Shown piece after piece: positions 1 through 64,000 of a stretch of DNA of 64,000 nucleotides; positions within the stretch are counted from its first letter, which is position 1, and each line of letters opens with the position of its first letter. A program made the translations under genes and the position numbers. The DNA is taken from NCBI RefSeq assembly GCF_000817735.3, contig NZ_JTJC03000001.1, positions 567,710 through 631,709 of the forward strand. The letters run 5' to 3'. This DNA is from Scytonema millei VB511283 (lineage in GTDB: Bacteria; Cyanobacteriota; Cyanobacteriia; Cyanobacteriales; Chroococcidiopsidaceae). The notes under the pieces were generated by a model. It did no database searches and was not told where the DNA came from. It saw nothing but the letters and a program-made list of their open reading frames with translations.

Positions 1-481
1 AACTCTTACCCTCTAAGGCATCTTTGAGCGCCATAAACAGGGCGTAGTCATCTAGCCAGTAGGCTTTGGCTCTACAAAAACCAGCAAATTCTTGCTGCTG
101 TAACTCTGAGGCGTTATTGCGAAAATTCTCGCAGGCTTTACGTAATAAAGGAATTTTAATTTCAATCGCGCGATCGTATTCTACGCGATCGCCCTCGAAC
201 TCAGGTAAATTGGCAAAATCTGCTTCGCTGAGCAATCCATTTTCTTGCAATTGTTCTGGGCTAATTAACAACGGATTTCCCGCCATTGCCGAATAGCACA
301 TATAAGGAGAATTACCGTAGCCCGTAGGTCCCAAAGGTAAGACCTGCCAGAGTTGCTGGTAACTATTGCTTAAAAAATCGATCAAACGGTAAGCAGCTAA
401 ACCGAGATCGCCAATACCAAAGCGACCAGGCAGGGAAGTCGGATGCAGCAAAATTCCAGCGGCTCTGGGAAAAGTCGGCAT
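1..481 (-). CDS. malQ: 4-alpha-glucanotransferase (amylomaltase), N-terminal part
   Basis: This is the 5' part of a gene that runs off the left edge, with its ATG at 481. The translated start matches the MalQ family (GH77): a PRAAGILLHPTSLPGRFGIG stretch near residue 5, then LWQVLPLGPTGYGNSPY and a SAMAGNPLLIS stretch, which are the conserved N-terminal elements around the sugar site. The enzyme transfers alpha-1,4-glucan segments in glycogen and maltodextrin metabolism in the cytoplasm. About 160 of the usual roughly 500 residues are present, so the catalytic acids lie outside the window. The call is firm from the N-terminal signature alone. Confidence 0.93.
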   Translation of the reverse strand, partial: MPTFPRAAGILLHPTSLPGRFGIGDLGLAAYRLIDFLSNSYQQLWQVLPLGPTGYGNSPYMCYSAMAGNPLLISPEQLQENGLLSEADFANLPEFEGDRVEYDRAIEIKIPLLRKACENFRNNASELQQQEFAGFCRAKAYWLDDYALFMALKDALEGKS

Positions 482-581
482 AGATTATCGAGTGGTAACA
501 GCAGGCAACAGCCAAAAATCTACCACGCCATAGCGAGGTTTTATCCCTATCTCTGGTTAAGATTTACAGTTATCAGTGACT

Positions 582-660
582 AGTGGTTGGTGGCTAGTGA
601 CTAGTGACTAGAAGAATTGCTTCTTTGTCCTCTACTCCCTACTCCCTACTCCCTACTCCC
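582..660. repeat. intergenic 7-bp tandem repeats (CTAGTGA and TACTCCC)
   Basis: Between malQ and crtB there is a short run of CTAGTGA-type units followed by four exact copies of TACTCCC at 633-660, ending at the crtB stop codon. The unit length of seven recurs in many unrelated arrays in this window, as in the short tandemly repeated repetitive (STRR) sequences of cyanobacteria. Confidence 0.8.
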
Positions 661-663
661 TAG

Positions 664-3483
<2,820 letters not shown>

Positions 3484-3909
3484 ATGGAAGCCCAAATGCA
3501 GCAAATCGAAAATTCAAATCCCACTTCCCCAGAGGAATCAACTGCATTAAGCACTGTGTCATCAGAATCTCAGTTTTCACCTACTACCCAATCTATTAAG
3601 AAAGGCGAGTGGATTGTATCCCAAGTCTTGACATTTTTATCCAACATGTTTGGGATCTTAAAAGATTTCTTTAATAGATACAGACAGGCAATTATCAGCA
3701 TTCTGATCATTGTGGGTGCAATTGTCTCTCTGCGCGTTGTACTGGCAGTCATGGATGCGTTGAATGACGTTCCTCTGTTGGAGCCGACTTTTCAGCTGAT
3801 TGGGATTGGCTACTCAGCTTGGTTTGTCAGCCGCTACTTGCTCAAACCTTCCACGCGGCAAGAATTAGCGCAAAAATGGCAAGGGTTTTTGGGTGAACTA
3901 GAGAAATAG
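3484..3909 (+). CDS. CAAD-domain (CURT1-like) thylakoid membrane protein
   Basis: This gene encodes 141 aa. The first about 40 residues are Ser/Thr/Gln-rich and polar. An amphipathic stretch (about 41-62) and two hydrophobic helices (about 69-90 and 97-118) follow, then a charged tail. The layout and the FNRYRQAIISILIIVGAIVSLRV motif region match the CAAD family, which is the domain appended to some cyanobacterial aminoacyl-tRNA synthetases and is related to the plant thylakoid-curvature protein CURT1. The expected role is membrane curvature or organisation at thylakoid margins. It is a stand-alone copy, not fused to a synthetase. A strong hairpin terminator follows at 4010. Confidence 0.85.
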   Translation: MEAQMQQIENSNPTSPEESTALSTVSSESQFSPTTQSIKKGEWIVSQVLTFLSNMFGILKDFFNRYRQAIISILIIVGAIVSLRVVLAVMDALNDVPLLEPTFQLIGIGYSAWFVSRYLLKPSTRQELAQKWQGFLGELEK

Positions 3910-4388
3910 CGCGATAACTTCGATCGGCTTTGCTAACGCATTTAGATCTAAGGCAATTGAGTTATCTTTAACTACATTAGCCTTAAAAATCCCCGAATTC
4001 ACTCGGTTCAAGCCTGCAAGCACAGTATTTTGTTTGCAGGCTTTAGACTTTTGTAGCAGTTAAGACAGACTCTGCTGAAACTATGGTGAAAACATACCTC
4101 TTACTTCTTACCCATAATTCAGCAACAAAATCAATTTAGCTTTGTTTCCGAAATCGCTACTCCTTGGCTTGAAGTCTTCAATAGCAATTTATTAAGCTTA
4201 ATTGAGTCATAAAATATACTCAATATTGGGCGGTCGTTGTTTCAGGATGCATTAGCAAATACTTTTGTTGTATGAATTGTATGAAGCGATCGCTTTTCAG
4301 TTCGTGTCACCGTAGCACGAAATAATACACAAAATACACAGTTTATCTTCCGAACGTAGTTTTGCAGGCAAAAAGTTGGAGGTGCTTC
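3910..4388. other. intergenic region between CAAD and VWA genes
   Basis: The first part carries the terminator at 4010-4053. The rest, to the VWA start codon, is AT-rich with one HIP1-like site near 4288 and no ORF with family resemblance. The VWA promoter should lie in the last 150 bp, but I cannot place it securely. Confidence 0.6.
4010..4053 (+). terminator. rho-independent terminator after CAAD gene
   Basis: A perfect 10-bp stem, AAGCCTGCAA and TTGCAGGCTT, is separated by 14 bases and followed by TAGACTTTTG. It lies 100 bp past the CAAD stop and before the next plus-strand gene. Confidence 0.75.
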
Positions 4389-5114
4389 ATGAAAGTTTGG
4401 AATCCGCGATCGCTATTGTCCAAATCCGCTGGTAATGGTACGACACCATCGATTTTAGAAGATGCAGTTGAGTTTGCTGAAAATCCCGAACCCCGTTGTC
4501 CTTGCATTTTGCTGCTCGATACTTCTGGTTCTATGAAAGGGGAACCACTGGATGCTTTGAATGAAGGCTTACGAACTTTTCAACAAGAACTCGATCGCGA
4601 TAGCTTAGCAAAAAAGCGAGTCGAAGTAGCGATCGTCACGTTTAATAGCGATGTTGAAATTGTCCAAGATTTTGTCACGGCTGACGATTTTCAACCACCA
4701 GTGCTAAAAGCGAAAGGCTTAACGCACATGGGCGAAGCAATTTTGCGGGGATTGGATATGCTTCAGATTCGTAAAGCGTTGTACCGCGAACATGGAGTTT
4801 CCTACTACCGTCCGTGGCTATTTTTGATCACCGATGGTGAACCTCAAGGAGAAGCCGAGGAATTGATCGAGCAAGCTACCCAAAGGATTCGAGATGATGA
4901 AGCAAACAAGCACGTAGCCTTCTTTGCTGTTGGTGTAGAAGCGGCTGATATGAGTCGCCTCAGTCAAATTTCCGTGCGCGATCCCCTCAAACTCAAAGGG
5001 CTAAACTTTAAAGAGTTGTTTGTTTGGCTCTCGGCAAGTATGCAACAAGTTTCTCAGTCAGCTCAGATGGATGAACAATTGCCTTTACCTCCAGTGACTT
5101 GGACTGGAGCATAG
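4389..5114 (+). CDS. von Willebrand factor A domain protein (TerY-like)
   Basis: This gene encodes 241 aa from the ATG at 4389, preceded by the ribosome site GGAGGTG at 4378-4384. An upstream alternative start at 4362 has no such site. A single VWA domain fills the protein. The MIDAS metal site is complete: DTSGSMKG in the first strand, a Thr in GLTHMGEAIL, and the aspartate in LITDGEP. VWA proteins of the TerY type bind partners through a Mg2+ and often sit beside a PP2C phosphatase and kinase in stress loci. No such partners are adjacent here, so the partner is unknown. It has no signal peptide and should be cytoplasmic. Confidence 0.85.
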   Translation: MKVWNPRSLLSKSAGNGTTPSILEDAVEFAENPEPRCPCILLLDTSGSMKGEPLDALNEGLRTFQQELDRDSLAKKRVEVAIVTFNSDVEIVQDFVTADDFQPPVLKAKGLTHMGEAILRGLDMLQIRKALYREHGVSYYRPWLFLITDGEPQGEAEELIEQATQRIRDDEANKHVAFFAVGVEAADMSRLSQISVRDPLKLKGLNFKELFVWLSASMQQVSQSAQMDEQLPLPPVTWTGA

Positions 5115-5135
5115 TGTTTCTAAGAGTTTGCCGTA

Positions 5136-5169
5136 ATGAGTAGAGGCATGTTTTCGTGCCTCTACTCAT
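5136..5169. terminator. bidirectional terminator hairpin
   Basis: A perfect 13-bp inverted repeat (ATGAGTAGAGGCA and its complement) has an 8-base loop. It lies between the convergent VWA gene (ends 5114) and the thioredoxin-like gene, and its right arm covers the latter's stop codon. Neither side has a long T-run, but position and stem strength favour a shared terminator. Confidence 0.65.
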
Positions 5170-5495
5170 AATATTGCCTGTAAACGTTGCAGTAGGTGCG
5201 CTGCTGGCAGTAAATCTTCTATCCTCTCTTCTTCAATTCTGCCTATTAACTGCCCGTTTTTAAAAATTAATAACGTAGGCAATGCATGAACTTGATATCG
5301 ATCGGACAAAGCTGAATTTTGTTCGCTGTCAATTCTAACAATTTGCGGCTTTTGCGGTAAATGAGAGATTGCATCTGCTAAAACAGCATCTAGCAATCGA
5401 GAGGGACCGCAGCCAGGAGCAGAAAATACAGCTAAAACTGGTAATTCTGAGCTAGAAATCAGCTCTTCTAATTTTATTTCTTGTTCGAGTATCAT
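5166..5495 (-). CDS. monothiol thioredoxin-fold protein
   Basis: This gene encodes 109 aa starting at an ATG at 5495. The sequence follows thioredoxin: LPVLAVFSAPGCGPS, then IVRIDSEQNSALSDRYQVHALPTLLIFKNGQLIGRI, which contains the cis-Pro motif and the GQ turn. The usual WCGPC active site reads GCGPS here. The nucleophilic cysteine is kept, while the resolving cysteine and the Trp are lost. Such a protein cannot run the normal dithiol cycle. It may act by a monothiol or binding mechanism, as a chaperone-like adaptor or a glutathione-dependent factor. It appears to be a single-gene unit, with marC next on the same strand 193 bp downstream on the map. Confidence 0.85.
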   Translation of the reverse strand: MILEQEIKLEELISSSELPVLAVFSAPGCGPSRLLDAVLADAISHLPQKPQIVRIDSEQNSALSDRYQVHALPTLLIFKNGQLIGRIEEERIEDLLPAAHLLQRLQAIL

Positions 5496-5688
5496 AAATA
5501 GCTTCTGCTCCGCATTTCTAACTTGAAATTGGTGGCGTAAAACACAAACTCGCGATCGCCGATCGCAAAACGTAACATTATTTTGCTCCGTCTACATGAT
5601 AGCGATCGTCTCTAATAAATCATCGCCCATAAGATAGATTCGGCTTACTAATTCCATAGTTGGGAAAAAACTTCTTTCACCCCACACC

Positions 5689-6318
5689 CTAAACCTTCAA
5701 AGCACTTTTAAGTAAAACAGTAATCCCGTTAGCAATATACTGTACGGCTAAAGCAGCTAGTAAGACTCCCAAAACCCGCGTGACGACATTCACTCCCGTT
5801 TGTCCCAAAATTCTTGCTAAACGGGGCGACAGACAGAGAAAAATGTAGGCAGTTAACAGTACAACTGCGGCGATCGCTAATACAACAATTAAACCGAGAG
5901 TATAGGTGCTAGCCTCATTCACCAAAATCAGTACGCTAGCCAATGTACCAGGACCAGCAATCAACGGAATCGCTAGGGGAAAAACGCTAATATCTTGTCT
6001 GAGCTGTGCCTCTTTTTCTTCTGCTTCTGTCTCGCGTTCCCGTTGAGCAAACACCATGTCTACCGCAATTTTAAATAGTAATACCCCAGCTGCAACCTGA
6101 AAAGCTTCAATACTGATGTGTAAGTAACTCAGTAATAGAGAACCTACTAAAGCAAAAGCTAATACAATTCCGCCAGCGACTAAAACTGCTTTTTGGGCGA
6201 TCTTGATTTGCTCTTGAGAAGAACGATTTCCGGCTAAAGTGACGAAAATAGGCGCTAAGCCGATGGGGTCGATCACGACAAATAAAGTTAAAAATGTTCT
6301 AATAATGAGGGAAGACAC
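5689..6318 (-). CDS. MarC family integral membrane protein
   Basis: This gene encodes 209 aa from a GTG at 6318, the only start that gives the family N-terminus SSLIIRTFLTLFVVIDPIGL. Six hydrophobic segments are visible (about 3-25, 40-63, 70-90, 113-135, 143-165, 181-203). The loop after the third is charged (QRERETEAEEKEAQL) and is followed by the PLIAGPGTLA motif typical of MarC/UPF0056. The family was once tied to multiple antibiotic resistance, but that role is not supported and its transport substrate is unknown. It lies alone between the thioredoxin-like gene and the divergent rnhA. Confidence 0.9.
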   Translation of the reverse strand: MSSLIIRTFLTLFVVIDPIGLAPIFVTLAGNRSSQEQIKIAQKAVLVAGGIVLAFALVGSLLLSYLHISIEAFQVAAGVLLFKIAVDMVFAQRERETEAEEKEAQLRQDISVFPLAIPLIAGPGTLASVLILVNEASTYTLGLIVVLAIAAVVLLTAYIFLCLSPRLARILGQTGVNVVTRVLGVLLAALAVQYIANGITVLLKSALKV

Positions 6319-6570
6319 GGTTGATTTAGGATAAAAATCGTTATTTTTTATTCTCTCTTATGAGAACTTTTCTCCCATTTAACAACTCCAAAAAATGCGA
6401 TCGCTCTCACACAGAAATTAAGAAAATCTATTGCCTTACGCTCATAGAATAATCGTAACTACCCCACCCTTGCCTAGTTTGACTCGCCCAGCGTTACTAC
6501 ACAAGTAATTTTATTGTGCTAACGTAATAAGTCGCTTTCCTTTGCATTTTCATGGTTCGCTTTCTCATCC

Positions 6571-7491
6571 ATGCCGATATCTGCTAACATCCAAAGCGTT
6601 TATACAGATGGAGCCTGTACGGGCAATCCTGGTCCCGGTGGCTGGGCTGCTGTTGTCTATTTTACTGATGGTTCGCTACACGAAATCGGTGGTAGTGCTG
6701 CTCAAACAACTAACAACCGGATGGAAATGCAAGCTGCGATCGCAGCCCTCCAACTTATTGCAGAATTCAGCCATCCATCTGCCGTTACCATCCATACAGA
6801 CAGCGAATACTTAATCAATGGTGTCACCAAATGGGTCAAAGGATGGAAAAAGAAAGGCTGGAAAACTGCCCAAGGCAAACCCGTCCTCAACCAAGATCTG
6901 TGGGAAACGCTAGATCGACTCAATCATCCATCTATAGAGTGGCGACACGTTCGCGGTCATGCTGGTATTATTGGCAACGAGCGCTGTGACGCGATCGCCC
7001 GTGCTTTCGCTAGTGGTAAACCACCTCACTTGCAGCAGCAATCCGCCTCCAACTCTAAACCTACTGACGCTCCAAATTTTCTCACCCCTGTATCAGAAAT
7101 AGCTGATTTTTCCAGTAACGATCTGATAATTGACAAGTCAAATACAAATAGCCACCTTGCCTCAAACACTTCTATGATCGATTCGTCTACTCCTTCCTCT
7201 ATCAGCAACGAAGAATTACCCCGCGAAGTCAGGGTGGCTCAACTCCGCAACCTATTAGAAACGCTGCGGAGCGCCGATGAAATTGCCACTAAGGGCTATC
7301 TGATTACCAGTTCCGAACTAGCAGATTTGATGGATGTCCACGCTAGCGCTGTCACCAGCCGAGGTGAAGAATGGCGTTGGCGCAATTGGATTGTCTCTCG
7401 CGTAAGACGAGAAGGCAACCAAATTCTTTGGGAATTAGAACGCGCCGATGCAATTAATCCTGATGATAACTCCGACCACGCCACTGAGTAG
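6571..7491 (+). CDS. rnhA: ribonuclease HI with C-terminal extension
   Basis: This gene encodes 306 aa with its ATG at 6571. Residues 8-150 are a complete RNase H fold with all four acidic residues in the E. coli pattern: D13 (YTDGACTGNPGPGG), E52, D77 (HTDSEYLI) and D140 (ERCDAIAR), plus H130. It cleaves RNA in RNA-DNA hybrids. Residues 155-215 are a Ser/Thr/Asn-rich linker, and 216-300 form a second domain (LRNLLETLRSADEI..., ending in a LVRREGNQILWELE-like strand). I do not assign that domain; similar extensions occur in other cyanobacterial RNases HI. The last 38 bp overlap the convergent cruG gene. Confidence 0.93.
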   Translation: MPISANIQSVYTDGACTGNPGPGGWAAVVYFTDGSLHEIGGSAAQTTNNRMEMQAAIAALQLIAEFSHPSAVTIHTDSEYLINGVTKWVKGWKKKGWKTAQGKPVLNQDLWETLDRLNHPSIEWRHVRGHAGIIGNERCDAIARAFASGKPPHLQQQSASNSKPTDAPNFLTPVSEIADFSSNDLIIDKSNTNSHLASNTSMIDSSTPSSISNEELPREVRVAQLRNLLETLRSADEIATKGYLITSSELADLMDVHASAVTSRGEEWRWRNWIVSRVRREGNQILWELERADAINPDDNSDHATE

Positions 7492-8707
7492 GAGTGCGAA
7501 ACGCCGAGAGGAAAATTCTCAACACCGCTAGCGGATCGGCTAAGGGAGACAGCCAAAATAACCAACCTCCCTTAGCTTGGCTGCGATCGTAGGAAGGGGC
7601 GATCGCAAATAAGAGGGCGAAGCGGATCGCCAGTAGGAAAGCATTTAATCCCAAATTTGCCAACACGGGAACCGAGATTTGTAGGGGCAGGTTTACCAGA
7701 GATCCCTCTGGACGAACAAACAATTCCGTTAAACCTGCCCGTACAGGATTTGGAAATAAGAGACAAGCAAAGAGAATTAATAAGGGCAGGGCTTGCACCG
7801 AAAACAGCAGCCACAGATCGCACCAGAGTTGAGCGGCGGGGGAAGCATCTTTAAGATCGAGCGATCGCCCCCACTCTTGCCAAGTCTCCCTGGCTCCCTC
7901 ATACATGCGGACTTTGAATACCTTAGCTCCATCGAGAAACCCTACCTTGAAGCCGCTAGCAGCAATATTTCTGGCTAAGGTGACATCGTCGCAAAAAGAA
8001 TTTCTCGCACTCGTATAGCCGCCTACAGCTGCCAATACCGAACGACGGCATAAAAAACATTGCCCGTTCGCCATCACTCGTTCTGCTACCTGAGCATCCA
8101 CACCAGCAGAATCGAAGCGATATAACAGCGTCATTAACAATGCTGGTTGCAGCCAACTTTCTCCAGGATATTTAAGAATGAACTGAGGCGAGAGTGACAC
8201 CAGATCGTAACCCTCAGTTTCAGCCGTTTGGACTAAACTCGCAACTAGACCAGGTTGGGGTTGAGTATCGGCATCTACGCCCAAAAACCACTTGCTTCGT
8301 TCTGAAGTCTGCAAAAAGCCGTTGTGCAAAGCCCAAGGTCTACCCACCCAGCTAGGCGGAAGGGGATCGTCCGTCAGGAGTTGAAACCGAGGGTCTTGCT
8401 GTTGGGCAGCTTTGACTAATTCCCGCGTCCCATCCTGAGAGTTACTATCGACGATCGCAATTTCTCGGACTTCGTAACTTTGCCGACTTAATCCTGCCAA
8501 ACAGGGACTAATCCGTTCCGCTTCATTCAGCGTTGGCACGACTACACTGACGCTACCAAGCATATCTGGGGTAGGAGTGCGGGGTATCAAGGGAGGATGA
8601 CGACTGGGACCTTTCAGCAGGCGTGATAGTAAAATTGCCGCTGCTGGTACTTGCAGCAGCAACAAACCTAGAAATATTCCGTTGATTAAGTTCGACCAGT
8701 CAGCCAC
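7454..8707 (-). CDS. cruG: carotenoid 2'-O-glycosyltransferase, CruG-type GT2
   Basis: This gene encodes 417 aa from a GTG at 8707 with GGAGAG upstream. An N-terminal membrane helix (about 8-28) precedes a GT2 domain. VVVPTLNEAERI opens the Rossmann fold, VDADTQPQP is the DxD metal site, and the QxxRW region is replaced by a QEWGRSL segment. Several hydrophobic helices follow (about 300-405). Adjacency to cruF on the same strand, 73 bp away, supports CruG, which adds fucose or another sugar to the 2'-hydroxyl of myxol-type carotenoids in the membrane. Residues 321-343 are encoded by an inverted-repeat element of the kind found between genes elsewhere (see 7680-7745). Without cruF next door it would be a generic GT2. 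Confidence 0.85.
   Translation of the reverse strand: MADWSNLINGIFLGLLLLQVPAAAILLSRLLKGPSRHPPLIPRTPTPDMLGSVSVVVPTLNEAERISPCLAGLSRQSYEVREIAIVDSNSQDGTRELVKAAQQQDPRFQLLTDDPLPPSWVGRPWALHNGFLQTSERSKWFLGVDADTQPQPGLVASLVQTAETEGYDLVSLSPQFILKYPGESWLQPALLMTLLYRFDSAGVDAQVAERVMANGQCFLCRRSVLAAVGGYTSARNSFCDDVTLARNIAASGFKVGFLDGAKVFKVRMYEGARETWQEWGRSLDLKDASPAAQLWCDLWLLFSVQALPLLILFACLLFPNPVRAGLTELFVRPEGSLVNLPLQISVPVLANLGLNAFLLAIRFALLFAIAPSYDRSQAKGGWLFWLSPLADPLAVLRIFLSAFRTPTQWRGRSYHQD
7680..7745. repeat. GTAGGGGCAGGTTTA inverted-repeat element inside cruG
   Basis: The ends TGTAGGGGCAGGTTTA and TAAACCTGCCCGTACA are inverted complements around a 34-bp centre. The same end sequences, mostly with GGGCGGGTTT, flank intergenic elements at 16203, 19832, 25276, 28716 and 34137. 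Here the element is in frame and encodes residues 321-343 of CruG. Confidence 0.8.
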
Positions 8708-8780
8708 AGGATAAATTGCTCTCCAGATTGTCCAGCCAATAGCGACTCACGATCGACGTTTAGCTATTAGCCAATTGTTT

Positions 8781-9698
8781 CTACTTCAGCGCCACTTCTA
8801 CAGGAGCGACACTCATACCGTGGGTCTCTTCGATTGCAGGTTTTGTCACATTTGGTTGCGCCATCCACCACAGTAGTAGGGCGGGTATGACTCCAAAAAC
8901 GACGCTTAAGGACACAGGTAGCCAGTATCCCGCCGCTAAGCTAATCCCTGCTGCGAAGGCAACATTACTAAGGTATACCACCAAAGGAATGTTCAGTTGC
9001 GATCGCTTGAGTTGCAGCGATACTTTACCCCACAAAAAAGCGGCGACTGCCATAAATAGGGCGCTCGTACCGAACCAACCAGCATAATTTTGATACGGCG
9101 TGCCAAAGAAAGCTCCTGGTTGATGCCAATACCAGAAAGGGAAGCTCGTCTGACTCATAGCTGGTTCGAGGGCAAAATCCCATGAGGTAAATAGCATCGC
9201 GCCTAACAGCACAGCTCCCACATGACGCAGCCACATCGGTTTTACTGTTTGTAGGGCTACCCGCGCGATCAGGTATGCCGAAAGCCCCATATAGAACCAG
9301 GATAAGGGAATGGTAAATGGCACTAACCCAGCAATTTTATAACCCAAGCCACTCAAGTAGCTGTAGTCTCCAAAGGGAAAGCCCGTACCCGTTCCCAGTA
9401 ATTCACTGCTTAAAGAAATACACACTGCTGGCAGCATAAACGTTAACCAAAGTTTTATTCCTAGCGTTCGATAGGCATAAATGGAGACGGCAATTAATCC
9501 AAACAGGATATCAATCACTCCACCCCCTGCCATCGATCGCTCTACGCTCCACTGGAAAACGTTTTGTCCTGAAGCGGCGATCGCGCTTAAAATTGCCTCA
9601 GCATGAGGAACGACTAGCAATAGTCCTGCTAGTCCAAAGGCTTTTGATGCAATATGACCAATTAAGCAGATGCGTTCAGCTCTAACAAGTTGGTTCAT
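8781..9698 (-). CDS. cruF: carotenoid 1',2'-hydratase CruF
   Basis: This gene encodes 305 aa, with an ATG at 9698 preceded by AAGGAA. It is a polytopic membrane protein with about eight hydrophobic segments and the family features FPFGDYSYLSGLGYKI, ...TSWDFALEPAMSQ and FPFWYWHQPGAFFGTPYQNY, which I recognise from CruF, the hydratase that adds water at the psi end of gamma-carotene. It is placed next to cruG, with which it makes myxoxanthophyll in cyanobacteria such as Synechococcus PCC 7002. The 15-bp direct repeats just upstream (9751-9793) could be its operator. Confidence 0.9.
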   Translation of the reverse strand: MNQLVRAERICLIGHIASKAFGLAGLLLVVPHAEAILSAIAASGQNVFQWSVERSMAGGGVIDILFGLIAVSIYAYRTLGIKLWLTFMLPAVCISLSSELLGTGTGFPFGDYSYLSGLGYKIAGLVPFTIPLSWFYMGLSAYLIARVALQTVKPMWLRHVGAVLLGAMLFTSWDFALEPAMSQTSFPFWYWHQPGAFFGTPYQNYAGWFGTSALFMAVAAFLWGKVSLQLKRSQLNIPLVVYLSNVAFAAGISLAAGYWLPVSLSVVFGVIPALLLWWMAQPNVTKPAIEETHGMSVAPVEVALK

Positions 9699-10081
9699 GA
9701 GAATTCCTTAATTCAACGGGACGCTGGGAGAGGTGTTACTGACATAGTTCGGCAAGTCACAATTTGGCAAGTCACAATTTGGTCAGTCATAATCGGGAGC
9801 AATCTAGGTACTGTTGCCCATAGCTCTAACTGTACTTTTGGGCTAAACTTCTGGACTAGGCTTCTCTATAGGCGCGAGTGGTTTTGCCACTGCCAGGTGA
9901 TGATGTAGAAACAACGGATTTTGTTCTTGCACTGTAATCTTTGCTATTTGTCAATCAAATTTTATTAATTTTTGTAAATCATACCAAAAATTTGCTCGCT
10001 TGCATCACAATACCAGTAAAAATCGATCGCCCATAGCAGGAAACTAGGTGAGAGAATATATCTGAGTAGATTTTCCCTAAA
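9699..10081. other. divergent intergenic region upstream of cruF
   Basis: Contains the 15-bp direct repeats described separately, then AT-rich sequence with few features up to the gene at 10082. An ORF at 9690-9908 on the plus strand reads through the repeats and has no family resemblance. No RNA gene was recognised. Confidence 0.6.
9751..9793. promoter_or_regulatory. 15-bp direct repeats upstream of cruF
   Basis: GGCAAGTCACAATTT occurs at 9751-9765 and 9766-9780, with a degenerate third copy at 9781-9793 (GGTCAGTCATAAT). They lie 53-95 bp before the cruF start codon. The 15-bp unit differs from the 7-bp arrays of the window, so a regulator-binding site is possible. This is inference from position and repetition only. 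Confidence 0.4.
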
Positions 10082-10564
10082 ATGAGACGTAATGCGATCG
10101 CAATTAAAAAGTTTCCCTGGATTTCTCTAGCTTTGCTGCTAGCCACTTATGGTATTATCGGTTGGCAGCTATCTGCGCTCGAAAGTCACTGGATATTATG
10201 GATACTCGCTGCTGTAGCAACTGTGCTACTAGCTGTTGCCGTGTCTTCTCCGTGGTCGAAAGTCAGAGACGGCTTTGCGAGTTGTTTTAGGTCTGACGGT
10301 AAGGCTTTTTTAGTTGCTGTCGTTATTGCTTTTTTTAGCGTCGTCATTATTACCTGGCTGCATATTTTCGTGCATATCCTTGTCGTCTTGTCTGCGAGTA
10401 CACTAGTTAGATTAGACGTTCAAGCCACTCGCTGGAGCAGTCGTCAGAGTTTTTGGTTAATTGCGATCGCTTCTTTGGTTAGCTTGGGACTAGGCGCGTT
10501 CGTGCATATAGGGGTTGAGCCACATTTGACAGTTATCAGTTATCAGTTGACAGTTGACAGTTGA
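10082..10564 (+). CDS. hypothetical four-helix membrane protein
   Basis: This gene encodes 160 aa, ATG at 10082. Hydrophobic segments appear at about 13-29, 36-57, 76-107 (possibly two) and 125-146, linked by short charged loops. I do not recognise a family beyond a general cyanobacterial membrane protein. The last about 11 residues (SYQLTVDS end) are encoded by a TGACAGT/TATCAGT 7-bp array, so the native C-terminus has been replaced or extended by repeat sequence. The neighbours are cruF (divergent) and hicAB (convergent), with no shared operon. Confidence that it is a real gene rests on its codon pattern and consistent membrane topology. Confidence 0.6.
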   Translation: MRRNAIAIKKFPWISLALLLATYGIIGWQLSALESHWILWILAAVATVLLAVAVSSPWSKVRDGFASCFRSDGKAFLVAVVIAFFSVVIITWLHIFVHILVVLSASTLVRLDVQATRWSSRQSFWLIAIASLVSLGLGAFVHIGVEPHLTVISYQLTVDS

Positions 10565-10573
10565 CAGTTATCA
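10527..10573. repeat. 7-bp array TGACAGT / TATCAGT
   Basis: A run of seven-base units, TGACAGT TATCAGT TATCAGT TGACAGT and so on, covers the 3' end and stop codon of the membrane gene ending at 10564. Confidence 0.8.
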
Positions 10574-10643
10574 GTTTCTGTTGCAGCATTTTGAACGCGA
10601 TCGCTTTGTTAATTACCTTGAGCAAAATAGAACAAATACTATC

Positions 10644-10883
10644 CTAGCTTTGATTGTATGTCCTCAAAAAATCTTCGCGGGAAATACCTATTTGAGTACA
10701 GATAGCTCTCAAAGTACCGCTTTTAATTTGTGGTTGGTTTGGCATCACAAGCGGCGTTTGAGTTCCATCTGAATTATTTCTTGTCATGACAATATGTTCT
10801 CGTTCGCGAACTATACGAAAACCCAGTAATTCAAAAGCTCTAATTACTCGTCTTTTAGGAGCATCTACTGGGAATTTTGCCAT
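10644..10883 (-). CDS. hicA: HicA-family mRNA interferase toxin
   Basis: This gene encodes 79 aa, ATG at 10883. It has the small double-stranded RNA-binding fold of HicA/YcfA: RVIRAFELLGFRIVREREHIVM holds the catalytic histidine (EHIVM), and IKSGTLRAICTQIGIS forms the C-terminal helix. HicA cleaves mRNA when freed from its partner. Its ATG overlaps the hicB stop codon (TAATG), so the pair is translationally coupled. Here the antitoxin gene comes first, the reverse of E. coli, which is common in this family. Cytoplasmic. Confidence 0.9.
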   Translation of the reverse strand: MAKFPVDAPKRRVIRAFELLGFRIVREREHIVMTRNNSDGTQTPLVMPNQPQIKSGTLRAICTQIGISREDFLRTYNQS

Positions 10884-11107
10884 TAAACAGCAACCTCTGC
10901 CTCAGTAACAAAAATTTCTACAGGAGCATCGTCTAGCATTGTCTCGCCAAAAATTTCAATATAACAAGTAATAGCTGACTTCACATCTGCTAAAGCTTCT
11001 TCATAAGTCTCTCCTTGTCCAACAATTGCACCTACAATCCCGATAGGATAGGCAACATACCCGTCAGAATGTTTTTCAATGACGATTTTAAACTGTTTTG
11101 CTGTCAT
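10883..11107 (-). CDS. hicB: HicB-family antitoxin
   Basis: This gene encodes 74 aa, ATG at 11107. It shows the partial RNase H fold of HicB: FKIVIEKHSDGYVAYPIGIVGAIVGQGETYEEALADVKSAI, with the G(Q/E)T-EEA motif. It binds and blocks HicA. The protein is short and has no C-terminal ribbon-helix-helix or HTH domain, so DNA autoregulation by this protein alone is doubtful. It directly precedes hicA. Confidence 0.88.
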   Translation of the reverse strand: MTAKQFKIVIEKHSDGYVAYPIGIVGAIVGQGETYEEALADVKSAITCYIEIFGETMLDDAPVEIFVTEAEVAV

Positions 11108-11128
11108 CTGTTTAGTGTTTCCCTACTG

Positions 11129-11806
11129 CTATAATTTTTTCCAAACTATTGAATAACGCCAGAATAAGTGGATTTTAACATTTGCTCCCGTTAGCAAATT
11201 TTTATAAATATATTGTACTTGCGATTGCGTCAAATATTTATCTGTACGAAGATGCTCTCTCCAAGCTTCTACAGTTTCTCTTGTCGGTCTAAAGCCTCTG
11301 TTTCTGCATATCTGAAATAGCCAGTTAAGGGGAATGGCGATCGCATTATTTACAATACCTTGTATACCTTCATTCTCTAACAAATCTAAAACAATTAACT
11401 TTCCACCAGGTTTTAAAGCTATCTCCAGATTTGGCAGTAATCTTTCTAGTGGTAGATGGTGAAAAGTTGCTATGGAAACAATTGCATCAAACTGACTGAC
11501 TGGAAATCTCCATTTCAAAATATCGGCTACCTGAAAATTTATATTTGCATAATCTTGAGATTGTTGTTTTGCAATTTCTATCATTTTAGGAGATAGATCG
11601 ATAGCAGTAACTCTATCAGCACGTTGAGCTAAAAGACGAGATAATTTACCGGTACCGCAGCCAATTTCAAGAATATTGTCACAATGCAATGTTAATTGTT
11701 TTAACAAAAATCGGTGATAGTGGCTATTGTGATTCCACATCGGCTGCTCAAGCAACGCAATTCGGTCAAAGTCTTTCTGAATCTTTTGATTCATTGTTTC
11801 ACTCAT
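11129..11806 (-). CDS. class I SAM-dependent methyltransferase
   Basis: This gene encodes 225 aa, ATG at 11806. The Rossmann SAM site is clear: NILEIGCGTGKLSRLLA (motif I), VTAIDLSPKMIEIA (acidic end of strand 2), NINFQVADIL and FDAIVSIATFHHLP. The C-terminal half includes GGKLIVLDLLENEGI. Substrate is unknown. It follows bioD on the same strand by 48 bp, which raises the question of BioC, but the insertion and length pattern do not clearly match BioC (malonyl-ACP methyltransferase), so I leave it generic. Upstream of hicB by 21 bp on the same strand. Confidence 0.85.
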   Translation of the reverse strand: MSETMNQKIQKDFDRIALLEQPMWNHNSHYHRFLLKQLTLHCDNILEIGCGTGKLSRLLAQRADRVTAIDLSPKMIEIAKQQSQDYANINFQVADILKWRFPVSQFDAIVSIATFHHLPLERLLPNLEIALKPGGKLIVLDLLENEGIQGIVNNAIAIPLNWLFQICRNRGFRPTRETVEAWREHLRTDKYLTQSQVQYIYKNLLTGANVKIHLFWRYSIVWKKL

Positions 11807-11854
11807 ATTTTTTACCTAGATTTGAGCAATAAAACTCAAATTGCCAACTACCAA

Positions 11855-12547
11855 TTACCTATTACTAATTACTAAAGACATCAACCTTTCCAAATCCAAA
11901 TCCGAGGCTATTTGAGCTAATTTATTTAAATCTTTCGGATCTTCTAAATAAGGTAAACAACCCAATATAGGAATATTTGTCAGAGATTGAATTAAATCAG
12001 TTGGTGCCAATTCAGCAATTTCTATCTCAGAACGAGGCTGGGTACAATTAAGCACAATGCCGCGCAAATCGATCCGAGATAATTTTGCTAGGGCAACATT
12101 TGCCACAGATTGAGCGATCGCCCCCAATTTTACCGGAACCACTAATACCGTTGGCAAGCGCCAGGAAGCAGCTAAATCAGCAACGGTTAACTCCTGGGTT
12201 ACAGGCGTACCTAAACCGCCTAAAGCTTCGACAATCACCCAATCCTTTCTTGCTTGCAGGCTTTGTAAGGCTTGCCAAACAATCCCCAAGTCGATTTGTC
12301 TTCCCTCTTTCGCGGCGGCTACAGGCGGGGCGAGGGGTGCGTCAAAATAGAGCGGGGCAATTTCTTGGGGTGATTGGTCGAGGGAGAATAGATTAGTATA
12401 CAACTCGCGATCGCCCACTCCTGCTTGCATCAACTTCATCACACCCACAGCACGCTGAGGTTGATATTTCTGCCCATAAGCAGTCAAAGCCGTAGTCAGA
12501 ACTGTTTTGCCAACTTCCGTATCAGTTCCCGCGATCAGAATTATCAT
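11855..12547 (-). CDS. bioD: dethiobiotin synthetase
   Basis: This gene encodes 230 aa, ATG at 12547. It opens with the P-loop [17 protein letters not shown] typical of BioD, then [10 protein letters not shown] and the [14 protein letters not shown] stretch. The usual BioD signature has EGAGG at this place, and here it reads EALGG. The enzyme closes the ureido ring of dethiobiotin using ATP and CO2. Other bio genes are not in the window. A 7-bp ATTTTAG array lies directly upstream. Confidence 0.93.
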
Positions 12548-12552
12548 CGTAA

Positions 12553-12580
12553 ATTTTAGATTTTAGATTTTAGATTTTAG
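12553..12580. repeat. ATTTTAG x4 array
   Basis: Four exact copies of the 7-mer ATTTTAG stand immediately upstream of bioD. The remainder of the gap to the kinase gene (to 12761) holds CTGACAA and CTGATAA 7-mer runs and no gene. Confidence 0.85.
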
Positions 12581-12761
12581 AGACATTCTGTGTAACATCT
12601 CTACATTCCTACGTTACCAGGCTCAGCACTTTGGATAATTGACAGGTAACAAGTCGCTTTATCTAAGCGCAATATCTTGCTTCTCTACACTGACAACTGA
12701 CAACTTTGTACAGACATTACATGTAACGTCTCTACACTGATAACTGACAACTGATAACTGA

Positions 12762-14651
12762 CTACTTATACACCCCCACATTCACCCCAAACTCAACCTC
12801 ATTATTAGCCAGTGGCACGACATCTATCTGATATTGTCCGCTACGCTTGACTCGTCCTTGCCAGTGAAATTCATTTTTTCCCTTCAATACATTGCCATTG
12901 GGATCGCGCACATCTAAAGTTACCGCTCCTCGCGTCACAATCACCGATAACTGCTGTCCTTCTTCCAGATCGACCAGATAGCGCTGAATTTGCCGCCTGC
13001 TGGTACGACCTGACACCTGCGTTCTACTCTGTCCCTCGGCAAAGTTAATTGTTTCTGTTTCAGCCGTAGGAACTTCTACCGCAGGACTAGCCGGAGATGA
13101 GGTAGGTAGTGATGGTGTGGGTGCAGGTTTGTTTAAGCTTTCCAGACTTAAATTCAGTTGGTATTGACTTTCATCAACACCAGGCGCGGGAGTCAGTTGA
13201 ACCGTGTAGATCCCGGTTGATGGTAGCGTACCTTGATAGCTTGTCACCTGGCTGGCATCGGCGATCGCTTGTTTATCTGGACCTAATACTGTAAGTAACG
13301 CCCCTTCCTGTGCCAATGTAGCACTCAGTTGTTGCCCTCGTTCGGCAACAAACGTGTAGTTAACCGTAACGTTAGCTCTCAGGCTACCTGTAACGTCGCT
13401 GCTGCTACCAGGAACTAAATTGAGTGCCTGACTGTATACAACTGGCGATTGGTCGAGTGTGGGTGTTGGCGTAGCAAAGGGAGTAGGAGAATCGGGTGTG
13501 GGTGTCGGTTGGGCGCTGGGAACGACTGGCGAAGGAAAATTCTGCGGTGTGGGGGGTTGCGATCGCTCAGTATTGCGACCGAGCATAGCAGACATAATCG
13601 CCCAACCGCCAATTCCTGCTAAGACAGCGACGAGCATTAAGACTGGAACGATTAACCAAGTTTGACTCCAGCGGTTTTTAGAGGTGGTAATCACTGGATC
13701 GGGTTTGGTGAAGGATGCAACCAGGTCGGGATTGCTAGCAACAGCCAAAGTTTGTACTGTTGAAATCGGTGCGGCAGGTGACTGAGCAATTTGGGGTTCG
13801 ATCGCTTGCAGTGCTTTGGCGACTTCGGCTACATTTTGGTAGCGATCGTTTGGTTTGTAACTTAACATTCGGTTTAAGATCTGAGCAAATCCAGGCGTGA
13901 CTGTTGCCCATCGCTGCCAGTGCCAGACTAACGTGAGATCGTCAAACAATTCCTGTGGCTCTCGACCTGTCAGCAATACGACTACGGTTACGGCTAAGGC
14001 ATAAAGATCGCTGCTGGGATAAGCTCTGCCAGTTTGAATTTGTTCGCTGGGAGCATAACCTAGTTTTCCTACTGTGGTTGCTTGAGCTGGAGTACTACTG
14101 GAGGACTGAAAGCGGGTCGCTAGCTCTTTAACGACACCAAAATCAATTAAAACGGGTTTAGCATCACTTTCCCGCAAAATAATATTATCTGGAGAAATAT
14201 CGCGATGGATAATACCACGCGCGTGAATGTGGGCGAGAACGGGTAGTAGTTGTTTGAGTAGATGGAAAACCTCTGCTTCGGAAAAAGTTTGCCCCTTTGC
14301 CTGATATTCATCCAATAGCGTTCTGTAGGTTTTCCCAGCCACATAATCCTGCACCAAAAATAAACGCCGATCTTCTTCAAAAGTGGCGCGAAACTGTGGG
14401 ACTTGCGGATGTTGAATTTGATAGAGAATTGCTGCTTCACGCTGAAAGAGTTGCTGGGACTTTTCTAAGGCATAATTGTCCGCCTGCGCTGGAATTAATT
14501 CTTTTAAAGCGCACAACTCGTTAAATCGCCCGAGATCTTCTGCCAAATAGGTTCGTCCAAACCCCCCCTGACCTAGAACCCGATCGACACGATAGCGATT
14601 TTGCAGAACAGTACCAAGCTGAAGCGGAGGTTGTAGGGGAGGTTGATTCAT
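12762..14651 (-). CDS. membrane-anchored Ser/Thr protein kinase with C-terminal extracytoplasmic domains
   Basis: This gene encodes 629 aa, ATG at 14651. Residues 17-290 are a Hanks-type kinase: Gly-rich loop LGQGGFGRTY, K50 (CALKEL), catalytic loop HRDISPDNI with D151, and DFG at 170-172. A membrane helix lies at about 333-356. A Pro/Thr/Ser-rich linker (370-410) follows, then two beta-rich repeats (about 410-505 and 530-629), each with a G-QLS--V pattern like prepeptidase C-terminal (PPC) domains. The kinase is cytoplasmic and the C-terminus should lie outside, as a sensor. The HRDISPDN reading is typical of cyanobacterial kinases (usual HRDLKPxN). It stands alone in its transcription unit. 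Confidence 0.92.
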   Translation of the reverse strand: MNQPPLQPPLQLGTVLQNRYRVDRVLGQGGFGRTYLAEDLGRFNELCALKELIPAQADNYALEKSQQLFQREAAILYQIQHPQVPQFRATFEEDRRLFLVQDYVAGKTYRTLLDEYQAKGQTFSEAEVFHLLKQLLPVLAHIHARGIIHRDISPDNIILRESDAKPVLIDFGVVKELATRFQSSSSTPAQATTVGKLGYAPSEQIQTGRAYPSSDLYALAVTVVVLLTGREPQELFDDLTLVWHWQRWATVTPGFAQILNRMLSYKPNDRYQNVAEVAKALQAIEPQIAQSPAAPISTVQTLAVASNPDLVASFTKPDPVITTSKNRWSQTWLIVPVLMLVAVLAGIGGWAIMSAMLGRNTERSQPPTPQNFPSPVVPSAQPTPTPDSPTPFATPTPTLDQSPVVYSQALNLVPGSSSDVTGSLRANVTVNYTFVAERGQQLSATLAQEGALLTVLGPDKQAIADASQVTSYQGTLPSTGIYTVQLTPAPGVDESQYQLNLSLESLNKPAPTPSLPTSSPASPAVEVPTAETETINFAEGQSRTQVSGRTSRRQIQRYLVDLEEGQQLSVIVTRGAVTLDVRDPNGNVLKGKNEFHWQGRVKRSGQYQIDVVPLANNEVEFGVNVGVYK

Positions 14652-15092
14652 AGTCTCAAGCAGGATGTCTAAAGGCAGGAATTTGATTTTGGGTTAGCAA
14701 GCGAAGGTTTTCTGCATCGATTTTGCCATTTGATTAACTATATCTGCTGCTTCTACATGGAAGGATTGCCGACTTCTCTCCTGTTATAGCTACTACCATC
14801 TCATTTTTGACACATAACATATTGACGCATAGCACATATAAATAGGTTTCTCGGCTGGGCAGAGCTATGTGCGGAGAATCTAAGTAGTTCTACTCAAGGT
14901 TTAGCGGTAAGTTTATCCGATCGCAATAACAGCGATCGCAGTCTTCTCAAGATTTCACTAAATTCGATCGAAAAATTGTTAAATTTTTAACTAATTTCAT
15001 ATATGCTTAATAATTAAATTTCCAGAAACTTTTCTAGGAAACACCCGATTCTCAAATGATAAGATGGAAGCGATCGCGCTTCGAGGATTACC
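14652..15092. other. divergent intergenic region, kinase / prs
   Basis: AT-rich gap between two divergent genes. It has HIP1-like sites around 14934 and 15070, and AT-rich blocks at 14960-15020 that could hold a prs promoter. The GAGG before the prs GTG is at 15083-15086. I see no RNA gene or repeat family member. Confidence 0.6.
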
Positions 15093-16085
15093 GTGCTACG
15101 ATCGGCAACTTTGAAATTGCAACCTGCTCCGATCGCAGTTGCAGATAACAACCGACTGAGATTATTTTCTGGCTCTGCCAACGTACCTTTAGCCCAGGAA
15201 GTTGCTCGTTACCTGGGCATGGATTTGGGTCCGATGATTCGCAAGCGATTTGCTGACGGCGAATTGTATATCCAAATTCAAGAATCGATTCGCGGTTGCG
15301 ATGTTTATTTATTGCAACCAACTTGCAATCCCGTCAACGATCACTTCATGGAATTAGCAATCATGATTGATGCCTGTCGGCGAGCATCGGCAAGGCAAAT
15401 TACAGCGGTACTGCCTTATTATGGCTATGCCAGGGCAGACCGCAAAACGGCAGGGCGGGAATCAATTACGGCGAAGTTAGTAGCTAACTTAATCACCGAA
15501 GCGGGAGCCAGCCGAGTTCTGGCAATGGATTTACATTCAGCACAGATCCAAGGATATTTTGATATTCCTTTCGATCACGTTTATGGCTCTCCCGTAATTA
15601 TTGATTATTTAGCAAGCAAGCAACTAACTGATATCGTGGTTGTTTCCCCAGATGTTGGGGGTGTGGCAAGGGCGCGGGCATTTGCCAAAAAACTCGACGA
15701 CGCACCGCTGGCGATTATTGACAAACGCCGTCAGGCTCATAATGTCGCTGAGGTATTGAATGTGATTGGTGATGTCGCTGGTAAAACAGCCGTGCTAGTC
15801 GATGACATGATCGATACTGGCGGGACGATCTCGGAAGGAGCGCGGTTACTGCGCCAAGAAGGGGCGCGTCAGGTGTATGCTTGTGCTACCCATGCAGTGT
15901 TTTCACCTCCGGCGGTTGAACGGTTGTCTAGCGGATTGTTTGAAGAGGTGATCGTCACGAATACGATTCCCATTCCTCAAGAAGCGCGTTTTCAACAATT
16001 AACTGTGCTTTGCGTAGCTAATTTGTTAGGAGAAACTATCTGGCGGATTCACGAAGATAGTTCTGTGAGTAGTATGTTTCGCTAA
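15093..16085 (+). CDS. prs: ribose-phosphate pyrophosphokinase
   Basis: This gene encodes 330 aa from a GTG at 15093, six bases after GAGG. Family features appear in order: LFSGSANVPLAQEVARYLG, the flexible-loop region YYGYARADRKTAGRE, DLHSAQIQGYF, and the PRPP-binding loop VLVDDMIDTGGTI near residue 240. It makes PRPP from ribose 5-phosphate and ATP for nucleotides, His and Trp. Length and motifs match class I bacterial PRPP synthetase. It forms a single-gene unit closed by a strong terminator at 16138. Confidence 0.97.
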   Translation: MLRSATLKLQPAPIAVADNNRLRLFSGSANVPLAQEVARYLGMDLGPMIRKRFADGELYIQIQESIRGCDVYLLQPTCNPVNDHFMELAIMIDACRRASARQITAVLPYYGYARADRKTAGRESITAKLVANLITEAGASRVLAMDLHSAQIQGYFDIPFDHVYGSPVIIDYLASKQLTDIVVVSPDVGGVARARAFAKKLDDAPLAIIDKRRQAHNVAEVLNVIGDVAGKTAVLVDDMIDTGGTISEGARLLRQEGARQVYACATHAVFSPPAVERLSSGLFEEVIVTNTIPIPQEARFQQLTVLCVANLLGETIWRIHEDSSVSSMFR

Positions 16086-16137
16086 TTGCTAATTAAGTCC
16101 TCATTTCGGCGTTATTTGCAAGCACATTTTTATAGAT

Positions 16138-16167
16138 AAAACCTGCCAGTGCGGGTTTTATTTTTTT
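16138..16167 (+). terminator. rho-independent terminator after prs
   Basis: AAAACCTGC pairs with GCGGGTTTT (one G-T pair) around a CAGT loop, followed by A and seven T. It lies 53 bp after the prs stop. Confidence 0.9.
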
Positions 16168-16202
16168 GTATTTGTATATCCGTTACGCCAGGATTAACGA
16201 TG

Positions 16203-16264
16203 TGTAGGGGTGGGTTTACTAAAAAACCTAACTCCTCAACCAAGATCTTCATAAACCCGCCCTA
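16203..16264. repeat. GGGTGGGTTTA inverted-repeat element
   Basis: Ends TGTAGGGGTGGGTTTA and TAAACCCGCCCTA are inverted around a 33-bp centre. Member of the element family seen also at 7680, 19832, 25276, 28716 and 34137. Confidence 0.75.
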
Positions 16265-16447
16265 ATGAGATATTGGCAAAATACAAAAAATTATTTCCCA
16301 AGCAGTATCATTTCGTTAAAATTACGCCGCAGAAGATACCCTCAACCCCCCTTAAAAAGGAGGGCTATATAATCGGTAGCACTCGAAAAGATTTTCAGAG
16401 CAAAATTCTAGTATTTTATTATTTGTGTCACAATTGAGGATAAAGCA

Positions 16448-16639
16448 ATTTCTCCAACTAACGAACAAGCCCAAGCCTGTCTGCGTGTCTGCCAGATGTT
16501 GTCTAACTTATACAAAGATATTCATCTACTCCGTTTTGATGATAAAACTGGAGATATTTATATTCTAGCTGGTGAAAATCTTCAAATTATCGTACTCCCT
16601 AACGAACCTTGGAGGTTTGTGGATGAAACCGAACTTTGA
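16448..16639 (+). CDS. DUF6888-like small protein, ATT start
   Basis: This 63-aa protein was not found by simple ATG scanning. The frame reads ISPTNEQAQACLRVCQMLSN and continues with YKDIHLLRFDDKTGDIYILAG, then a LPNEPWRF end. I recall this as the cyanobacterial DUF6888 family, which is normally encoded just before DUF6887. After the upstream TAG stop there is no ATG, GTG or TTG before the conserved part. An ATT at 16448 stands eight bases after TTGAGG, a good ribosome site, so an ATT start is likely; the alternative is a decayed start. The 3' end overlaps the next gene by 17 bp. Function unknown. Confidence 0.65.
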   Translation: MSPTNEQAQACLRVCQMLSNLYKDIHLLRFDDKTGDIYILAGENLQIIVLPNEPWRFVDETEL

Positions 16640-16856
16640 GCAGATGAGCGTGCCGGAACTAAGGGCGTATGTATTACAACATAAAGATGATATAGAGGCA
16701 ATTCGTGCTTTATTTCATCATCCTAGTCTTAAATGGCAAAGTATGCCTCCTCTTGTAGACCAAGGCGGTTTACCAATAGAAGAAAATATTCGGACTGCTG
16801 AAGAAGCAATTAAACAAAGAATCGAACAAGCAAAACGAAAACAGGAAGAGAATTAA
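16623..16856 (+). CDS. DUF6887-like small protein
   Basis: This gene encodes 77 aa, ATG at 16623, with GGAGG at 16610-16614. The longer reading from 16572 lacks a ribosome site. The sequence MKPNFEQMSVPELRAYVLQH, then IRALFHHPSLKW, a Pro-rich middle and a charged C-terminal helix (AEEAIKQRIEQAKRKQ) match what I recall as DUF6887, found next to DUF6888 in many cyanobacteria. The two overlap by 17 bp and look translationally coupled. Small paired genes of this kind can be toxin-antitoxin modules, but I have no direct evidence. Confidence 0.7.
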   Translation: MKPNFEQMSVPELRAYVLQHKDDIEAIRALFHHPSLKWQSMPPLVDQGGLPIEENIRTAEEAIKQRIEQAKRKQEEN

Positions 16857-16866
16857 ACTTGAAAGT

Positions 16867-17298
16867 TTATGACAGATACTTGAAAAATTGCTCTGGCACA
16901 AGTCTTAATTCTCCCGATTTAAACCGATCGCATTCTACCCAAAGCGCGCGTTTTTTGCGTTTTTTCTCCATAAAGGTTATTTCGTCTATTTGATAAAACT
17001 TTGGATCGACGAAATCGCATTCATAAACAAATAAAATTTCATGACCTGGTTGTCCGTTAAAAGTAAATAAGTTTTCTTGACAATCGAGGTATTTTATATT
17101 TTTAATTTCTGCTTGAAGTTCCTCTTGAAATTCTCGTTGTAAAGCTTCAAGACTTGTCTCTCCAAACTCTACGCCACCACCCAAGGCGCGATAAAAAGTT
17201 TGTTGTTTTACCGGATCGTAACCTTCAGAAATAAAAACGCGATCGCCCTGACGGACAATTCCCAAAGCTAAAACTCGGATTTCTCCTGGTTTATGCAT
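16867..17298 (-). CDS. Nudix hydrolase
   Basis: This gene encodes 143 aa, ATG at 17298. The Nudix box is complete, starting GGGVEFGETSLEALQREF and continuing with QEEL, matching GX5EX7REUXEEXGU except for the last glycine, which is an alanine here. It hydrolyses a nucleoside diphosphate linked to another group; the substrate cannot be read from sequence. The start leads into IRVLALGIVRQGDRVFISEG, the first strands of the fold. It is a single gene, convergent with the DUF6887 gene 10 bp away. Confidence 0.9.
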   Translation of the reverse strand: MHKPGEIRVLALGIVRQGDRVFISEGYDPVKQQTFYRALGGGVEFGETSLEALQREFQEELQAEIKNIKYLDCQENLFTFNGQPGHEILFVYECDFVDPKFYQIDEITFMEKKRKKRALWVECDRFKSGELRLVPEQFFKYLS

Positions 17299-17408
17299 AT
17301 TAAGTAAGTCAAAAGTTAAAAGCTAAAAATCAAAATTGTAAGCTTCACGCTTACTAGGATGTTTTAATTTGGGGCATTATGTAAACTAAACGTGAAACAG
17401 ATTAATTG

Positions 17409-17867
17409 CTAATTACCATCGTAAATAAATCTAGAACGATCTTCGTCATTGTCTTCTACAGTCCAATCGTCATTTTCGCCACCAATATACAGCCGTTCGA
17501 TCCTGACATATTCCTGACTCAATTGCCGGAGAGAATTAATCAGAATATCGATCGCGATCGCGTCGCTCGTACCTAGATCGAACCAGCAGCGCGCCCAAGT
17601 TCCCTGATACTCAAATTCACCCATGTTGTGCATCAGCGCCATCATGCTATCATCAGCCTGGTGCGTGTCATACTCCATGTAGCTAAGATCTAATCCTTCT
17701 TCTTGAACTTGCAAATTTTCGGCATTGAACCCACCTAATTTTCCTAGATAAAACCAGGACTGAAATACCTCCTCAACATACTGCTTTTCCATTGGGGCAG
17801 GTACGTTGCTAAACTCGATCCAAAACCAGACATCAAAGGGATTAAATTCGCGAAATTGAACTTGCAT
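17409..17867 (-). CDS. DUF3531 family protein
   Basis: This gene encodes 152 aa from the ATG at 17867. A longer frame to 17972 is translated from a GGGTAAT repeat array and is not credible. The body MQVQFREFNPFDVWFWIEFS and the region LDLSYMEYDTHQADDSMMAL, ending acidic (DNDEDRSRFIYDGN), match DUF3531, a family conserved across cyanobacteria and plastids. Function unknown, soluble. It lies downstream of the TPR gene on the same strand, 129 bp away. Confidence 0.8.
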   Translation of the reverse strand: MQVQFREFNPFDVWFWIEFSNVPAPMEKQYVEEVFQSWFYLGKLGGFNAENLQVQEEGLDLSYMEYDTHQADDSMMALMHNMGEFEYQGTWARCWFDLGTSDAIAIDILINSLRQLSQEYVRIERLYIGGENDDWTVEDNDEDRSRFIYDGN

Positions 17868-17874
17868 TTTGATT

Positions 17875-17909
17875 GGGTAATGGGTAATGGTTAATGGGTA
17901 ATGGGTAAT
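17875..17909. repeat. GGGTAAT x5 array
   Basis: Five 7-mers (four exact GGGTAAT, one GGTTAAT) directly upstream of the DUF3531 start codon. Confidence 0.85.
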
Positions 17910-17996
17910 GAGGCAAAGAGCTAGAAAAGCGGTTAGGAATAAGAACTGATTTCTAACACTAACAACCACCAACTACCAACTACCAATTACCATTAT

Positions 17997-18902
17997 CTAT
18001 TTTTGCTGCGCTACTACACTTAGCCGTTGAGCTGCCTTGCGTCTCTCTCGCTCGATTTGCTTAACTAAGTCGGGTGGGAGTTGGGCTTTTTTGGCGATCG
18101 CTAAATCGAAATTCTTCACCGATTCCTGTAACATGGCTGCGCTCTTTTGCTGATTGCCGTAGGTCGAGAGAATTTGTCCTTTAAGATAATACAACTCTGG
18201 GTTACCATTACTCGCTTTCATCGCTCTATCCACAGCTTCTATGGCTTGGGGAAATTTTTTCAAATCTCGATAGCCAACCGCTACACCCCTTTCCGATAAA
18301 TACTTAGGTCCTGCAAACCTTTGCAAGCGCCCAATTGCTTGTTCTGGGTTGGAAAAGGGCAGATTGACCGATACCATTAAGTCCATGTATCCCCGCAGCA
18401 AGTTTAATTCGGGGTCTGTAGAGGAGATCGCTTCAGCTTTGTCCATGTACTCGTAGACTTGCCGTAACTCTGCTAAAGCTTGCGGCGTTCCCTTCACTGT
18501 TCCTTCTCGAAACAAAGCAGATGCACCCAATAAAAAATGACCGACTGCTGAGTATAAGTTACCGCGCAACGGGTCGGTTGATGTGAGTTGGCGAGCCGTG
18601 TCTAATGTCTTTTTGCCATAGTTGCCTAAAGAATTGTAGTCCTCGTTGAGGACGTAAGCAAGGGAAGCTCTCATGGCATAAGCTAAAGGCTCTTGCTGCT
18701 CGTTACCTGAAATTGCCTTGAGATAGCGATCTGCTGAAATGTAATCTCCCTGCTCGAACATGGCTTTAAAAGCGGCTTCAGTTTTTTCGCCAATCGGTCT
18801 TTGATTCGTAGCGCGAAAGGGATCTTGAGCCAGAGTCGGAGAAATGAGGTAAACAATCAGTGTAGTGGAAAGCGCGATCGCACCAAACATTTGCCTGATC
18901 AT
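17997..18902 (-). CDS. TPR-repeat exported protein (Sll0314-like)
   Basis: This gene encodes 301 aa from an ATG at 18902. A further ATG at 18890 is also possible. Upstream codons back to 18971 come from a GGGGAGAAGG repeat and are unlikely to be native. Residues 1-26 form a signal peptide (MIRQMFGAIALSTTLIVYLI, cleavage near TLAQ). The rest is helical with TPR-like pairs: SADRYLKAISG, NPEQAIGRLQRF, FPQAIEAVDRAMKASNGNPE and LYYLKGQILSTYGN. Probably periplasmic or lumenal and a scaffold for protein-protein contacts. Similar proteins are widespread in cyanobacteria without assigned function. Confidence 0.75.
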   Translation of the reverse strand: MIRQMFGAIALSTTLIVYLISPTLAQDPFRATNQRPIGEKTEAAFKAMFEQGDYISADRYLKAISGNEQQEPLAYAMRASLAYVLNEDYNSLGNYGKKTLDTARQLTSTDPLRGNLYSAVGHFLLGASALFREGTVKGTPQALAELRQVYEYMDKAEAISSTDPELNLLRGYMDLMVSVNLPFSNPEQAIGRLQRFAGPKYLSERGVAVGYRDLKKFPQAIEAVDRAMKASNGNPELYYLKGQILSTYGNQQKSAAMLQESVKNFDLAIAKKAQLPPDLVKQIERERRKAAQRLSVVAQQK

Positions 18903-19159
18903 AGGAGTTAGGGGTTGAGACAAGGAGGACAAGGGAGAGGGGGGAGACAAGGGAGAGGGGGGAGAAGTCACAAGTCGCTCTCTACTGATAACTGATAACT
19001 GATAACTGAATTAGACGAATCTTCGGTTGGGAAGTTGCAGCTTCCGAGCGGTATCGACATCTGTTTGTCAGAATACAGACAGAATTATACTTGGTATATT
19101 TAGCACTGTATATTTAGCGCTGCCGAATGTCCGTTAACGTTTGTTGGTATGTTTAGCTG

Positions 19160-19819
19160 ATGCTTTATCTGAAAAATCTGACTTATCACCCCCCAGCAAG
19201 TTCAACAGCTATTTTAAAATCGATTGACCTAGAGTTAGCACCCCAGCAGTTGGGATTGATTATTGGTCCTAGTGGTTCTGGCAAGAGTACGTTATTAGAA
19301 ATCTTATCGGGGTTGGTATCGCCAACTGCGGGTAACGTAAGTTGGGGGACGCAAGAATTACTACCAGAAAATTTACAAGAGTTGGCAGGATTGGTATTTC
19401 AGTTTCCAGAGCGTCATTTCTGCGGTGGTACAATTTTAGAAGAATTACGCTTGGGACATCCCGAATTAGGTTCGGAACGAGTCAAACAAGCTTTATCAGA
19501 TGTCGGTTTGGAGAATTTGCCTCTACACACACCACCGCAAGTTCTCAGCGGTGGACAGCAACGCCGCTTGGCTATGTCGGTTCAGTTGATTCGCAAACCC
19601 GCACTGCTTTTATTAGACGAGCCTACGGCTGGTTTAGATTGGTCAATGCGCAGGCAGCTAGTTCATTTATTATCCCAACTTAAGCAACAACGGACGCTGT
19701 TAGTTGTAACTCACGATGCAGGAGACTTATTAGCGATCGCCGATCGCTGTTGGTCAATTCAACATGGCAAGATTTATCCTACAGCACCGTTGGCGATCGA
19801 ACCGCATCAAGTAGTATAA
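19160..19819 (+). CDS. ABC transporter ATP-binding protein (EcfA/ABCI11-like)
   Basis: This gene encodes 219 aa, ATG at 19160. Walker A GPSGSGKST, Q-loop LVFQFPERHF, signature LSGGQQRR, Walker B LLLLDEPTAGLD and switch histidine VVTHD are all present. The FQFPERHF Q-loop is like the energy-coupling-factor ATPases and the plastid ABCI11 relatives. No membrane partner is next to it. Upstream is the divergent TPR gene and downstream rsmG, 116 bp away with a repeat element between. It probably energises a membrane protein encoded elsewhere. Confidence 0.88.
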   Translation: MLYLKNLTYHPPASSTAILKSIDLELAPQQLGLIIGPSGSGKSTLLEILSGLVSPTAGNVSWGTQELLPENLQELAGLVFQFPERHFCGGTILEELRLGHPELGSERVKQALSDVGLENLPLHTPPQVLSGGQQRRLAMSVQLIRKPALLLLDEPTAGLDWSMRRQLVHLLSQLKQQRTLLVVTHDAGDLLAIADRCWSIQHGKIYPTAPLAIEPHQVV

Positions 19820-19831
19820 GCGTAAGTCTAG

Positions 19832-19900
19832 GTAGGGGCGGGTTTTGACCGAAGATTTACAGATAAGGTAGTCAATTCATTTGCTAAACCCGCCCGTACA
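19832..19900. repeat. GGGCGGGTTTT inverted-repeat element
   Basis: GTAGGGGCGGGTTTTGAC at the left and TAAACCCGCCCGTACA at the right, with about 38 bp between. Same family as 25276 and 34137. Confidence 0.8.
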
Positions 19901-19935
19901 GAAGTCGGAATCAGCAGAAATAATTTAGATCTTTT

Positions 19936-20694
<759 letters not shown>

Positions 20695-20752
20695 TCGTTA
20701 GAAACTATAGAAACACGCAAATATAGTGTTTCCCATCTAGATGCAATACATC

Positions 20753-20782
20753 TGTAGGGGCGCACAGCTGTGCGCCCCTACA
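20753..20782. repeat. perfect 30-bp palindrome
   Basis: TGTAGGGGCGCACAG and its exact reverse complement abut with no loop. It lies in the convergent gap between rsmG and the membrane gene and may also serve as a terminator. A 25/30 match occurs at 60202-60231 inside the helicase gene. Confidence 0.85.
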
Positions 20783-20815
20783 AATACATATACCTCATTC
20801 AAATTTTTATGGTTT

Positions 20816-23254
20816 CTAACTTCTATCTTCTTTTACTGTTTGAATTGAAAGCTGCCGAAATCGGATCGATCGCCGCGATTTCCAGTTACCATATTGTGCT
20901 TCAAGTGGCAGCGGTTTAATTTCTAAATTCTCATGCTTCATGGCATATTGCAAGACATCAAAAAAGGAACTACGATTTTGATACTTGAATGTAATAGTAT
21001 TCTGTCCGGCAATTCCTTGAAACTTGAGTTGACGTTGAATGCGATCGCCAACTTTAATTGGAGCAATTCTTTCTATCTGGATGCCATCAATCTCTACAAT
21101 TACATCTTGAGGGCTAATCGGATTGTCAAAACTATATGTCAACACTAAATCTTGGGGCACAGATAAATAGAAAGTTAGTTCTGTTTTTTCTCCTAATCCC
21201 CAGCGAAACTTATTCTGTTGTTCATCTTTAGTAATTCCCTCCAATCCAGTTAAATTTAAACTATAAGGCGCACTATTTTGGAGTAAATTTGTTTCAGAAC
21301 TATCTAATAAAGGTTGAAATTTTAAGTTAGCACCTAAGTCTGAATTAACTTGAAGCCGCCAATTAGCAGATTTAGGAATAAATTCTATTCTTCCCCCCGT
21401 AGGTGCTTCTGTCACCATTGTTGGCACGCCAAAACGACCGTAAAATTCTTGAGTACAGTCTTTTGTGAGTAAATCTGTATATAAATTAATTCCAGCAAAA
21501 TCGTTCAGTTTATAAAAATCTGTAAAAAATGACCATTCATCAGAACGGAAACATTTGACTTGTGGAATTGACGTTTTCTTTTGCGTGTCTGGTGCGAGTA
21601 GTTTATCCCAGCCTGCTGCAATGTAAGGTTCTGCTTGAGAGGGATGTAAGCGTCCGAAATACTGTCCCATGACTTTTTTCTCATGGAATCGTCTTAAGGT
21701 AAAAATGCCGCTGTTATAGACATAATAAGGGCAAGGACCAATTCCGTTACCACCATGAACGCAGAAGGGAAAATCTAACACTGCTTCCCCTGGCTGCTCT
21801 TTAATATAGTTCATGTAGGCGTAAAAATTCTCGTTTAGTGCAGCGGGTTGGTAGTAGGCTTTATATGAATAGGCAGTGTAAAGTTCGGTACAAGCTAGTA
21901 GAACTAATGCAACAGCTAAAAACTTTTTGCCGAAGGAACGCCAATGTTCTAAATTAATTCCTAGTGCAAAAATACAAAAAATTACGGCATAAACTAGCGT
22001 GCTACGTCCGCTAACGCGATTGAAGCTAAACCAAGGAAAGATTTTTAAAGTTGGTAGAAAAGTGGGATGGTAGAGCAGGCAAAGTAAGAGAATAATTAGT
22101 AGGGGGACAAATATGCCAATGTGTTTCCTAGCTTGCCACAATCCTACAGTTCCTATTATTAATAAAAACCAACCAGGACTACCATCAAAAAAAGCTTCTG
22201 TTGAGTCTAAAAAGAAGTTCGCATAATTCTGTCCTGGGTTGAGAAAAGGAAAAAATGGTATGATTAGGCGCGCTGGATTCGTCCACCAAGCACCATAAAA
22301 ATCTCCCGTATCGCTTAAACTTTTAGCCGCTTTGCCAATTTGGAGAACCAAAGGTAGATATATATAACTGGCGATCGCAGTTATAGCTAATAAGATTAAA
22401 CTAGTTTTGGGATGAGTAAAGAAGTCTCTTTTGTAACTTAAAAGTTGCAGCCGCAGGATTTTTTTGATTTTGACTTCTTTTTTAATTAAATATCTATGAA
22501 TATTTAGGGCAATAATATAAAGAATAGAAACTGTAAAAGATGTTAATGCATAACCAGCAACATATCCCAAATCTTGACCGAGAGATAAGACGAGCAAACA
22601 CACTCTAAGTAGAATCAGTCTTAGAGATACGTGTTGCCTCATTACCACTCGTTTGACGATGAGAAAGTCAGCAAAAAAACTGAGAATTGTCCAGTGTAAG
22701 ATTGCGTAACCAACGTGTTGAGGATATTTGGCGATCGCGTAAAAGTTAAAAAAAGTAGCAATAAAACCAGCGCCAGCGGCGCGATATAAGCCGTAGTCTT
22801 TTCGGAGCAGAAAAAAAGTAAAAACTACCGTGACTGCGATTGACAGCAAGTAATAAAACTGCAACCACGGACCAGTTTGAAATAGAGAATAAAGTGCAGC
22901 ATAAAACAGATCTTTCTCAATTCCCCACGGCTGAAACACGCTATTGGTTCCGTAGGGATAGAAAGCTTGATTGTTAGTTAAATTTAGGTGAGGTAGGGGA
23001 AAAAAATCAAAATTTTTGGCAAAATAAAAACCTGTATATTCCCACAGGTCTACATATTCTTTATTGACGGTTGAATCTGGATAACCTGGAAGTCCTGGTC
23101 CAGTAAATCCTGTTAAGGGATGGTAAAAATCTTTAATAACTAGAACGCTAAATGCCAGACAAAGGCAAATAAGAATTACAATTGGAATTGCGATAGTTCC
23201 GAAGCGAACTGCTTTCGGCATTGTTTTATTTTTTACTTTTAAGAAGCTATTCAT
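20816..23254 (-). CDS. large multi-spanning membrane protein, GT-C/YfhO-like
   Basis: This gene encodes 812 aa, ATG at 23254. About twelve hydrophobic segments lie between residues 15 and 465, with a large non-cytoplasmic loop after the first (GLPGYPDSTVNKEYVDLWEY). Then comes a soluble C-terminal part (about 470-812) containing beta-rich sequence. The architecture resembles GT-C glycosyltransferases of the YfhO or mannosyltransferase type, which use polyprenyl-phosphate sugars, but I see no certain catalytic motif. It follows a methyltransferase and a DPM1/GtrB-like GT2 on the same strand, which supports a role in transferring a lipid-linked sugar outside the membrane. Confidence 0.6.
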   Translation of the reverse strand: MNSFLKVKNKTMPKAVRFGTIAIPIVILICLCLAFSVLVIKDFYHPLTGFTGPGLPGYPDSTVNKEYVDLWEYTGFYFAKNFDFFPLPHLNLTNNQAFYPYGTNSVFQPWGIEKDLFYAALYSLFQTGPWLQFYYLLSIAVTVVFTFFLLRKDYGLYRAAGAGFIATFFNFYAIAKYPQHVGYAILHWTILSFFADFLIVKRVVMRQHVSLRLILLRVCLLVLSLGQDLGYVAGYALTSFTVSILYIIALNIHRYLIKKEVKIKKILRLQLLSYKRDFFTHPKTSLILLAITAIASYIYLPLVLQIGKAAKSLSDTGDFYGAWWTNPARLIIPFFPFLNPGQNYANFFLDSTEAFFDGSPGWFLLIIGTVGLWQARKHIGIFVPLLIILLLCLLYHPTFLPTLKIFPWFSFNRVSGRSTLVYAVIFCIFALGINLEHWRSFGKKFLAVALVLLACTELYTAYSYKAYYQPAALNENFYAYMNYIKEQPGEAVLDFPFCVHGGNGIGPCPYYVYNSGIFTLRRFHEKKVMGQYFGRLHPSQAEPYIAAGWDKLLAPDTQKKTSIPQVKCFRSDEWSFFTDFYKLNDFAGINLYTDLLTKDCTQEFYGRFGVPTMVTEAPTGGRIEFIPKSANWRLQVNSDLGANLKFQPLLDSSETNLLQNSAPYSLNLTGLEGITKDEQQNKFRWGLGEKTELTFYLSVPQDLVLTYSFDNPISPQDVIVEIDGIQIERIAPIKVGDRIQRQLKFQGIAGQNTITFKYQNRSSFFDVLQYAMKHENLEIKPLPLEAQYGNWKSRRSIRFRQLSIQTVKEDRS

Positions 23255-23361
23255 TATTTCAGCAATTAGAAGTAGCAGCTACACAGACAAAGCCTGCCTT
23301 CGCAAGCTGGAACAGTTGGCTGAGACAGACTTAGTAGATGTATCATCAGACTTATAGTCTC

Positions 23362-24072
23362 TTAGATCTGTTTTTGCCATATTCCTAAAACAGATTTACC
23401 TAAAGAATATTGCAAAATTGGATCGATGCTTCTAGATAAAGGTACCATGACTTTATCCCAAAGTTGGATCTGCTGTTTTGTCGGCGTTTTACTTTTCAAC
23501 ACGAAACGATTTCCTAATGAGGCAAGTAATCCGATTGAGTCGAGGTAAATCAGCTGAATACAATTGAGGCTTCTGGGGATTGTGGATGCTAAACTTTGCT
23601 TGTTATAGCGTCGATAGTGTCCTATAGCTCGATCGAATGGTGTGAATAGCCACTGATGCGCGGGAGCTAGTACGATTAAATAACCGCCAGCTGATAGATG
23701 CTGCGTCACGGTCTTCACTTCTGTGAGATCGTCTTTTATATGCTCCAAAACATCCATGTAGATAATCGTATCAAACCGATCGCTTGAAACTAAATCTGCT
23801 GAGGTTCCAACTCTCGATTTACAACACGCTGGCACTCTACCAACAGAAATTTTTAGATCGATCTTTTCTGTGAGAATTGGGTCTGGTTCTAAGCAAAGCC
23901 ACTCTTTTTGATGACCTTTACAGAGAAATTCAGTGGTTGCGCCTATCCCTGCACCTACTTCCAAGACTCTACCTTGTAAGTATTTTTGAATTAGATTTCC
24001 ATAGTAGTTTTTCCAGTTATAAGCTTGAGAAAATAATTCTAATTCCGAGCCAATATAGGAGTAATCTTGCAT
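23362..24072 (-). CDS. class I SAM-dependent methyltransferase of glycosylation cluster
   Basis: This gene encodes 236 aa, ATG at 24072. It has motif I VLEVGAGIGATTEFLC, an acidic strand 2 end (LCLEPDPILTEKI) and FDTIIYMDVLEHIKDD, followed by GGYLIVLAPAHQWLFTPFDR, typical of methyltransferases acting on sugars or lipids in polysaccharide clusters. It starts four bases after the GT2 stop, so the two are in one operon, and the large membrane protein follows 107 bp further on. Substrate not determinable. Confidence 0.8.
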   Translation of the reverse strand: MQDYSYIGSELELFSQAYNWKNYYGNLIQKYLQGRVLEVGAGIGATTEFLCKGHQKEWLCLEPDPILTEKIDLKISVGRVPACCKSRVGTSADLVSSDRFDTIIYMDVLEHIKDDLTEVKTVTQHLSAGGYLIVLAPAHQWLFTPFDRAIGHYRRYNKQSLASTIPRSLNCIQLIYLDSIGLLASLGNRFVLKSKTPTKQQIQLWDKVMVPLSRSIDPILQYSLGKSVLGIWQKQI

Positions 24073-24076
24073 CGAC

Positions 24077-25084
24077 TTATTTAGACAAAACTTCTCTAGA
24101 AAATACTTCTTTCAACTTAGAAACAAAGTAATAATAGTCTTGACCGAGCATAAATCCATAACTATTCCTAGTATTTAAAATCATTAAGGCAAAAACAATC
24201 GATAACATGACTGCTTGCATGAGAATCGAGCAAAGAATTCCCACTGCGATCGATGTCCAACCAGGAATTGCTAAACTGGTGAAGAGTTTAATAGATACAA
24301 TTCCACCTAGAGATATTAGAATTAATAAAACAACGATCGATACAGAAATAATTAGTCTCGTACCTACTATATCTGCATAGACAGAAATCGAACTAATTCC
24401 GTGAGTTACCAAGGAAACAAAGTTCATCTTAGAGCGTCCGAACAAACGGTTGCTGCGCTTGGTAGCAATTTCAGTGTATGGTATTCTCGCCCGCATAATT
24501 CCAGCGGCATAGTGATTCCAAATCTCGGAAATGACAACAATTCTAGATAAAAGTTGATAAGGAATTGCGCTGAAGTTTCCTACTTGAATGTGATGTCCGG
24601 TTAAGAGTTTGTAGACAAGTTTATAAACTAGATAAAAAGCTTTGAAAAGATATGTTTCCGATCGCTTAGTTCTTTTAGCGAAAATAACTTTGGCATTGCT
24701 TTCTGCTTGGCAGCAATTAATTAGTCTAGGAACATCTTGCGGATTGTCTTCACCATCTCCATCCATAACGACAACGACTTTACAGTTTAAGTTGGCTGCA
24801 ATGTAAGCTAAACCAATAGCGATCGCTCGTTGATGCCCTAAGTTTCTTTTCAGTTCTAAAATCTTGACTCTCTCGATGGCTTTAAAACTAAAAAATTTCA
24901 GTTCCGTGGGGGCTGGAGCGATCGAAGCATCGTCTACAATCAAGATATCTGCGCGAATATCTCGGTCTAGAAAAGTTTCATCCAAACTCCAGAGCAACCT
25001 TTCCAGTGCCTCCCAATCATTAAACACTGGAATTAGCACGATCGCAGATGGAGAACGATGAAGATCGCTATCGAGCAATGTCAT
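24077..25084 (-). CDS. family 2 glycosyltransferase, DPM1/GtrB-like
   Basis: This gene encodes 335 aa, ATG at 25084. The GT2 domain (about 13-230) starts VLIPVFNDWEALERLLWSLD, has DILIVDDASIAP, and VVVVMDGDGEDNPQD as DxD. The KLLTGHHIQVGNFSAIP region matches polyprenyl-phosphate sugar transferases. Two C-terminal hydrophobic helices (about 240-272 and 275-310) anchor it. These enzymes load glucose or mannose onto undecaprenyl phosphate at the cytoplasmic face. It is the first gene of the three-gene unit, so it probably makes the lipid-linked donor for the downstream membrane protein. Confidence 0.85.
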   Translation of the reverse strand: MTLLDSDLHRSPSAIVLIPVFNDWEALERLLWSLDETFLDRDIRADILIVDDASIAPAPTELKFFSFKAIERVKILELKRNLGHQRAIAIGLAYIAANLNCKVVVVMDGDGEDNPQDVPRLINCCQAESNAKVIFAKRTKRSETYLFKAFYLVYKLVYKLLTGHHIQVGNFSAIPYQLLSRIVVISEIWNHYAAGIMRARIPYTEIATKRSNRLFGRSKMNFVSLVTHGISSISVYADIVGTRLIISVSIVVLLILISLGGIVSIKLFTSLAIPGWTSIAVGILCSILMQAVMLSIVFALMILNTRNSYGFMLGQDYYYFVSKLKEVFSREVLSK

Positions 25085-25551
25085 TTTAGTACGAATCCTA
25101 AGCTAGACATCTTAGATGAGTAGTTGGCGATCGCGAGTACGATAGATATCCACATCGCACCGAGTTACATATTTGCGTCAGCAGCAAATTTCTGCGTTCA
25201 TCTTACCACCCCTCAATGACGCAAAACTATATTTAGGGTTCCGCATCAGAATCGGGAGTTGGGAGTCGGGAATTGTTGGGGCGGGTTTTAAGCCAAAATT
25301 TTGAGCTGTGGTTGTCAGTCTCTGCGCTAAACCCGCCCGTACGGGAGTCGGGGATTGTTGGGGCGGGTTTTGAGCCAAAATTTCGAGCTGTGGTTGTCAG
25401 TCTCTGCGCTAAACCCGCCCGTACGGGAGTCGGGAAAGAGTGTGGGTGTAGGGAAATTTTGAATGCGTGAATGCGTGAATGCGTGAATTTTGAGTTGCTC
25501 CCTCAGCTCCCTCAGCTTCCTCAGCTTCCTCTGCCCCTCACTCCTCGCTCC
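25085..25551. other. repeat-rich intergenic region
   Basis: Convergent-free gap filled by two tandem GGGCGGGTTTT elements (25276-25430), an 8-bp GAATGCGT run (about 25461-25487) and CCTCAGCTT-type runs (25501-25550). No gene or RNA is recognised. Confidence 0.75.
25276..25430. repeat. two tandem 82-bp GGGCGGGTTTT elements
   Basis: Two near-identical copies with a period of 82 bp (starts at 25276 and 25358). Each has TTGGGGCGGGTTTT and TAAACCCGCCCGTACGG as inverted ends. Short reading frames here are repeat artefacts. Confidence 0.85.
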
Positions 25552-26280
25552 TCACCTCTCACTCCGCTTCAGGCGCTGGTTAATTTCTTGCCAGTTGACG
25601 ACATTCCACCAAGCCTTGAGGTATTCAGCGCGGCGATTGCGATACTTGAGATAGTAAGCGTGTTCCCATACATCATTTCCCATAATTGGATAGTTACCTT
25701 CCATTAGGGGGCTATCTTGGTTAGCAGTACTGGTAACTTGAAATTTACCGTCAGGAGTCCGCACTAGCCAAGCCCAACCGCTACCAAACCGTTTTTCTCC
25801 CGCTTGATTAAATTGCTGTTGAAAGTTGGCAAAGCTACCAAAGTTTTTCTTGATAACAGAGGCAATTTCTCCAGTTGGTTCTCCGCCACCTTTGGGACTC
25901 ATAATTTCCCAAAACATACTATGATTGACATGACCACCGCCATTGTTACGGATTGTCATGCGAATATCTTGTGGTAAGCTGTCGAGTTTTTGAATCAGCT
26001 GTTCGGCAGTTTGACCTTTGAGTTTTGGGTATTTGGCGATCGCTGCATTTAAATTTTTTACATATGTCGCGTGATGCCTATCATGGTGGATTCGCATCGT
26101 CTGCGCGTCAATATGCGGTTCTAATGCTTTGTAGTCGTAGGGCAAAGGTGGTAATTTAAAGTCTCCACTAGGACTTGGAGTTTGCGCCCAAGCTAAATTG
26201 GACGAAGTATAAGTTTCTATAGCATAAGCACCAGCAGTTCCTCCTAGTAAAAACAATAAATTACGACGCTTGATAGACAT
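25552..26280 (-). CDS. sodA: exported manganese superoxide dismutase
   Basis: This gene encodes 242 aa, ATG at 26280. Residues 1-32 form an export signal with KRR before a hydrophobic core ([14 protein letters not shown]) and a cleavage site near AWAQ. The twin arginine is followed by NLLF, so Tat export is possible. The mature enzyme has the metal ligands: [27 protein letters not shown], and [19 protein letters not shown] and ANQDSPLM indicate the Mn rather than the Fe type. It removes superoxide in the periplasm or thylakoid lumen. Single-gene unit. Confidence 0.95.
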
Positions 26281-26550
26281 AAGTACTTACCTTTACTGAG
26301 TTCATCAAATTTGTTACAGGAATTTTCTGTGAATTGGTAGTTGGTAGTTGGTGGTTGGGATTACCTTGTTTTTCAGGTCTCAACAATTAATTTTTGCTGC
26401 AACAGTTTTCATATTCTCAGGTTTAAGGTCATTGTGCCTATCTTATTTCGCTAACCCTTGTACGGGCAGGTGTAGCTGAATTATCTGTCTGTCGGAAAGT
26501 CTGTTAGGTGAAACCGCCTCTACAATTCCCTCACCCCTCACCCCTCACTC

Positions 26551-27732
26551 CTAATCTTGCGATAGCCGCTTGACTTCTGCACCACTTAATAGTTTGTGTG
26601 CTTCGGCGAGGATAGCGGGAATTTTATCGGCGTGGGGGCTGTTGGCAAGGCACGATCGCAAATCTAATCGCTCGATCTGCTTGGCTTGATTACCAGGAAA
26701 CCAATGACCACCATTGCCGAGGAGATTGTACCGCATTTTGGCATATTCTGTGAGGTCGTAGGCGATCGCCAAGTTTCTCAACCATAAAATCGTCGGAATA
26801 TTGACGTTACCTGGGGTTTCGTCGTATTTGGGTAAACCAATCTGCCAAGTTTTTACCCAATCTTCCCCTAAGCTGTCGCAAGCTGCTTGCTCTAATCGCG
26901 CCAAAATCGGTGGTAACATCTCATCTGCCCGATCGAGATATTCTAAAGTTTTGAGGTGTTCGTCAAAATCCTGCGTTTTGGCAGCCCCTAAACTGAGAGT
27001 ATGCACCTGAGAATGACTCAGACAAAATAAGTCGTTGAACACCATCGGACTGAGGGGAGAACAGAGTTCTACTAACTTTTGAGGTGGCTTGTAAAGCATT
27101 CCCCCCTTGTCGGAGGGGCTAATGATAAATACGCCCATATCGTGGCGATTGGCAGCTGCAACTGCCTCCCAGTTGACTTGGTTGATATAGTACCAGTGGA
27201 GATTAACGTAGTCGAATTCGTTTGTGGCGATCGCCCGTGTAATAATTTCAGTTGCACCGTGGGTAGAAAAGCCGATAAATCTCACCTTACCTTGAGCTTG
27301 CCACTGCCGTGCTAATTCCAAACATCCACCAGGACGAATAGTTTGATGTAGAGTTTCAGCATTGTTAATGCCGTGAATGCCTAGTAAATCGATGTAATCT
27401 AGGCGAAGATTGCGTAAAGACTGTTCAAATTTCTGGCGAAACTCTTGAGGGTTTTGGCTGGGATTAACTTTAGTTTGGACGATGAGGCGATCGCGATCGC
27501 ATTTTGGTAGAATCCGTCCTAGTTGCACTTCCGAAGTGCCGTAACCCCTAGCTGTCTCAATGTGATTGATGCCTAGTTCAATTGCCCTCCGAATTGTAGC
27601 TTCTAAGTTACCCTGATTGTGCTGCGGAATCGTCCAAGCAGGGACATCTTGCCATTTAAACTGATAGCGCATACCACCACAGGAAAATACGGGCATGGGT
27701 ATTTCTGTGCGTCCAAATCGTCGGTATTGCAT
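26551..27732 (-). CDS. aldo/keto reductase with degenerate ferredoxin-like C-terminus
   Basis: This gene encodes 393 aa, ATG at 27732. The TIM-barrel AKR domain covers about 1-270 with IETARGYGTSEVQLGRIL, VQTKVNP (catalytic Lys), IDLLGIHG (His), and FIGFSTHG. The residue usually Asp in FDTA is Glu (IETA). The C-terminal 100 residues follow the layout of AKRs that carry a [4Fe-4S] ferredoxin module (TPGNVNIPTILWLRN, KMRYNLLGNGGHWFPGNQA), but the cysteines are gone except one. It is an NAD(P)H oxidoreductase of unknown substrate. This cysteine-free variant seems to be the usual one in cyanobacteria as I recall. Confidence 0.85.
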   Translation of the reverse strand: MQYRRFGRTEIPMPVFSCGGMRYQFKWQDVPAWTIPQHNQGNLEATIRRAIELGINHIETARGYGTSEVQLGRILPKCDRDRLIVQTKVNPSQNPQEFRQKFEQSLRNLRLDYIDLLGIHGINNAETLHQTIRPGGCLELARQWQAQGKVRFIGFSTHGATEIITRAIATNEFDYVNLHWYYINQVNWEAVAAANRHDMGVFIISPSDKGGMLYKPPQKLVELCSPLSPMVFNDLFCLSHSQVHTLSLGAAKTQDFDEHLKTLEYLDRADEMLPPILARLEQAACDSLGEDWVKTWQIGLPKYDETPGNVNIPTILWLRNLAIAYDLTEYAKMRYNLLGNGGHWFPGNQAKQIERLDLRSCLANSPHADKIPAILAEAHKLLSGAEVKRLSQD

Positions 27733-27924
27733 AACTAGGAGTGAGGAGTGAGGAGTGAGGGGTAAGGGGAGGATAAGGGAGACAAGGGGGACAAGGAAGC
27801 AAGACTACTAATTCCACTGCAATCAAGCTTTTAGACGCGGAAGACAAGGAAGTAGTTGATTTTGACTTTTGACTTTTAGCTTTTGACTTTTCCCAACTCC
27901 TAACCTCTAACCCTTAACCCTGCA

Positions 27925-28635
27925 CTACATTTGTCTTACCACGGGTTGACCGTCTTGAACTTCGCCAATCAGGACGAGATCGGTACAGTTGACAAAAATG
28001 CCGTTTTCCAGTACGCCAGGGATGTTGTTGAGGGTTCTTTCTAATTCAGCGGGGTTATCGATCGCGTCAAACCTCACATCAATCACCATGTTACCTTGGT
28101 CGGTGATTACGGGTCCGGCTTTTTTTACGCCCATGCGTAGTTCGGGTTTGCCACCTAGCTTTTCAATCGCCCGCATCACGGGTGAAATTGCCATTGGAAT
28201 GACTTCTACTGGGACTGCAAATACAGAACCCAATCGGTCTACCAGCTTACCGCTATCGACAACAACGATAAATTGTTGTGCTAGGTAGTCTACAACCTTT
28301 TCGCGGGTATGGGCAGCACCACCACCTTTAATTAAATTTTTCTGGGGATCGACTTCATCCGCACCATCAATTGCCAAGTCAATATGGTCTATAGCGTCTA
28401 GAGTAGTGAGAGGAATGCCATATTGTTTAGATAGGACTTCGGCTTGAAACGAAGTAGGAATACCAACAATATCTTTGAGGTCGCCAGATTTGAGGCGATC
28501 GCCGATATATTGAATTGCATAGGCTGTAGTAGAACCCGTGCCGAGTCCGACAATTGTACCAGACTTTACCAGGGCAGCGGCGGCTTTGCCGACTTCCTGT
28601 TTCATCGCTTTTACTGGATCTGCTGCTGCGGTCAT
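27925..28635 (-). CDS. rpiA: ribose-5-phosphate isomerase A
   Basis: This gene encodes 236 aa from the ATG at 28635; a TTG two codons earlier is less likely. It interconverts ribose 5-phosphate and ribulose 5-phosphate in the pentose phosphate and Calvin cycles. The family motifs are present: [57 protein letters not shown], and [13 protein letters not shown]. Full length. It lies between the divergent phytase-like gene and the AKR gene on the same strand, with 192 bp of 7-bp repeats before the AKR. Confidence 0.97.
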
Positions 28636-28715
28636 GCTCAAAACTCAATTTCAAAACTCAATCTTCTGCCGCGATTAGTATATAGCGCTACGGGACGTTG
28701 AGAAAGAGGGAGTCG

Positions 28716-28784
28716 TTGTAGGGGCGGGTTTAGCAACAGACCCACCGTCGAAGCGCGCCATCTGGACTCAAAACCCGCCCGTAC
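28716..28784. repeat. GGGCGGGTTTA inverted-repeat element
   Basis: Starts TTGTAGGGGCGGGTTTA and ends AAAACCCGCCCGTAC, between rpiA and the phytase-like gene. Family member as at 25276. Confidence 0.8.
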
Positions 28785-28841
28785 CGGAGTCGTAAGTCGT
28801 AAGTTGGGGACAAGGGAGTGATAAGTAGGAAATCTGGAGAC

Positions 28842-30050
28842 ATGGAATTTATATTTACACAAGCTGAGTCTATTAGTGCTGGGTTGAAACTCATAAGATA
28901 TTTGAAAACCTGTGTAGGCAAGATTTGTCTGTGTAATGGTGACTTTAACCGCCTGTTTAGGCAGGTAGTTTTAGTTGGCGCGATCGCATTTTTGAGTCTA
29001 CTATCGTTCGCAACTCCAGCACTAGCGGCAAAAGATCGATTATTTCTCGACCTCTCGCTGGATTATCTAGGAGAATATCAACTGCCAACCACGAATATTT
29101 CTGACGCACCATTAGCAGGTTTTTCAGCAATTACTTATGACAAACGACGCGATCGCTTTTATGCTATTTCTGGCAATGAAATACTGACTCTCAAGGTAAC
29201 TTTTAACCCCGATATTGAAGATATAAAAATTCAAAATATCGAGCTTGAATCTGTAGCTTCACTTCTCGATAAAGATGGCAAGCTGTATGATTCAAATACC
29301 TTTTTTGCTAAGGGAGTTGCTCTAACACCACAGCAGACTGTATATATTTCCGGTTCTCAGATAAGTGGAGAGCGATCGCTTCCTTTTATCCGAGAATTCG
29401 CTCTAAAAACTGGACAGATGCTGCAAAGCCTGACTCTTCCCAAGCGATATATTCCTGAGATCGTACAGGAAAAAGGGCAAAATCAGAATACTCAAACTAT
29501 TCAAGACGATATAACATTTGCAGCTTTAGCTTTTAACGCGACTGGTACTGTTCCAACAAGTGGAGAACCAGTGAATTTATTTACTGCTACTGAGTCAACA
29601 CTAGTACAAGACCGAGATGTGTCTAATTCTAGACCTAATTCTAAACAGGGTAAAGCTCGGCTACTACATTATTTAATTGGCTACGGGACACCAATGCTAC
29701 TAGCAGAATATGCTTATCCTCTTGATGCCGCACTTGAAGAGTTATTATCAGTTGAAGGCGTTCATTTTCTCAGTTTAGAACTACAGCCGGAAACAAAAAC
29801 TGGAAAGATTTATCAAATTGTTACTAGCGGCGCAACCGATACATCAAAAGTTGAAAGTCTAAAAGGTAAAATTAAAGGAGTACGAGAAATTAAGAAAAAG
29901 TTAGTTTTAGACTTGCAAGAGGTGGGAGTTGCATTAGGAAATCCACTAGGGATGACTTTTGGTTGTCGCTTAGCTGATGGCACGAAAAGTTTAATAGTTA
30001 TGAGTAATGACCAACAAAAACCCGAGTTTCTGCTTTTTCGCTTGCGCTAA
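28842..30050 (+). CDS. secreted esterase-like/phytase-like protein
   Basis: This gene encodes 402 aa from the ATG at 28842. A GTG at 28818 is an alternative, and neither has a clear ribosome site. A hydrophobic segment ends in ATPALAAKD at about residues 40-65, which is a signal peptide with an unusually long n-region. The body follows the phytase-like beta-propeller family (esterase-like activity of phytase): GFSAITYDKRRDRFYAISG, FFAKGVALTPQQTVYISG, FTATESTL, and GMTFGCRLADGTKSLIVMSN near the end. Expected to be periplasmic or secreted; hydrolytic activity is only inferred. No operon partner. Confidence 0.8.
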   Translation: MEFIFTQAESISAGLKLIRYLKTCVGKICLCNGDFNRLFRQVVLVGAIAFLSLLSFATPALAAKDRLFLDLSLDYLGEYQLPTTNISDAPLAGFSAITYDKRRDRFYAISGNEILTLKVTFNPDIEDIKIQNIELESVASLLDKDGKLYDSNTFFAKGVALTPQQTVYISGSQISGERSLPFIREFALKTGQMLQSLTLPKRYIPEIVQEKGQNQNTQTIQDDITFAALAFNATGTVPTSGEPVNLFTATESTLVQDRDVSNSRPNSKQGKARLLHYLIGYGTPMLLAEYAYPLDAALEELLSVEGVHFLSLELQPETKTGKIYQIVTSGATDTSKVESLKGKIKGVREIKKKLVLDLQEVGVALGNPLGMTFGCRLADGTKSLIVMSNDQQKPEFLLFRLR

Positions 30051-30099
30051 GATTGATAGCGTATTTCTCCGTTCGCATTCAAATACTTGTTAGGCTGCG

Positions 30100-30564
30100 C
30101 TAAGGACGATCGTTTGGATTCTCTACAACTAATCCCTCGCTTAAAGCTGCAACGTTTAACTCTTTATCTGCCGATACAAAAATTATAGAAGGCAAGTTAT
30201 TGGCAATACAAAGCTCATTTACTGCACAACCTGCTGCTAACTGAATTGCATCGTAGCCTCGTAAACCATGTGTTTCAGCAAATTTCATGCCAGCATCAAT
30301 TATGCTGTCTGCAATCTCAATGATTTGATACTCTGTCTGCAAATCGCTCTTCACTTGACTGCATACTGCTTTTGCATCGGTAGCACTGATACTTCCGCCA
30401 CGCGCCCGTCGTGTAACCGCAGCAACAATTTCAACTCCTGAAATGGCTGCAACGAAAACTTCATTGTTGAAAACAGGATTAAATAACTCTAAAATCCATG
30501 CGGAACCGATTTCACTGATATATCGTTTCACCAAAGCACTGCTATCTAGAAAATGAACTGCCAT
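30100..30564 (-). CDS. vapC: PIN-domain ribonuclease toxin (VapC-like)
   Basis: This gene encodes 154 aa, ATG at 30564. The PIN fold has its acidic residues: D6 (FLDSSALVKRYI), the glutamate of ISGVEIVAA, the aspartate of GYDAIQLAAG, and a C-terminal ISADKELN-like aspartate (SADKELNVAAL). It is a Mg2+-dependent RNase toxin. The upstream gene ends one base before its start, so the two form one operon in the usual antitoxin-toxin order. It lies at the left edge of a HIP1-free island, consistent with transfer. Confidence 0.88.
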   Translation of the reverse strand: MAVHFLDSSALVKRYISEIGSAWILELFNPVFNNEVFVAAISGVEIVAAVTRRARGGSISATDAKAVCSQVKSDLQTEYQIIEIADSIIDAGMKFAETHGLRGYDAIQLAAGCAVNELCIANNLPSIIFVSADKELNVAALSEGLVVENPNDRP

Positions 30565-30825
30565 CTAGCGGCGTTCCTCAACGATCGTATTAGAAATTGG
30601 TTCACCCTTAACTTGGATAAGTTTCCGCTCTTTCAATTGGTAAGAACTTTGCTTAATTTGTCGTACTAATCCAGAATTCACCAATGCTTGATGGAATGCA
30701 GCTTGTTTCGCTGCTGCTTCATTATCGATCAGACGATTTTGAACGGCGCGATGAAGCTGTTGCAGTTCTTCTAGATTGAGAAACTGGAGTTTATCAAGCA
30801 TTTGGCTCAGAATTGTTTGAGACAT
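30565..30825 (-). CDS. putative antitoxin partner of the PIN toxin
   Basis: This gene encodes 86 aa, ATG at 30825. It is helical and charged (LDKLQFLNLEELQQLHRAVQ, then FHQALVNSGLVRQIKQ), with no recognisable AbrB, Phd or ribbon-helix-helix domain. The antitoxin role is inferred from position: it ends directly at the start codon of the PIN toxin, as antitoxin genes do. Similar small proteins beside PIN genes occur in cyanobacteria, but I cannot name the family. Confidence 0.6.
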   Translation of the reverse strand: MSQTILSQMLDKLQFLNLEELQQLHRAVQNRLIDNEAAAKQAAFHQALVNSGLVRQIKQSSYQLKERKLIQVKGEPISNTIVEERR

Positions 30826-31023
30826 TTAGTATTCATCAGGGACTTAGAATTACTCTGCTATCTATTTTACACGGCTGAGTATTGGAGTCTTAAACACACA
30901 ACGCCCAAAAGTACCTTTACAAATAGCAAAAAGCTGCTCAACGGATTGGGTTTCAGCGGTGGTAGGAGTTTTCGAGTCATCACTAGAGTATTGAAACCAT
31001 CCGCTACAAGCCCTGGTTAAGCT

Positions 31024-31842
31024 TTACTGCGCCAAAATAGTTTTAGCTTTTTGACAAAATTCAGAAATCGGCATATCCAAACCACCATTTTCTAATAACT
31101 CAGTTAGCTTTTCTTGTGACTGCATAGTATGAAATGTTCCTTTTCCGATCTGTCTAGTTCTAGTTGACATTCCCGATCGTATATTTGGCCATTCAGAGGC
31201 AAAAAGTTCCGTACATTCATTAACTATTTGGTCAAAGGATGACTGAAGAGTTATTGGTTCACGAAACTCAATCTCTTTCTGTACAATAATATCTCCAGTA
31301 TCAATCCCTTTATCGATGTAATGGATTGACACTCCTTTTTTCGTACCATTAATCCATGACCAGAGATTAGGATTGGGACCACGATTTTGAGGCAAGTATC
31401 CACCATGTATATTTATGCAAGGAACGATTTTAATAATATCTTGTGAAAGAATTCTTCCATAACCGAAACAGATAATGTAATCGATCTTATATTTTTGAAT
31501 GAATGAAGGAGTGATTTTGTCATCACGATCTGAAAAGCAAATAATATCGTCACCAAGAGCAATCACAGAATCTTTGATCTTTTCAGGAAAAGCACTTAAG
31601 ATTAATACATGCCACATTTTTGCATAATTTACATCAGGAATACCTGTTATCTTATTTATCATTCTTTTAATTACCTTCTGCTTGTTTGCATTTTCTACAA
31701 ACTTTAAAAATTTTGAATTTTGATACCTTCGATTTTCTTTCCACACAATTCTCGGAATTGGAGCAGACAAAACCTCGAAAAAATCAAGTTCTAATTTTTC
31801 AATCTCATCAAGGGTAGATTCCCCGTGGCTTGTCACGTTCAT
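31024..31842 (-). CDS. formyltransferase-domain protein of four-gene cassette
   Basis: This gene encodes 272 aa from the ATG at 31842 (a GTG stands two codons earlier). The ATG overlaps the upstream stop codon in an ATGA. Residues about 75-225 are a formyltransferase domain like the N-10-formyl-THF enzymes (methionyl-tRNA or sugar formyltransferases). The Asn-His-Asp triad is intact in CINIHGGYLPQNRGPNP and KGIDTGDIIVQKEI. It should move a formyl group from 10-formyl-THF to an amine, with unknown acceptor. The first about 70 residues and last about 50 are not recognised. It is the last gene of a compact minus-strand unit with three small unfamiliar genes. Confidence 0.8.
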   Translation of the reverse strand: MNVTSHGESTLDEIEKLELDFFEVLSAPIPRIVWKENRRYQNSKFLKFVENANKQKVIKRMINKITGIPDVNYAKMWHVLILSAFPEKIKDSVIALGDDIICFSDRDDKITPSFIQKYKIDYIICFGYGRILSQDIIKIVPCINIHGGYLPQNRGPNPNLWSWINGTKKGVSIHYIDKGIDTGDIIVQKEIEFREPITLQSSFDQIVNECTELFASEWPNIRSGMSTRTRQIGKGTFHTMQSQEKLTELLENGGLDMPISEFCQKAKTILAQ

Positions 31843-32270
31843 GAACACAGCGGGAGTGCGTCCCGAAGGGCAAATTCCGTAATGCCCCGTCCGCTTGCGG
31901 CGGGGATAGGAATTTGAGCGCCCCGCAACTTTTTACTAGGAAGCATATGACTATACTTTGCAAATGAGTATGCCGATGACATATGAAGAAATAATAGTCG
32001 CGTAAAAAGACGTTCTTTATCTGTTATCGGACTTTCTTTTAGATTAACTCTTAAATCAAAAATTCGTTTACATATACATAAATCATCCCGATCGCTTAAG
32101 CATAATTTCCACAGATCTCGATGAGACTTGATGATTTCTTGATAATTCGCAATTTTCTGACTTTTAATGCTTCGTATTGTCGAGTAAAAATTCAATGTTA
32201 GAGCAATTGAAGAAACAAATAATCCGCCAATAATACCAATAGTTTTTGCATCTTCAGATGTGATTTGCAA
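31839..32270 (-). CDS. small single-pass membrane protein of four-gene cassette
   Basis: This gene encodes 143 aa from a TTG at 32270, eight bases after GAGG, the best ribosome site nearby. One hydrophobic helix (about 10-30: IGIIGGLFVSSIALTLNFYS) is followed by a basic turn, a helix with HRDLWKLCLSDRDD, and a helical LLFLHMSSAYSFAKY segment. This reminds me of actinobacterial small membrane proteins such as DUF6082, but the link is weak. The last about 28 residues (from RGAQIPIP) are encoded by a GC-rich hairpin region unlike the rest and may be an acquired tail. Gap to the upstream gene 11 bp, overlap with the downstream gene 4 bp. Confidence 0.6.
   Translation of the reverse strand: MQITSEDAKTIGIIGGLFVSSIALTLNFYSTIRSIKSQKIANYQEIIKSHRDLWKLCLSDRDDLCICKRIFDLRVNLKESPITDKERLFTRLLFLHMSSAYSFAKYSHMLPSKKLRGAQIPIPAASGRGITEFALRDALPLCS
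31885..31905. repeat. GC-rich hairpin at the end of the membrane protein gene
   Basis: CCCCG-T-CCGC-TT-GCGG-CGGGG forms a nine-base-pair stem with one bulge inside a GC-rich stretch (about 31850-31925) set in AT-rich surroundings. It encodes the C-terminal tail of the membrane protein. Confidence 0.65.
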
Positions 32271-32281
32271 CTGACATACCT

Positions 32282-32863
32282 CTACTCTAATGGATAGTTA
32301 AGATAACAAACTGCATCTGCTTTGATAATAGAAAATAGCATGAGCAGCGTGTCAATATCTGATTTTTCAGTTGTCATCCATCCACCTCTAATTTCTCCAG
32401 TTTCATCATAATCATGTACGAAAGCCATACAACGATCAAAAACCATGAAATCATGCAAAGCCAATTCATCAAATATACTCGATCTTTCTAAGAAATAAAT
32501 ACGCTCTCCATAGCTAGCATTAAACCTGTAGCATTCCAACTCCCATCGAAGATAATCAGTGATCGGTTTAACAATCGGTCTACATCTTATAAAGTCTACA
32601 TTTCGTCTTGATAATGATTGGTATAGATCAACATCTTCACTCCGAGCTTCAGGAAGTATCTGAAGCGCCTTATAGAAATCTCCTGCTTCAAGTGCCTCAA
32701 AGCTGGGATTTCCTGGCTCTCGATAGTATTGACGAGTTTCTAGTTTCAGAACTTGTCCTTTTACTGCATTCCATGCATCACCGAACTTGCTGAAAAATCG
32801 GGACGCTCCTGAGTAATATTGCAAGTGGTTTATGATATTAGAAGTATTTTGAAGTCTATTCAT
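32282..32863 (-). CDS. DUF6879-like protein of four-gene cassette
   Basis: This gene encodes 193 aa from the ATG at 32863. A GTG at 32884 would add seven residues, and neither has a strong ribosome site; the ATG overlaps the upstream stop region by eight bases, as expected for coupled genes. The sequence shows RRNVDFIRCRPIVKPITDYL, RWELECYRFNASYGERIYFL, and a C-terminal FMVFDRCMAFVHDYDETGEI. This matches my memory of DUF6879, a domain common in actinobacteria next to regulatory or small conserved genes. Function unknown. Its presence in a cyanobacterium and in this cassette suggests transfer. Confidence 0.65.
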   Translation of the reverse strand: MNRLQNTSNIINHLQYYSGASRFFSKFGDAWNAVKGQVLKLETRQYYREPGNPSFEALEAGDFYKALQILPEARSEDVDLYQSLSRRNVDFIRCRPIVKPITDYLRWELECYRFNASYGERIYFLERSSIFDELALHDFMVFDRCMAFVHDYDETGEIRGGWMTTEKSDIDTLLMLFSIIKADAVCYLNYPLE

Positions 32864-33095
32864 TGGGAATATCTGATTTCGCACGAATTAGAGTTTTTCT
32901 TGGAATGACAACAATTTCTTCATCATGTCCTCTGCTTGCAGTTTTCGGCAGCAAAGGTTCCAATTCATGAGTTTTTCTAGCACCAATAATAGCAAATGAA
33001 CCGTCTTCTAGTTCCCATATATCTGGACAGCCTGCGGCTCCACCTGTCATCTCTCCATTTTCATGGGGATCTGAACCTATTCTTTTTTTAAACAT
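32856..33095 (-). CDS. small conserved protein, GCPDIWELEDG type
   Basis: This gene encodes 79 aa, ATG at 33095 eight bases after AAGGAG. The first part FKKRIGSDPHENGEMTGGAA is polar. Then comes a conserved-looking core, GCPDIWELEDGSFAIIGARK, and a basic end (EIVVIPRKTLIRAKSDIP). Similar small proteins with a C-x-D-[IL]-[WF]-E-L-[ED]-D-G core stand upstream of DUF6879 genes in actinobacteria as I recall them. It is the first gene of the four-gene unit. It may bind a partner or serve as a precursor or substrate of the formyltransferase, but this is speculative. Confidence 0.6.
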   Translation of the reverse strand: MFKKRIGSDPHENGEMTGGAAGCPDIWELEDGSFAIIGARKTHELEPLLPKTASRGHDEEIVVIPRKTLIRAKSDIPNE

Positions 33096-33638
33096 ATACT
33101 ACTCCTTCTCAAAAGTTTTGTTTATAGTCAATTCACCATACTTAACTATTTATTAAGTAAATTCCTCGCAGTCTAATATAGCAATTCAAGCGATCGGACT
33201 ACGAATGTGCAGTCTAACTCAGAAATTTAGCTGATTAGACTACAGATTTGCTTACTTACTACCAGAATTTGGATGATAATACTGAACAACTTCAGCCTAA
33301 TTATCCTTGTGTAGGTCTTATCCTATACATATACCCTTCAGTAAGACTAAGAGACTGAATTTTTTATCATCTCTTCACTATGTGTATATTTTCTCTATAT
33401 ATAATTTAAATAAAAGCAAAAGTCGAAAGCATTAGCCTGTTTTCTCTAAAAATCGAGCCTCGCGATCGCCTCTCCACATCTCTCTAAAAATATCATGCGA
33501 TCGCCTTCATATATTCTTCGTAGATATTGTGCTTGCTTAATACTCAAAAACTGAGACACAATTAGCTATGAAAATCTCTACTGACGCTTGAGCGTGACTT
33601 TTGCTACCAGTGTATCGACTGAAGCTAAAACAACAGCT
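33096..33638. other. AT-rich intergenic region upstream of the cassette
   Basis: Non-coding by all readings. It holds the operator-like palindrome at 33168-33241, a TATAAAC box on the minus strand near 33120-33126 that could be the -10 of the cassette, and the first HIP1 site for 4 kb at 33462-33469. The right part (33300-33420) is very AT-rich with no recognised feature. Confidence 0.6.
33168..33241. promoter_or_regulatory. direct and inverted GCAGTCTAA repeats upstream of cassette
   Basis: GCAGTCTAA occurs at 33168-33176 and 33209-33217. The second copy begins an imperfect palindrome, AGTCTAACTCAG and CTGATTAGACT (33211-33241), with an 8-base centre. It lies about 75-145 bp before the first cassette gene and could be an operator or a terminator arm. 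There is no T-run. Confidence 0.45.
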
Positions 33639-34031
33639 TTATCTAAAATCAACTTGATAGTGAACTGTTTTTTGAATTTGCTCTAAAGACAAGCCTAATT
33701 CGCGTGATAGGGCTATTTCTATTTGGCTAACTTCTGTAAAGGGAAATTCAAACTCTAGTTTTTTCAGGGCAGAATTAGCGGTTTTCACTTTGACTTTAGA
33801 AAAACCCCGATGATACTTAATCTCAACGCCAATTGAGAGGATAACCTTAGTTGGTTGTTCTTGTACTTGAGCGTTGGCTTGGATCGGAGTTGTGACGTAA
33901 TAAGAGCGTTGTAAAATTTTATCGGCGATCGCTCCTCCACCGCTCCAAAAAGCGATCGCCAAAATTGGTAGCGGCAACCAAAATTCTAATCCCAGGGATT
34001 TGAGAGGGTAAAGCGATCGCAGTCTGCGCAT
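33639..34031 (-). CDS. hypothetical single-pass protein
   Basis: This gene encodes 130 aa, ATG at 34031. A basic N-terminus (MRRLRSLYPLKS) precedes a hydrophobic segment (LEFWLPLPILAIAFWSGGGAI) at about 15-36, then a soluble part with beta-strand pattern (TKVILSIGVEIKYHRGFSKV, SALKKLEFEFPFTEVSQIEI) and a C-terminal helix (LSREL-LSLEQI). I do not recognise the family. It contains HIP1 sites, so it belongs to the native background. It is divergent from rppA with a repeat pair between. Confidence 0.6.
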   Translation of the reverse strand: MRRLRSLYPLKSLGLEFWLPLPILAIAFWSGGGAIADKILQRSYYVTTPIQANAQVQEQPTKVILSIGVEIKYHRGFSKVKVKTANSALKKLEFEFPFTEVSQIEIALSRELGLSLEQIQKTVHYQVDFR

Positions 34032-34136
34032 CAGATAGTCAACACAGTTCGGCTACTATTATCCATATAAGTCTATCTCGTATAGAGATGTTAAATGTAA
34101 CGCCGTTTAGACTCCTAACTTGAATTTTGGCATGAC

Positions 34137-34304
34137 TTCTGTACGGGCGGGTTTAACCGCAAAATTATTGGCTTCTAGTACGGGTGACTGGAAAAAACCC
34201 GCCCCTACAACAACTGACTTTTCTGTACGGGCGGGTTTAACCGCAAAATCATTGGCTTCTAGTACGGGTGACTGGAAAAAACCCGCCCCTACAACTTCTG
34301 ACTT
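34137..34304. repeat. two tandem 84-bp GGGCGGGTTTA elements
   Basis: Two copies with period 84 bp (34137 and 34221), differing at only a few positions. Each starts TTCTGTACGGGCGGGTTTA and ends ACCCGCCCCTACAAC. They stand directly upstream of rppA. Confidence 0.9.
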
Positions 34305-34315
34305 CGTATTGACCT

Positions 34316-34990
34316 ATGGTAATTTTACTTGTAGAAGACGATCCAGCACAGTTAGAACCCATACACGCTGCTCTTTCCCAAGCAGGACATACTGTAGATA
34401 CTGCCAAAGATGGTGAGACGGCGCAATGGTTGATGACTCAGAAAGATTATGACTTGCTCATCGTAGACTGGATGTTGCCGAAAGTGAGTGGTGTGAGTTT
34501 GTGCCAGCAGTACCGTCAAACTGGTAAAACTGCCCCAGTACTGCTGCTGACGGCAAAAGATACCATAGCAGATAAAGTTGTAGGCTTAGATGCCGGAGCA
34601 GATGATTATCTCGTTAAACCAGTCGATCTGCTAGAGTTATTGGCAAGAGTCAGGGCATTAGGCAGACGATCGCCCCAATGGCAAGGTGACACGACAATCG
34701 TTGGCGATCTTCAACTCCATCGTCCCACGCTAACCTTAGAACGAGGAGAGGCGATCGCTCAACTTTCAGTGCGAGAATTTCAACTGATGGAATATTTCAT
34801 GCGTCATCCCCGCCAAGTCCTTTCTCGCGAACAAATTGAAAGCACTTTATGGGAGTGGGGAACAGAACCAGAAAGTAATGCCGTGACTACACTAGTGAGA
34901 AGACTACGCCAGCGAATGCAAGCCGTCGGAGCCAAAGATTGGTTGGAAACTGTTTATGGTATGGGATATCGATTGAATGTACCGGAATAG
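34316..34990 (+). CDS. rppA: OmpR-family response regulator, RppA-like
   Basis: This gene encodes 224 aa, ATG at 34316. The receiver domain (1-115) has the acidic pair in LVEDDPAQ, phosphoacceptor D51 (LIVDWMLPK), and the lysine of DDYLVKPVD. The winged-helix DNA-binding domain (about 130-222) includes LSVREFQLMEYFMRHPRQVL and a VYGMGYRLN end. It is followed by its kinase gene at 35173, the same order as the cyanobacterial RppA-RppB pair (redox and metal responses in Synechocystis). The 84-bp repeats upstream leave little room for a normal promoter, so transcription may start within or before them. Confidence 0.88.
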   Translation: MVILLVEDDPAQLEPIHAALSQAGHTVDTAKDGETAQWLMTQKDYDLLIVDWMLPKVSGVSLCQQYRQTGKTAPVLLLTAKDTIADKVVGLDAGADDYLVKPVDLLELLARVRALGRRSPQWQGDTTIVGDLQLHRPTLTLERGEAIAQLSVREFQLMEYFMRHPRQVLSREQIESTLWEWGTEPESNAVTTLVRRLRQRMQAVGAKDWLETVYGMGYRLNVPE

Positions 34991-34991
34991 A

Positions 34992-35019
34992 TTGGTAGTT
35001 GGTAGTTGGTAGTTGGTAG
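34992..35019. repeat. TTGGTAG x4 array
   Basis: Four exact 7-mers between rppA and rppB, followed by TTAATGG-type units to about 35047. Confidence 0.85.
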
Positions 35020-35172
35020 TTGATGGTTAATAGTTAATGGTTAATGGTTGACAGTAGACGCTGCGCTACACTGCGTGAAGACAGTTGACTTGCTCCCTCA
35101 GCTCCCTTATCTCCCTTGTCCTCCGTCTCCCTTATCCCCTCACTCCTCGCTCCTCACTCCTCACCCCTCATC

Positions 35173-36465
35173 ATGTTCAGTCGCAGTCGTCGTAACATAG
35201 CTTGTTGGTTTGCCCTATCGATGGGGAGCATCCTCGTGGTTTTTGCGGGGGTAGTTTACTACTTGGAAGTGGAAGAGCAATTGCGGAATTTCGATCGCAA
35301 TTTGTATAAAAAGACGAAAGCGATCGCGACAGATGCAGAGTACCAATTTTATCAGGGTCGATGGCAGTTCGATCTGGAACAACTGCCGATGCTAGGCAAT
35401 AATACATTACCAATAACAGGAGATATTGCTTATGCTCGCTGGTACAACTCTAAAGGGGAATTAGTCCAATTTGTTGGTTCTCCGCCTGCACCAAAGTATC
35501 TCAAGCTGGCTCCTGGTTTTGAGACAATTCAAACTCCCACACGCTCAAAACTGCTTAAACTTTCTAGCTCTAAAACATGGTTGCGGCAGATCACATTACC
35601 AGTTTTAAAAGCGGATTTGCTCATCGGTTATTTGCAAGTTGCAACTCCAATGACTTCTATGCGCCAGAGTCTAGAGCAAACGCGCTTGTATCTTTCGCTT
35701 GGCGTACCGCTAGCTCTGAGTACAATTGGGCTGACGGGGTGGTATTTGGCAGGGCTGGCGATGAAACCAATTCGCCGTGCTTACGAGCAATTACAGCGTT
35801 TTACTGCTGATGCTTCACACGAATTACGCGCCCCTCTCGCAGCAATTTTGAGTAATGCCCAAGTGGGCTTACTAGCACCAGCAGAGGATACAACGAGTCC
35901 GCGCCAGCGTTTAGAAAATATTGTCGATTTGTCAAAATCAATGAGTACGCTGATCGGTAATTTGCTATTTTTAGCACGTCATGAAGGAGCGTTAGCTGCT
36001 GAAGCTCTTAAAAGTATCGATCTAGTCAGCTTGCTGAAACGATTAGTGAGTGAATATCAAGCACAAGCAGCAACACAAGGGTTAGATTTTGTTGTTCAAC
36101 TGCCAGAACAACCAATAAAACTCGTTGCCGAACCAGATTTATTGCAACAAGCGGTGAGAAATCTGCTGAATAATGCTTTCAAGTATACTCCACCTGAAGG
36201 TAGAATTTGTTTGCGAATATTTAGCCAATCTTATCGAGCGATCGTCCAAATTGAAGATAATGGTATTGGCATTCCGGCTGAAGATTTACCCCATATTTTT
36301 GAGCGGTTCTATCGCGTAGACACTGTGCGATCGCGTCAGACGGGTGGATTTGGTCTAGGCTTAGCGATCGCCCAACAAATTGTAGAGGCACATAAAGGCA
36401 AAATCACCGTTCAAAGTACCCTGGGACAAGGCGCAACTTTTAAAATCGAACTGCCTTTAAGGTAA
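35173..36465 (+). CDS. rppB: sensor histidine kinase, RppB-like
   Basis: This gene encodes 430 aa from the ATG at 35173. The longer frame to 35116 reads a CTCACTCCT repeat. Two membrane helices (about 10-32 and 172-196) flank a 140-residue extracytoplasmic sensor. The phosphoacceptor is in [14 protein letters not shown]. The ATPase has an N-box [11 protein letters not shown]1 DNGIGIP, F-box HIFERFYR, and G2 GFGLGLAI. It pairs with the RppA-like regulator. The stimulus cannot be read from the sequence; relatives sense redox state or metals. The 183-bp gap after rppA consists mostly of 7-bp repeats. Confidence 0.9.
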
Positions 36466-36477
36466 TTTATCAGTTAA

Positions 36478-36504
36478 CAGGGAGCAGGGAGCAGGGAGCA
36501 GGGG
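36478..36504. repeat. CAGGGAG x3 array
   Basis: Three exact heptamers plus a partial copy after the rppB stop codon. The same unit occurs at 53327-53347 and, on the opposite strand (CTCCCTG), at 44676-44703 and inside the helicase gene. Confidence 0.8.
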
Positions 36505-36590
36505 GAAGAGAGCAGAGGAAGCTCCAGGTGCAGAGGAGATTAAACAATCGCCGACTTACGACTTACGACTTACAACTTATGACTTTCCAG

Positions 36591-36612
36591 TGACACATTC
36601 ATGTCATATTTG
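36591..36612 (+). promoter_or_regulatory. phased 11-bp direct repeats after rppB
   Basis: TGACACATTCA and TGTCATATTTG abut with an 11-bp period. The pair matches the repeats at 42239-42260 in 16 of 22 positions. OmpR-type regulators bind such direct repeats about one helical turn apart, and an OmpR-type regulator gene (rppA) is 2 kb upstream. A possible -10 (TAATAT) begins 22 bp downstream. Confidence 0.4.
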
Positions 36613-36835
36613 TGCGGCAAACTCAATTTAAAGTAATATGCAGAAGTCGCTGACTTCTAGCAACTTTTACTTGTAAATCCCCGTTGAGAAATTTAGTTAT
36701 ACAGCAATGAGTTGTGGCTAAAAATTGACGAACTTACCATCAAGTACCTTTTTAATACAAGTACCATTAGCCAGAAGCAGTAGATATGACCGAGCTTTCT
36801 AATTGACATAAGTCTTCACCTAAAAAATTGACGAT

Positions 36836-38185
36836 ATGGCAAATAAAGTAGCATCACCAGCGCTGAAGCCAACCCTTTCAGTGGTGGACGCAAGCGCGAT
36901 CGTCGTCGGTATGGTGATTGGCGCTGGAATTTTTGAGACTCCCACTCTAGTGGCTCAAAATGCTGGTAGTCAAAGCGTTATCTTATTCGCTTGGCTGCTA
37001 GGTGGGGTTGCCTCATTGATTGGCGCTCTCTGTTATGCCGAACTGACGACAGCATATCCTCACCCAGGCGGGGATTACCATTATTTCATGCGTGCCTTTG
37101 GTACGAACATTGCCTTTCTCTTCGCCTGGGCGCGGATGACGGTGATTCAAACTGGTTCGATTACGCTGTTTGCTTATGCGTTTGGTGACTACGCATCCCA
37201 AATCTTGCCACTAGGGAGTTATTCTTCTGCTATCTATGCAGCTCTCTGCATTGCTCTTCTGACCGGATTGCATATCATGGGCGTGCAACAGGGAAAGTGG
37301 ACGCAAAACTTGCTGACACTAGCAACAGTCTTGGGTCTAGCATTGGTGATAATTGCTGGAATGATTACTGTAGCTGGTACTACTCCCGTACCTGACACGA
37401 CACCAACCAGCAACGGCGGCGCTTTCGGACTGGCGATGGTCTTCGTACTATTAACCTACGGCGGCTGGAACGAAGCAGCCTACATTTCAGCAGAAGTGCG
37501 GGATGCCAGACACAACATGGTTAAGACATTGCTGTTGAGTATCGCTCTGATTGCCGGACTTTACATGTTAGTCAACTTTGCTTACATCCACGGGTTAGGC
37601 ATTGCTGGCGTAGCAAATTCCAAAGCGGTAGCAGCCGATTTGATGCGACGGGTATTTGGCGAAAATGGGGCAAGATTAATTAGCTTTATCGTTGCTGTGA
37701 CTGCATTGAGTTCGATCAACGCCACAATTTTTACAGGAGCGCGGACGAACTTTGCTTTAGGACAAGACTTTCGCTCTTTCTCTTTCTTAGGACGATGGAG
37801 CGATCGCCGCCACACACCCACCAATGCTTTACTCATACAAGGGGCGATCGCATTAGGACTCGTTCTTCTAGGAACGATCACTCACGAAGGTGAAAAAGGC
37901 TTTGAAACGATGACAGCCTACACCTCACCCGTATTCTGGTGCTTTTTTCTGCTGTCGGGAATAGCATTGTTCGTCCTCCGCCAACGAGAACCCAACACAC
38001 CTCGAACTTTTCAAGTCCCTGGCTACCCGATTACCCCCTTGATTTTTTGTGCTATTTGTGCGTATCTACTTTACTCCAGCGTCACCTATGCTTCCAGTCA
38101 GGCATACAGTATCGGGGCGATCGTTGGCATTACCGTAATGGTTGTGGGCGTACCCGTACTGTTCTGGGTGCGCCGCAGGAACTAG
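36836..38185 (+). CDS. APC-superfamily amino-acid permease
   Basis: This gene encodes 449 aa, ATG at 36836. About twelve hydrophobic helices span the protein. The first holds the APC signature GMVIGAGIFETPTLVAQNAG, and the second AWLLGGVASLIGALCYAEL. The loop PHPGGDYHYFMRAFG and the helix 6 region LTYGGWNEAAYISAEVRD are also typical of the APC family. It imports or exchanges an amino acid or related amine at the plasma membrane; the substrate cannot be predicted. The next gene starts 99 bp downstream on the same strand behind a GTAAGTC/CTGATAA repeat. Confidence 0.9.
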   Translation: MANKVASPALKPTLSVVDASAIVVGMVIGAGIFETPTLVAQNAGSQSVILFAWLLGGVASLIGALCYAELTTAYPHPGGDYHYFMRAFGTNIAFLFAWARMTVIQTGSITLFAYAFGDYASQILPLGSYSSAIYAALCIALLTGLHIMGVQQGKWTQNLLTLATVLGLALVIIAGMITVAGTTPVPDTTPTSNGGAFGLAMVFVLLTYGGWNEAAYISAEVRDARHNMVKTLLLSIALIAGLYMLVNFAYIHGLGIAGVANSKAVAADLMRRVFGENGARLISFIVAVTALSSINATIFTGARTNFALGQDFRSFSFLGRWSDRRHTPTNALLIQGAIALGLVLLGTITHEGEKGFETMTAYTSPVFWCFFLLSGIALFVLRQREPNTPRTFQVPGYPITPLIFCAICAYLLYSSVTYASSQAYSIGAIVGITVMVVGVPVLFWVRRRN

Positions 38186-38284
38186 AGATGGGACAACAGA
38201 GAAAAGTCGTAAGTTGTAAGTCGTAAGCCGTAAGTAACTGACAACTGGCAACTGATAACTGATAACTGACAAGAGGAAATACAG

Positions 38285-38941
38285 ATGCAATTACCAAAAA
38301 TACTAAAACCGATCGCGGTAGGTGCGATCGCCGTTAGTATGGGCATCGTCGGTTGCACGCAACAGACGGGATTAAATGCTCAAGCAGAGCCTAATATTGC
38401 TCAAACAACTCAAACAGCACCACCAGCAGGGCAAACCGAACAACGGGAACCGGACGTACCTTACGTGCCTACACCTCAAGAAGTGGTGGATGAAATGCTC
38501 AAACTGGCAAAAGTTCAAAAAGGAGATGTCCTCTACGATCTAGGTAGCGGTGACGGACGCATCCCTATTACTGCCGTGAGAGAATATGGCGTAAAAAGGG
38601 CTATCGGTATAGATATCAATCCCGAGCGCATTGAAGAAGCGAACGAAAATGCCAAAAAAGCAGGCGTGAGCGATCGCGTGCAATTTCTCAATCAAGATTT
38701 GTTTAAGTCCAATTTCAATGAAGCCTCTGTCGTGACGCTGTACCTACTACCAGACATCAACGTCAAACTGCGACCTCAGTTATTCAAACAATTGAAACCT
38801 GGTACTCGTATTGTTTCTCACGATTTTGACATGGGTGAATGGAAACCCGAGCGCACGGTACAAGTACAAGGACCAAACCGGACTCATACCCTTTATTACT
38901 GGGTCGTTCCTGAAAAACCACCAGCTAATTTAAAGGGGTGA
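38285..38941 (+). CDS. lipoprotein-type SAM-dependent methyltransferase
   Basis: This gene encodes 218 aa, ATG at 38285 with AGAGGAAA upstream. Residues 1-24 look like a lipoprotein signal: KILKPIAVGAIAVSMGIVGC with lipobox IVGC. A Gln/Thr/Pro-rich linker (25-60) follows. From about residue 65 it is a class I methyltransferase: PYVPTPQEVVDEML, LYDLGSGDGRIPITA (motif I), AIGIDINPERI, and VVTLYLLPDINVKLRP. SAM is cytoplasmic, so an exported or membrane-tethered enzyme is unexpected. Either the N-terminus is an inner-face anchor or the fold has another ligand. The family is known in cyanobacteria and other bacteria, with no assigned substrate. Confidence 0.82.
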   Translation: MQLPKILKPIAVGAIAVSMGIVGCTQQTGLNAQAEPNIAQTTQTAPPAGQTEQREPDVPYVPTPQEVVDEMLKLAKVQKGDVLYDLGSGDGRIPITAVREYGVKRAIGIDINPERIEEANENAKKAGVSDRVQFLNQDLFKSNFNEASVVTLYLLPDINVKLRPQLFKQLKPGTRIVSHDFDMGEWKPERTVQVQGPNRTHTLYYWVVPEKPPANLKG

Positions 38942-39085
38942 GGAGCGAGGAGTGAGGAGCGAGGGGAAGTCGTAAGTCGTAAGTCGTAAGTCGGGAATGA
39001 GTGGTGCGTGGTTTTGCTCCCTCAGCGACCTGGCGCTCCCTCTGCTCTCTTTCCCCTGCTCCCTACTCCCTGCTCCCTGCTCCCT

Positions 39086-40246
39086 ATGAAATACGCAATA
39101 CTCATAACTACCTTAGTCGCCCTACCTACGGCGAGTTTGGCGCAGTCTGGACGGGCTGGGGCAGATGTGGAAGCCTTGGTAAAACTAGGTCCTAGAGTGG
39201 CTGGTACGCCAGTTATGGCAAAGGCAAGTGACTATCTAGAGGCGGAGTACCGCAAAGCTGGCTACACAACTCAAATTCAAACTTTTACCTACTCTCGATT
39301 TGAGGATTTAGGTTCGAGTTTGACGGTAGGTAAGACCAAAATTACAGGTTTACCTCTGAGTGGATCGGTAGCAGGTAAAGCTGATGCACCGTTGGTAGTC
39401 GTGCCTAACGTCGGGCGACAGGAGGATTTTGCTCGGGTTGATGTTAAAGGCGCGATCGCAGTTGTCCAAAGAGGAGAAATTCGGTTTTCCGAAAAGGTAC
39501 AAAATGCCAGTACTGCGGGTGCGGTAGCCGTGGCAATTATTAATGACAGATCGGGAAAACTCGCGGCTTCTCTTGGTGGTGGAGTCAGTAAAATTCCTGT
39601 TTTGACTTTATCTAGAGAACAAGGCTCTGCTTTACTACAAAGTTCTCAAACCCAACAGCCAGCTAGCTTAAATGTTAATACTCGGCAACGTCAAGTTACT
39701 GGACGTAATGTAGTAGCTCATCTACCTGGTATCACCAAGCCCCAAATACTCCTGGGCGCTCATTACGACTCCGTACCAAGTGCGCCAGGGGCGAATGACA
39801 ATGCTTCTGGGACGGCTGTTGTTTTAGAAATTGCCCGCAGAATCTCTAAAACTCCCTTAGCAAACCAAACTTGGTTTGTGGCTTTTGATGGCGAAGAAGA
39901 CGGGTTACATGGTTCTAAAGCTTTCGTACAAACCGCCCAACCACAGTTTATCTCTAGCCTTAAGGCAATGCTAAATTTTGATATGGTAGGCGTAAACCCT
40001 AGTCTTCGCGTGAGTGGTACACCTCAGCTCACAGCCCGAGTGAAAGCAGCGCAAAGTAGGTTATCCACTTCTGAATCTTACAGTGGTAGCGACCATGCTT
40101 CCTTCGCAGCGGCAAAAGTGCCAGTTTTATTTTTTCACCGAGGGCGCGAGCCTAACTACCACACGCCAAACGACAAGCAAGTAGACTCAAATCTACTCGA
40201 TGAAACTGTTAGCGTGGGACTAGAGATTGTCGAGCAATTGCTTTGA
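39086..40246 (+). CDS. secreted M28-family aminopeptidase
   Basis: This gene encodes 386 aa from the ATG at 39086. The longer frame to 39008 is read from a CTCCCTG array. Residues 1-19 are a signal peptide (MKYAILITTLVALPTASLAQ). A PA-type insert lies at about 90-195. The zinc ligands of M28 are present: LGAHYDSVPSAPGANDNASG (His and Asp), DGEEDGLHGS (Glu-Glu), NFDMVG (Asp), and EPNYHTPNDK (His). It removes N-terminal residues from peptides outside the cytoplasm. It may share a transcript with the methyltransferase upstream (gap 144 bp with GTAAGTC repeats) and stands before an HtrA protease. Confidence 0.92.
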   Translation: MKYAILITTLVALPTASLAQSGRAGADVEALVKLGPRVAGTPVMAKASDYLEAEYRKAGYTTQIQTFTYSRFEDLGSSLTVGKTKITGLPLSGSVAGKADAPLVVVPNVGRQEDFARVDVKGAIAVVQRGEIRFSEKVQNASTAGAVAVAIINDRSGKLAASLGGGVSKIPVLTLSREQGSALLQSSQTQQPASLNVNTRQRQVTGRNVVAHLPGITKPQILLGAHYDSVPSAPGANDNASGTAVVLEIARRISKTPLANQTWFVAFDGEEDGLHGSKAFVQTAQPQFISSLKAMLNFDMVGVNPSLRVSGTPQLTARVKAAQSRLSTSESYSGSDHASFAAAKVPVLFFHRGREPNYHTPNDKQVDSNLLDETVSVGLEIVEQLL

Positions 40247-40323
40247 AGTGTGGGCGGTTAATAGTGAATGGTTAATAGTTAATTGCACGTAACCATTAAC
40301 CAATGACAAATGACTCATGACAA

Positions 40324-41460
40324 ATGACCAACAACAAACCTACAATGTCTCAGAATTCTGTTGTGAAAAAGTCAGTAACTTATTTATCTTTAATATTTAT
40401 GGGGGCTGCGGGTAGTTTGTTAGGAACCCAACTATTACCCAACCGACCGGAGTTAATCCCACCATCAGTTGCTCAGCTCCCGGCTCAGGTTCCTAGCGGA
40501 AACATTAACTTTATTGCTAACGCTGTAGACCGTACTGGTGCAGCGGTTGTCCGTATTGATGCGGCACGGGCTACCCGCCCTAGACAACCTGGAGCTAGGA
40601 TAGTGCGGGGAACTGGCTCGGGCTTTATTATCAAGCCGGATGGTTTAATTTTGACAAACGCTCACGTGACTGGTGGAGCTGATACTGTCAACGTAACGCT
40701 GAAAGATGGACGCAAATTTACTGGTCGGGTCTTGGGTAGAGATGAATTGACAGATGTGGCTGTAGTGAGAATTCAAGCCAATGATTTGCCTACTGTTACC
40801 GTAGGCAACTCTGACAACCTCCGACCTGGAGAGTGGGCGATCGCGATCGGCAATCCTTTAGGATTAGATAATACTGTTACTGCTGGCATCATCAGCGCTA
40901 CAGGTCGTTCTAGCAGTGATGTAGGCGTTCCCGACAAGCGTGTCGGTTTCATTCAAACTGATGCGGCGATTAATCCCGGTAATTCTGGCGGACCCCTACT
41001 AAATCAGCAAGGTCAAGTTGTGGGCATGAATACAGCAATTATCGGCGGCGCTCAGGGGTTGGGTTTTGCGATTCCGATTAATCGAGCGCAGCAAATTGCC
41101 GAGCAACTGGTTGCTAAAGGGAGAATCGATCGCGCCTATTTAGGGGTTCAAATGGCAACTCTCAACGACGAGATTCGAGAAACCCTAGCTCAAGAATCTA
41201 ACGGTGATGTCACCATCTCTGCTAGCCAAGGGGTAGTCGTCTTAGGAGTCGAGCGCAATTCTCCTGCTGCTGCTGCGGGTATCCGTCCTGGCGACGTGAT
41301 CCAGCAAATTAACGGGCAACAAGTAAAAACTGCCGATCAAGTGCAGCAAGCAGTAGAAAACAGCCAAATCGGTGTCAATATCCCGCTTGAAGTCAGTCGC
41401 AATGGCAGAAATATTCAGCTCTCGGTAAGAGCGGGTGAATTTCCTGCAAGCGCTAGCTAA
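40324..41460 (+). CDS. HtrA-family serine protease (HhoA/HhoB/HtrA type)
   Basis: This gene encodes 378 aa from the ATG at 40324. An ATG at 40345 is an equally plausible start. A membrane anchor or signal (VTYLSLIFMGAAGSLLGTQL) is near residues 17-37. The trypsin-like domain (about 65-260) has the triad His114 (TNAHV), Asp144 (LTDVAVVRI) and Ser221 (GNSGGPL). One PDZ domain follows (about 265-370, RAYLGVQ and SPAAAAGIRPGDVIQQINGQ). It degrades misfolded proteins in the periplasm or lumen. Which of the three cyanobacterial paralogues it is cannot be settled here. The next gene starts 81 bp later on the same strand. Confidence 0.93.
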   Translation: MTNNKPTMSQNSVVKKSVTYLSLIFMGAAGSLLGTQLLPNRPELIPPSVAQLPAQVPSGNINFIANAVDRTGAAVVRIDAARATRPRQPGARIVRGTGSGFIIKPDGLILTNAHVTGGADTVNVTLKDGRKFTGRVLGRDELTDVAVVRIQANDLPTVTVGNSDNLRPGEWAIAIGNPLGLDNTVTAGIISATGRSSSDVGVPDKRVGFIQTDAAINPGNSGGPLLNQQGQVVGMNTAIIGGAQGLGFAIPINRAQQIAEQLVAKGRIDRAYLGVQMATLNDEIRETLAQESNGDVTISASQGVVVLGVERNSPAAAAGIRPGDVIQQINGQQVKTADQVQQAVENSQIGVNIPLEVSRNGRNIQLSVRAGEFPASAS

Positions 41461-41541
41461 AGGATGCATATTAGGTATGGAGAGCAGAGACGTTCCACGC
41501 AACGTCTCTACACCTCCAAAATATTTTCCTGTCCCTTAAGT

Positions 41542-42174
41542 ATGGATAATCTGCCCAATCCCAACTGGTGTTATCAAGTTTTAGAAATCTCCCCAACGGC
41601 GACGGCGCAAGAGATTAAAATGGCTTATCGCCAGTTGGCGCGGAAATATCACCCCGATCTCAATCCAGGCGATCGCGCTGCGGAAGATCGATTTAAACTC
41701 GTCGTCCAAGCATACCGCACCTTACTCACCGTCCCATCGCAGCCATCTTCCAGCACTGCTACAAAATCTACACCACATCCAGAAACTACCTCTTCTACTT
41801 ACAGTACAGGTGGCATACGCTTCCATGTCAAGCAACGCGACCTCACGCCTCCCTCTCCTCCCCTCTCTTCAGAAGAAAAGTTACTCAAATTGAGTACGCT
41901 CAACCAAATCTACACTTTAATCAAGCGCCAGAATTTTCAGCAAGCGGTAGACATAGCAGAAAAGCTAGCTATCCGCTTTCCCAAAGATCCAGACGTGCAA
42001 CCGTGGCTGGCTGTAGCTTACCATCGTTGGGCAAAACAGCTGATCTCGCGACAACAGTGCGATCGCGCTAGAGTTTATCTCAAAAAAGCTTTGCAAGCCG
42101 ATCCTCACAACCAGAAGTTATGGCGAGAAATCGATCGCGATTACAAAGTTATAGAACGCCAGTTAATGTTTTGA
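41542..42174 (+). CDS. DnaJ-domain protein with C-terminal TPR-like repeats
   Basis: This gene encodes 210 aa from the ATG at 41542. The longer frame to 41464 has no conserved sequence. Residues 9-72 are a J domain with [18 protein letters not shown] and the HPD motif ([10 protein letters not shown]), which stimulates Hsp70 ATPase. A Ser/Thr/Pro-rich linker (75-115) follows. Then come two helical pairs ([20 protein letters not shown], and [20 protein letters not shown]) like TPR repeats. There is no G/F region or zinc domain, so it is a J-domain adaptor (type C), not DnaJ itself. It lies downstream of the htrA-like gene and may share its unit. Confidence 0.88.
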
Positions 42175-42238
42175 TCCGCAGAGCCATTGACCGTACCAAT
42201 ATTGATGACTGCATTTTCTAACCAAATTCATATCTAAC

Positions 42239-42276
42239 TGTCACAGTCATGTCACATTCATTCACTATCTTATAAA
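42239..42276 (+). promoter_or_regulatory. phased 11-bp repeats plus -10 box of candidate small RNA
   Basis: TGTCACAGTCA (42239-42249) and TGTCACATTCA (42250-42260) abut at an 11-bp period, and a TATAAA box follows at 42271-42276. No -35 hexamer is evident. The repeats occupy the -35 region, as expected for activation by an OmpR-type regulator. It drives towards the unit at 42283-42362. Confidence 0.5.
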
Positions 42277-42282
42277 TGGCTG

Positions 42283-42362
42283 CAACGAGTAAATGAGTTA
42301 CTCCTCACCCTATCCTCAATTCAGCGAGTAAATAGCCTCTCCATATTTTGGAGAGCTTTTTT
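42283..42362 (+). ncRNA. candidate 80-nt small RNA with a 12-codon ORF
   Basis: Predicted from a promoter-like box and a strong terminator with 80 bp between. The transcript would have a 5' hairpin (GAGTAA-atgag-TTACTC, 42287-42303), a single-stranded CU-rich middle (CTCCTCACCCTATCCTC) and the terminator stem. An ORF of 12 codons (MSYSSPYPQFSE, 42293-42331) starts in the hairpin loop and ends just before the terminator, so the RNA may instead encode a tiny peptide. The octamer GAGTAAAT flanks the ORF on both sides. The CU-rich part resembles the Yfr1 motif ACUCCUCACAC with one mismatch, but the location and pairing differ. Confidence 0.45.
42337..42362 (+). terminator. rho-independent terminator
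   Basis: CTCTCCA pairs with TGGAGAG around a TATTT loop, followed by C and six T. Lies 160 bp beyond the DnaJ-TPR gene and directly after the 12-codon ORF. Confidence 0.9.
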
Positions 42363-42406
42363 ATGTAATTCGCGCTAGGCTGTCTTCCTCTACACGTCTA
42401 TAGTCT

Positions 42407-43567
42407 TTAAAACTCAGGAACAAACAGTTCTCTCTTATTACCTGCATAGTGGCGATAGATAATTTCAGGCGAGTTACCCACCAATCGAGCTACATCTTTG
42501 GCATCTAATCCATTCCCTAGCGCCAGCGTAATGAATGTATGCCTCGTTTGGTATGGCTTGCGATAGGTAATATCTAAACCTGCTAAAACAGTTTTCCAAG
42601 CGCGATTTCGGAAATTGTGCAAGTCAATGTACTTTCCCGCTGGGCTAGGGAATAGCAGATCGTCAGGTTTTGTATTCTCTGGTTTAATACTGCTTAAAAT
42701 CGCTTGAACTTTAGCATTACAGGGAAATCGCCGCTTTTCCTGAGTCTTTAGTCCCTGCTTCACTGCTAGTCCTTTTTCTGAAACCGTAACTGCTTGCTCA
42801 AAACTAATGAATTTAAGATCGCTGGTAACGTGTTTCCATTGCAGCGCGATCGCTTCAGAAGGTCTAGCGCCTGTATTAAACAGGAATTCCACCAGTGGCG
42901 CGTAGAATTTATAGTAGCGATCGCATCTAAATGCTTGAATAATTTTGTCTCGCTCGGCTAGGGAGAATGGATCGATATCCTCTTCTACCTTCTTGGATTT
43001 AGGTAGCTCAATCTCATTTGCCATGCCATAAAATGGATTTTCTAAAATCAGTCCTGATTTGACTGCCCACTGACAGCAAGAATTAAGTGCCACGATAAAT
43101 CGCTTAGCTGAATTAATCGGAATAGTTTGCAGTACGCAATCTCGAATGTCATTAGCTCGATCTAAATCGTGAGTGGGTAGCCTCTCCAGATAACTAGAAT
43201 AGGCACGATACTGATTTTTCATCGTGCTAGGCGCACATTGAGGGCGCTTCCACTCAACATACTTGTCCCAAATTTCCGCTAAGTTAACTTTTGGGGTAAA
43301 AATTGGGGTAACTGGAATTACTGTACTGAATGCTGATTTTGGTTTGTATTTTTCTAAGGTTTGGTCGAACCGCTCGTAAAGAATATCTTTCTCAATTTCA
43401 CTTGCCTTCATTTTTGCTAGCTTTTGATACTGCGAAGTATCAGGAAAGCCAGTTGATAAATAATGCCGCTTACCTCCGTAACTGAAGACTAGTTGCAGGC
43501 GGTTGTTAGATGACTTTATTTGTACGGAACCTTTAAAAGCCTTACCCGCTTTTCTATTGGTCTGCAT
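42407..43567 (-). CDS. phage-type tyrosine recombinase/integrase
   Basis: This gene encodes 386 aa, ATG at 43567. The N-terminus (about 12-60, VQIKSSNNRLQLVFSYGGKR, with YLSTGFPDT) is an arm-type DNA-binding domain. A core-binding SAM-like domain lies at about 98-185. The catalytic domain (about 205-380) has Arg in FNTGARPSEAIALQW, the box II YQTRHTFITLALGNG with Arg-His, and the nucleophile Tyr in EIIYRHYAGN. It integrates or excises DNA at an att site. Its start lies 168 bp from the 3' end of tRNA-Thr, the classic integration arrangement, but no cargo or second att copy is seen in the window, so it may be a lone remnant or a domesticated enzyme. Confidence 0.9.
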   Translation of the reverse strand: MQTNRKAGKAFKGSVQIKSSNNRLQLVFSYGGKRHYLSTGFPDTSQYQKLAKMKASEIEKDILYERFDQTLEKYKPKSAFSTVIPVTPIFTPKVNLAEIWDKYVEWKRPQCAPSTMKNQYRAYSSYLERLPTHDLDRANDIRDCVLQTIPINSAKRFIVALNSCCQWAVKSGLILENPFYGMANEIELPKSKKVEEDIDPFSLAERDKIIQAFRCDRYYKFYAPLVEFLFNTGARPSEAIALQWKHVTSDLKFISFEQAVTVSEKGLAVKQGLKTQEKRRFPCNAKVQAILSSIKPENTKPDDLLFPSPAGKYIDLHNFRNRAWKTVLAGLDITYRKPYQTRHTFITLALGNGLDAKDVARLVGNSPEIIYRHYAGNKRELFVPEF

Positions 43568-43734
43568 GGGGTAATCTGACTAGGGGTAAATATTTATACT
43601 CTATCGCTTACCCCAATCTTACCCCAATTCTTGCCCCAAACCTGCCCAAAATATTCCAAAACACCATATCAACTGGATGTTAACATGGCTGAAAGATATT
43701 AAGTTATAGTGCTTGTAGAGTTTAAAACTTAGAA

Positions 43735-43806
43735 AGCCGATGGCGGGATTTGAACCCGCGACCGCTCGATTACGAATCGAGTGCTCTACCACTGAGCCAC
43801 ATCGGC
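43735..43806 (-). tRNA. tRNA-Thr (anticodon CGU)
   Basis: A full 72-nt cloverleaf can be drawn: 7-bp acceptor GCCGATG/CATCGGC with discriminator U, D arm GCTC-AGTGGTA-GAGC, anticodon arm CTCGA-TTCGTAA-TCGAG giving anticodon CGU, 5-nt variable loop, and T arm GCGGG-TTCAAAT-CCCGC. The 3' CCA is not encoded. The tRNA 3' end faces the integrase gene. Confidence 0.97.
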
Positions 43807-43840
43807 AGTGCCAAACCTTTATTATAGTATCAAAACTTTG

Positions 43841-44119
43841 ATGATAGAGCAAAATCCTAAAAATCGCCAAGACAAACGGTTTACTCCAGAACAATACGCT
43901 CGTTTAAAAGCAGAAGCTGCTGCTCCCTATCGAGGATTGAGAAAATTTATCTACTTCTCTTTCGGCGCATCGGGTTTAATTGGCGCTGTTATCTTTTTAG
44001 CTCAACTAGTAGCGGGACAAAACGTCAGTAATGCTTTACCCAATTTTGCTCTCCAAGTAGGAATTGTTGCCTTGATGATTTTCCTCTTTCGTCTGGAACG
44101 GGGGCGAGCGAAGTTGTAG
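43841..44119 (+). CDS. DUF3493 family small membrane protein
   Basis: This gene encodes 92 aa from the ATG at 43841. An upstream frame to 43808 begins next to the tRNA and is not needed. The sequence KRFTPEQYARLKAEAAAPYR, then GLRKFIYFSFGASGLIGAVI and a second hydrophobic segment (FALQVGIVALMIFLFRLE), fits DUF3493, a family of two-helix membrane proteins in cyanobacteria and plastids. Function unknown. It is divergent from the tRNA. Confidence 0.82.
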   Translation: MIEQNPKNRQDKRFTPEQYARLKAEAAAPYRGLRKFIYFSFGASGLIGAVIFLAQLVAGQNVSNALPNFALQVGIVALMIFLFRLERGRAKL

Positions 44120-44424
44120 TTAATGGAGACAAGGAGAACTTAGGGAACACGGAAAACCTTTAGACTTCAAAATTCTGAATTCCCCTCACTCCTCACTCCT
44201 TCTAAATAAATTTGGAAGAAATACTCAGGATTATCTCTAGTCAAATGTATACTATGACTTGTTTTGGCAGCTCGGCGGCGCGATCGCCCTGTGAGACAGA
44301 CCGCTCTTTAAAGAAAGTTCAAGTTCATTCACAACTCTCAACAGTATCGTAGAAAAAATAAAGAAAACATTAGAAAAGTCATAACTTCAGATAGAGTTTG
44401 TCATACTATATACATGGTTCAAAC

Positions 44425-44499
44425 GGGGTCAGCTTATATAAAGACCCTGACTATATCTCCGCTAACTCAAAGGGGTCAGCTATAAATATATAAAGACCC
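44425..44499. repeat. two tandem GGGGTC...GACCC hairpins
   Basis: GGGGTCAGCTTATATAAAGACCC and, 47 bp later, a GGGGTCAGCTATA...TATAAAGACCCC copy. Each folds with a six-base-pair GGGGTC/GACCCC (first copy GACCCT) stem over an AT-rich loop, with TATA-rich spacers. Confidence 0.75.
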
Positions 44500-44523
44500 C
44501 ACTGTATATAAGAAGCAAAATAG

Positions 44524-44551
44524 CGCCAGCATTCCGACCGGAATGCTGGCG
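44524..44551. terminator. strong bidirectional terminator hairpin
   Basis: CGCCAGCATTCCG and CGGAATGCTGGCG form a perfect 13-bp inverted repeat around AC. It lies between the convergent genes ending at 44119 and 44706. TTGTTAATT follows on the plus side and TATTTTG on the minus side. Confidence 0.75.
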
Positions 44552-44675
44552 TTGTTAATTCAGTTATCAGTTGTCAGTGACCAGTGAACGGGGTGTGGGG
44601 TGTAGGGTGTGGGGTGTGGGGTGTAAGAATTTTGAATTTTGAATTGTGAATGCGTGAATTGTTTTGCTCCCTCAG

Positions 44676-44703
44676 CTCCCTGCTCCCTGCTCCCTGCTCC
44701 CTC
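44676..44703. repeat. CTCCCTG array
   Basis: Three exact 7-mers and one ending CTCCCTC, immediately before the stop codon of the SLH gene. Confidence 0.8.
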
Positions 44704-44705
44704 AT

Positions 44706-46388
44706 CTAAGGCAGACTAACGAGGTAGGGTGAAGGAATCGCTTTAGCTCGTCCGGCGTTCACGAGTGCTTGATAGACAAAAGCAGCAACCTCAGCACGGG
44801 TAGCCTCGCGATTGGGATTTAACTGAGTGGGTGTAGGATAGTTGATCACCAATTGTTTCTGAGTGGCAGCGGCTACAGGTTGAGTGGCGTAGTTGGGAAT
44901 TTGAGCTGCGTCAGTATAAACTGCGATCGCGCTAGAATTATCTGCACTCAATTTCAGACCGTTTGCTAAGGAAACCAGCGCTTGGACTCTGGGAATTTTC
45001 TGCTCGGGTTCAAATAAATTGCCAGGATATCCAGCCACAAAACCACCTTGATAAGCTGTTTGAATTGCTTGATAGCCCCAATATTTGCGCTGAACGTCTT
45101 GAAAATTAACGGCTGGGCGTTGTCCTTTGGGTGTAAAGGCTTTACTGACAATTGCGGCAAATTGGGCGCGGGTGACAGGTTCGTCTGGCTTAAAAGTACC
45201 ATCAGGGAAACCAGCAATAATATTTTTAGCAGCTAAGGCTTCAATATAAGGCTGCGCCCACAAACCTTTGATATCGCGCAGAGCAAATTGAGCGGGGGTA
45301 AACGTGACTTTGCCAGAAATACGCTTAGGATCGATATCGTTACCAATTGCAACCAAAGCGTTGCTCCGCGTGGCATTGTATAGGTCATAGCGCTTATTAC
45401 CGCGAATCAGATTTTGTCCGGCGTTATCAGCGGAACCAATATCGGGTTGAGCGTTGACAGTGGCGACAACTCCATCGCGATCGTTATTTTGAATCACGTT
45501 ATTGCGTAAAATCGGTTGAGCTGCTTCGGAAACATAGATCCCGTCTTTATTTTGTTGAATTTGGTTATCGCTGACTAAGGGTGATGACGTACCACCAATT
45601 GCGAGTCCAAAACCCGTAGCTTGAAAGACGTTGTTGCGAATTTCTCCCTGTGCTGCCCGTGCTACAGAAATTCCATTACCACCATTCTTAACGAATCGGT
45701 TTGCTTCTATTTTGGGGCTAGCCGTTCCAGTCACAAAAATACCGTCTCGATTGCTATTAGCAAAAGTACTGTTCGTTACCGTAGGATTAGTTGATTCAAT
45801 CCACAAGCCCGTGCCGCGTGTATTAGTGTTAGTCACGGTGACACCACTAATTGTTGTTTCTTTCTCGGCACGAATCGTGACGTTCTGGCGAGCAAAGGTA
45901 GGGCTGATATACTCTCCACCACCATTGATGATGATATTCTCACCTTTAGTTGCTTCATCACCGCGCAGCGTCACGCCGGATTTAAGCGTGAGGGGAAAGG
46001 CTTCTCCAGTTTCACTAGTATAGTTACCAGCAGCAAGTTGAATAACCGTGCCAGGTTCGGCTTGAGTCAAGGCAAAGGTAATAGTTTTATAAGCAGATGC
46101 TTCGCTCGTACCAGCACCAGGAGTATCCGTACCGACTTCGGGATTGACGTAAATAACTTTGGCAGTGGTGGGAGCGGCAATTGGAGGTGTAGTTGGAGCT
46201 TGAGCGTGTACGATAGAAGTATCTGCTAGCGTAGCGATAGGGATTGTACCGCTGGCAACTAACAGTAAGGTGGTTAGTCCGGTTCGCCAAGGAAATAACC
46301 AGCAAGCAAGCGGTTTGACGGACGAAGCGCGATTGGCAGACGAGAAAATTGAAGAATCTTGGCGTGTCATACTTGTAGGATTTGTCAT
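44706..46388 (-). CDS. surface protein with DUF1565 beta-helix and SLH domains
   Basis: This gene encodes 560 aa from the ATG at 46388. An ATG at 46370 is also possible, and the longer frame to 46505 uses a GTG. An N-terminal signal helix (FPWRTGLTTLLLVASGTIPI, cleavage near IVHAQ) precedes DUF1565 (IYVNPEVGTDTPGAGTSEAS and ...TVIQLAAGNYTSETGEAFPL) and a right-handed parallel beta-helix with repeated NxI-NN-DGI patterns. The C-terminal part has SLH repeats (WAQPYIEALAAKNIIAGFPD, FKPDEPVTRAQFAAIV, and two further copies) that bind cell-wall polymer. Probably a cell-surface protein that may bind or cleave polysaccharide. No operon partner. Confidence 0.88.
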   Translation of the reverse strand: MTNPTSMTRQDSSIFSSANRASSVKPLACWLFPWRTGLTTLLLVASGTIPIATLADTSIVHAQAPTTPPIAAPTTAKVIYVNPEVGTDTPGAGTSEASAYKTITFALTQAEPGTVIQLAAGNYTSETGEAFPLTLKSGVTLRGDEATKGENIIINGGGEYISPTFARQNVTIRAEKETTISGVTVTNTNTRGTGLWIESTNPTVTNSTFANSNRDGIFVTGTASPKIEANRFVKNGGNGISVARAAQGEIRNNVFQATGFGLAIGGTSSPLVSDNQIQQNKDGIYVSEAAQPILRNNVIQNNDRDGVVATVNAQPDIGSADNAGQNLIRGNKRYDLYNATRSNALVAIGNDIDPKRISGKVTFTPAQFALRDIKGLWAQPYIEALAAKNIIAGFPDGTFKPDEPVTRAQFAAIVSKAFTPKGQRPAVNFQDVQRKYWGYQAIQTAYQGGFVAGYPGNLFEPEQKIPRVQALVSLANGLKLSADNSSAIAVYTDAAQIPNYATQPVAAATQKQLVINYPTPTQLNPNREATRAEVAAFVYQALVNAGRAKAIPSPYLVSLP

Positions 46389-46603
46389 GTGCTGACGATC
46401 TGCATCTAGTAAGACAAGCGATCGCAAAAATTGCACAAAAATTTTACTTTTATTAACACTTTTTTTGAACGAGTTCGCTTGTCCTGAGATTTGAGCTGAT
46501 GACACATACCACTGCTACTATGTTCCGCAATTTTCTATAAATCTTTCGTAGAGTAGATAGCAGGGAGCAGGGAGCGCACGAGAAGAGAGCAGAGGAAAAA
46601 AAC

Positions 46604-47176
46604 TTGGCTAATATTGCTTGTAGACAATTGAAATGTCCTAATCTATCCGCTCTCTACTATGGTTTCGCCGTCTGGGTAAGTGCGGTAATTGTATTTTCTA
46701 GCACCTCCGTTTTTGCAGCCGAACGAGTCGTACTGAAGTACCGAGCTTTTCGCGAATCAATTGCGGTTGAGGATTTGACAAAGTTTGCGCGCACTGGAGA
46801 AATGTCACCCGATCTACGGGTAAATTTGGCATTAGCTAGACAAGATCCCCAGACAATCCGTCAGTCCCTTACAAATACAGTAACAGTCGATCCAATCTTG
46901 TTAGATCGAGTTCTCAACAACGCTGTAGGAGAATTATTGTTAGATGAAATAGGAAAAACCATTCATCCATCTTCGCGCCAAGCAAATCGACAAGCTCTAC
47001 GCGCTGCTATGACCTTATCTGCTCGCGATCGCCAGCTCTCGCTGCTGGAAATTCTTCAAAACTACCCAACAACAGATGTGGAAGTGGAAGGCGATCGCCT
47101 CGAAGCCGTTTACAGCCAACTGCGTCGCCTAGAAGGAACTCTGAAAAATTTTTTAATGAAAAATTTTTTAAAATAG
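46604..47176 (+). CDS. exported DUF1400-domain protein, TTG start
   Basis: This gene encodes 190 aa from a TTG at 46604, eight bases after GAGG. The first ATG nearby is out of frame. A signal peptide (YYGFAVWVSAVIVFSSTSVFA) is near residues 20-40. The mature part AERVVLKYRAFRESIAVEDL, then FARTGEMSP and RQSLTNTVTVDPILLDRVLN, matches DUF1400, which in other cyanobacteria precedes an alpha/beta hydrolase domain. Here the protein ends after the DUF1400 module, so it is a stand-alone copy or has lost the hydrolase. The 3' end is doubled (a repeat of AAAATTTTTTA near the stop). Confidence 0.82.
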   Translation: MANIACRQLKCPNLSALYYGFAVWVSAVIVFSSTSVFAAERVVLKYRAFRESIAVEDLTKFARTGEMSPDLRVNLALARQDPQTIRQSLTNTVTVDPILLDRVLNNAVGELLLDEIGKTIHPSSRQANRQALRAAMTLSARDRQLSLLEILQNYPTTDVEVEGDRLEAVYSQLRRLEGTLKNFLMKNFLK

Positions 47177-47251
47177 TCTTCCTGTGACAAACAAGGAGAG
47201 TCAACCTAAAATTTGCCTTTTCCCTACTCCCTGCTCCCTACTCCCTGCTCC

Positions 47252-47452
47252 CTAATAAGCCAAAGTTTCCAGCGTTTCGCGCAAATATAGACTAACTTGA
47301 CGATCGAGGTTCACCTCTTGCAGTTGGCGATCGCCAGACATCTTTTCTAACCGCCAGCGCTGAAAGCCGGAGCTAGCAGCGATCGCGCCTTTTAATTCGT
47401 CCCAGATTTGGCTATCTTCGGATCTGCTGGTATCTGTAGCTGGATGAGCCAT
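47252..47452 (-). CDS. small conserved hypothetical protein
   Basis: This gene encodes 66 aa, ATG at 47452 with GAGGAAA upstream. It is a soluble helical protein (QIWDELKGAIAASSGFQRWR, then LDRQVSLYLRETLETLAY). Family not recognised beyond a general cyanobacterial hypothetical. It starts 6 bp after the stop of the membrane protein gene on the same strand, so the two are co-transcribed. A CTCCCTG-type array lies just beyond its stop. Confidence 0.7.
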   Translation of the reverse strand: MAHPATDTSRSEDSQIWDELKGAIAASSGFQRWRLEKMSGDRQLQEVNLDRQVSLYLRETLETLAY

Positions 47453-47458
47453 GTTTCC

Positions 47459-48094
47459 TCATTCCTTTACTTGAGCTGTTACTTGAGCTGTATCTGTTTG
47501 AGAGTTGGTGAGTTGGGGCAAGATGCGGTTAACTTGCCAGCCAACAATCGTAAAGTCTCGCGCTATTCTTTCTACAGGATAAGGTTTTGCCTTAGAAAAT
47601 TCTGTTTCGCTAGTAACGAAAACCCGTGCCACGCTGACAGGGATTTGCAGAAATAGATTGCTTGCTAAAAAGGCAATACTAGCTACCAACAATCCTAAGC
47701 CTCGCCATTGGGGTGGTAAGGGTACGGCATGTGCCGCGATCGGCGCGGTACGATACAACAACCATAATAGCCCTACTAGCAATACTGCTGCTACCATAGC
47801 CAGCAGGCGATTGGAAGTCGTACGAATTAACCTGAGAACTTTTCTTTGCTGCTCGTCGAGCTGAGTTGGTTTTTGTGCGACTCCCAGCACGGCAAAGATC
47901 AAAAAAGGACGCGATAGCTGCATCCACAGAACGGGTAAGACTCCGATCGCTGCCACAATTGAGAATTCTAACCACACAGGCAAGATGGGATCGCCCACAG
48001 CCAAGCCGAGCCAGCACAACTGCAACAGAATCGGCAGCGTTGCCAACCCAGCTAGGTGAATCCACAAAAATGGTTCGGAGCGAAATGATTGCAT
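47459..48094 (-). CDS. low-complexity tail membrane protein
   Basis: This gene encodes 211 aa from the ATG at 48094; a TTG three codons earlier is less likely. Four hydrophobic segments (about 8-28, 38-60, 90-111, 122-148) follow the N-terminus MQSFRSEPFLWIHLAGLATL, which I recognise from the cyanobacterial low-complexity tail membrane protein family. The C-terminal tail is Gln/Thr-rich (NSQTDTAQVTAQVKE). Function unknown. It lies between infB upstream and the 66-aa gene downstream, on the same strand. Confidence 0.78.
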   Translation of the reverse strand: MQSFRSEPFLWIHLAGLATLPILLQLCWLGLAVGDPILPVWLEFSIVAAIGVLPVLWMQLSRPFLIFAVLGVAQKPTQLDEQQRKVLRLIRTTSNRLLAMVAAVLLVGLLWLLYRTAPIAAHAVPLPPQWRGLGLLVASIAFLASNLFLQIPVSVARVFVTSETEFSKAKPYPVERIARDFTIVGWQVNRILPQLTNSQTDTAQVTAQVKE

Positions 48095-48109
48095 AGTTTT
48101 CAAGATGTC

Positions 48110-48131
48110 AAGACGTGCGATCGCACGTCTT
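48110..48131. terminator. HIP1-centred 22-bp palindrome after infB
   Basis: AAGACGTGCGA and TCGCACGTCTT form a perfect palindrome with HIP1 (GCGATCGC) at its centre, 8 bp beyond the infB stop. It may end infB transcripts, but there is no T-run after it, so the terminator role is only suggested. Confidence 0.45.
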
Positions 48132-48138
48132 AACAGTG

Positions 48139-51100
48139 CTACCTCGTAAGCGTGCGGCGTTTTGTCACCATTTGATAGGCTTCGACGATATCGCCTTCAA
48201 CCCAATCGTTGAATTTATCGACGCCAATACCGCATTCGTAGCCGGAATTGACTTCGCGGGCATCCTCTCGCATCCGCTTAAGAGAATCTAAAGCACCTTC
48301 GTAGATCACCTTACCACCACGACGCACCCGCAGCTTGCAGTTACGCACGAGCTTGCCCGACTGCACGTAGCTACCAGCCACCTTACCGCGACCGACTGGG
48401 AAGACCTGGCGGACTTCTGCCTGACCAAGAGGTTCTTCTACCAATTCTGGCTCTAGCATACCTTCTAGGGCAGCTTGAATATCTTCCAGCAGTTTGTAGA
48501 TAATGTCGTATTCTCGAACATCTACCCCTGCTTCGTCGGCTGCTTGTCTAGCACCGCTAGCAAGCGTGGTGTTGAAGCCGATAATCACGGCGTTACTAGC
48601 TGCTGCCAAGTCGATGTCAGTTTCAGTGACTTCTCCAGGTGCAGACAACAACATCCTGATTTGGACTTCGTTTTGTGGCAGTTGTTTGAGCGCCCCGACG
48701 ATCGCTTCGACGGAACCTTGGACATCTGCCTTAAGGATCAAGTTGAGTTCCTTCAACTCGCCTTCCTGAGCCTGTGCGGATATGGAAGTTAGGGTTGCGC
48801 GTCCTTGCAGCAAGCGGAACTGACGTTGTTTTTCTGCCCGTTCGTTAGCGATCGCCCGTGCTTCCTTCTCGACGAGATACACCTCGAAATCGTCTCCAGC
48901 TGCTGGCACGTCGCTCAAGCCCAAGACTTCTACGGCGAAGGAGGGGCTAGCGATATCTACCCGCCGACCGCGATCGTCTACCATAGCGCGGACTTTGCCA
49001 AATGCCGACCCAGCCACGAGGATATCGCCCACATGCAGCGTTCCGTTTTGTACCAGCAAGGTTGCGACCGGACCTTTGGCTTTGTCAAGATGGGCTTCAA
49101 TTACCGTTCCTTTCGCCGTCCGATCTGGGTTAGCATATAGGTCTTCTACCTCTGCAACCAACAGAATCATTTCCAGCAAGCCGTCAAGGTTTTCACCTTT
49201 AATGGCGCTGACGGGAACCATAATCGTGTCTCCGCCCCATTCTTCAGGAGTTAGGCTGTATTGAGTTAACTCTTGCTTGACGCGATCGGGTTGAGCGCCT
49301 TCTTTATCAATCTTATTGATTGCGACGACAATTGGTACTTCTGCTGCTTGGGCATGACTGATCGCCTCAACCGTCTGGGGTTGAACGCCATCATCGGCAG
49401 CCACCACTAAGATGGCGATGTCCGTCACTCGCGCTCCTCGTGCCCGCATCGCCGTGAAGGCTTCGTGACCGGGAGTATCTAGAAATACGACTTGCTGCAT
49501 TTGCCCGTTTTGTTCGACATCGACATGGTAAGCACCGATGTGCTGGGTAATGCCTCCAGCTTCGCCCTGCGCCACTTTTGTTTTGCGGATGGCATCGAGC
49601 AAAGTCGTTTTTCCGTGGTCTACGTGACCCATAATTGTTACGACTGGCGGACGGCGCTGGAGATTTTCCAGGTCTGCCGCATCGAGCATTTCTGTAACCT
49701 TACGAGCTTCTGCTTCTGGCTCGGCAGTTTCTACCTCTACGCCCAGTTCTTCTGCCACCATTTTAATCGTGGCAAGATCTAAACTTTGGGTAATACTAAC
49801 TGCTATCCCCTTCATGAACAGAATCTTGACAATTTCTGTATCTGGAGTTGCTAAACTCTCAGCTAGTTCTTGCACGGTGAGATTGCCCATGACTACCACT
49901 TTTTCTGGGCGTTCGCGTTTCTGTTCGGGTTCGCGGCGACGGTTGTTTTCTCGTGCTTGGCTAAACTTTTTGCTTCTAACAACACTAATGGCAGCAGGCT
50001 GCGGCTGTCCTGGACGAGCTGCTGTTTTCTGTTTTGGCGGACGAGCTATAGACAGGCTAACTTGAATTGGAGTATCGCCATCTCCGTCCTCCTCATCGTC
50101 AAAGTCTTCTTCGTCATCCAAATCGACTATAGGCTTGAGACGTTTGGTTTTTACACCTGCCTTCGTTGCCTTTGCGTCTTGTCCTTCGTCTATCTCCTCT
50201 TCTTGCCATTTCTTGCCACCTTTACCCACTGGACGCGGCATGGGGCGCTTGAGGATTGGCTTGTCATCCACACCGATCTCGGCGATTTCTTCCGTTCCCG
50301 GTAAAGCTTCTGCCCCTTCTGGTTTAGAGCGTTCTGGTGCTACTGCTTCGCCTGCCCTCACTGGCTTAGGTCTTTGCAGTTCCAGCACGGGTTTAGGTCT
50401 AGCTGGCGTGCTTTCCGAGCTAGCAGCTGCCTCCTGCGAACGACGCATTGGTTTTTCGACTCTATCTGCCTTCGCCACTGGACGATTGGCTGCGCGATCG
50501 TCTTGCTCTCGCTTGAGAATGGGTCGCTCCGGTCGTTCCGATCGCTCCAGGCGCTCCGCTCGCTGTGGTGGCGACGGTGGTAGTCCGGCAGTTTCATCCA
50601 CACCGTCTCTTGCCCCGGACGGTCTAGGGGGTGGTGTTGACAGCTTGGGTGATTCTAGCGATCTGGATTTGTTGGTATGTGTTGAATTATCGCCCTGCTC
50701 GCTTTGGGTTGTAGGCTGAGTTTCTACTGCTTGCACTGGCTTTTGTGCTTCGGGACGGGTTGGCGCTGTTGTCGGTCGCACGGGTGAATTAGAAGCGGTC
50801 GGACGAGCTGGAGGTTGAGGTGCTACGGCAACAGAAGGTTCTGGGGGGTTAGGACGATCGGGGTTGTGCTTTGGTTTGCGAATTTCCAAGATTTGCTGTT
50901 TGTGAGGCACGACAGGTTTTGGTTTGACTTTGTTAGTGGCTGGTTGAGGATGTGCCTTGTAGCTGTTGGCATGACCTTCTCTACCAGCAGTGACGGGGTT
51001 GGCAGCTTGTTTTTCTGCTGCTTGTCTGATTCGCTCTGCTTCTTCTTCGCTAATAGTGCTGCTATGACTTTTCACCGCAATATTAAGCCGATCGCAAATG

Positions 51101-51171
51101 GCTAATATTTCCTTGTTATCCAAATTCAATTCCTTTGATAGATCGTAAATTCTGACTTTGCCGTTGTTCAT
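48139..51171 (-). CDS. infB: translation initiation factor IF-2
   Basis: This gene encodes 1010 aa, ATG at 51171. The N-terminal start [20 protein letters not shown] is the IF-2 N domain. A long Pro/Arg/Ala-rich low-complexity region follows (about 60-400). The GTPase domain begins near 510 with G1 [15 protein letters not shown]3 DTPGHEAF, and G4 NKIDK. The C-terminal beta barrels include [17 protein letters not shown]-like sequence and end [20 protein letters not shown]. It delivers initiator tRNA to the ribosome. It is the last gene of the rimP-nusA-ylxR-infB group, but a 470-bp gap separates it from ylxR, so it may have its own promoter. Confidence 0.97.
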
Positions 51172-51640
51172 CCATTCTTCCCCTTGTACCTACCAGCTAT
51201 AACTGGATGGTTGCCCGATTTACAACATCTCCATCCTCCGATTTTTGTATATTCGTTTACTGTTTGAATTGCGGTTCTTGCCTCCAAATGATATAACAGA
51301 GAAGCTTTCTATTTGGCTTAACTCCCTACTTTTCTAGGGTTAGCAGGTGTTAGCGTGCTTGTGTTTTTTGCTTGTGTTTTTTGCAGGCGCTCCAACTTGA
51401 GGAAATCCGGTCGCAACTTTTGGTTGTCGATCTACTACTAGGATATTTTGACCCATATATTATTTTGGCATCAAGTTAGGTTTGCAGAAATTACCAGCTG
51501 CAAATTCCTTAACCTGTCAATGGGAATGCCGATGTTTTTGTAGGCTTGATGCTCGTTCGCTCTCGTTAAGTTCAAGGAGTGGGTAAGTATAAGGGGTTGT
51601 ACATATCGCCGCTATCTGACTCTGTCACCTGGTTCCGTAC
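51172..51640. other. intergenic region ylxR / infB
   Basis: A long gap for a normally tight operon. It contains a 13-bp tandem repeat (GCTTGTGTTTTTT at 51357-51369 and 51370-51382) and no ORF of interest. An infB promoter or leader is probable here, but I cannot place it. Confidence 0.6.
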
Positions 51641-51898
51641 CTATGGTTCTGTAACCAGGCGCTGCAATAGAGTCTGATAAAGCACCTCTGAGACTGTCTT
51701 GACCTTGAGCGATCGCCCCAAGCGGTTTTTCTTTTGCGCCACTTGTAGACAGCTTGCTTGGGGACAGATGTAAGCAGAACGCCCCATGCCCCGATCTAAT
51801 TGTAACTCTCCCGAGTCGCGATCGCGGACAATGCGCCAAAACTCCGATTTTAATGCCACGCGACCGCAGCTGATACAACGGCGATAGTTAGGTTTCAT
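51641..51898 (-). CDS. ylxR: YlxR family (DUF448) RNA-binding protein
   Basis: This gene encodes 85 aa from the ATG at 51898; the codon before it is a TTG. It shows YRRCISCGRVALKSEFWRIV, then GRSAYICPQASCLQVAQKKN and a basic end, the YlxR signature with two Cys pairs. It sits in the nusA-infB operon as in most bacteria, where YlxR is thought to bind RNA or influence RNase P and transcription. Confidence 0.93.
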   Translation of the reverse strand: MKPNYRRCISCGRVALKSEFWRIVRDRDSGELQLDRGMGRSAYICPQASCLQVAQKKNRLGRSLKVKTVSEVLYQTLLQRLVTEP

Positions 51899-51970
51899 CA
51901 AGAGGAAGGGGTTGGGACGGCGAAGAGAGCTTCAGGGGCAGTTACTAAATCACAAGTCACGAGTCACGAG

Positions 51971-53305
51971 TCACAGTTCGTTAGTCGCCGATTCTTCTAG
52001 CTCCTCAGATGTTTCCAGTTCTTCATCCAATTCTTCGCCAGTGTCATCTACTGTTTCTATCATGTCTTCTAGTTCTTCCTCTGCCAATTCTTCCTCTGCT
52101 AATTCTTCCTCTAACTGTGCGGCGGCTTGTTGTCTAGCTGCTGCTGCAAATTTAGCATCTTCAGCGGCGTAATCGTATTTGTCGCGGTCTTTGATGTCAA
52201 TTTTCCATCCTGTCAAACGGGCGGCTAGACGGACGTTTTGTCCTTCTTTACCAATTGCCAAACTGAGTTGATCTTCTGCCACCAATACGTGAGTCTGTCG
52301 AGTTTCCGGGTCCATCAACCGTACTTCATCCACTCTAGCCGGACTCAAAGCATTGGCAATATAAGTAGCTGGGTCAGGCGACCAGCGAATCACGTCAATT
52401 TTTTCTCCTCGTAATTCGTTGACTACGACTTGAATTCGCGATCCTCTAGCGCCAATACATGCCCCTACTGGGTCTACATCTCGGTCTAGGGTATCGACAG
52501 CAATTTTTGTCCGAGGACCGACATGCCTGGAGGGAGGATTGGCTTCCCTGGCTACAGCAACAATGCGGACGACTTCATCCTCTATTTCCGGCACTTCATT
52601 CGCAAATAGATACACGACTAGACCAGCATCAGCCCTGGAAACCAATAACTGTGGACCTCGATGCTGTCCCTGCAAGACTTTCTTGAGATAAACCTTAAAA
52701 GTAGCATTGGCGCGATAATTATCGTTAGGTAGTTGCTCCCGCTTGGGTAATTCTGCTTCGACTTCTGGCTGACCGAAGCTGCTACTAACCGCCATAATCA
52801 CTGACTGTCGCTCAAACCGTAATACTCTGGCTTGCAGTACGGTGTCTTCTATATCTTGAAATTCCTCTTGAATCATTTGACGCTGCTGATCGCGGAGTTT
52901 TTGTGACAAAACTTGTTTTGTCTGCATCGCTGCCATGCGTCCAAACTCTTCTTTATCTGGAGTCACGTCAACTAGCACGGAATCGCCAATTTGAGCTGCA
53001 TCCCCTGCAAATTCTTGCACGTCTTTAAGGGAAATTTCGTGGTCGGAGTTGGTGACTTCTTCAATAATTGTTTTAGTTGCTAGAACTCGAAAGCCTTGTT
53101 CTTCAACATCCAACTCTACTTCAAAGTTGTCAAAATATTCTTCTTCAAAATGCTTTTTGTCTAGATTTTGCGCTCGCCGATAGCGCTCGTAGCCTTTTAG
53201 CAAAGCTTCTCTCAGAGCGTTTTGTACCGCATTCCGAGGTAAATTCCGTTCGCGGCTGATGCTTTCAATTAATTCTTTTAGACCAGGTAAGCTGACCATT
53301 GACAT
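51971..53305 (-). CDS. nusA: transcription termination/antitermination factor NusA
   Basis: This gene encodes 444 aa, ATG at 53305. The N-terminal domain (LPGLKELIESISRERNLP, RNAVQNALREALLKGYER), then S1 domain (about 130-210), KH1 and KH2 (VDPVGACIGARGSRIQVVVN and SLAIGKEGQNVRLAARLTGW). The last about 60 residues are Glu-rich (AEEELAEEELED type), replacing the AR domains of E. coli. It binds RNA polymerase and modulates pausing. It follows rimP by 120 bp with a CAGGGAG repeat in between. Confidence 0.96.
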   Translation of the reverse strand: MSMVSLPGLKELIESISRERNLPRNAVQNALREALLKGYERYRRAQNLDKKHFEEEYFDNFEVELDVEEQGFRVLATKTIIEEVTNSDHEISLKDVQEFAGDAAQIGDSVLVDVTPDKEEFGRMAAMQTKQVLSQKLRDQQRQMIQEEFQDIEDTVLQARVLRFERQSVIMAVSSSFGQPEVEAELPKREQLPNDNYRANATFKVYLKKVLQGQHRGPQLLVSRADAGLVVYLFANEVPEIEDEVVRIVAVAREANPPSRHVGPRTKIAVDTLDRDVDPVGACIGARGSRIQVVVNELRGEKIDVIRWSPDPATYIANALSPARVDEVRLMDPETRQTHVLVAEDQLSLAIGKEGQNVRLAARLTGWKIDIKDRDKYDYAAEDAKFAAAARQQAAAQLEEELAEEELAEEELEDMIETVDDTGEELDEELETSEELEESATNEL

Positions 53306-53326
53306 AATATTAAACCTCTTGTTTTA

Positions 53327-53347
53327 CAGGGAGCAGGGAGCAGGGAG
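53327..53347. repeat. CAGGGAG x3 array
   Basis: Three exact heptamers between rimP and nusA inside an operon gap. Same unit as 36478. Confidence 0.8.
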
Positions 53348-53425
53348 CAGAGAACAGGAATTAATGGCGAATTGCGAATTGCAAATTGTTCCCTAACCCC
53401 TAATCCCTAACTCCTAACCCCTGAT

Positions 53426-53887
53426 TTAGTGGCGCTCGTCCAGTTGTACCCTGGTGATGAGAGAGCGGGGAATGGCGATCGCCCGACCTTTTTGATTCAA
53501 AAACACCGCTGTTTCATCGCGCTTAATTAATTGACCCGTCCACTCTGTATGACCTTCATAGGGTTCGGATAAGGTGACGATCGCAGGGAATCCTTTAAAA
53601 GAAACAAATTCTCGATCTGCGACCAGCTGGCGCGATATCCCTGGACTAGAAACCTCCAAAACGTAAGCATCAGGAATGACATCTGCTGTATCTAGCGTTG
53701 CTTCTAAAGCGCGGCTCATGCGTTCGCAGTCATCTAGTCCGGTGTCTTGCTGCGGATTGCGGATGTCCACGCGCAGCACTGGCGGACGATGGTTGGTATG
53801 GAAAACGATCTCAACGATTTCCAATCCTAGATCTTCTGCTACAGGCGAGGCGAGTTCAATGATTTGAGGAATTAAGGGATGAGCCAT
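53426..53887 (-). CDS. rimP: ribosome maturation factor RimP
   Basis: This gene encodes 153 aa, ATG at 53887. The RimP N-terminal domain ([20 protein letters not shown], then [40 protein letters not shown]) and C-terminal Sm-like domain ([20 protein letters not shown]) are complete. It assists 30S subunit assembly. It is the first gene of the rimP-nusA-ylxR-infB group. A terminator-like hairpin with a T-run ends only 11 bases before its ATG. Confidence 0.96.
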
Positions 53888-54214
53888 TGTTCAGACATAA
53901 AAAAAGCGGGTGGACACCCACTTCCTGAGAAACAGAAATTTTTCCAGAAAGTTTAAAGGCGAAACAAAATCGTTCCGCCCTTACATTTGAGTTTAGCGCA
54001 TTAATTAGGGGTGAGGAGCGAGGAGCGAGGAGCGAGAGAAAGAATGCGATCGGTAGGGTGTGGGGTGTGGGGTATGGGGTGTGGGGAGAATTCGGAATTC
54101 GGAATACCACTGCGCTTAAGCAAGCTACGAAAGCGCGGAATTAAATTCTCCCTCTGCACCTGAAGCTCCTAGTCTCCTCTGCTTCCTTGTCCTCTTTTGC
54201 TCACTCCTCACTCC
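53888..54214. other. leader region of the rimP-nusA operon
   Basis: Contains, reading towards rimP, a GGTGTGG array (about 54057-54085), a GAGGAGC array (about 54013-54033), a GGCG-A-AAC hairpin (53958-53979), and the hairpin with T-run at 53899-53922. An ORF at 53856-54110 is an artefact of these repeats. Confidence 0.65.
53899..53922 (-). terminator. terminator-like hairpin immediately before rimP
   Basis: On the minus strand AGTGGGTG and CACCCGCT pair (one G-U) around TC, followed by seven T. It ends 11 bases before the rimP ATG, so it could end transcripts from the upstream minus-strand gene (stop at 54215), or act as an attenuator in the leader of the nusA operon. Confidence 0.65.
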
Positions 54215-55633
54215 TCACTCCTCACCCCGCTTTAGTAGCCGAGTTTGTTCCATAATTTGCTCGACATCCTCTTGTGCTAGTCTGCGGACGTAGTTGAGTT
54301 TGACTTCTTCTAAAAAGTCAGAAATCAGAGATTGAATGCGTTCTAAGGTATGTTTTTCCTGCATTTGCGTACCTAAAGCTTGGCTGAAGTGTTGAGCTAG
54401 CTGGCGGGAAATTTTTGCCCCAACCGGATCTTCTACGGCTTTGACGATCGCGCTATAAAAATTTTGGGTAATGGAGGTTGCTAGTTGTTGGCTCAGAGTG
54501 TGGGGTAAGTTGCCGACTCCTGGTAGATTATGGATGTTGCGATAGAGAGGGGATTGGTCGAGGGTGCTTTCGATGCTGTGGCGTAAAATGGCAATGATAT
54601 CTGGTTCGATTTGGGGGAAGACTTGGTAGACGAGGACGTTGACGACCAGAGAAGCGATCGCCTCAATTTCGTTAATATTATTTAAATCTATGTATGGTTG
54701 CTGCTTAGAGCTGGCAGATAACCAATTTGTTAACTCTCCCCGTCGTACCGAAACTTGTAACTGATTAATAAATTGAATTAAAACGACTTCAGTGATTTCC
54801 TGCGCTAAACTGGCGACAAATCCTTGAGTCGCTTGTCGTCGGACTGGTTCTAAATTTAATAATTTTGCTTGGTGCAAGCGAATTGTGACCGGAATAATCC
54901 GCAGCCACGTCCAGCGTAAAAAAGGTAACAGCTCGAAGGGAACGATGAGTAGAATGTCATACCATCGCCATAACATCGCTTCTTGCCATTTCAGACCAAC
55001 GTGACGACGGCTAATGATAAAAGTGCGGATGAGAAATTCTAAGCCAAACAGGACGATGAAATAAGCGTCAATTCCCCAGAATTCATCAATAAATTCTCCG
55101 TTTTCACCGATCGCGCGATAATAATTTGTGGCAATTAGAGGGCGGATGCTGCGATTGAAAAAGTCAATTTCTTTTTGCCACCCAGCCTTGAGTAGATATT
55201 CTTGACTCCAAAAAATATTAAAAGCAGTACGCGAAGATTCTTCACCAATGCGATCGCGCATTCGATTTTTAATTCTTTCTAGCGTACCCGTCTTATTTGC
55301 CAAGGCAAACGGATTAGTTTCAATAATGTCACTGCTGTAGCGGCGCAGTTGCTCTAACAAGGTTGCTGTCTGGGGTGACTGCAATCCTGTTTGACTCATT
55401 TGTTGTTCTAAGGCATTGACTAGCTTTAAATACTGTTGAGTTTCGCGGTGCGGCTCAATGCCTTTAATTGGATCGTAAATTGTTGTAACTTCAGGAATGC
55501 GGTTGAGGTAAAAATCGCGCCAGGGGACGTAGGTGAAGTCAAAAATAACTAGACCAAAATTTACTGTAGCTGCGATCGCCATTAATCGCTCAAACCACAG
55601 ATGGAAACGCCGTTTGGAAAAGTCAAAAGTCAA
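54215..55633 (-). CDS. hypothetical membrane protein, ion-channel-like topology
   Basis: This gene encodes 472 aa. The start is a TTG at 55633 in a TTTTGAC heptamer array; an internal ATG at 55582 (MAIAATVNFGLVIFDFTYVP) is an alternative. Hydrophobic segments are at about 17-33, 186-209 and 218-245, with a long charged region between the first and the second and basic residues (RTWLRIIP-like, WTWLRIIPVTIRLH) after the third. The C-terminal 230 residues are helical and soluble. I do not recognise the family. The layout recalls voltage-gated or mechanosensitive channels but lacks a filter motif. Confidence 0.6.
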   Translation of the reverse strand: MTFDFSKRRFHLWFERLMAIAATVNFGLVIFDFTYVPWRDFYLNRIPEVTTIYDPIKGIEPHRETQQYLKLVNALEQQMSQTGLQSPQTATLLEQLRRYSSDIIETNPFALANKTGTLERIKNRMRDRIGEESSRTAFNIFWSQEYLLKAGWQKEIDFFNRSIRPLIATNYYRAIGENGEFIDEFWGIDAYFIVLFGLEFLIRTFIISRRHVGLKWQEAMLWRWYDILLIVPFELLPFLRWTWLRIIPVTIRLHQAKLLNLEPVRRQATQGFVASLAQEITEVVLIQFINQLQVSVRRGELTNWLSASSKQQPYIDLNNINEIEAIASLVVNVLVYQVFPQIEPDIIAILRHSIESTLDQSPLYRNIHNLPGVGNLPHTLSQQLATSITQNFYSAIVKAVEDPVGAKISRQLAQHFSQALGTQMQEKHTLERIQSLISDFLEEVKLNYVRRLAQEDVEQIMEQTRLLKRGEE

Positions 55634-55782
55634 AAGTTAAATGTCAAAAATTAGGAGACAAGAGATAACAGTGGCAGTCAGGAATGAAAACTAACCCGCT
55701 CTAACTAGCAACTACTACCTACCAATTACCCGTTATCCATTACCATTACAACCTGCGTGTCTTCTAGATCTTACCAGTAGTA

Positions 55783-56808
55783 TTAATAGCGAATACGGGG
55801 ATCGATGTAGGCATTGAGAATGTCAATGATAATGCTGGCAAGTACGACGATCGTACCAAAAAATACTAAAATTCCTTGAACGGTAGGATAATCGCGCAAG
55901 GAAATTGCTTCGTAGAGGCGATTGGCTAAACCAGGCCAAGAAAATGTCACCTCAGTTAAGATTGCTCCACCTAATAAAGAGGCGAAAGTGAGTCCCATAA
56001 TCGTAATCACGGGAATTAAGGCATTTTTTAAAGCATGGGCGAATAAGATCCGTCGTTCGGGAATTCCCCTAGCACGGGCAGCTTCTACATAGTCAGCTTT
56101 AAGGGTATGTTTGAGGTTGACGCGAACGATGCGCTCGAAGATTCCCGATAGTAAAAGTCCTAGAGTTAGACTTGGCAACAATAAGTAGTAGATAGCACTG
56201 AAAAATTGGGTAAAATTGCCGCTTAACAGACTATCAATGGTGTATAGTCCTGTAAAACCTTCAGGTGCGGGTATAGAAGTCGGAAAGCGCGTCCCCAAGG
56301 GAAACCACCCCAACTGTACCGCAAATACCAACTGCATTAACATTCCCACCCAGAATAAGGGTAAGGCATAAGTGATAATCCCAAATAATCGCCCCCCTAC
56401 ATCTAACCAAGAATTAGGGCGGGAAGCTGCTAGCATTCCTACACTAATTCCAATGATGAGCGCAAATGCCATGCTAAATATGGCTAATTCTGCCGTAGCG
56501 GGGAAGTGTTGTCCGATGGTTTGCCAAACGGATTCCCCTTGAGTTGTAATGGAACTACCGAGATCGAAGCGTAGTAAATTACCTATATACCGAATGTACT
56601 GAATCGGTAGGGGATCGAGTAGTCCTAATCGTTCCCGATATTCTTGCTTGACGCTTTCTGGGGCGCGTCCTCCTAACACAGCATCGACGGGATCGCCAGG
56701 AGTTGCTCTTAACAACAAAAATACCACAGTCACGATCGTCCACAGCATGAGTGGTGTCAGCAGCAATCGAGCCAGAATGTAATATTGCAGAGATTTTGAG
56801 CGAGACAT
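55783..56808 (-). CDS. ABC transporter permease, DppB/OppB type
   Basis: This gene encodes 341 aa from the ATG at 56808; the longer frame to 56907 has no conserved residues. It shows the BPD_transp_1 layout: N-terminal helix (YYILARLLLTPLMLWTIVTV), the loop FLLLRATPGDPVDAVLGGRA, and six membrane segments. The EAA loop is EAARARGIPERRILFAHALK, and the C-terminus ends ILNAYIDPRIRY. It is one of two permease subunits of a dipeptide/oligopeptide or nickel ABC importer. The partner permease, ATPases and binding protein are not adjacent, so the transporter genes are scattered, as is common in cyanobacteria. Divergent from the AraC gene. Confidence 0.92.
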   Translation of the reverse strand: MSRSKSLQYYILARLLLTPLMLWTIVTVVFLLLRATPGDPVDAVLGGRAPESVKQEYRERLGLLDPLPIQYIRYIGNLLRFDLGSSITTQGESVWQTIGQHFPATAELAIFSMAFALIIGISVGMLAASRPNSWLDVGGRLFGIITYALPLFWVGMLMQLVFAVQLGWFPLGTRFPTSIPAPEGFTGLYTIDSLLSGNFTQFFSAIYYLLLPSLTLGLLLSGIFERIVRVNLKHTLKADYVEAARARGIPERRILFAHALKNALIPVITIMGLTFASLLGGAILTEVTFSWPGLANRLYEAISLRDYPTVQGILVFFGTIVVLASIIIDILNAYIDPRIRY

Positions 56809-56980
56809 ATGAGGGATAAGGGAGCAGGGAGCTTCTGAGCAGGGGGATAAGGGAGAATTAGCTACCGATCGCTGACTTAAGATCGGGGAAGAACGATTAG
56901 TCAGCAATATCTTAGATCGGCAACTGCCATTAATGCTAATATTCCGTCAGGAAAGGGCGATCGCCACGAACTGCTATCTT

Positions 56981-57841
56981 ATGGATAACGCTGCTAGAAC
57001 TCCAGCTAGGTGCGAACGTGCTAAGTTTTGGCGACAGCCGGAGTTTGGTAATTTGGAGTTACTCAGAGCAACTTATATTACTCATGCTTTCTGCCGACAC
57101 ATTCACGAAGCTTATACTATCGGTGTCATCGAACAAGGGGTAGAAAAGTTTACTTACCAAGGCGAAATGCATTTTGCCCCCGCTGGTACGGTGGTGATTG
57201 TCAATCCTGGTGAGGTGCATACGGGAAGTGCGGGAGTCGAGAATGGTTGGACATATCGCGTGTTGTATCCTGACGTGAGTTTATTGCAACAAGCTGCGGC
57301 TGAGGCTTTCGGGGGGCGACAGGTTATGCCTTATTTTCCGCAAGCCGCGATCGCCGATCGCCAGCTGGCTCAACAGATATTACAACTACACCAAAGTTTA
57401 GAAACTTCACCGTCGCAGTTAGAAAAAGATACACGCTGGTTAGGGACGCTAGTACAACTGATTCAACGTCATGCAGGCGATCGCCCTACACTGAAACAAA
57501 TAGGTAGAGAAGACCAGCCAATTGTACGGATTAAGTCATATTTAGAATCGAATTATACAGAAAATATTTCTTTAGATAAGCTTGCCGCGATCGCCAATCT
57601 CAGCCCGTTTTATTTATTACGAACATTTCGCGATCGTGTTGGTATGCCACCTTACGAATATTTAACTCAAGTGCGGGTGGCAAAAGCAAAAAGGCTGTTA
57701 TCACAAGGATATGCGATCGCGCAGGTGGCGCAACAAACGGGTTTTGCCGATCAAAGTCATTTAACCAGGCAATTCAAGCGTTTTGTTGGAGTCACGCCAG
57801 GGAAGTATAGTCATGCTCTGACTACCGCTCGCGGAAATTGA
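56981..57841 (+). CDS. AraC-family transcriptional regulator
   Basis: This gene encodes 286 aa from an ATG at 56981; an ATG at 56933 would add 16 residues. The N-terminal half is a cupin sensor (HIHEAYTIGVIEQGVEKFTY, then FAPAGTVVIVNPGEVHTGSA). The C-terminal 100 residues are the double HTH: ISLDKLAAIANLSPFYLLRT, then GFADQSHLTRQFKRFVGVTP and GKYSHALTT. It binds DNA in response to a small ligand. It is divergent from the OppB-type permease, with about 170 bp between, and may regulate it. The 3' end overlaps the convergent helicase gene by 31 bp. Confidence 0.92.
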   Translation: MDNAARTPARCERAKFWRQPEFGNLELLRATYITHAFCRHIHEAYTIGVIEQGVEKFTYQGEMHFAPAGTVVIVNPGEVHTGSAGVENGWTYRVLYPDVSLLQQAAAEAFGGRQVMPYFPQAAIADRQLAQQILQLHQSLETSPSQLEKDTRWLGTLVQLIQRHAGDRPTLKQIGREDQPIVRIKSYLESNYTENISLDKLAAIANLSPFYLLRTFRDRVGMPPYEYLTQVRVAKAKRLLSQGYAIAQVAQQTGFADQSHLTRQFKRFVGVTPGKYSHALTTARGN

Positions 57842-60282
57842 CGCACTAAAGCCGAAAATACCGGACAGGGGCGACTGTTATCTAAATTTTCAGGTTTGCT
57901 CCAAGTGAAAGGTGCTTTTTGTGCCGCAGAAATCCACAGTAAACGTTTGGCGCGAGTGATGGCGACATAAAGTAAGCGAAACTCTTCTGCTGTCTTAAGT
58001 TGTTTTGCCTGTTCCCACGCCGTAGCAATATCGGGTAAGGGAAATTGTTCGTGCAAGGCAGCACGGATTTGGGCGCGGGCAACTTCTGCAACGGTGAAAT
58101 CTCCCAAAAAATGAGCTTGAGGTAAAACGCGCAGATTTCCAGGAATTGTATTTTCGTGTAAAAACGGAATAAATACGCAGTCCCAATCCAATCCTTTAGC
58201 TTTGTGCATGGTAATAATTGTCAGTTGCCCAGGACGGGTATAACGTGCCTCGGAATCTTCCGCGTCCACCGCTTCAAATCGTTCTGAATTGACAATTTCG
58301 CTCAGCACTATCAGCATTGCAGCCAAATTATTGTTGCCATTACCAGCAAGTTGTTGCTGCACTCGTTCCGCTAGCTTATCTGCTGTCGCGAGTTCTGCTT
58401 GGTCGTAGTTTAATGTTAAGGCAAGAAAGGAAATTAATTGATAGGGAGGTAACTCCATTCGAGCGCGGAGCAGGCTGCGGCACAAATGACTAGCTTTTTG
58501 AGCTGGTTCGGGTTGAGGTGCGTCTAAAGGACCAGGATACAGAAATTGTTCGGGAATGGTTGCCAGCGCATTCAAATCTTGCGGCTGGATTAACTGACGC
58601 TGTACCAAAACTTCCAAGGCAGCTTTGAGATAGTCGGGGGAGTGGGGACGGTCGAGGAATTGCAGCAGCGCCAGCACTTCCGCTGGAACTTGAGAGTGGC
58701 GATCGCTTTCCGAAACCTCATACACTACGATATTATGCTCTTGGCAAATCGGCGCGATCGCTTCAGCCAGCCATCGTCCCTGTCTGTTTTCCCTAACTAA
58801 AACAGCCATCCGCAGACTATTTGGCGTTTCTGTAGTGGGTGTTTCTCCATTCGATCCTGCTTGACATAATGCCACTACCCGCTGACCAATTAATTCTGCC
58901 GTGTGATGAATATCGCGAGGCGTATGCAACTCCAACCCCCCACCAATCGGCGCAGGATTAGCATCCGGCTGTGGGTCATCTAAGCTAACCGGATGAATCG
59001 TCTGCTCTCGAAATGGCAGTGGTGCGTGGCTAGTGGCTAGTGGCTGGTGGCTAGAATTGCTCCCTTGTCTCCCTTGTCCCCCTTGTCCCCTTCTTCCCTG
59101 CTCCCTACTCCCTGCTCCCTGCTCCCTGCTCCCTGCTCCCTGCTCCCTTCCATTCGCCCACCCCAACATAAAGTTAGCTGCGGCAATGACAATCCTAGTG
59201 CTGCGTCCTGCCATATCCATCGTTGCCAATCGTTGTTGCTGTTGGCACTCTTCGCAGAAGCGACGAAAATAAATTGGGTCGGCTGGAGTAAAGGTAGAAT
59301 TAATTGCTTGGTTGGGGTCGCCAACTCGAATTAAATTCGCTGGTAAATCTGGGTTTTCTGGATCTTGTGCCAGAATTTCTAAGAGTTTGGTTTGCAGGGG
59401 TGAAGAGTCCTGAGCCTCATCTTCAAATACGGCAAAAACTTGCTTTTGTTCGTTGCGTCTGGCGCTAGGATTTTCTAGTACCCGTAGCGCTGCCAAAATC
59501 ATGTCGTCGTAGTCGATTAAATCGCGCGATCGCATTAAATTCTGATACTGTTCGTACAATCCGGCAGCGACGGTCAAAATTTCATATTCGTCTATTGCCT
59601 GTTCGCCCAACACTCGCAACTGTTGCGGTTGATATCCAGAGCTTTTCGCTTCGTGAATGACTAAATAAGCTAATGCTGGTAGTACTTCTGTCCGCAATAC
59701 CGACTGTCGCCGTAAGCGTTCTGTTTCTTCGCCGTCAAATTGCCTACCTTCGAGTAACCGAGAATACAAGCGGGGATTAGCAGCAATCCACTGTTCTACA
59801 CAAGTCCGAATCAAGCGGTGGCTCTGATTGGGCGTGATTAACGTCGCGCTATCCAACGGCAGTCCCGACAAGTCAGGATAGCGGCTGGCAATATTCAGCG
59901 CCAAACCGTGTAGGGTATTGACAGTGAATCCTCTTGGCGGTAGGGATAATTCTTCTCGTAAATACCTGCGAATCTTACCTTTAATGTTTGCTGCCGCAGA
60001 ACGAGTAAATGTAACAACTACGATCGCACGTTTGGCGTGTAACTGATAGCGGGCGATCGCAATTGCCGTTGCTGCTGCCATTCCCGTCGATTTTCCTGCC
60101 CCTGGGACTGCCGAGACTGCCAACTGTCCCCCCTGCCAATCTGCCATTTGTTGCTGTCCTGGGCGCAAGCTGTTGCGGATCTGTTCCCATTTGGCGGGAG
60201 TCGTAGGGGCGTACTGCTGTGCGCCCATACTAGAGTCAGGAGTCGATATGGATAACTGGTCTGTGAGGTTGGCTTCTGGCAT
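57811..60282 (-). CDS. UvrD/Rep-family ATP-dependent DNA helicase
   Basis: This gene encodes 823 aa, ATG at 60282. Superfamily 1 motifs appear in order: I AVPGAGKST, Ia FTRSAAANIKGKI, II VFEDEAQDSS (DEAQ in place of DEAD/DExx), III GDPNQAIN, IV MAGRSTRIVIAAAN, V ITMHKAKGLDWDCVF, VI LLYVAITRAKRLLWIS. It unwinds DNA 3' to 5' in repair or replication restart. Two segments come from repetitive DNA: residues 18-29 (from a palindromic element) and about 376-421 between motifs IV and V (from GGGAGCA and related heptamers). The 3' end overlaps the AraC gene by 31 bp. Confidence 0.93.
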   Translation of the reverse strand: MPEANLTDQLSISTPDSSMGAQQYAPTTPAKWEQIRNSLRPGQQQMADWQGGQLAVSAVPGAGKSTGMAAATAIAIARYQLHAKRAIVVVTFTRSAAANIKGKIRRYLREELSLPPRGFTVNTLHGLALNIASRYPDLSGLPLDSATLITPNQSHRLIRTCVEQWIAANPRLYSRLLEGRQFDGEETERLRRQSVLRTEVLPALAYLVIHEAKSSGYQPQQLRVLGEQAIDEYEILTVAAGLYEQYQNLMRSRDLIDYDDMILAALRVLENPSARRNEQKQVFAVFEDEAQDSSPLQTKLLEILAQDPENPDLPANLIRVGDPNQAINSTFTPADPIYFRRFCEECQQQQRLATMDMAGRSTRIVIAAANFMLGWANGREQGAGSREQGAGSREQGRRGQGGQGRQGSNSSHQPLATSHAPLPFREQTIHPVSLDDPQPDANPAPIGGGLELHTPRDIHHTAELIGQRVVALCQAGSNGETPTTETPNSLRMAVLVRENRQGRWLAEAIAPICQEHNIVVYEVSESDRHSQVPAEVLALLQFLDRPHSPDYLKAALEVLVQRQLIQPQDLNALATIPEQFLYPGPLDAPQPEPAQKASHLCRSLLRARMELPPYQLISFLALTLNYDQAELATADKLAERVQQQLAGNGNNNLAAMLIVLSEIVNSERFEAVDAEDSEARYTRPGQLTIITMHKAKGLDWDCVFIPFLHENTIPGNLRVLPQAHFLGDFTVAEVARAQIRAALHEQFPLPDIATAWEQAKQLKTAEEFRLLYVAITRAKRLLWISAAQKAPFTWSKPENLDNSRPCPVFSALVRQFPRAVVRA
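59034..59150. repeat. 7-bp repeat arrays inside the helicase gene
   Basis: From left to right on the plus strand: CTAGTGG units (about 59032-59053), CCCTTGT units (about 59063-59088) and about seven CTCCCTG/CTCCCTA units (about 59100-59150). They are in frame and encode a Gly/Gln/Arg/Ser-rich insertion of about 40 residues. Confidence 0.88.
60202..60231. repeat. palindromic element in the helicase 5' end
   Basis: Matches the 30-bp palindrome at 20753-20782 in 25 of 30 positions and encodes residues 18-29 of the helicase. Confidence 0.75.
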
Positions 60283-60490
60283 AGGGAATTTATGGACTCA
60301 ATCTAGATATCCAAATCTAAAAGAGAATTTATGTTTTAAGCGTAATTTTTCAATATAAGCCTAGATTGTAGTTGGATGACAAGTATATTGCAGTATTTGT
60401 AAGAGATGCGATCGCGCTTCCAATGTAGTGAGAATAGGAGGGGTGCGATCGCTTTTTGGCTTAGGTTGCAATAGGTTATTGCATCGAGAG

Positions 60491-61825
60491 TTATTCGTTT
60501 GTTGCAGGCTTGAGTAGCGAGAACAATGAATTATGCTGTAACCAAACACATAATTTTATGTTTGCTCCGTCATTTGGCTGCGGTTGATATTCGCCAGTTT
60601 GAATTGTTTCTTTTAGCGGACTTCTAAATCTCAATGTATCTTTTATAAGCTCTTCAAACATAGCTAATGGTAGTAGTAGTATATCCTCTACTTCTACATC
60701 ATCTTCCTTGAAAAAGATAGTTTCAAATCTAAACTTATATCCAGCCCATTTAATGGTAGGTAGTCTATCTACTGCGGCTTTTAAGTTATTTATTATGCAA
60801 TCATACTCTGGATGAGGATTTTTCTGTCTGTGTTCTATCCACCAGAAAACGTTATGCCTAACAAAATACTTTCCATTGTCATTAGCACAAACCTCCACTT
60901 CCACGCTATCCACATATAAAAACTGACGGCTCATCACTCTAACTTCACCTTCTGGCATTAGTTCTAATTCCTCCCACGGTTCAACTTCAACAACATTCTT
61001 ATTATTCCCTTGACAAGGCTGAAGTTTGCTAGCAAGCTCTAGGGGAATCGGATCTTCCTCCAAAGCCTCCAGACTAGAGAATTCTTCTTTAAAATCTGGT
61101 GAGTTTTCTATCAGTATTTCTAGCTGCTGACTGCTAAAAGCCATTAACTCTACACCAGCTACAGTTCTACGAGTTGAATCAGACATCACATTGACTAATT
61201 CCTGAGCTGGAGTTAAATCTATTCTTATACCTTTGTAATTCGTTTCCCAATATCCAAATTTGCCAAAAGATTTAGGTTCTGTATGATATTCTTTCCACTT
61301 CAACGAACTAGCTTTTTTATTAATATTTTTTAATGCACTCCTTATACCTCCTGATACACCACGTCTGCCGTAAACAGGATAGAACAAATATATTGTTGGA
61401 GGTTCTTCACCAGCAATTGGGTCAAATCCAAATATCATTGTATTAAACTTAGCTAGCTGCTGAAAACTTTGTTGTAATGCTGTTTCAACTGGAGTTATTC
61501 TTCTAATCGGTGTAACTACTTTTGTCCAGTTTAGCGGTGGTTTATATAACTCAATAAATTCAGTTTCAAGATTTGCAAGAGTATTCATATTGTTGCTACA
61601 CTCAAGCCAGCTAATACTGATTTGATTTTTTCGATTCAATCTTTTTAATTGTCCAAATCTATGATGTTCTCTCCACCTAGCAACTAAATTCACCGTTCTA
61701 CCAATATAGAGGATTTGCCCTGTACCATCAGATACAAAGTAGATGGCTGCATAACTGGGTAAATTATCTTTGTTTAGTAAGTAGACTGATGGCAATTCAG
61801 AAAGTTGAATATCTTTTATTAGCAT
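60491..61825 (-). CDS. GIY-YIG nuclease-family protein with large C-terminal region
   Basis: This gene encodes 444 aa, ATG at 61825. Residues about 25-100 are a GIY-YIG domain: AAIYFVSDGTGQILYIGRTV, the arginine in NLVARWREHHRF, and the glutamate in ETEFIELYKPPLN that binds metal. All catalytic positions seem present. The C-terminal 340 residues are not recognised; they include a Gly/Arg-rich turn (YGRRGVSGGIRSAL) and acidic segments. It could be a DNA endonuclease, but stand-alone GIY-YIG proteins vary in function. The gene is AT-rich, has no HIP1 site, and stands alone, which suggests an accessory origin. Confidence 0.75.
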   Translation of the reverse strand: MLIKDIQLSELPSVYLLNKDNLPSYAAIYFVSDGTGQILYIGRTVNLVARWREHHRFGQLKRLNRKNQISISWLECSNNMNTLANLETEFIELYKPPLNWTKVVTPIRRITPVETALQQSFQQLAKFNTMIFGFDPIAGEEPPTIYLFYPVYGRRGVSGGIRSALKNINKKASSLKWKEYHTEPKSFGKFGYWETNYKGIRIDLTPAQELVNVMSDSTRRTVAGVELMAFSSQQLEILIENSPDFKEEFSSLEALEEDPIPLELASKLQPCQGNNKNVVEVEPWEELELMPEGEVRVMSRQFLYVDSVEVEVCANDNGKYFVRHNVFWWIEHRQKNPHPEYDCIINNLKAAVDRLPTIKWAGYKFRFETIFFKEDDVEVEDILLLPLAMFEELIKDTLRFRSPLKETIQTGEYQPQPNDGANIKLCVWLQHNSLFSLLKPATNE

Positions 61826-62093
61826 TGTTTCAACACCAAGCTTGACTGATGCAATACTAAATATAGTTAATGCTATTCAACTAAAAAAACTATATTTTCC
61901 TCAGTATACTTAGTATAAATTAAAGCATCAAGTCAATACAAGCTACTGAGTTGATGTAAGTAGTTTGTAGGTGCGTTATTTAACACACCCTACTTTAACG
62001 GGTGGTAATACCCCTTCCAATATGGCTGAGTGTAGTTTGTTAGACTGAAAGTCTAAAGTGTCAGTAAATCCTCAACAAGGACGCTCAAGCCCG
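61826..62093. other. intergenic region GIY-YIG / tldD
   Basis: AT-rich divergent gap with a TTAGACT-gaa-AGTCTAA hairpin at 62040-62056 and a TGCGTTATTTAACACACCC stretch near 61971. The tldD start lies at the right end. No RNA gene is recognised. Confidence 0.55.
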
Positions 62094-63578
62094 ATGATGC
62101 TATCGACGTATCCGAGTAGCCTACTGCTATCGAGAGAACTGCCTAACCTGGACTATAGATTAAAACGCGATCGCTTTGATGAAACTTGGGAAGCACCCCT
62201 TGCTACCCTACTTGGTTTAGGACGAGCAGCAGGTGCAGATTTTGTAGAATTTTTCTTGGAACGAGTTAACTATATTAATTGTTTAGCAGAAGACGACACG
62301 ATCGCCAGCATTTCCCCTAGACTATCCACAGGTGCAGGGGTGAGAGTGTTTCGCGGTAAGGCTGATTGCTATGTCAGCACCAACGATTTAACATTTAACG
62401 GACTCAAAGCCGCTTTAGAAAAAGGACTTTCCATTCTAGGGTTGCAACTTCCAGCACCCAACGCCTACATCCCCGCCATCAATTTAAAACTGCTACGAGA
62501 CTACGCCACGACTAAAGGTAAAGATAGCTGGTTTGCTGGCTGTAGTTCGATCCGCGAAATGGGAGAAGTGCTGCTAGATGCCAACCAACAGTTACAACTC
62601 AAAGCGAACCACGTCCAATCGAGACGCGCTACCTATTTCCGCGACTGGCAAGAAGTTTTAGTTGCTTCCAGTGATGGCACGTTTGCCAGAGACATTCGTT
62701 TGACACAATCGGTAGGATTCAACCTGTTGTGTGCTGACGGTATCCACCGGACTTCCATCGGACAACGGGCAGGTAGCACTAGCGATCCTAATTTTCTCAG
62801 AGCGTGGGATTACAAATCAACCGCCGAGGAAGTGGCAGAATCGGCAGGTAAGATGTTGTATGCCGATTACGTAGAATCGGGTACGTATCCAATCGTGATG
62901 GCAAATCAGTTTGGTGGTGTCATCTTCCATGAAGCTTGCGGACACCTGCTGGAAACCACCCAAATCGAACGCAAAACCACTCCTTTTGCTGACAAGAAGG
63001 GTGAAAAAATCGCTCATGAAAGCCTGACTGCATGGGATGAAGGACTTTCCGACAGTGCTTTCGGTACGATTGATATGGATGATGAGGGAATGCCAGCCCA
63101 ACGGACATTATTGATCGAAAATGGCATTTTGAAAAACTTCTTGAGCGATCGCGCTGGTTCTTTACGTACCGGACACCCCAGAACGGGTAGCGGACGCAGA
63201 CAAAGCTATACCTACGCCGCCGCCTCGCGGATGCGCAATACTTACATCGCACCAGGTAGCTATACCAACGAAGAGATCTTTGGTTCCATTGACAAAGGAA
63301 TCTACTGCAAAAAAATGGGTGGTGGTAGCGTCGGCGCAACGGGACAATTCAACTTTGCGGTTGAAGAAGCTTACCTAATTGAAAATGGCAAAATTACCAA
63401 ACCACTTAAAGGTGCTACTTTGATTGGTGACGCACAGGAAATTATGAATAAGATTTCTATGTGTTCCCAGGATTTGGGATTAGCGGCGGGTTTCTGCGGT
63501 TCTGTTAGCGGTAGTATCTACGTTACTGTCGGACAACCTCATATCAAAGTGGATTCGATTACCGTCGGTGGAAGATAG
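62094..63578 (+). CDS. tldD: TldD/PmbA-family zinc metallopeptidase, TldD subunit
   Basis: This gene encodes 494 aa from the ATG at 62094; a GTG at 62058 is an upstream alternative. The zinc site HEACGH (H279, E280, H284) lies in [14 protein letters not shown]. Other family marks are [20 protein letters not shown] and a Gly-rich end ([20 protein letters not shown]). It is the catalytic half of the TldD-TldE protease that degrades unfolded peptides and processes some ribosomal peptides and antitoxins. Its partner gene starts 5 bp downstream, so the pair is an operon. Confidence 0.93.
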
Positions 63579-63582
63579 AAGT

Positions 63583-64000
63583 ATGACAAATATTCAAGAA
63601 CTAGCAAATTACGTTCGAGATAGTGCTAGTCAAATTGGCGTTCAAAAATTTGATATTTTCGGTTCTTCTGTTGATGAAACCAGCGTGCAGGTAGATTCAG
63701 GCGAACCGAAACAAGTCAAAGCCTCAAATCGTTCTGGCGTGACGGTGCGGGTGTGGAATGAAAACAATAACGTCGGAGTCACCAGCACGACTGATGTGTA
63801 TCCCGAAGGGATCGAACTCGCTTTGAAAACTGCCTATGAAGCAAGTTTCTTTGGGGTTAAAGAAAATGTACCAGATTTTAGCCCAGAAGCGTTAGCGCCA
63901 ATTACTGCTAATACGGAAACTACAGCACCTCAAGCGCCTGTAGCTGAGTTGATTGAAACTTTGATCTCGGCTGAAAAAGAACTCTTGGCTGCTCATCCGG
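63583..64000 (+). CDS. pmbA: TldD/PmbA-family partner (TldE/PmbA), N-terminal part
   Basis: This gene starts at the ATG at 63583 and runs off the right edge with about 139 residues in view. ...YVRDSASQIGVQKFDIFGSS, then SGVTVRVWNENNNVGVTSTT and ALKTAYEASFFGVKENVPDF match the N-terminal fold of the PmbA/TldE subunit, which lacks the zinc site in well-studied cases. Whether the His motif is absent cannot be checked in the visible part. It is 5 bp after tldD and surely co-transcribed with it. Confidence 0.88.
   Translation, partial: MTNIQELANYVRDSASQIGVQKFDIFGSSVDETSVQVDSGEPKQVKASNRSGVTVRVWNENNNVGVTSTTDVYPEGIELALKTAYEASFFGVKENVPDFSPEALAPITANTETTAPQAPVAELIETLISAEKELLAAHP

Follow-up and report, generated by a model that had tools for sequence, protein, structure and literature searches.

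A small CPDIWELEDG protein with alternative partners and a repeat-split membrane-protein gene in a probably acquired island of Scytonema millei

Introduction

Does a compact minus-strand gene block in Scytonema millei VB511283 encode one four-gene system with a formyltransferase (FT) as its enzyme, or genes of different history that have come to lie together? The block occupies positions 31024-33095 of the 64,000-nucleotide stretch of DNA that was analysed as a whole, here called the window. A reading made from the sequence alone had described it as four packed genes for a small protein with the motif CPDIWELEDG, a DUF6879-like protein, a one-helix membrane protein and an FT, and had suggested formylation of a peptide or aminoacyl product, a conflict system or membrane-anchored signalling as possible roles. 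The ORF scan of the window gives these reading frames:

32856-33095, minus strand: ORF1, small CPDIWELEDG protein of 79 aa
32282-32884, minus strand: ORF2, DUF6879 protein, 200 aa from GTG 32884, with an ATG start at 32863
31839-32270, minus strand: ORF3 as first called
31024-31848, minus strand: ORF4 as first called, with an ATG at 31842

If the ATG starts are chosen from the ORF list, the 8-bp and 4-bp overlaps and the 11-bp gap of the sequence-only reading are reproduced, the 8-bp overlap with ORF1 depending on ATG 32863 as the start of ORF2. All four ORFs, the overlaps and the gap are there as described; what separates ORF3 from ORF4, however, was made by an inserted 140-bp repeat.

Results

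The block lies in an island that two congeners lack

On both sides of the island, as far as 30057 and again from 33638 on, the sequence is about 85-96% identical to that of the congeners G001 and G002. Between the joined flanks, G002 has about 33 bp and G001 about 0.68 kb of other DNA. The segment that both lack contains the following features in addition to the four ORFs:

30058-33637, no strand assigned: acquired island of about 3.58 kb, absent from both congeners examined
30100-30564, minus strand: PIN-domain-like protein (PF01850, 21.9 bits, just below the cut-off of 23.6)
30565-30825, minus strand: small gene, a putative antitoxin by position only, ending one base before the PIN-like start and with no family above cut-off
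33204-33248, upstream of the small CPDIWELEDG gene: inverted repeat and candidate operator (14-nt arms, 86% complementary, 17-nt spacer)

The lower GC content and the lack of HIP1 sites that had been noted by eye hold when counted: the island has 37.6% GC versus 44.6% in the window, and no HIP1 site occurs from 29373 to 33461, versus a window average of 1.42 per kb. The transfer that had been proposed on these grounds is further supported by the empty site in the two congeners and by the distribution of the genes, as among 386 sampled cyanobacteria the small gene is found in this genome only, and DUF6879 scores above its cut-off only here, with a sub-threshold match in one other genome (G110). 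Absence from the congeners, taken alone, would fit the loss of an old cyanobacterial locus as well as a gain; however, with the small gene missing from the 385 other sampled cyanobacteria, DUF6879 above cut-off in none of them, and the low GC content and lack of HIP1 sites, we regard loss of an old locus in two congeners as barely credible. For the small protein, DUF6879 and the FT alike, viral contigs yielded no confirmed relative, and a phage origin is, therefore, unsupported here.

A dispersed repeat splits the membrane-protein gene

A profile from the membrane proteins of seven loci matches ORF3 and also the N-terminal part (the first quarter) of ORF4. Because the two matches cover consecutive parts of the model, ORF3 and the N-terminus of ORF4 derive from one gene, cut between model positions 99 and 102:

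31938-32270, minus strand: 5' part of the membrane-protein gene, the ORF3 match to model positions 15-99, with weak resemblance to DUF6082
31797-31938, minus strand: dispersed repeat of 140-141 bp (31798-31937 when taken as 140 bp) inside the membrane-protein gene
31678-31797, minus strand: 3' part of the membrane-protein gene, in frame with the FT, model positions 102-147, motif PIPRIVW...FLKFVE

The repeat has copies of 100% identity at three other places in the same genome (C17:124.3k, C3:448.3k and C1:801.9k), all with unrelated flanks; further copies are one, also of 100% identity, in congener G001 and an 88% partial copy (L013). The ORF3 stop codon (31839-31841), the ORF4 ATG (31842) and their 4-bp overlap all lie within the repeat. 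In other words, the ORF3/ORF4 boundary is an artefact, in which the repeat supplies both the stop of one reading frame and the start of the next. The one-helix protein of the sequence-only reading does belong to a single-pass family; what does not stand is its status as a separate third gene, as the gene is cut in two and its remainder is in ORF4. The resemblance of the family to DUF6082 (PF19560) is weak, with two of eight aligned membrane-protein sequences matching (best E 0.0015).

In relatives, as read by eye, the SxxY region and PIPR are 28 residues apart, versus 218 nt in the window. This difference fits a net insertion of 134 bp, which suggests that 6 or 7 of the shared 140 bases are target sequence. 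As 140 and 134 are both 2 mod 3, the two gene halves end up in one frame. A remnant of an IS200/IS605 element and a part of a group II intron were both considered for the repeat; as Rfam puts the intron next to the 88% partial copy and not within the element, the repeat is left unclassified. At that copy (L013 4093-5897, G000:C3), a group II intron with an Rfam RF00029 domain and a reverse-transcriptase-like ORF is seen directly beside, and perhaps inside, the partial copy. Separately, the genome has the hairpin CCCCGCCGCAAGCGGACGGGG of the repeat on its own at several further places (L007, L008 and L009, around 1501).

Because its membrane partner is truncated, the module in the window is probably not fully working. 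No stop codon separates the membrane-protein tail from the FT, and the two could, in principle, have been a natural fusion in which the FT sat on the inner face of the membrane under the control of the small protein and DUF6879, until the repeat split it. The open frame from the membrane-protein C-terminus to the FT and the repeat length of 140, which keeps both halves in that frame, speak for such a fusion. However, the membrane proteins of the relatives that were read end within a few residues of an FVxFIE motif, and two genes joined by a small indel would fit a TAA in another frame and the Shine-Dalgarno-like AGAAGG in front of ATG 31662; we therefore consider the fusion rather improbable.

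The small protein keeps two kinds of partner across phyla

A scan of GTDB species genomes gave 333 relatives of the small protein. The best 80 of them, 49-62% identical, come from Verrucomicrobiota, Saprospiraceae and actinobacteria (mostly Streptomyces). No family in Pfam, NCBIfam, PADLOC or PHROG contains the protein, and in the last three libraries the DUF6879 and membrane proteins, too, have none above cut-off. Its structure model has a pLDDT of 83; a fold search with this model gave no significant match among solved folds, and the search for solved relatives gave one weak match at chance level (E 0.076).

In Verrucomicrobiota and Saprospiraceae, the partner is the membrane protein. Of 18 loci, 17 have a member of the membrane-protein family near the small gene, in 15 cases immediately downstream of it, and the remaining locus runs into a contig end. 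Upstream of the small gene, 15 of the 18 have an XRE-like gene, three of these genes being weak matches. DUF6879 was not found in 17 genomes of these two groups. By eye, five of the XRE-small-membrane modules (L024, L027, L028, L060 and L068) are near recurrent mobile-element-like genes that look like replication-relaxation and coupling-protein genes. In the window, no XRE gene is found upstream of the small gene, 33096-33638 having no ORF of at least 50 aa in the ORF list, and Pfam gives no match to an XRE regulator or a DUF397 protein within the cassette.

In actinobacteria, the partner is DUF6879. ORF2 matches this family (PF21806) over residues 33-197 with 100.7 bits versus a cut-off of 23.9. 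Plasmids of actinobacteria have the small gene, or a short gene in its place, immediately before DUF6879 or overlapping with it. Streptomyces-group genomes often carry several copies of DUF6879, and a small protein of a related profile precedes 11 of the 20 DUF6879 stretches examined; the window-type and Streptomyces-group small-protein profiles align with an hhalign probability of 78.5 (E 1.7e-5). The likeness of the first two genes to actinobacterial proteins, which the sequence-only reading had pointed out, is thereby confirmed. Solved structures include no detectable relative of DUF6879, and its single-sequence structure prediction is uninformative (pLDDT 34). In the literature library searched, neither DUF6879 nor DUF6082 is named by any paper, and the same holds for the motif string and for PseJ together with formyltransferase.

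On the Kitasatospora cathayae plasmid NZ_CP115452.1 (L018 6227-9271), DUF6879 runs into an NB-ARC/TPR-like protein of 1014 aa, its C-terminal part being read by eye, and the gene overlaps that of a CPDIWQL small protein. Judging from this fusion, DUF6879 might be a sensor or effector domain in a protein of STAND type. In a Streptomyces locus (L167, around 573-1109), DUF6879 is preceded by a protein that by eye looks like DUF397 instead of the usual small protein, an arrangement that could be a bridge to XRE-DUF397 loci.

The small gene also occurs by itself. In 62 actinobacterial chromosomal loci, nearly all from Streptomyces, neither the membrane gene nor DUF6879 is present within about 6 kb, and shared neighbours, in an analysis that included spurious reading frames, hint at a conserved place. 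A gene for which no operon partner was recognised in these loci is ill-suited to an obligate toxin partner. This bears on whether the module is a toxin-antitoxin or anti-phage system, in which the membrane protein (and DUF6879) would be toxins, the small protein the antitoxin and the XRE protein an autoregulator. Such a system would be in keeping with the compact operons with a divergent XRE gene, the neighbours of mobile-element type, the PIN pair within the same island, the fusion of DUF6879 to an NB-ARC/TPR-like protein in Kitasatospora, and the proposal of XRE-DUF397 pairs as toxin-antitoxin systems (PMC6262351). By contrast, no PADLOC model matches, the small gene stands alone in most Streptomyces loci and is not found in viral contigs, and XRE-DUF397 pairs are regulators of antibiotic production in the same study (PMC6262351). 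On balance, we consider a toxin-antitoxin or anti-phage module possible, if less than likely.

The window is the only locus we have seen that joins the membrane-protein and DUF6879 partners of the small protein. The small gene recurs in two separate pairs, small plus membrane and small plus DUF6879, and the FT occurs in none of those loci; a second locus with the same four genes in the same order was not found among the small-gene loci examined. These observations go against the four-gene FT system of the sequence-only reading. The presence of the membrane protein and DUF6879 in a single operon points to alternative or cooperative partnerships with the same small protein.

The formyltransferase resembles PseJ

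ORF4 carries a Formyl_trans_N domain (PF00551; 72.9 bits versus a cut-off of 26.1), and the Asn-His-Asp triad is intact (INIH...GIDTGD), as had been read from the sequence. The best solved match is PseJ (E 2e-35). Residue 1 of PseJ (6ci4) falls on residue 78 of ORF4 in the alignment, which gives the FT proper a length of about 197 aa:

31024-31617, minus strand: FT proper, PseJ-like, about 197 aa, with an alternative start ATG 31662 behind AGAAGG

Judged from pairwise identities, the FT is 35% identical to PseJ over 194 columns, 37% to the FT of cyanobacterium G146 and 44% over 150 residues to that of G057. Two of the three closest cyanobacterial FTs (G057 and G103) are, from a reading of the genes by eye, among pseudaminate-pathway genes. 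The third, that of G146 (L134 3331-7847, G146:C38), has, also by eye, two probable Nif11-type leader peptides and a C39-peptidase ABC exporter in its neighbourhood, and the locus could be a RiPP cluster that includes formylation.

Most likely, the FT is a distant PseJ-type enzyme that would N-formylate an amino-sugar nucleotide with 10-formyl-tetrahydrofolate. A sugar enzyme of a nearby O-antigen cluster had been named as the finding that would undo the four-gene proposal. The relationship to PseJ agrees with the sugar enzyme, but no sugar cluster adjoins the FT: by eye, no Pse genes are recognised in the window, and a PseI-family pseudaminate synthase gave no match in the genome itself at E 1e-5, versus matches in 8 of 14 control genomes. 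Being intact, the FT may still act on a sugar.

The related small-gene loci lack an FT, and a close FT (E<=1e-18) was found in 0 of 24 genomes with the small gene, in a search that had no positive control. The FT would then be a passenger or late addition outside the module, because it is absent from the related loci. A four-gene system in which the effector step is formylation of the small protein, another peptide or an aminoacyl product by the FT is very unlikely. The intact triad of the FT, its place downstream in the same direction, and the leader peptides and exporter near its closest cyanobacterial relative (L134) would be compatible with such a role; against it, the related small-gene loci have no FT, the FT sequence falls with those of PseJ-type sugar enzymes, and the apparent coupling of ORF3 to ORF4 is repeat-made.

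Discussion

Based on these data, we consider it fairly probable that the block is a horizontally acquired mosaic operon in decay, made up of a regulatory or conflict module of a small protein and its partners, and a stray FT. In this model, foreign DNA would have brought in the small CPDIWELEDG gene with both partners in one operon. Elsewhere, the small protein has alternative partners, either the membrane protein with a divergent XRE gene or DUF6879. The small protein would act as a regulatory or antitoxin-like subunit that binds its membrane or DUF6879 partner and holds it back, and the XRE protein, where present, would control expression. After arrival, the 140-bp repeat would have jumped into the membrane-protein gene, giving rise to its truncation and to the apparent ORF3/ORF4 junction.

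A broader version, which we hold to be decidedly unlikely, is that of a cross-phylum module in which an XRE-controlled small protein restrains interchangeable effectors and in which, here, a membrane effector was fused to the FT and later broken by the repeat. If so, a membrane-anchored formylation enzyme under small-protein control would have existed before the repeat inserted. The case also shows how a mobile repeat can turn one gene into two false, neatly overlapping genes.

Among known systems, PseJ (PDB 6ci4 and 6ci2) resembles the FT in that nearly the full FT length aligns and the motifs NxH, PNLWS and GxDTGxI are common to both. However, the two are 35% identical, whereas FTs from real pseudaminate clusters are about 57% identical to PseJ; in addition, the window FT has WSWI where WSFL stands in the motif, and its own genome has no detectable pseudaminate synthase. 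The BldB/WhiJ/AbaA and XRE-DUF397 loci of Streptomyces (PMC10294661, PMC6262351) likewise have a small protein beside an XRE regulator and further genes, and the Streptomyces XRE plus small-protein loci with published studies have a regulatory role (PMC10294661, PMC6262351). The window differs from them in having no DUF397 or XRE, and they serve here solely as an analogy to how the CPDIWELEDG protein may work.

The actinobacterial pairs of small protein and DUF6879, some with a WhiJ-like XRE and an ATP-binding gene, share gene order and overlap with the window, whereas the window has neither an XRE nor an ATP-binding gene, has the membrane gene next and carries the CPDIWELEDG subtype of the small protein. 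The XRE-CPDIWELEDG-membrane module of Verrucomicrobiota and Saprospiraceae, of which we found no description in the literature, likewise has a gene of this membrane-protein family behind the small gene. By contrast, the window has no XRE, DUF6879 lies in between, the membrane gene is interrupted and an FT is added. The small protein family stands outside the four libraries searched, yet keeps the same partners across phyla. The copy in the window is mainly a lesson in repeat-made false genes, while the recurring partnerships of the small protein with the membrane protein and with DUF6879 deserve study in their own right.

Follow-up and report, generated by a model that had tools for sequence, protein, structure and literature searches.

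Positions 42239-42362 of the window (the whole 64,000-nucleotide stretch of Scytonema millei VB511283 DNA that was analysed) almost certainly contain a small-RNA gene. The reading which we favour, at somewhat better than even chances, is that of a stress-switched sRNA of the Yfr1/Yfr10-like kind repressing outer-membrane proteins, for which we infer expression, regulator and target effect. Read directly from the letters are the anatomy of the unit (Table 1), its conservation, the recurrence of its operator with sRNAs and with htrA, the conservation of its stem, and the complementarity found at porin starts. An earlier note had proposed that a small, regulated RNA is transcribed here independently, the stretch supplying its operator, promoter and terminator, and at the level of sequence this proposal is supported.

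Table 1. Features of the small-RNA unit, in positions of the window
Feature	Start	End	Strand	Remarks
First operator half-site TGTCAC	42239	42244	+	Exact 11-bp direct repeat; in relatives also found ahead of sRNAs, htrA and ctpA
Second operator half-site TGTCAC	42250	42255	+	Exact 11-bp direct repeat; -10 element at fixed 10 nt
-10 element TATCTT (TANNNT)	42266	42271	+	Same offset in 19/19 places
Predicted sRNA, about 85 nt	42278	42362	+	Putative start 7 nt after the -10 element; end from the T run
5' hairpin GAGUAA-AUGAG-UUACUC	42287	42303	+	Predicted fold; stem test; 3' arm includes ACUC of the motif
12-codon ORF	42293	42331	+	ATG 42293, TAA 42329-42331; judged non-coding; not kept in paralogues or relatives
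Yfr1-type motif ACUCCUCACCC	42300	42310	+	10/11 letters of ACUCCUCACAC; motif as given in the accessible part of PMC2190773
Intrinsic terminator, 7-bp stem CTCTCCA/TGGAGAG and six T	42337	42362	+	Stem 42337-42355

The genome of Scytonema millei (G000; 5.97 Mb) has two sister genomes in the genus. Among these three genomes, the block 42233-42373 is identical to the sisters at 141/141 (1.000) and 140/141 (0.993) positions, whereas identity amounts to 84.5% and 82.8% in the upstream spacer (42175-42232) and to 91.3% and 82.6% in the 23 bases 3' of the block. For the J-domain gene it is 95%, and positions 42278-42363 are identical in both sister genomes (86/86). Because the block is near-identical in the sisters and its flanks have diverged, the conserved unit is the operator together with the predicted transcript. 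The J-domain gene ends 65 bp before the element. The placement between a J-domain gene and an integrase gene was given correctly in the earlier note, but the integrase gene is an incidental neighbour and not part of the element: G002 has the element intact, and its alignment to the window stops at about 42396, ahead of that gene. The tyrosine integrase gene (42407-43567, minus strand), absent here in G002, lies near a tRNA-Thr gene (43735-43806, minus strand) and is perhaps the remnant of an element using the tRNA gene. That the region merely ends the J-domain or integrase gene, as a terminator or 3' part, and gives no transcript of its own, could be argued from the 65-bp distance and from a terminator-like site predicted on the reverse strand at the same stem. 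This is extremely improbable, however, since full conservation extends beyond the terminator to operator, -10 element and RNA, the integrase is absent at this place in G002, and the same module occurs in unrelated neighbourhoods.

Good matches in a DNA similarity search were limited to the genus with its three genomes, the remaining ones being short and chance-like, and therefore patterns of operator and motif were used to find relatives. With a 23-nt hairpin-plus-motif pattern and 3 mismatches, 4/388 genomes were matched, the fourth match (G243, L068) lying within an ORF. At the loci of J-domain homologues from the family's other genera, read for synteny, no such element adjoins the gene.

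The pair of adjoining 11-nt direct repeats from the earlier note is present as TGTCACAGTCA (42239-42249) and TGTCACATTCA (42250-42260), and the half-site of the operator can be written as TGTCAC/T. TGTCACN5TGTCAC occurs at exactly 3 sites in the 5.97-Mb genome, and all of these exact copies stand ahead of small-RNA-like units. One paralogue (C1:363178; L069/L098) sits between a trkA-like gene and lipA, as named by reading the ORFs, and has the seed CUCCUCACACC; the other (C11:10068; L147/L196, 10003-10068, minus strand) has the seed UUCCUCAUGC. Both possess the exact operator, a hairpin and a terminator, and both are also found in G001 and G002. An operator profile built from 24 sites, the element's own site among them, scored 37.2 bits at the element, and the next best values in the window were 16.8 and 8.5. 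The second-best match (36591-36623, plus strand, TGACACATTCATGTCAT; 16.8 bits) has no -10 element at the offset.

Within the order, TGTCAN6TGTCA followed by CTCCTCAC yielded 21 rows in 17/376 genomes, with 1 in the reversed control. A relaxed operator combined with the Yfr1-type pattern UYCUCA was found at 71 places in 60/376 genomes, no more than these 60 being reached by exact patterns. The reversed control gave 18, so that chance would account for about a quarter of the 71 places. Over the phylum, a related pattern occurred in 4/386 genomes, all within the order (control 0). The family shows two architectures in many gene neighbourhoods. In class A, to which the window unit belongs, the first letters of the motif are taken up by a 5' hairpin, the motif then continues single-stranded, and a terminator closes the unit; a class B unit is a single long hairpin ending in T's, with the motif in its loop. 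Class B loci behind the operator are L101-L105, L227, L235, L302 and L303, and in L302 and L303 the loop carries two pyrimidine-rich motifs. The window unit and the units in 19 family loci match no Rfam family at threshold; the only Rfam matches in those 19 loci are nearby tRNA and tmRNA.

The search pattern did not require a -10 element, and TANNNT nevertheless follows the second half-site at precisely 10 nt in every one of the 19 places (the 21 rows minus L093, which has no hairpin unit, and L110, which is the same place as L094), as against at most 3/19 for any other offset; these places include orthologues, and the ten dissimilar ones among them all agree on the offset. TATAAA, taken for the promoter box in the earlier note, exists at 42271-42276, but it starts at the last base of TATCTT, which by comparison is the -10 element, so that the box had been placed 5 nt off. 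Scanning the region for the sigma-70 consensus revealed no promoter, as would be expected if an activator site takes the place of the -35 element. PMC1906773 describes E. coli PhoB sites as 8-bp repeats joined by linkers of 3 bp and lying 10 bp upstream of TAN3T/A. The layout observed here, direct repeats with an 11-bp period and TANNNT 10 bp downstream, fits an activator promoter of the PhoB/OmpR type. Since the repeats are spaced as in PhoB sites and the -10 element follows at the same 10 bp, a phosphate-starvation sRNA controlled by SphR could be considered. This is very improbable, because the SphR box of cyanobacteria, as far as described in PMC1906773, is near CTTAACCT, which the half-site TGTCAC/T does not resemble, and because no phosphate gene is among the recognised genes downstream of the operator. 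The activator which we infer is of the PhoB/OmpR type but distinct from SphR.

The 5' hairpin, the CU-rich stretch and the strong terminator described in the earlier note are all present. In the DNA, the arms GAGTAA (42287-42292) and TTACTC (42298-42303) enclose the loop ATGAG, and the CU-rich stretch begins at 42300. The fold of the RNA has a z-score of -2.4, with 3/200 shuffles being equally good. As an alignment with MAFFT failed to line up the 5' arms, the stems were tested sequence by sequence, and the 5' stem of the window unit alone gave p values of 0.018 and 0.027 in such shuffle tests. Over 16 units, the class A stem that adjoins the motif beats the shuffles with a Fisher p of 4e-10, a value that overstates the result, since the units are not all independent; the shuffles preserve base composition only and not dinucleotides, 5/16 units are not significant singly, and L095, L129 and L144 were left out, of which L144 was not significant in an earlier test. 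The arms vary between units: GAGUAA/UUACUC, GAGCA/UGCUC, AGUAGAC/GUCUGCU, GCAAACAA/UUGUUUGC and GAGUAGGG/CCUUACUC.

This variation also bears on the 12-codon ORF that had been offered as a possible micro-ORF. The frame exists, and its ATG, its 12 codons and a stop right ahead of the terminator are what a translated micro-ORF or leader peptide would have. In a comparison of stem and codons with paralogues and relatives that retain operator, motif and terminator, the hairpin was kept by differing sequences and the peptide was not: ahead of the motif, they lack an ATG, have one in a different frame, or encode a different peptide. Also, no gene follows on the same strand 3' of the element, the integrase being encoded on the other strand. 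Coding is thus not supported, and a translated product is scarcely credible. The octamer GAGTAAAT, noted as flanking the unit, is indeed repeated, within a 12-nt repeat (42283-42294 and 42322-42333), but its second copy was not seen in the aligned paralogues and relatives.

When the motif was dropped and 120 genomes were searched for the complete operator, 31 places turned up in 23 genomes. The reversed control had 15, with two genomes accounting for ten of these, so that the enrichment is only some twofold. Among the 30 annotated sites (30/31), 11 precede sRNA-like units as judged by reading, 3 precede htrA (Pfam trypsin and PDZ domains), and another 3, all in one genus, precede a ctpA-type S41 protease gene (L134 domain-tested). 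The others stand before small secreted proteins or single unrelated genes or inside ORFs, and these may be chance occurrences. In 89 upstream regions of htrA (30 loci and 59 fetched regions, covering part of the htrA matches, L198 with 264 bases), the operator repeat is present in sense in 11, in ten of them 78-175 nt before the predicted start. The full operator pattern was detected in 8/89, with 0 antisense and 0 reversed matches, and the shorter repeat without the -10 element gave one antisense match. In L227, L235 and L102, the operator, a hairpin with the Yfr1 motif and htrA follow in succession. All five htrA genes of the Scytonema millei genome are without the operator, and therefore the link to htrA comes from relatives; the htrA gene of the window (40324-41460), two genes upstream of the sRNA, may be near it by coincidence.

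On contig 81 of G022, two operator sites (L127, L146) are located by small secreted proteins, one of them weakly DUF5666-like, and an OmpR-type regulator gene, which is a possible lead to the regulator. This context, which we take to be like that of NrsR/RppA, would suit an operator of a metal-type response regulator and an sRNA for metal or redox stress. It was, however, seen in one genome only, and elsewhere the operator precedes htrA and ctpA, so that a metal response is improbable. Activation of a stress type, by a PhoB-like regulator which in relatives also serves htrA or ctpA, is instead probable. This stress logic is proposed because the operator precedes htrA/ctpA and one to three such RNAs in different lineages. 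The general stress-induced genes of Synechocystis 6803 include htrA as well as ctpA, according to PMC6789579.

As predicted targets, the start regions of porin genes were analysed. In 6/12 OprB porin genes of the genome, GGTGTGAGG, the complement of the Yfr1 motif, lies no more than 25 nt from the start with one mismatch or none (a perfect match in L180, L181, L185 and L188; one mismatch in L179 and L187), as compared with 0/144 background ORFs (Fisher p 5e-8), the starts of the porin genes L183 and L189 being uncertain. Beside the starts of the other six OprB genes it is missing. The window RNA keeps UCCUCAC, and its A-to-C difference from the Yfr1 motif breaks the longest porin pairing. Its duplex energies with the porin starts are better than background (p 0.0017), with 5/12 past the 5th percentile of the background. 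For the RNA beside lipA and for canonical Yfr1, which stand out from the background more clearly than the window RNA, 8/12 porin starts each are past this percentile. The targets favoured by the window RNA may therefore differ. GGGTGAGGAG, which would pair perfectly with the window seed, has 71 sites on both strands of the genome against 5 for the reversed sequence and is thus 14 times commoner; these sites are probably dispersed spacer repeats, and therefore no targets were read from such matches. The earlier suggestion that the CU-rich middle could pair with ribosome-binding sites gains support from the motif and from the complementary porin start regions. Two porins are given as Yfr1 targets in Prochlorococcus MED4 in the accessible text of PMC6778093, and OprB-like porins, Omp85, TonB-dependent transporters and cell-wall enzymes as predicted or validated Yfr1 targets in Nostoc 7120 in that of PMC6974561.

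The mechanism proposed from these observations would work as follows. A putative PhoB/OmpR-type response regulator would bind the two TGTCAC half-sites and recruit RNA polymerase to the -10 element. Thereby, a trans-acting RNA of about 85 nt would be made. It would carry a hairpin at its 5' side, another as terminator, and between them the pyrimidine-rich seed CUCACCC, which adjoins the paired ACUC and is predicted to be accessible. This seed would pair with G-rich ribosome-binding sites in mRNAs of outer-membrane proteins, porins first, and block their translation, so that envelope or protein-folding stress would raise the proteases while lowering the load of new outer-membrane proteins. Repression of outer-membrane proteins is, by a modest margin over even chances, the expected main effect.

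More tentatively, at slightly below even chances, many cyanobacteria of the order may have a PhoB-type envelope-stress regulon at TGTCAY-N5-TGTCAY, which joins htrA/ctpA with fast-evolving, porin-silencing sRNAs carrying the Yfr1 motif, as an independent parallel to the sigma-E/Cpx sRNA arm. The Cpx system of enterobacteria has an sRNA logic of this kind. In the proposed regulon, the sRNAs would lie sometimes in the leader of htrA and sometimes be present in several copies with diverged seeds (CUCCUCACACC, CUCCUCACCC and UUCCUCAUGC in this genome). The joining of sRNAs and proteases would be its novel part: in the accessible literature, which takes in a minority of subscription papers, no link was found between the action of Yfr1 on the cell envelope and the stress proteases HtrA and CtpA. 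For the question of how control of the Yfr1 kind is switched on by stress, the element offers an operator together with a set of genes and of predicted targets.

Among known systems, the window unit resembles Yfr1 (RF01116) in its pyrimidine-rich motif (10/11), its 5' hairpin, its terminator and its approximate size, and also in porins being the likely targets. The differences are as follows. The covariance model of RF01116 gave no match in 42150-42450 at E up to 10, and thus nothing at or above 38 bits; in the whole genome it found five places, all elsewhere than the element. The true Yfr1 of the genome (L001, 61.8 bits) lies between guaB and trxA, as named by reading the sequence. Yfr1 contains the fully conserved undecanucleotide ACUCCUCACAC, whereas the window has ACUCCUCACCC. 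In Yfr1 this motif is unpaired between two stem-loops; the window unit also has two stem-loops, but ACUC is paired in its predicted 5' stem. Yfr1 is usually located beside guaB and/or trxA, unlike the window unit with its J-domain and integrase neighbours, and the canonical Yfr1 copy is without the repeat operator which the window unit has. With none of the four defining features tested found in it, the element is not a member of Yfr1, though it is predicted to work alike.

Yfr1 itself is near-universal in cyanobacteria, and its level barely changes under the stresses tested in Prochlorococcus (PMC6778093, accessible text). The same text describes Yfr10-like sRNAs (Yfr10, Yfr104, SyR5 and two RNAs of Nostoc 7120) as extra RNAs with the Yfr1 motif and variable structure and place. 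The unit found here likewise has non-conserved structure and synteny, with two architectures in many neighbourhoods, and it has a true Yfr1 in the same genome, though its motif agrees at 10/11 positions and its transcript is predicted. Yfr10 carries the motif in a hairpin loop (PMC6778093), like the class B relatives, whereas the window unit is an open class A unit with one motif mismatch. The TGTCAY operator was not found in the accessible descriptions of Yfr10-like sRNAs, and SyR5 of Synechocystis precedes sll0737 and not htrA, as far as stated in PMC5386190. The element is best called a Yfr10-like variant. Yfr10 rises in darkness, and Yfr2 pairs with both Yfr1 and Yfr10 (PMC6778093, same text), so that the RNA might serve mainly light/dark or carbon-nitrogen adjustment, with cross-talk by titrating Yfr2 or being titrated by it, rather than envelope stress. 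The operator shared with htrA/ctpA in relatives and the complementary porin starts of the genome itself make this rather unlikely.

For the favoured reading of a stress-switched repressor of outer-membrane proteins, the closest logic is that of Salmonella and E. coli, in which sigma-E dependent sRNAs repress omp mRNAs (accessible part of PMC1804206). The likeness lies in the proposed logic, by which a regulator raising periplasmic proteases would also make sRNAs lowering outer-membrane proteins. The sigma-E system uses a sigma factor, whereas the window has an operator of the response-regulator type, and the comparison is therefore one of logic, with no homology claimed.
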